Shown here: positions 1-12,367 of the stretch, in pieces
Layout: every line of letters starts with the position of its first letter
Position numbering within the stretch: the first letter of the stretch is position 1
Assembly (NCBI GenBank): GCA_001313065.1
Contig: BBFD01000108.1
Span: forward strand, 1 to 12,367
DNA from: Silvimonas sp. JCM 19000
Lineage (GTDB): Bacteria; Pseudomonadota; Gammaproteobacteria; Burkholderiales; Chitinibacteraceae
Length of the DNA stretch: 12,367 bases
Reading direction: 5' to 3'
Program-made: the position numbers and the translations under genes
Notes under the pieces: model-generated
The model's database searches: none
Seen by the model: only the letters and a program-made list of their open reading frames with translations
Told to the model about the DNA's origin: nothing

Positions 1-21
1 CGCCAGCGCGTGAGGGCGTGT

Positions 22-914
22 CTATTCCAGCGGATAGCCGCGCCGCACAATATCCATCACTTCGGGCGTTTCCGGCGTGCTGGTCAGTTTGACCGCGGCG
101 GGAAAGAACAACATCGGCGCCGGGTAAACCTCGACCACATGGCAATGCGGCAAGGCCCGATGCGCTACTTCAGATTCCGGCAGCAGCGCCATCGCTGCCA
201 TGCCGCCGTCCAGCAAATCCAGCACCAGTCCGGCCTCTGACACATGCACCACGTTGCCGGGTTCTGCGCCCATGGCACGCAACTGATCCTGAATGGTGTT
301 GTACGTGCCCGCGCCCGATAAGCGCCGGATCAGCACCAGCGGCAAATGATCGATGGCGCTTAATGGAAACGGCTTGGCCGGTGGCATCGGCATTAACGCT
401 TTGCTGATCACGGCCACTGTTTTTTTACGGGCGTCAGATTAACGGTTTCATAGCCTTCGGTTTGATACGGGCTTTGAATCAAGGCCACATCAATCCGCTT
501 TTTGTTGCAAAAAACAATTCGAGCTGGCTGGTATCCGAAACCAGCACATCCATTTCGACGTCGGGATAGTCGCGATACAGCGTCAGCAATAATGGCCGGA
601 AATAAACATTGAACAGATAAGACACGCCAATACGGATACGACGTTTACGCACCGTGCCTATCGACATGGTCTCGCGCTTGATGGTTTCCATTTCGCGCAG
701 CATTTCGCTGGCGCGTTTATATAGATGCAAGCCTGCAGGCGTGGGGGTCATGCCGCGACCATTGCGCGTCAGCAGTGTTACGCCCACTTCGTCTTCCAGC
801 TCTTGCAGGCGTTTGCTCAGCGGCGGTTGCGCAATGTTCAGCACGCGCGCGGCCTTGCCGATGGAGCCTTGTTCGACGATGCCGCAAAAAATAGCGCAAA
901 CGCTTTAAATCCAC
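22..914 (-). CDS. LysR-type transcriptional regulator (frameshifted in this sequence)
   Basis: LysR-family regulator: an N-terminal winged helix-turn-helix that binds DNA and a C-terminal periplasmic-binding-protein-like effector domain. Translation from the GTG at 914 gives MDLKRLRYF, then after one shift CGIVEQGSIGKAARVLNIAQ and PPLSKRLQELEDEVG, the standard LysR helix-turn-helix at residues 1-65. The effector domain follows and ends RRGYPLE at the TAG at 22-24. Three interruptions lie at A/T runs in plus-strand coordinates: A6 at 886-891 (5 expected), A6 at 509-514 with the adjacent T5 (two bases too many in total), and T7 at 420-426 (5 expected). Corrected length is about 295 residues, normal for the family. 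It lies downstream of the porin on the same strand and may control the porin, the beta-helix gene and the divergent decarboxylase operon; that role is inferred from position. The effector is unknown. Confidence 0.85.
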
Positions 915-934
915 GAGAACCCCTTGTCACGCCA

Positions 935-968
935 GCGACCACGCCTCGGCAATGCCCGGCGTGGTGGC
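935..968. other. Stem-loop between porin and LysR gene
   Basis: The 11-base arm GCGACCACGCC (935-945) pairs with GGCGTGGTGGC (958-968) with one mismatch and a 12-base loop. It follows the porin-proximal stem-loop at 976-1003, so the porin transcript would meet two hairpins in tandem before the LysR gene. No T tract follows on the minus strand, so termination is not certain; it could also slow RNA decay. Confidence 0.4.
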
Positions 969-975
969 GGTTTTA

Positions 976-1003
976 CCGGATCAGACCACATCGGTCTGAC
1001 CGG
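976..1003 (-). terminator. Stem-loop just after the porin stop, possible terminator
   Basis: CCGGATCAGACC (976-987) pairs with GGTCTGACCGG (993-1003) around the loop ACATC, giving 11 pairs with one bulged A. It begins three bases after the porin stop codon in the direction of transcription. The minus strand has no U tract after the stem (TAAAACC follows), so it is either a weak terminator or a 3-prime stabilising hairpin. Confidence 0.5.
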
Positions 1004-1005
1004 CT

Positions 1006-2094
1006 TTAAAAGTTTTCCCACATCCCCAGCACGGCGGCATGCTGGCTGCCGGCCTGGGCGCTGGTTGCGGCATTGCCACCCAGCACATAGGCGCCGTTCT
1101 TGCCGTTGTGCAGCGCGCTGTAAATCAGATAAACCTGCGCCCGTGGTGTCAGCACATAGTTGTAGGCCAGCGAATTCATGGTGGCATCGCTCTCGGCTAC
1201 GCCGGCGTCGCCGGTCCAGTTGCTGGCCTTGCCGCTTAACAGTGTCAGGATATGCCGCGGTGCCAGCGTGTAGCGCGCAGTCACGCTGCCGTAATTGCGC
1301 TCGCGATCTTTGCCGCTGCGGTTGATGTCTTGCAATTCGTCATGCTCAAGCAGCGCCGCCAGATACCAATGCCCCCACTGGTAACCGCCCACCAGCATAT
1401 TCATATAGCCGTTGCTGTAAAAGCCGGACGAGGTGGTCAGCATGCCGCGATTGGCCTGGCCGCCATAGGCCACGATCAGATTGCCGTTGCGATACACCGC
1501 ATTGGCCGAGGTGACGCTGCCCGAGGTTTTCTGGTTATTGCTGTCGGCCACATAGGCATACTGGATGCGTGAGCTAAAGCCATGCAGATCCGGGGTCTGA
1601 TAGCTGATCGAACTGCTGGTGCGCACGTCAAAGCCGCCCGTGGCCAGGCTGCCACCGTTTAACCACAAGGTGGCGTCGTTGCTGATGCCGGTCACGTACT
1701 GGAACATATTGCCTTCGATGCCATGCAGATCATCAACCGGCACCAGAAAATTGCCGGCCTTGAACGTGCCGTACTCGGGCGCGCTGATGCCGACAAACGT
1801 CTCGCGGCTGCCCCAATTGCCGCCGGTGGTGGTGGTGCCAAAGGCGATGCCGTTTTCGACCTGCCAGATCGCCTTCCAGCCGTTATCCAGTTTGTCGTAG
1901 CCGCGAAAACCGATACGCGAGGTATTGTTGGCCACCCGCATGCTCGATGTGGCGGTCGGGCCACCGCTGAGGGTGTTTTCGATATCCATATTGATGCGGC
2001 CATAAATCTCGACTTCTGCCTGCGCCAGCGCCGCAGTGGCGGCAAAGATGGCTGCCAGCAGCGCCAGGCGCTGGGCTTGTTGTTGGTTTTTCAT
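1006..2094 (-). CDS. Outer-membrane porin, Gram-negative betaproteobacterial (GBP) type
   Basis: Intact 362-residue general porin, expected to form a trimeric 16-strand barrel in the outer membrane for passive diffusion of small solutes. Residues 1-26 form a signal peptide with probable cleavage at ALAQA/EVEIYG. The mature start EVEIYGRINMDIE, the segment SRIGFRGYDKLDNGWKAIWQ (about 58-77), the ETFVGISAPEYGTFKAGN stretch and the C-terminal Phe (GMWENF) are typical of this family; the terminal aromatic residue is the Bam recognition signal. AAGG about 11 bases before the ATG is a modest ribosome site. The gene starts 54 bases after the beta-helix gene ends, with a hairpin between them. It has no A/T run above five bases and, unlike its neighbours, no frameshift. 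Substrate cannot be read from sequence; an aromatic acid is a guess from the nearby decarboxylase operon. Confidence 0.93.
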   Translation of the reverse strand: MKNQQQAQRLALLAAIFAATAALAQAEVEIYGRINMDIENTLSGGPTATSSMRVANNTSRIGFRGYDKLDNGWKAIWQVENGIAFGTTTTGGNWGSRETFVGISAPEYGTFKAGNFLVPVDDLHGIEGNMFQYVTGISNDATLWLNGGSLATGGFDVRTSSSISYQTPDLHGFSSRIQYAYVADSNNQKTSGSVTSANAVYRNGNLIVAYGGQANRGMLTTSSGFYSNGYMNMLVGGYQWGHWYLAALLEHDELQDINRSGKDRERNYGSVTARYTLAPRHILTLLSGKASNWTGDAGVAESDATMNSLAYNYVLTPRAQVYLIYSALHNGKNGAYVLGGNAATSAQAGSQHAAVLGMWENF

Positions 2095-2115
2095 GATGGT
2101 TCTGCCTTGCAGAAA

Positions 2116-2138
2116 GCACCGGCCACACAGGCCGGTGC
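2116..2138 (-). terminator. Perfect 9-bp hairpin between beta-helix gene and porin
   Basis: GCACCGGCC (2116-2124), loop ACACA, GGCCGGTGC (2130-2138). It lies 10 bases after the beta-helix stop and about 20 bases before the porin start. In the direction of transcription TTTCTGC follows, a poor U tract. It could partly terminate the beta-helix transcript or protect a processed 3-prime end, allowing unequal expression of two co-transcribed genes. Confidence 0.6.
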
Positions 2139-2148
2139 AGAAGGGCGC

Positions 2149-3684
2149 TTATTTGCGCAGGGCGAGCGGCTTGCTCAGCATCGAGGTCGCGCCGTCAACC
2201 GAGGTGACCGTGGCGGTGACATTGGCGGTGTTTTTTGCCGTCGATGCGCATGCTGAAGCTGGCCGTGCCGTTGTTATCCAGCGGCACCAGCACAAAGCCC
2301 AGGTAGCGTTCAGCTTCGGTGGCGTGGGCGTTGCTGTTGGCAAACAACTCCACCCGCGACAACGTGCCCGCCTGGCCGCTGATGCGACCGCTGACCAGCA
2401 CGGCCTTGCCTTCGGCACGGGCGCTTTCCAGAACGGGTGCGGCCAGATTGTGGTTGGGCATTGCTTCACAACCGGCGGGGCTGTTGCTATCGGTGCAGAT
2501 GGTTTCCAGTTTGCTCACGTCACCGTCGATGCCGCCGCCGCGATTGCCAACAAACACGGCGTGTTCCAGCCCCGGTACGCCAAACACGATCGCGCCCGCC
2601 TGGTCCGGTAAGCAGGCGCCACCGGCAAAGCAGCGTTTGATGTCCTTGCCGTTGTCGAACATGGTGTTCGCCGTTATGCGATTGACCGCCGGGCCGCTGA
2701 TACGGTTGATGCCAGGGCTGCCATCGGCCTGCGGGCTGCCTTGCGGCCGTACCGAAACCGCAACGCGGTTGCCGGTCATGATGTTGCCGTCGACGATATT
2801 GCCGGTGCCGCTCAGGGTTACACCCGACGACAGATTGGTAAAGGTATTGCCCGAGATAAAGTTGCGATTGCCCCAGTTGAGCTGGACGCCATCCGAATAC
2901 CCGGCAAAGTAGTTGTGCACCACCATATTGTCGTTGCCCCACAAGATCTCGATGCCTTGCGAGGTTCTTCGTTGCTGGCGTCCGTGGTGACGTGGTTATC
3001 GGCAATCAGGTTGTAGGCGGCGCCGCGCGTTAGCTCCATGGCGTCGCCGTTATTGCTGAACACGTTGCGCAGAATCTTGTTGTGGATGGTGGTGGTGGCG
3101 GTGGAGTTGCCTTTGCCATCGTCGCCGGTGGTCATGATGCCCGCGCCGCCGTGGTTGCCGCTGATGCGGTTGTCGTGAATTACGTTGTCATGCGCGCGAT
3201 TGATCAGCACGCCGATGCAGAAATTGCGCACGTCTATCCCGCTGATATCCACGTTCCGGGTATCGCGCAGTACCAGACCCGGGCTGGTGGTGGTGCGGAC
3301 ATTGGCGCCAAACTGGCCGGGCACCGCGCCGGGGCAGGCATGCGGGCCACTGCCGATATAGCCGGAGCCATCAATCGCCACATATTCGCCGCTATGCGCC
3401 CAGGCTGTGCCTTCAATGCGAACCGGGCCCAGTACCGGCGGCAGCGGTGATTTGATCACAATCACATACGGCGCTTTGCCAACGGGATCGATCTCGATGG
3501 CGTAATGGCCAGGCGCCTGGTTATTGGTTTCCAGCGCCCAGCGCAAAGAACCGGCTTCGCTGTCGTCGGCGTAGCGGGTGACATGCAGCACTTCAACACC
3601 GGTGGGCGCGTCGGCGTGAGCGAGGGCGGCAGAGAGCATCAATGGCAAAATCAATGCGACGGCGTGTTTACTATTTATTTTCAA
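2149..3684 (-). CDS. Secreted right-handed parallel beta-helix protein (frameshifted in this sequence)
   Basis: Start chosen at the TTG at 3684: it is preceded by AAGGGG seven bases upstream and followed at once by a signal peptide (LKINSKHAVALILPLMLSAALAHA/DAPTG). Longer in-frame translation upstream has no signal-like features. The mature part opens with a segment typical of beta-helix proteins (SEAGSLRWALETNNQAPG, about residues 43-60). Asn/Gly-rich repeats follow, such as DNVIHDNRISGNHGGAGI, NKILRNVFSNNGDAMEL, YNLIADNHVTT, NMVVHNYFAGYSDGVQL and NFISGNTFTNLSSGVTL, as in NosD/pectate-lyase-like coils. The C-terminal third looks like a beta-sandwich (GKAVLVSGRISGQAGTLSRVE). Two breaks: near 2965 one base seems missing (about GAAAGAACC expected), and T6 at 2231-2236 has one T too many. 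Corrected length is about 511 residues, ending PLALRK. No catalytic motif is recognised; it could be a polysaccharide-binding or lyase-like protein, exported to the periplasm or beyond. Confidence 0.8.
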
Positions 3685-3980
3685 TTTAATACCCCTTAAA
3701 AAATCGGCACAACAAGGTGGTCTTGAATACGGCCACTTATATTCAATGCAGAAAAGACCACTCCGCATTGCAATTCGGCAGCAATTAACCGCCCCTGCCC
3801 GAATCACAATGCAATGGGGTGGCGGGTATTGCAGCGGTCTGAGAGGGCGCGCGCAGAAACGCACGATTACGGTATGGCTTTATGCCGCCAGCAACGGGCT
3901 TTCTGGACGCGGTCTGCGTGGTATGCAAGCTGCACGCCTTGAATTTGCTAGCATTCTGGTAATTAAAGCCCGGCACAACT

Positions 3981-3994
3981 TTGATTTAAATCAA
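3981..3994. promoter_or_regulatory. Perfect FNR/Anr-type binding site
   Basis: TTGATTTAAATCAA is an exact match to the FNR-family consensus TTGAT-N4-ATCAA and is a perfect 14-base palindrome. For a leftward promoter, CAGAAT at 3953-3958 (4 of 6 match to TATAAT) would put the site centre 41.5 bases upstream of the start of transcription, the classic activating position for FNR. The rightward strand has no -10 element at that spacing; for the promoter proposed at 4076-4081 the centre would be near -100. The consensus match is seen; oxygen control is inferred. Confidence 0.6.
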
Positions 3995-4051
3995 GCGCAG
4001 CGGCATCAAATCGATTCCGTTTTGGTATGACTTTACCCACCAAAACAGTAT

Positions 4052-4081
4052 TTGGTTGCCAGCTTTGGACGGGCCTATATT
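4052..4081 (+). promoter_or_regulatory. Candidate sigma-70 promoter of the ubiD operon
   Basis: TTGGTT (4052-4057), an 18-base spacer and TATATT (4076-4081; 5 of 6 match to TATAAT). Predicted start of transcription is near 4088, about 50 bases before the UbiD ATG. The -35 is weak, which suits an activated promoter. Confidence 0.4.
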
Positions 4082-4083
4082 CC

Positions 4084-4098
4084 ATTCCGAATTCGAAT
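4084..4098. promoter_or_regulatory. LysR-type operator-like dyad (ATTC-N7-GAAT)
   Basis: ATTCCGAATTCGAAT fits the T-N11-A dyad bound by LysR-family proteins and overlaps the 12-base palindrome GAATTCGAATTC (4089-4100). It lies 40 bases before the UbiD start. If the promoter at 4052-4081 is right, the dyad covers the start of transcription, more like a repression site than the usual activation site; a different start site would change this. Confidence 0.4.
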
Positions 4099-4138
4099 TC
4101 ACCCGAATTAACCCGTGTTGGAATCTCGTGGAGAAATC

Positions 4139-5636
4139 ATGTCCGGCAATCCAGAATTGAATATTAAAAAAACGGCGTGCGCGATTTGCGTACGGCATTG
4201 GCGCTATTAGAAAGCTGCCCGGTCAACTGGCGGTCACTGATGTAGAAGTAGACCCCGAAGCCGAGCTGTCTGGCGTGTATCGCTACGTGGGGGCGGGCGG
4301 TACTTGCATGCGTCCTACCCGCCAGGCCCGGCCATGGTGTTTAACAAGGTCAAAGGCTTTGATAACTTCCGTGTGGCCATCGGCTTGCTGGCTTCGCGGG
4401 AACGCGTGGGCTATCTGCTGGGTTGCGAACCGGCCAGGCTGGGCCGCTTGCTGATGGATTCGGTCAAGCACCCGGTGCCGCCGGTGCTGGTGGGCGCCGA
4501 CAAAGCGCAATGCCAGGAAGTCGTGCATCGGGCCAGCGACCCCGGCTTTGATCTGCGCACGCTGCTGCCCGCACCCACCAATACCGAAGAAGACGCCGGC
4601 CCGTATTTCACCATGGGCATGTGTTACGCCTCTGATCCGGAAACCGGTGAATCAGACGTGACCATACACCGCTTGTGCATACAAAGCGCCGACGAAATCT
4701 CGATGTACTTTGTGCCTGGCCGCCATCTGGACGCCTTCCGCATGAAAGCCGAAGCCGCTGGCAAGCCACTGCCGATTTCGATCAGTCTGGGGGTGGACCC
4801 CGCCATTGAAATTGGCGCGTGCTTTGAGCCGCCTACCACCCCCTTGGGTTTTGATGAACTGACCGTCGCCGGTGCCATTCGTGGCCGTCCGGTCGAACTG
4901 GTGAACTGTCTGACCGTTAACGCCCGCGCCATTGCGCATGCCGAAGTGGTGATCGAAGGCGAGCTGCTGCCCAATGTGCGGGTGCGCGAAGATCAGAACA
5001 CCAATACTGGCAAAGCCATGCCTGAATTCCCTGGTTATACCGGGGAAGCCAAGGCTGCCGTGCCGGTCATCAAGGTTAAAGCGGTGACCCACCGCATCAA
5101 CCCGATACTGCAAACCACCATCGGCCCGAGCGAAGAACACGTGAGCATGGCCGGTATTCCCACCGAAGCCAGCATTCTGGCATGGTCGAAAACGCCATGC
5201 CGGGCAAGCTGCTGAATGTGTATGCGCACAGCTCGGGCGGCGGCAAATACCTGGCCGTGCTGCAATTTCGCAAAGTGGTGGAAAGCGATGAAGGACGTCA
5301 GCGCCAGGCCGCATTGCTGGCTTTTGCGGCATTCCCCGAACTCAAGCACGTGATGTTGGTGGATGAAGATGTTGATCTGTTTGATACCAATGACGTGCTG
5401 TGGGCCATGCAGACGCGTTATCAAGGTGACGTCAGCACCATCTTTATCCCTGGCGTGCGTTGCCATCCGCTGGATCCGTCGCAGATTCCGGAATTCAGCC
5501 CCAGCATCATCGCGGCCGGTACCTCGTGCAAAACGATTTTCGATTGCACGGTGCCATTCCACCTCAAGAGCCACTTCCAACGTAGCAAGTTCAAGGAAGT
5601 CGACGTCAAGCGCTTTTTTTGCCTGACTTTAAATAA
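4139..5636 (+). CDS. UbiD-family decarboxylase, gallate/hydroxybenzoate (LpdC-like) type (frameshifted in this sequence)
   Basis: Prenylated-FMN-dependent non-oxidative decarboxylase acting on aromatic or alpha,beta-unsaturated carboxylic acids in the cytoplasm. GGAG at 4130-4133 sits five bases before the ATG. Corrected, it is about 498 residues, the usual family length. Recognisable parts: VRDLRTALALLESCPGQL (13-30), GVYRYVGAGGT (45-55), SDVTIHR (172-178), FDELTVAGAIRG (238-249), GKAMPEFPGYTG (291-302), GPSEEHVSMAGIPTEA (329-344) and ELKHVMLVDEDVDLFD (401-416). By family analogy Arg178, Glu240 and Glu296 are likely active-site or cofactor residues. The pattern recalls Lactobacillus gallate decarboxylase LpdC more than ubiquinone-pathway UbiD. 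Breaks: A7 at 4166-4172 (5 expected); single missing G near 4226 (CCCGGG expected) and near 4329 (GGGCCC expected); missing C near 5180; T7 at 5614-5620 (5 expected, giving a TAA at 5634-5636; as printed it would end at 5643). The substrate is not certain. Confidence 0.88.
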
Positions 5637-5661
5637 GCACTAAGTAGTCGAGGAAACGGTT

Positions 5662-6273
5662 ATGGAAACACGGCGCATTGTGGTGGGCATCAGCGGAGCC
5701 ACGGGGTTTCAGTATGGCGTCAAGGCGCTGCAGTTATTGCGATCACAATCGATAGAAGTGCATCTGGTGATCAGCAAGGGCGCAGAAATGACGCGCAAGC
5801 TGGAAACCGATTACACGCGTGAAGAAGTCCTCGCGCTGGCAGATGTGGTGCATCCGCTGGAAAACCTGGGGGCGTCGATCGCCAGTGGTTCGTTCAAGAC
5901 CCTGGGCATGCTGGTGGCGCCGTGTTCCATGCGTACCTTAAGTGCGATCGCGCATTGCATGTCGGACAACCTGCTGACGCGGGCTGCCGATGTGGTGCTG
6001 AAAGACCGGCGGCGGCTGGTGCTGATGGCGCGCGAGACGCCGCTCAGCCTGGGCCATCTGCGCAATATGCAGGCGGTCACCGAGATGGGCGGGATTGTGT
6101 TTCCGCCGGTGCCGGCGCTGTATCAACGCCCGCAAACGCTGGACGACATCATCATGCATAGCGTCGGTCGCGCGCTCGATCTGTTCGGGCTGGACGTCAA
6201 ACATCTGCCGCGTTGGGGTGAGCCCGTGGCGCAGGCAGACGTCCACACCGCTACCGCACGCGTCACACTCTAA
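5662..6273 (+). CDS. ubiX: UbiX-type flavin prenyltransferase
   Basis: Intact 203-residue enzyme that joins dimethylallyl phosphate to FMN, making the prenyl-FMN cofactor used by UbiD decarboxylases. Visible motifs: GISGATG (residues 9-15, FMN phosphate region), VISKGAE (36-42), SIASGSF (72-78), [11 protein letters not shown] (87-97), [14 protein letters not shown] (101-114) and [17 protein letters not shown] (117-133). These are hallmark flavoprotein/UbiX segments. GAGGA at 5650-5654 precedes the ATG. It begins 25 bases after the corrected UbiD stop, so it is surely co-transcribed, and dedicated copies of this enzyme commonly sit beside catabolic UbiD genes. The symbol also covers names such as pad1, bsdB or ecdB used for catabolic copies; a separate housekeeping copy may exist elsewhere. 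It has no A/T run above five bases and no frameshift. Confidence 0.95.
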
Positions 6274-6294
6274 AAAAAATAAAGGGGTTCTAGC

Positions 6295-7015
6295 ATGCTC
6301 GTTGGACCATTTGTAAACGGCACCGCCGTGGTATTGGGCGGCGCGACCGGGGCGTTTTTTTTAGGCAATCGTTTACCGGAGCGCTTGCGGCTGGCTTTGC
6401 CGCAGACCTTTGGCCTGGCGTCGATGGCGCTGGGTATAGTGCTGATCGTCAAGGTCAAGTATTTGCCCGCTGTGATTCTGGCGCTGATCCTGGGCGCGCT
6501 GATCGGCGAAATGCTGTGCGTTGAAACCGCCATCGGCAAGCTGGGGGCCAAGGCCCGCACCGTCGTCGACAAGTTTTTTTTCCGCCCCAGGAAGGGCTAA
6601 GCCAGGAAGAGTTCATCCTTAAGTTTGTGGCCATTCTGGTGATGTTTTGCGCCAGCGGCACCGGCATTTTTTTGGTTCGATGCATGAGGGCATGACGGGC
6701 GACGCGTCCATCCTGTACGTCAAGACCATCCTCGACTTGTTTACTGCGGCCATTTTTTGCGACGTCGCTGGGCTATTCGGTGGCCACCATTGCCATTCCG
6801 CAGCTGGCCATCCAGCTTTGCCTGGCTTGGGCGCCGCCGCCATCCTGCCGCTGACCACGCCCGACATGATGTCGGACTTCTCGGCCGCCGGCGGCATGAT
6901 CATGCTGGCAACCGGCTTGCGCATTTGCGGGATCAAGGTGTTTCCGGTGGCCAATATGTTGCCGGCGCTGTTTCTGGTCATGCCGTTCTCGCACTACTGG
7001 CACGTGTTCTTCTGA
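6295..7015 (+). CDS. DUF554 (YqgA/YdfK-like) membrane protein (frameshifted in this sequence)
   Basis: Integral inner-membrane protein of unknown function with about six to seven hydrophobic segments. AAAGGGG lies about eight bases before the ATG at 6295. Family features: start MLVGPFVNGTAVVLGGATGA, then GNRLPERLR (about 24-32), ILALILGALIGE, the FGSMHEGMTGDASILYVKTILD segment, and TTPDMMSDFSAAGGMIMLATGLRICGIKVFPVANMLPAL near the end, all in family order. Breaks: T8 at 6574-6581 (6 expected), T7 at 6667-6673 (5 expected), T6 at 6753-6758 (5 expected), and one missing base near 6828 (AWAAAAILPL restored). T8 at 6355-6362 keeps frame but may also be over-long. Corrected length is about 238 residues. 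Its place between UbiX and a flavin-type barrel protein in an aromatic-acid operon is unusual; transport of substrate or product is a guess. Confidence 0.85.
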
Positions 7016-7039
7016 ACCGGATCCATGCCATACGCCAGA

Positions 7040-7062
7040 CAGCCCGGCCAGGTGCCGGGCTG
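7040..7062 (+). terminator. Hairpin after the DUF554 gene
   Basis: CAGCCCGGC (7040-7048), loop CAGGT, GCCGGGCTG (7054-7062): a perfect 9-pair stem starting 25 bases after the DUF554 stop. Only TTGCG follows, so there is no good U tract. It may partly terminate the operon before the YhbP-like gene at 7098. Confidence 0.5.
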
Positions 7063-7097
7063 TTGCGCTGATCAACACATTATCAAGGCCATCCGCG

Positions 7098-7544
7098 ATG
7101 CCACCCACTGCCGAGCCCGCTATCCCGCCCCGCATGATCGACTTTATCCGCGAGCACCATGTGGTCAGCCTGGCCACTTGCCATGCCGGCGTGGCATGGG
7201 CAGCCAGTTGTTTTTATGCATTTGATCCGCTGACCCGCGCGCTACTGATATTGTCCAGCCCCGACACCTTGCACGGCGTACACATGCTGGCTAATCCACA
7301 TGTGGCAGGCACCATTTGCGGTCAGCCTGAAGGCGTGCGCGAAATTCGCGGTATGCAGTTCAGCGCGGTGGCGACGCCGCTGCAAAAGCCCGCGGCTGAC
7401 GCGGCATTGCAGATCTACTTTGCCCGCCATCCCATAGCGCGCCTGCACCGCGCCCAGATATGGCGCTTGCAGCTGACGCAACTCAAGTTCACCGATAACC
7501 GTTTGTTCTTTGGTCAGAAAACGCTATGGCCAGCGTTGGATTGA
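7098..7544 (+). CDS. YhbP-like (UPF0306) FMN-binding split-barrel protein
   Basis: Intact 148-residue protein related to E. coli YhbP and the pyridoxamine-phosphate-oxidase-like split barrels. Supporting segments: HHVVSLATCHAGVAWAASCFYAFD (about 20-43, first strands), HGVHMLANPHVAGTICGQPEGVREIRGMQFSA (the family V-A-G-T-I/V-x-G-Q and I-R-G-x-Q-F pattern, about 59-90), and QLKFTDNRLFFGQKTLW at the C-terminus, which matches the family KFTDN-GFGKK-W ending. The function of YhbP is not established; flavin binding is inferred from fold. An AAGG about ten bases upstream supports the ATG at 7098; the second ATG at 7134 is a possible shorter start. Position 80 bases after the DUF554 gene suggests it belongs to the operon, with a hairpin in between. 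No frameshift, and its longest A/T run is the T5 near 7209. Confidence 0.88.
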   Translation: MPPTAEPAIPPRMIDFIREHHVVSLATCHAGVAWAASCFYAFDPLTRALLILSSPDTLHGVHMLANPHVAGTICGQPEGVREIRGMQFSAVATPLQKPAADAALQIYFARHPIARLHRAQIWRLQLTQLKFTDNRLFFGQKTLWPALD

Positions 7545-7646
7545 TGCTTCGAGTGATGGGGCTGGACGCGGCGCCGAGTCCCACGTTACGGACTTGTATT
7601 GGTCACCCTGCCACGGCCGGATGCGCTGTCAATGTAGCCCTGGGGT

Positions 7647-7662
7647 AGGTGGTGACCCACCT
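7647..7662. repeat. Intergenic inverted repeat, copy 1
   Basis: AGGTGG-TGAC-CCACCT, six-base arms. It shares the core GGTGG...GACCCACC with the longer copy 43 bases further on. Short GTGGGT/ACCCAC hairpins of this kind are often scattered between genes in proteobacterial genomes. Confidence 0.5.
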
Positions 7663-7704
7663 TGCAAAGTGCGCGGCAATTGCGCTGTGGTTCAAGGCTG
7701 TGTT

Positions 7705-7738
7705 GGGTGGGTCTTGACCCACCCTATGCATTTTTTTT
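7705..7738 (+). terminator. Inverted repeat copy 2 followed by T8, likely terminator of the operon
   Basis: GGGTGGGTC (7705-7713), TT, GACCCACCC (7716-7724), then TATGCA and eight Ts (7731-7738). The stem is perfect over nine pairs (eight with a realistic four-base loop). With the T run on the plus strand it can terminate transcription from the ubiD operon, about 160 bases after the YhbP-like stop. The six-base gap between stem and T run is longer than ideal, and the T run may be over-called. Confidence 0.5.
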
Positions 7739-7800
7739 CAAAGATCAACCGTAGCCAGCGCGAGCGACGCAGCAACAGGGTGGCGCATGACCCGCGCTGC

Positions 7801-8944
7801 TTAGCGCCACGCGCTACCGACTTCGATATACCACGCGTTCTGCTCTTTGCTATGCGCCGCATCAATGCCGACTGCCAGGCCGAGCTTGCGCGCAATCAGA
7901 TAGCGAAACCCGGCCCCATAGGCCACCGGTGTCTCAGCGTCGCTAAACGAATGCCACTTGCCATAAGCCCGGCCCGCACCGGTAAAGCCCAATACCGACC
8001 AGCGCGGGTCTACATTCCAGCGCAATTCGGCTTCGGCCATCACGGCGTTCTTGTCTTGATAACGTCCGCGTTGCACCCCGCGTTGGTCGATATAGCTGGG
8101 CATAAAAGGGCACGTCACCGCTGGTGAATTTGGTCGCGCCGCGTAAGCCCAGCACAAAGTCTTTGCTCAAGGGCAGCCAGGTAAATACGCGCAGATTGTA
8201 GCTATCAAAATCACGGTCGCTACCGAGGCCGCCGCGGGCGTATTGGGCTTCGAGTTCGCCGTAGGTGCCTTTATTGGGGAAGAACATATTGTCGCGCGTG
8301 TCGTAATCGACCACGACGCCGCCCTTGCCTATGGTCATATCGTGCTCAGGATTGGGCAGTTCTTGCGCGATGGGGCCGGTGAAGCGCGCCTCAGCAGAAA
8401 AAAATAGGTGTAGCGCGGCCCGATAAACCACGGCGTGCTGCCGAGGCGGAACAGCACCTGCTGCATCAGAAACGTGCCATTCAATTGATAAGAGCGCGCG
8501 TTGTTCAGTAAGCCGTAGTACTCGGTATTAAGATTGGTCTTGCCGATGGCGCCCAGGTAGCGAATGCGGTCGCCGTCCCAGGTATGAAAATGCATCAGGC
8601 CGGCGCCCCAGGTGCCGTTCTCGGTGCCGGCGGCGCCCACACCGGTGATGTTGGGCGGCTCCATAATGCCGGTTTCTTTGGCCTTGGCACCGGCCTCGGC
8701 CATCGATTCATCAAAAAAAACAGCAAGCCCAGGCCGCCGCCATAACCGATCGCGGGCTCAGTGATGACTGTTGGAACCGGCAAAAAAGCCTTTGTGGTTG
8801 AGCAAATAGTCGCTGACGTCAAACGCGCCGTCTTGCGGATCATGAAAACTGATCCGTCCGCACGCGCCCCGGTGCTGCTGAGCATCAGGCGGCGGCGAGG
8901 GTAGTAGCACGGGCGATCGAGCGCGCGGAAAAGGGTGCAATCAC
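7801..8944 (-). CDS. BamA/TamA-family outer-membrane barrel protein (frameshifted in this sequence)
   Basis: Stand-alone surface-antigen (D15/Omp85-like) barrel of about 380 residues, much shorter than BamA and without visible POTRA repeats. The start is best placed at the GTG at 8944, with AAGG six bases upstream and a signal peptide (VIAPFSARSIARATTLAAA-LMLSSTGARA). The mature protein has DPQDGAFDVSDYLLNHKGFLP, VITEPAIGYGGGLGLLFFDES, GVVVDYDTRDNMFFPNKGTYGE (the D-x-R-D-N-x-F-P-x-G-T pattern of Omp85 C-terminal strands), YIDQRGVQRGRYQDKNAV (R-G family signature) and RWSVLGFTGAGRAYG, ending YIEVGSAWR. Breaks: a missing base near 8890, one near 8851 (GTTTTC), A6 at 8782-8787 (5 expected), A8 at 8713-8720 (6 expected), A7 at 8398-8404 (5 expected) and an indel near 8105. 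Function beyond an outer-membrane barrel is unknown. Confidence 0.8.
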
Positions 8945-9065
8945 GGTTGGCCTTATGAACACGATTGAGCGGTTCACTTAGCTTAGGTGAGGTTTTTTTT
9001 ACAAAGACCCGAGCTTTTATGTAAATAATCCAGCGTTATCTAGGATCATTCCGTAAGCAATGCGC

Positions 9066-9735
9066 TTAGCCTTGGCCGCTTTCGATCTTGCTGATGGCCT
9101 CGTCCAGAATACGGGCTACACGCGCCTGTTCATCCGCGGCCGCGCCGATCTTGCTCAGCATCAGCCGCTTGAGTTTGATGCGCACCGCTTCCAGTACCGG
9201 GCTAAACGGGCCTTCGGCCGGATGCCGACCGCGATCGCCAAACACTTCGCGGATGCGGTCCATTTTTTTCGCCCAGCCAGGTCAGCTTGCCCATGATGGC
9301 TTCGACGATATGGCGGTTGGCATCCAGATGCGTGCGGCCTCATCGGTAATGCTGTAACGCTTTTTTGCTGCCTTCTTGTTCGACGGTGGCGTGGCCCAGT
9401 TCTTCCAGATAAGTCAGCGCCGGGTACACCATGCCGGGGCTGGGGGCATAAAAACCATTGGTGCGCTCGTCCAGCGCTTTGATCACTTCGTAGCCGTGGC
9501 GCGGGCTTTCTTCCAGCAGGGCCAGGATGATCAGTTGCAGATCGGACGAAGACAACTTGCGGCCGCCGCGAAAGTCGCGACCACCGAGTTCGCTTTCGTC
9601 ATCGCCGCCATGGCCGCGACCGCCAAACGGGCCGCCGCGATGGCCGCCACGCCCGATCATGTGATGGCCGTGATGGCCGTGGTTGCGATGGAATTCGTGA
9701 TGTTTACGGCGCATTTCTTCAAAGAATTGACGCAT
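9066..9735 (-). CDS. PadR-family repressor with His/Gly-rich N-terminus, YqjI-like (frameshifted in this sequence)
   Basis: AAGGAG (9743-9748) lies seven bases before the ATG at 9735, so the start is MRQFFEEMRRKHHEFHRN rather than the upstream MKYP. Residues 9-60 are His-, Gly- and Arg-rich (NHGHHGHH, GRGGHRGGPFGGRGHGG), like the metal-binding extension of E. coli YqjI, a nickel/iron-responsive repressor. The PadR winged helix follows: SSSDLQLIILALLEESPRHGYEVIKALDERTNGFYAPSPGMVYPALTYLEELG, with the typical S-P-G-x-V-Y-P-x-L signature. The C-terminal helices (WLGEKMDRIREVFG to ISKIESGQG) resemble a dimerisation region. Breaks: T6 at 9361-9366 (5 expected), one missing base near 9333 (GAGGGCCGC expected on the minus strand) and T7 at 9263-9269 (6 expected). 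Corrected length is about 222 residues. Metal sensing is inferred from the extension. Confidence 0.87.
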
Positions 9736-9975
9736 GGGATTGCTCCTTGGGTATTTCATAAAATATATCGTACGACATATATCGCAAGATATAGATCGAC
9801 CCGTCTGCGGTCAAGCCGGGAGCAGGGCGCCAGCTGACGAACGTCATGCCGCCCCGGCCATGCGCGTGCAGCTTTTACATATCTGACCTGGAGAAGCGTA
9901 ACGCCCTGCATTACAACTAAGTCACATCGCGCGGCACAGCGCGGCCCGCCTTATGACTTGTTGCAAGGGAATAGC
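9736..9975. other. Divergent intergenic region between PadR and the carbohydrate-binding-like gene
   Basis: No gene is supported. The left part holds the PadR promoter and operator. A short dyad TGACG-AA-CGTCA lies at 9835-9846. No rightward promoter stands out; TTTACA near 9874 lacks a good partner -10. Whether the PadR protein also controls the rightward gene cannot be read from the sequence. Confidence 0.5.
9760..9798 (-). promoter_or_regulatory. PadR promoter with overlapping operator
   Basis: A near-perfect 18-base inverted repeat, ATATATCGTACGACATAT (9763-9780; one mismatched pair), is centred on TCGTACGA. The octamer ATATATCG recurs at 9763-9770 and 9777-9784, and a degenerate copy lies at 9789-9798. 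On the minus strand TTGCGA (9782-9787), 16 bases and TATTTT (9760-9765) form a plausible promoter, so a bound repressor would block it. AT-rich inverted repeats over the promoter are typical of PadR autoregulation. Assignment to this protein is inference. Confidence 0.6.
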
Positions 9976-12367
9976 ATGTTGAAATCGATACGCTGGATGG
10001 CGTTGATCCTTACCGGCTGGCTGCTGGTCAGTAGCGCCCACGCGGCGAGTGCGCCCGCTGCCAAACCGTGGCCACATCAATTTACCGTCGACGGCACCAC
10101 GCTCACGCTGTACCAACCGCAGCTGGATAACTGGCAAGCAACCAGCTGAATGCACGCATGGCCGTCGCCGTCAAAAAAAAGGCAGCAGCACCGGGCCGGA
10201 TGGCAAAAAAAGCATGATCTACTGGCCTATGGCGTGGCGTGGGTGTCAGCGCAAACGCTGACGGACAAAACCGCGCGCACGGTACGGCTGGACAATATCA
10301 ATGTCGACAAAGCCAGCTTTCCGACCGAGCCCGACAATGAAGCCAACTATCTGGCTCTCATCCGCAAGGCTGTGCCGCAAAAAAACGCTGGTGGTGGGGC
10401 TGGATCAACTGGAGCGTCGCTGGCCATCAATCGTGCTGATGAGAAAGTGGCGTCGGTGCCGGTTAATAACTCGCCGCCACAAATCCTGTTTTCGTTTGAG
10501 CCCGCCTTGCTGGTGTTGATCGATGGCGAACCCGCGCTCAAGCCTACCCGCATTGCCGGGGTGCAGCGCGTAATCAATACCCGCTCCTTGATCCTGGTGC
10601 AGAACAACGCCTGGTATCTGTACTTTGCCGGGCATTGGGCTACATCCAGCGGGCCGACCAGCGCCTGGTTGCCGGTCAAATCAGTGCCCGCCGGCCTGAC
10701 CGAGGCGATGCAGCAAGCGGTGGCCGCCAAGCTGGTCGACGTGATGGATAAACCGCCCGAAGCGATGAAGAAGACGTTGGCAGCGGGTAAATATCCCGAT
10801 ATCTACACCGCCACCAGCCCGGCCGAACTGATCATGATCGACGGTGAGCCGCGCTTTGAGCCGATTGCCGGCACCAACCTGGCCTATATCAGCAATACCG
10901 CGTCTGACGTCATCATCGACCAAGCCGATGGCAGTGGCGACACCACCTGGTATGTGTTGTTGTCGGGTCGCTGGTTTAGCGCACCGGCCAGCAAAGGGCC
11001 GTGGGCCTGGGTGGCGGGCGATAAACTGCCGGACGATTTTTTTGAAAATTCCGTCCGAGAGCGCCAAGGGCTCGGTGCTGGCGTCCATCCCCGGAACGCC
11101 GGAAGCACGCGAATCGCTGATCGCCAATTCGATTCCGCAAACGGCGACGGTCAATCGCCAGCAAGCGCATCTCAGCGTGAGCTACGACGGTGGTAATGCG
11201 CAGTTCAAACCCATCGATAACACACCGCTGGCCTATGCCTGGAACACGGCGGTGCCGGTCATCCGGGTGACCGACAGCGAGTTCTATGCAGTACAGAACG
11301 GGGTCTGGTTCAAATCGCCGTTGCCGTCCGGGCCGTGGGAAGTCGCCACCAGCGTGCCCGCCGTCATCTATACCATTCCGCCCGCTTCGCCCTTGCATTA
11401 CGTGACCTATGTGCGCGTGTATGGCTCTTCCGGCCAGGTGGTGTATGTCGGCTATACGCCGGGCTATTACGGCACCGTGGTCAGTGGCGGCACCGTGGTC
11501 TACGGCACCGGCTATGTTTGCGATGCCTGGATCGGTGACGTCTGGTACGGCTGCCCGGCTACCTACGGCTATAACGTGGCGTTTGGCTACGACCCGTTTG
11601 TAGGCTGGACTTTTGGCTTTGTCGCGGGCTGGGCGTGGGCCTCGGCCTGGTATGGGCCGTATTGGGGGCCGTGGTATGGCTGGTATGGGCCGTCGCCGTA
11701 TTACTGGGGAGGCGGCGTTGCTGTGGGCAATGTCTATGGCCGCTGGGGTAATACCGTGGCGCAGGGTACGCGCGCGGTATGGTCGAATCCGTGGACCGGC
11801 AATTATGGCAGCGGCGTGCGTGGCAGTTTTTTTTATAACCAGGCCACCGGGGGGGCATGGCGTGGGCTATGCCGGTTACAACACCAATGCCTACACCGGC
11901 ACCACCACCGCCCGCGCTGGCGGCGCGCGTTACAACCCCGAAACCGGGCGCATTGTGGCCGGGCAGGGCGGCGCTGCCGGTAATCCGTGGACCGGCAATG
12001 CGGGCGCCGCCGTGAGCAAAACCACGATCAACACCAATACGGGCCGGGTAACTCAAAGCGGCGGTGTCACCACCCGCACCAATCAAGGCGCAACCGCCGC
12101 GGGCGGCTTTAATACGCGCGGCGCAGGTGGCGATGCCAACGGCCGTGGCTACGTGCATTACGATGCCTCGACTGGCGATGTGACGCATGGTGGCGTGGTC
12201 AATGCTAATGGCAACGTGTATGCGGGCAAGGACGGCAATGTATATCGCTACGACAAAGGCGATGGCTGGCAAAAAAAAGTGCAGCCCGATGGCTCGTTTC
12301 AACGAACCACGCCGCCTGCCGATAGCAACGTGGATAACGACAGACTGGCGCGGGACCGCAGCGCTGA
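9976..12367 (+). CDS. Secreted carbohydrate-binding family V/XII-like protein, 3-prime end outside window (frameshifted in this sequence)
   Basis: AAGGGA lies five bases before the ATG at 9976, which starts a signal peptide (MLKSIRWMALILTGWLLVSSAHA/ASA). The protein matches, from memory, a proteobacterial family labelled carbohydrate-binding V/XII, of unestablished function. Family segments in order: FTVDGTTLTLYQPQLDNWQ (about 36-54), VPVNNSPPQILFSFEPALLVLIDGEPAL (about 160-190), PAELIMIDGEPRFEPIAGTNL, VLLSGRWFSAPASKGPW, GTPEARESLIANSIPQTATV, AVQNGVWFKSPLPSGPWEVATSVPAVIYTIP, HYVTYVRVYGSSGQVVYVGYTPGYYG, then a Gly/Tyr/Trp-rich tail (WYGPYWGPWYGWYGPSPYYWGGG). After 11790 come Gly/Thr/Asn-rich repeats with NPWTGN twice. 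Breaks: missing G near 10133; A8 at 10173-10180 (6); A7 at 10205-10211 (5); A7 at 10379-10385 (6); a missing base near 10418; T7 at 11037-11043 (6); G7 at 11849-11855 (6). T8 at 11827-11834 and A8 at 12271-12278 keep frame. The frame is open to 12367, at least about 795 residues. Confidence 0.82.

Follow-up and report, generated by a model that had tools for sequence, protein, structure and literature searches.

Frameshifts at over-long A/T runs in a bacterial contig are probably errors of the consensus sequence

The stretch of DNA analysed here (the window) is a complete contig 12,367 nucleotides in length, has a GC content of 59%, and carries frameshifts in most of its genes. These frameshifts are almost certainly consensus sequencing errors, in which A/T runs have been written too long and letters have been dropped elsewhere. 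A total of 33 indels was found in 12.4 kb (29 frame breaks, three in-frame changes, and one change in a spacer). Because the genes that contain them otherwise appear to be kept, the indels point to a faulty consensus. The broken genes of the contig very probably reflect an ordinary artefact of the data, not the biology of the organism, and in the underlying genome the genes are most likely intact. The technical cause proposed for the run excess is drawn from sequence comparison with a diverged relative.

Ten genes were identified using Pfam and ORF calls, of which seven are broken and three are intact (Table 1). A preliminary description of the window had counted six broken genes out of nine. 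The widespread breakage that it reported is real, but the count was too low. It had also named the porin, the UbiX-like flavoprotein, and the YhbP-like protein as intact, and each of the three is an uninterrupted open reading frame. Its remark that these three genes contain no A/T run longer than five requires one correction, as the UbiX stop codon is overlapped by an A8 run at 6272-6279.

Table 1. Features of the window, with the matches used to identify them and the sites of extra and missing bases.
Feature	Position	Strand	Match or ORF	Over-long runs and missing bases	Comparison
LysR-type regulator, broken	22..914	-	HTH_1 2.3e-12	Over-long A/T runs 420-426, 509-514, 886-891	Three breaks against L128 LysR ORF, 38% identical; first two runs placed approximately
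Gram-negative porin, intact (internal control)	1006..2094	-	Porin_4 3.2e-35; 362-aa ORF	Run 2087-2091 five long	
NosD/beta-helix protein, broken, start approximate	2149..3684	-	PF05048/PF13229	Over-long run 2231-2236; base missing near 2960	Two breaks against 503-aa relative P0122, 72% identity
UbiD-family decarboxylase, broken	4139..5636	+	UbiD domains	Over-long runs 4166-4172, 5614-5620; bases missing near 4213, 4323, 5177	Four aligned breaks against 498-aa relative P0002 (90%)
UbiX-like flavoprotein, intact (internal control)	5662..6273	+	Flavoprotein 5.9e-39; 203-aa ORF		
DUF554 protein, broken	6295..7015	+	PF04474 on both pieces	Over-long runs 6574-6581, 6667-6673, 6753-6758; base missing near 6825; in-frame extra codon 6355-6362	Four breaks against L128 ORF; 6574 break in a gapped stretch
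PNPOx-type (YhbP-like) protein, intact (internal control)	7098..7544	+	PNPOx_N 8.5e-07; 148-aa ORF	Run 7211-7215 five long	
Omp85-like outer membrane protein, broken, start approximate	7801..8945	-	Omp85 2.9e-07 on one piece	Over-long A/T runs 8398-8404, 8713-8720, 8782-8787; bases missing near 8095, 8851	L127 ORF, 380 aa
Spacer T run	8993..9000	.		Longer than L127 counterpart	Sole spacer run comparable
PadR-type regulator, broken	9066..9759	-	PadR 1.9e-14	Over-long A/T runs 9263-9269, 9361-9366; base missing near 9340	L127 ORF, 223 aa; run 9450-9454 same length as in L127
Large protein, broken, truncated by contig end	9976..12367	+	No Pfam match on three pieces	Over-long A/T runs 10173-10180, 10205-10211, 10379-10385, 11037-11043; over-long G run 11849-11855; in-frame extra codons 11827-11834, 12271-12278; bases missing near 10138, 10415	L127 ORF, 862 aa

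The preliminary description had listed 21 A/T runs, 18 as frame-breaking and three as over-long but in frame, and had proposed aligning the broken genes to their homologues. All 21 run coordinates are exact in the window sequence. Homologues with open frames were available for every broken gene: P0002 for UbiD, P0122 for the beta-helix protein, two ORFs of locus L128 for the LysR and DUF554 genes, and three ORFs of locus L127 for the remainder. Frame-aware alignment to these identified 28 breaks in the seven genes, with two to seven aligned breaks per gene. Seventeen are extra bases attributable to listed A/T runs, one is an extra base in a G7 run (11849-11855), and ten are sites where one or two bases are missing. 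The 18th listed run, 4166-4172, lies upstream of the aligned part of UbiD, and its break is deduced from an ATG at 4139 that is out of frame with the downstream coding frame. This brings the total to 29 breaks. The three runs listed as in frame each correspond to one extra codon in the alignment. At 420-426, 509-514, and 6574-6581 the break is only roughly located, as the aligner set it in poorly conserved neighbouring sequence, and the excess at 509-514 could be divided with a T5 run at 499-503.

The breaks were said to fall mostly at A/T runs. This is accurate for 18 of the 29 (19 when the G7 run is counted with the listed runs) and misses 11 that had not been listed, namely the ten missing-base sites and the over-long G run. 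Each missing-base site is at least 21 bases from the nearest A/T run that reaches five. The 18 breaks at A/T runs fall within 1.8% of the bases (binomial P of approximately 1.6e-24), a value that is partly circular since an insertion lengthens its own run. The comparison with L127 therefore tests the point better.

Locus L127 (genome G401) aligns to window positions 7801-12367 with 82.9% identity and the same gene order, and its three ORFs are intact. The comparison covers the right-hand 37% of the window, and run lengths were compared between the same flanks. L127 is a diverged relative, so the true run lengths of the window are estimates drawn from frame and alignment together. All 12 A/T runs of at least six exceed their L127 counterparts in length: five by one base, four by two, and three by three. 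Under a strict count restricted to the run alone, the 12 are again all longer; the excess is then smaller at 10173 and 11827, and the G7 run shows none. Seen from the L127 side, seven of its nine A/T runs of at least five meet a run of the same base in the window, and all seven are longer there; substitutions stand in place of the other two. The spacer run is inflated as well.

The excess depends on run length. When the inferred length is taken as the called length minus the difference from L127, eight runs have an inferred length of five and are written as 5, 6, 6, 7, 7, 8, 8, and 8, and five have an inferred length of six and are written as 7, 7, 7, 8, and 8. Lengthening is found in 12 of these 13 runs. 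Among A/T runs of four, by comparison, 0 of 13 is gapped at the run under the strict count (Fisher P 2.7e-06). A wider count, taking in eight columns on either side, gives a non-zero difference for four of the 13: one next to a missing base, two where the sequences align poorly, and one next to the 11037 run. The proposal that true runs of five or six are written as six to eight describes 12 of 13 runs and fails at 9450-9454, the only A/T run of five that the alignment covers, which equals its L127 counterpart in length. Inflation is not universal, as 2087-2091 and 7211-7215, both in intact genes, also remain at five.

Runs of G and C were compared in the same way. G/C runs of four show no net difference in 15 of 15 cases under the wider count and in 14 of 15 under the strict count. 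Both G runs of five are unchanged relative to L127, and the G7 run is over-long in the wider count. The inflation may be specific to A/T, a point weakly tested by these two unchanged G5 runs and the one over-long G run.

The run-length spectrum of the window is distorted, with runs of five scarce and runs of six to eight abundant. The window contains 36, 4, 7, 9, and 9 A/T runs of length 4, 5, 6, 7, and 8, respectively, and none of nine or more. First-order Markov simulation gives 49.2, 12.8, 3.2, 0.92, and 0.21 for the same lengths and 0.06 for lengths 9-10. Both bases are affected similarly (12 A runs and 13 T runs of at least six). No surplus is present among G/C runs, for which the observed and simulated numbers are 9 and 19.2 at length 5, 0 and 4.9 at length 6, and 1 and 1.3 at length 7. 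The window was also placed beside a yardstick of 15 loci, each at least 9 kb in length and with 56-63% GC, with all figures scaled to 12,367 nucleotides. The window has 25 A/T runs of at least six and nine of at least eight; the maxima among the 15 loci are 14.4 and 1.2. The ratio of A/T runs of at least six to runs of five is 25/4 = 6.25 in the window and at most 0.92 in the yardstick. A deficit of 5-base A/T runs together with an excess of 6-8-base runs could serve as a cheap flag for such contigs.

An alternative is that the region is decaying and that the broken genes are real pseudogenes of a degenerating genome or strain. Breakage of seven genes out of ten, by extra and missing bases alike, would be expected under decay. 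Three of these seven genes were assessed for selection, in the frame of L127 and with 43 gapped codons excluded. The dN/dS values are 0.050 for the Omp85-like gene (368 codons), 0.153 for the PadR gene (215), and 0.041 for the large protein (781), and no nonsense codon occurs in the window among the 1,364 aligned codons of these three genes. By these ratios, selection appears to have maintained all three after the lineages of the window and G401 separated, although decay that began very recently would be compatible with such values. UbiD and its intact relative share 441 of 485 residues. Decay also leaves unexplained why the extra bases fall at A/T runs of at least five letters, and it is considered very improbable. 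The reading given in the preliminary description, systematic homopolymer over-calling, is supported by the 12 lengthened runs, the intact runs of four, and the evidence of selection.

In a second alternative, the tracts are real and RNA polymerase slips at the A/T runs, rescuing the genes in the way suggested for endosymbionts of insects. Eight genes of Blochmannia vafer have frameshifts within poly-A/T tracts, as in the window, and may be corrected in this manner, according to the portion of that report drawn on here (PMC3017870). The Blochmannia genomes described there are extremely AT-biased and have many tracts of at least nine, whereas the window has 59% GC and no A/T run longer than eight (PMC3017870). 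The Blochmannia genes are described as otherwise in frame, in contrast to the broken genes of the window, each with two to seven aligned breaks (PMC3017870). The ten missing-base breaks, located away from long A/T runs, and the inflated run in a spacer also count against slippage, which is extremely improbable as an explanation. It is hardly credible that A/T tracts of at least five have truly grown by one to three bases in a GC-rich bacterium, with its proteins made through slippage or some other frame correction.

Consensus error could also have arisen on a platform other than nanopore, as a pyrosequencing, Ion Torrent, or uncorrected PacBio consensus. Homopolymer length errors are familiar from all three, which counts in favour of this origin. 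An inferred five-run has gained three bases three times in the aligned part, and a gain of that size exceeds the usual error of flow-based platforms. Such an origin is rather unlikely, and it is not exclusive with the reading of the frameshifts as consensus errors.

If the frameshifts are consensus errors, a nanopore instrument is the probable source, with the contig probably a nanopore assembly that was left uncorrected or was polished with long reads. Base-calling or polishing would add zero to three bases once an A/T run reaches five and would sometimes lose one or two elsewhere. The excess could come from base-calling itself or from polishing that over-compensates run length; either would serve. 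The onset of inflation between lengths four and five would fit a 5-mer boundary.

Homopolymer indels are described as a leading residual error of nanopore assemblies in the text consulted from two reports (PMC9262707, PMC11232133). In the excerpted account of the Scrappie nanopore base-caller, homopolymers of 5-15 bp are over-called and A/T homopolymers are slightly over-represented (PMC5889714). The window likewise shows over-calling from 5 bp with a lean to A/T; the Scrappie data are human reads at the read level, whereas the window is a bacterial consensus (PMC5889714). Racon/Medaka polishing is reported, in the sections drawn on, to produce more insertions than deletions and to over-predict run length although most reads are correct (PMC7500977). 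An insertion excess, over-predicted runs, and genes split by frameshifts are common to that report and the window; it concerns fungal assemblies in which its authors saw no obvious error pattern, while errors in the window begin at five (PMC7500977). The usual nanopore tendency, as summarised in part of a further report, is slight under-estimation of longer runs, with long C/G runs worse than A/T, although some short runs are greatly over-estimated (PMC8486125). The window runs counter to this tendency, as its A/T runs are over-called and not under-estimated, and fare worse than its C/G runs (PMC8486125). A literature search combining nanopore and homopolymers with the presumed bacterial group found no paper.

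The ten missing-base sites were inspected for nearby sequence. A CTGG/CCAG motif, picked after the sites had been viewed, lies within five bases of six of the ten (background 21.7%, P 0.0097). With the limit set at eight bases, the same post hoc motif again accompanies six of the ten (background 29.2%, P 0.042). A methylation-type cause for the missing bases is taken as a lead only.

Other copies of the window sequence were sought. A near-identical full-length UbiD was not present among the best 120 of 6,490 listed matches, where the next best after the window's own piece is 90% identical. DNA of the UbiD-DUF554 region matched 14 of the 43 genomes in the family of G179, with no match longer than 361 query bases and the best E-value at 69% identity. 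The beta-helix protein was found in 0 of the same 43 genomes, in a search run without a positive control and so uninformative. Against plasmids, the window gave one match of 72.9% covering 3% of its length, and the three genes of L127 gave three records with at most 5% covered. The porin had no relative among viral contigs.

The porin protein is identical on two contigs, the longest of which is 125,143 nucleotides. On that contig, UbiD may be absent, may be broken too, or may lie outside the best 120 of 6,490 matches. A porin there without a near-identical UbiD among the best 120 of 6,490 is the sole observation that the reading of consensus error leaves unexplained.

Two fragments from the window, the UbiD piece P0001 and the beta-helix piece P0121, stand in the protein collection as proteins. 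Such fragments could pass for pseudogenes or short proteins, and the contig is a warning in this respect.

The left-hand part of the window, 22-6273, groups genes for a beta-helix protein, a UbiD protein, UbiX, a porin, and a LysR regulator. Relatives of the beta-helix protein carry the source label 3-dehydroshikimate dehydratase, and some relatives of the UbiD protein are labeled 3,4-dihydroxybenzoate or gallate decarboxylase. From this grouping and these labels, a dehydroshikimate-to-protocatechuate-to-catechol cluster is a plausible prediction.

The match to L127, the related locus in genome G401, starts at window position 7801; besides this, one 37-base repeat matches. Window 1-7800 may be an accessory island, because searches of G401 yielded no match to the UbiD-DUF554 DNA, to the DUF554 piece, or to the beta-helix protein (the last searched without a positive control).

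The porin (1006-2094) is listed at 100% identity on two contigs, the longest being 125,143 nucleotides, which suggests that the same organism was assembled elsewhere. Despite this second contig, no near-identical full-length UbiD was present among the best 120 of 6,490 UbiD matches.

The spacer palindrome is listed in the table below with the missing-base sites, which are ten frame breaks with dropped bases, at least 21 bases from any A/T run of five or more.

Coordinates of the palindrome and the missing-base sites
Feature	Window position	Location	Sequence
Palindrome	7706-7723	Spacer	GGTGGGTCNNGACCCACC
Missing-base sites	2960, 4213, 4323, 5177, 6825, 8095, 8851, 9340, 10138, 10415		

The palindrome pattern occurs at 442 places in G401 (4.9 Mb; reversed control, 0) and at none in G416, another genome. 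Among the matches listed, the G401 places are often clustered, with a spacing of some 50-120 bases.

CTGG/CCAG lies within five bases of 6 of the 10 missing-base sites, against a background of 21.7% (P 0.0097, for a motif picked after the fact). This proximity could hint at a base modification that disturbs base-calling.
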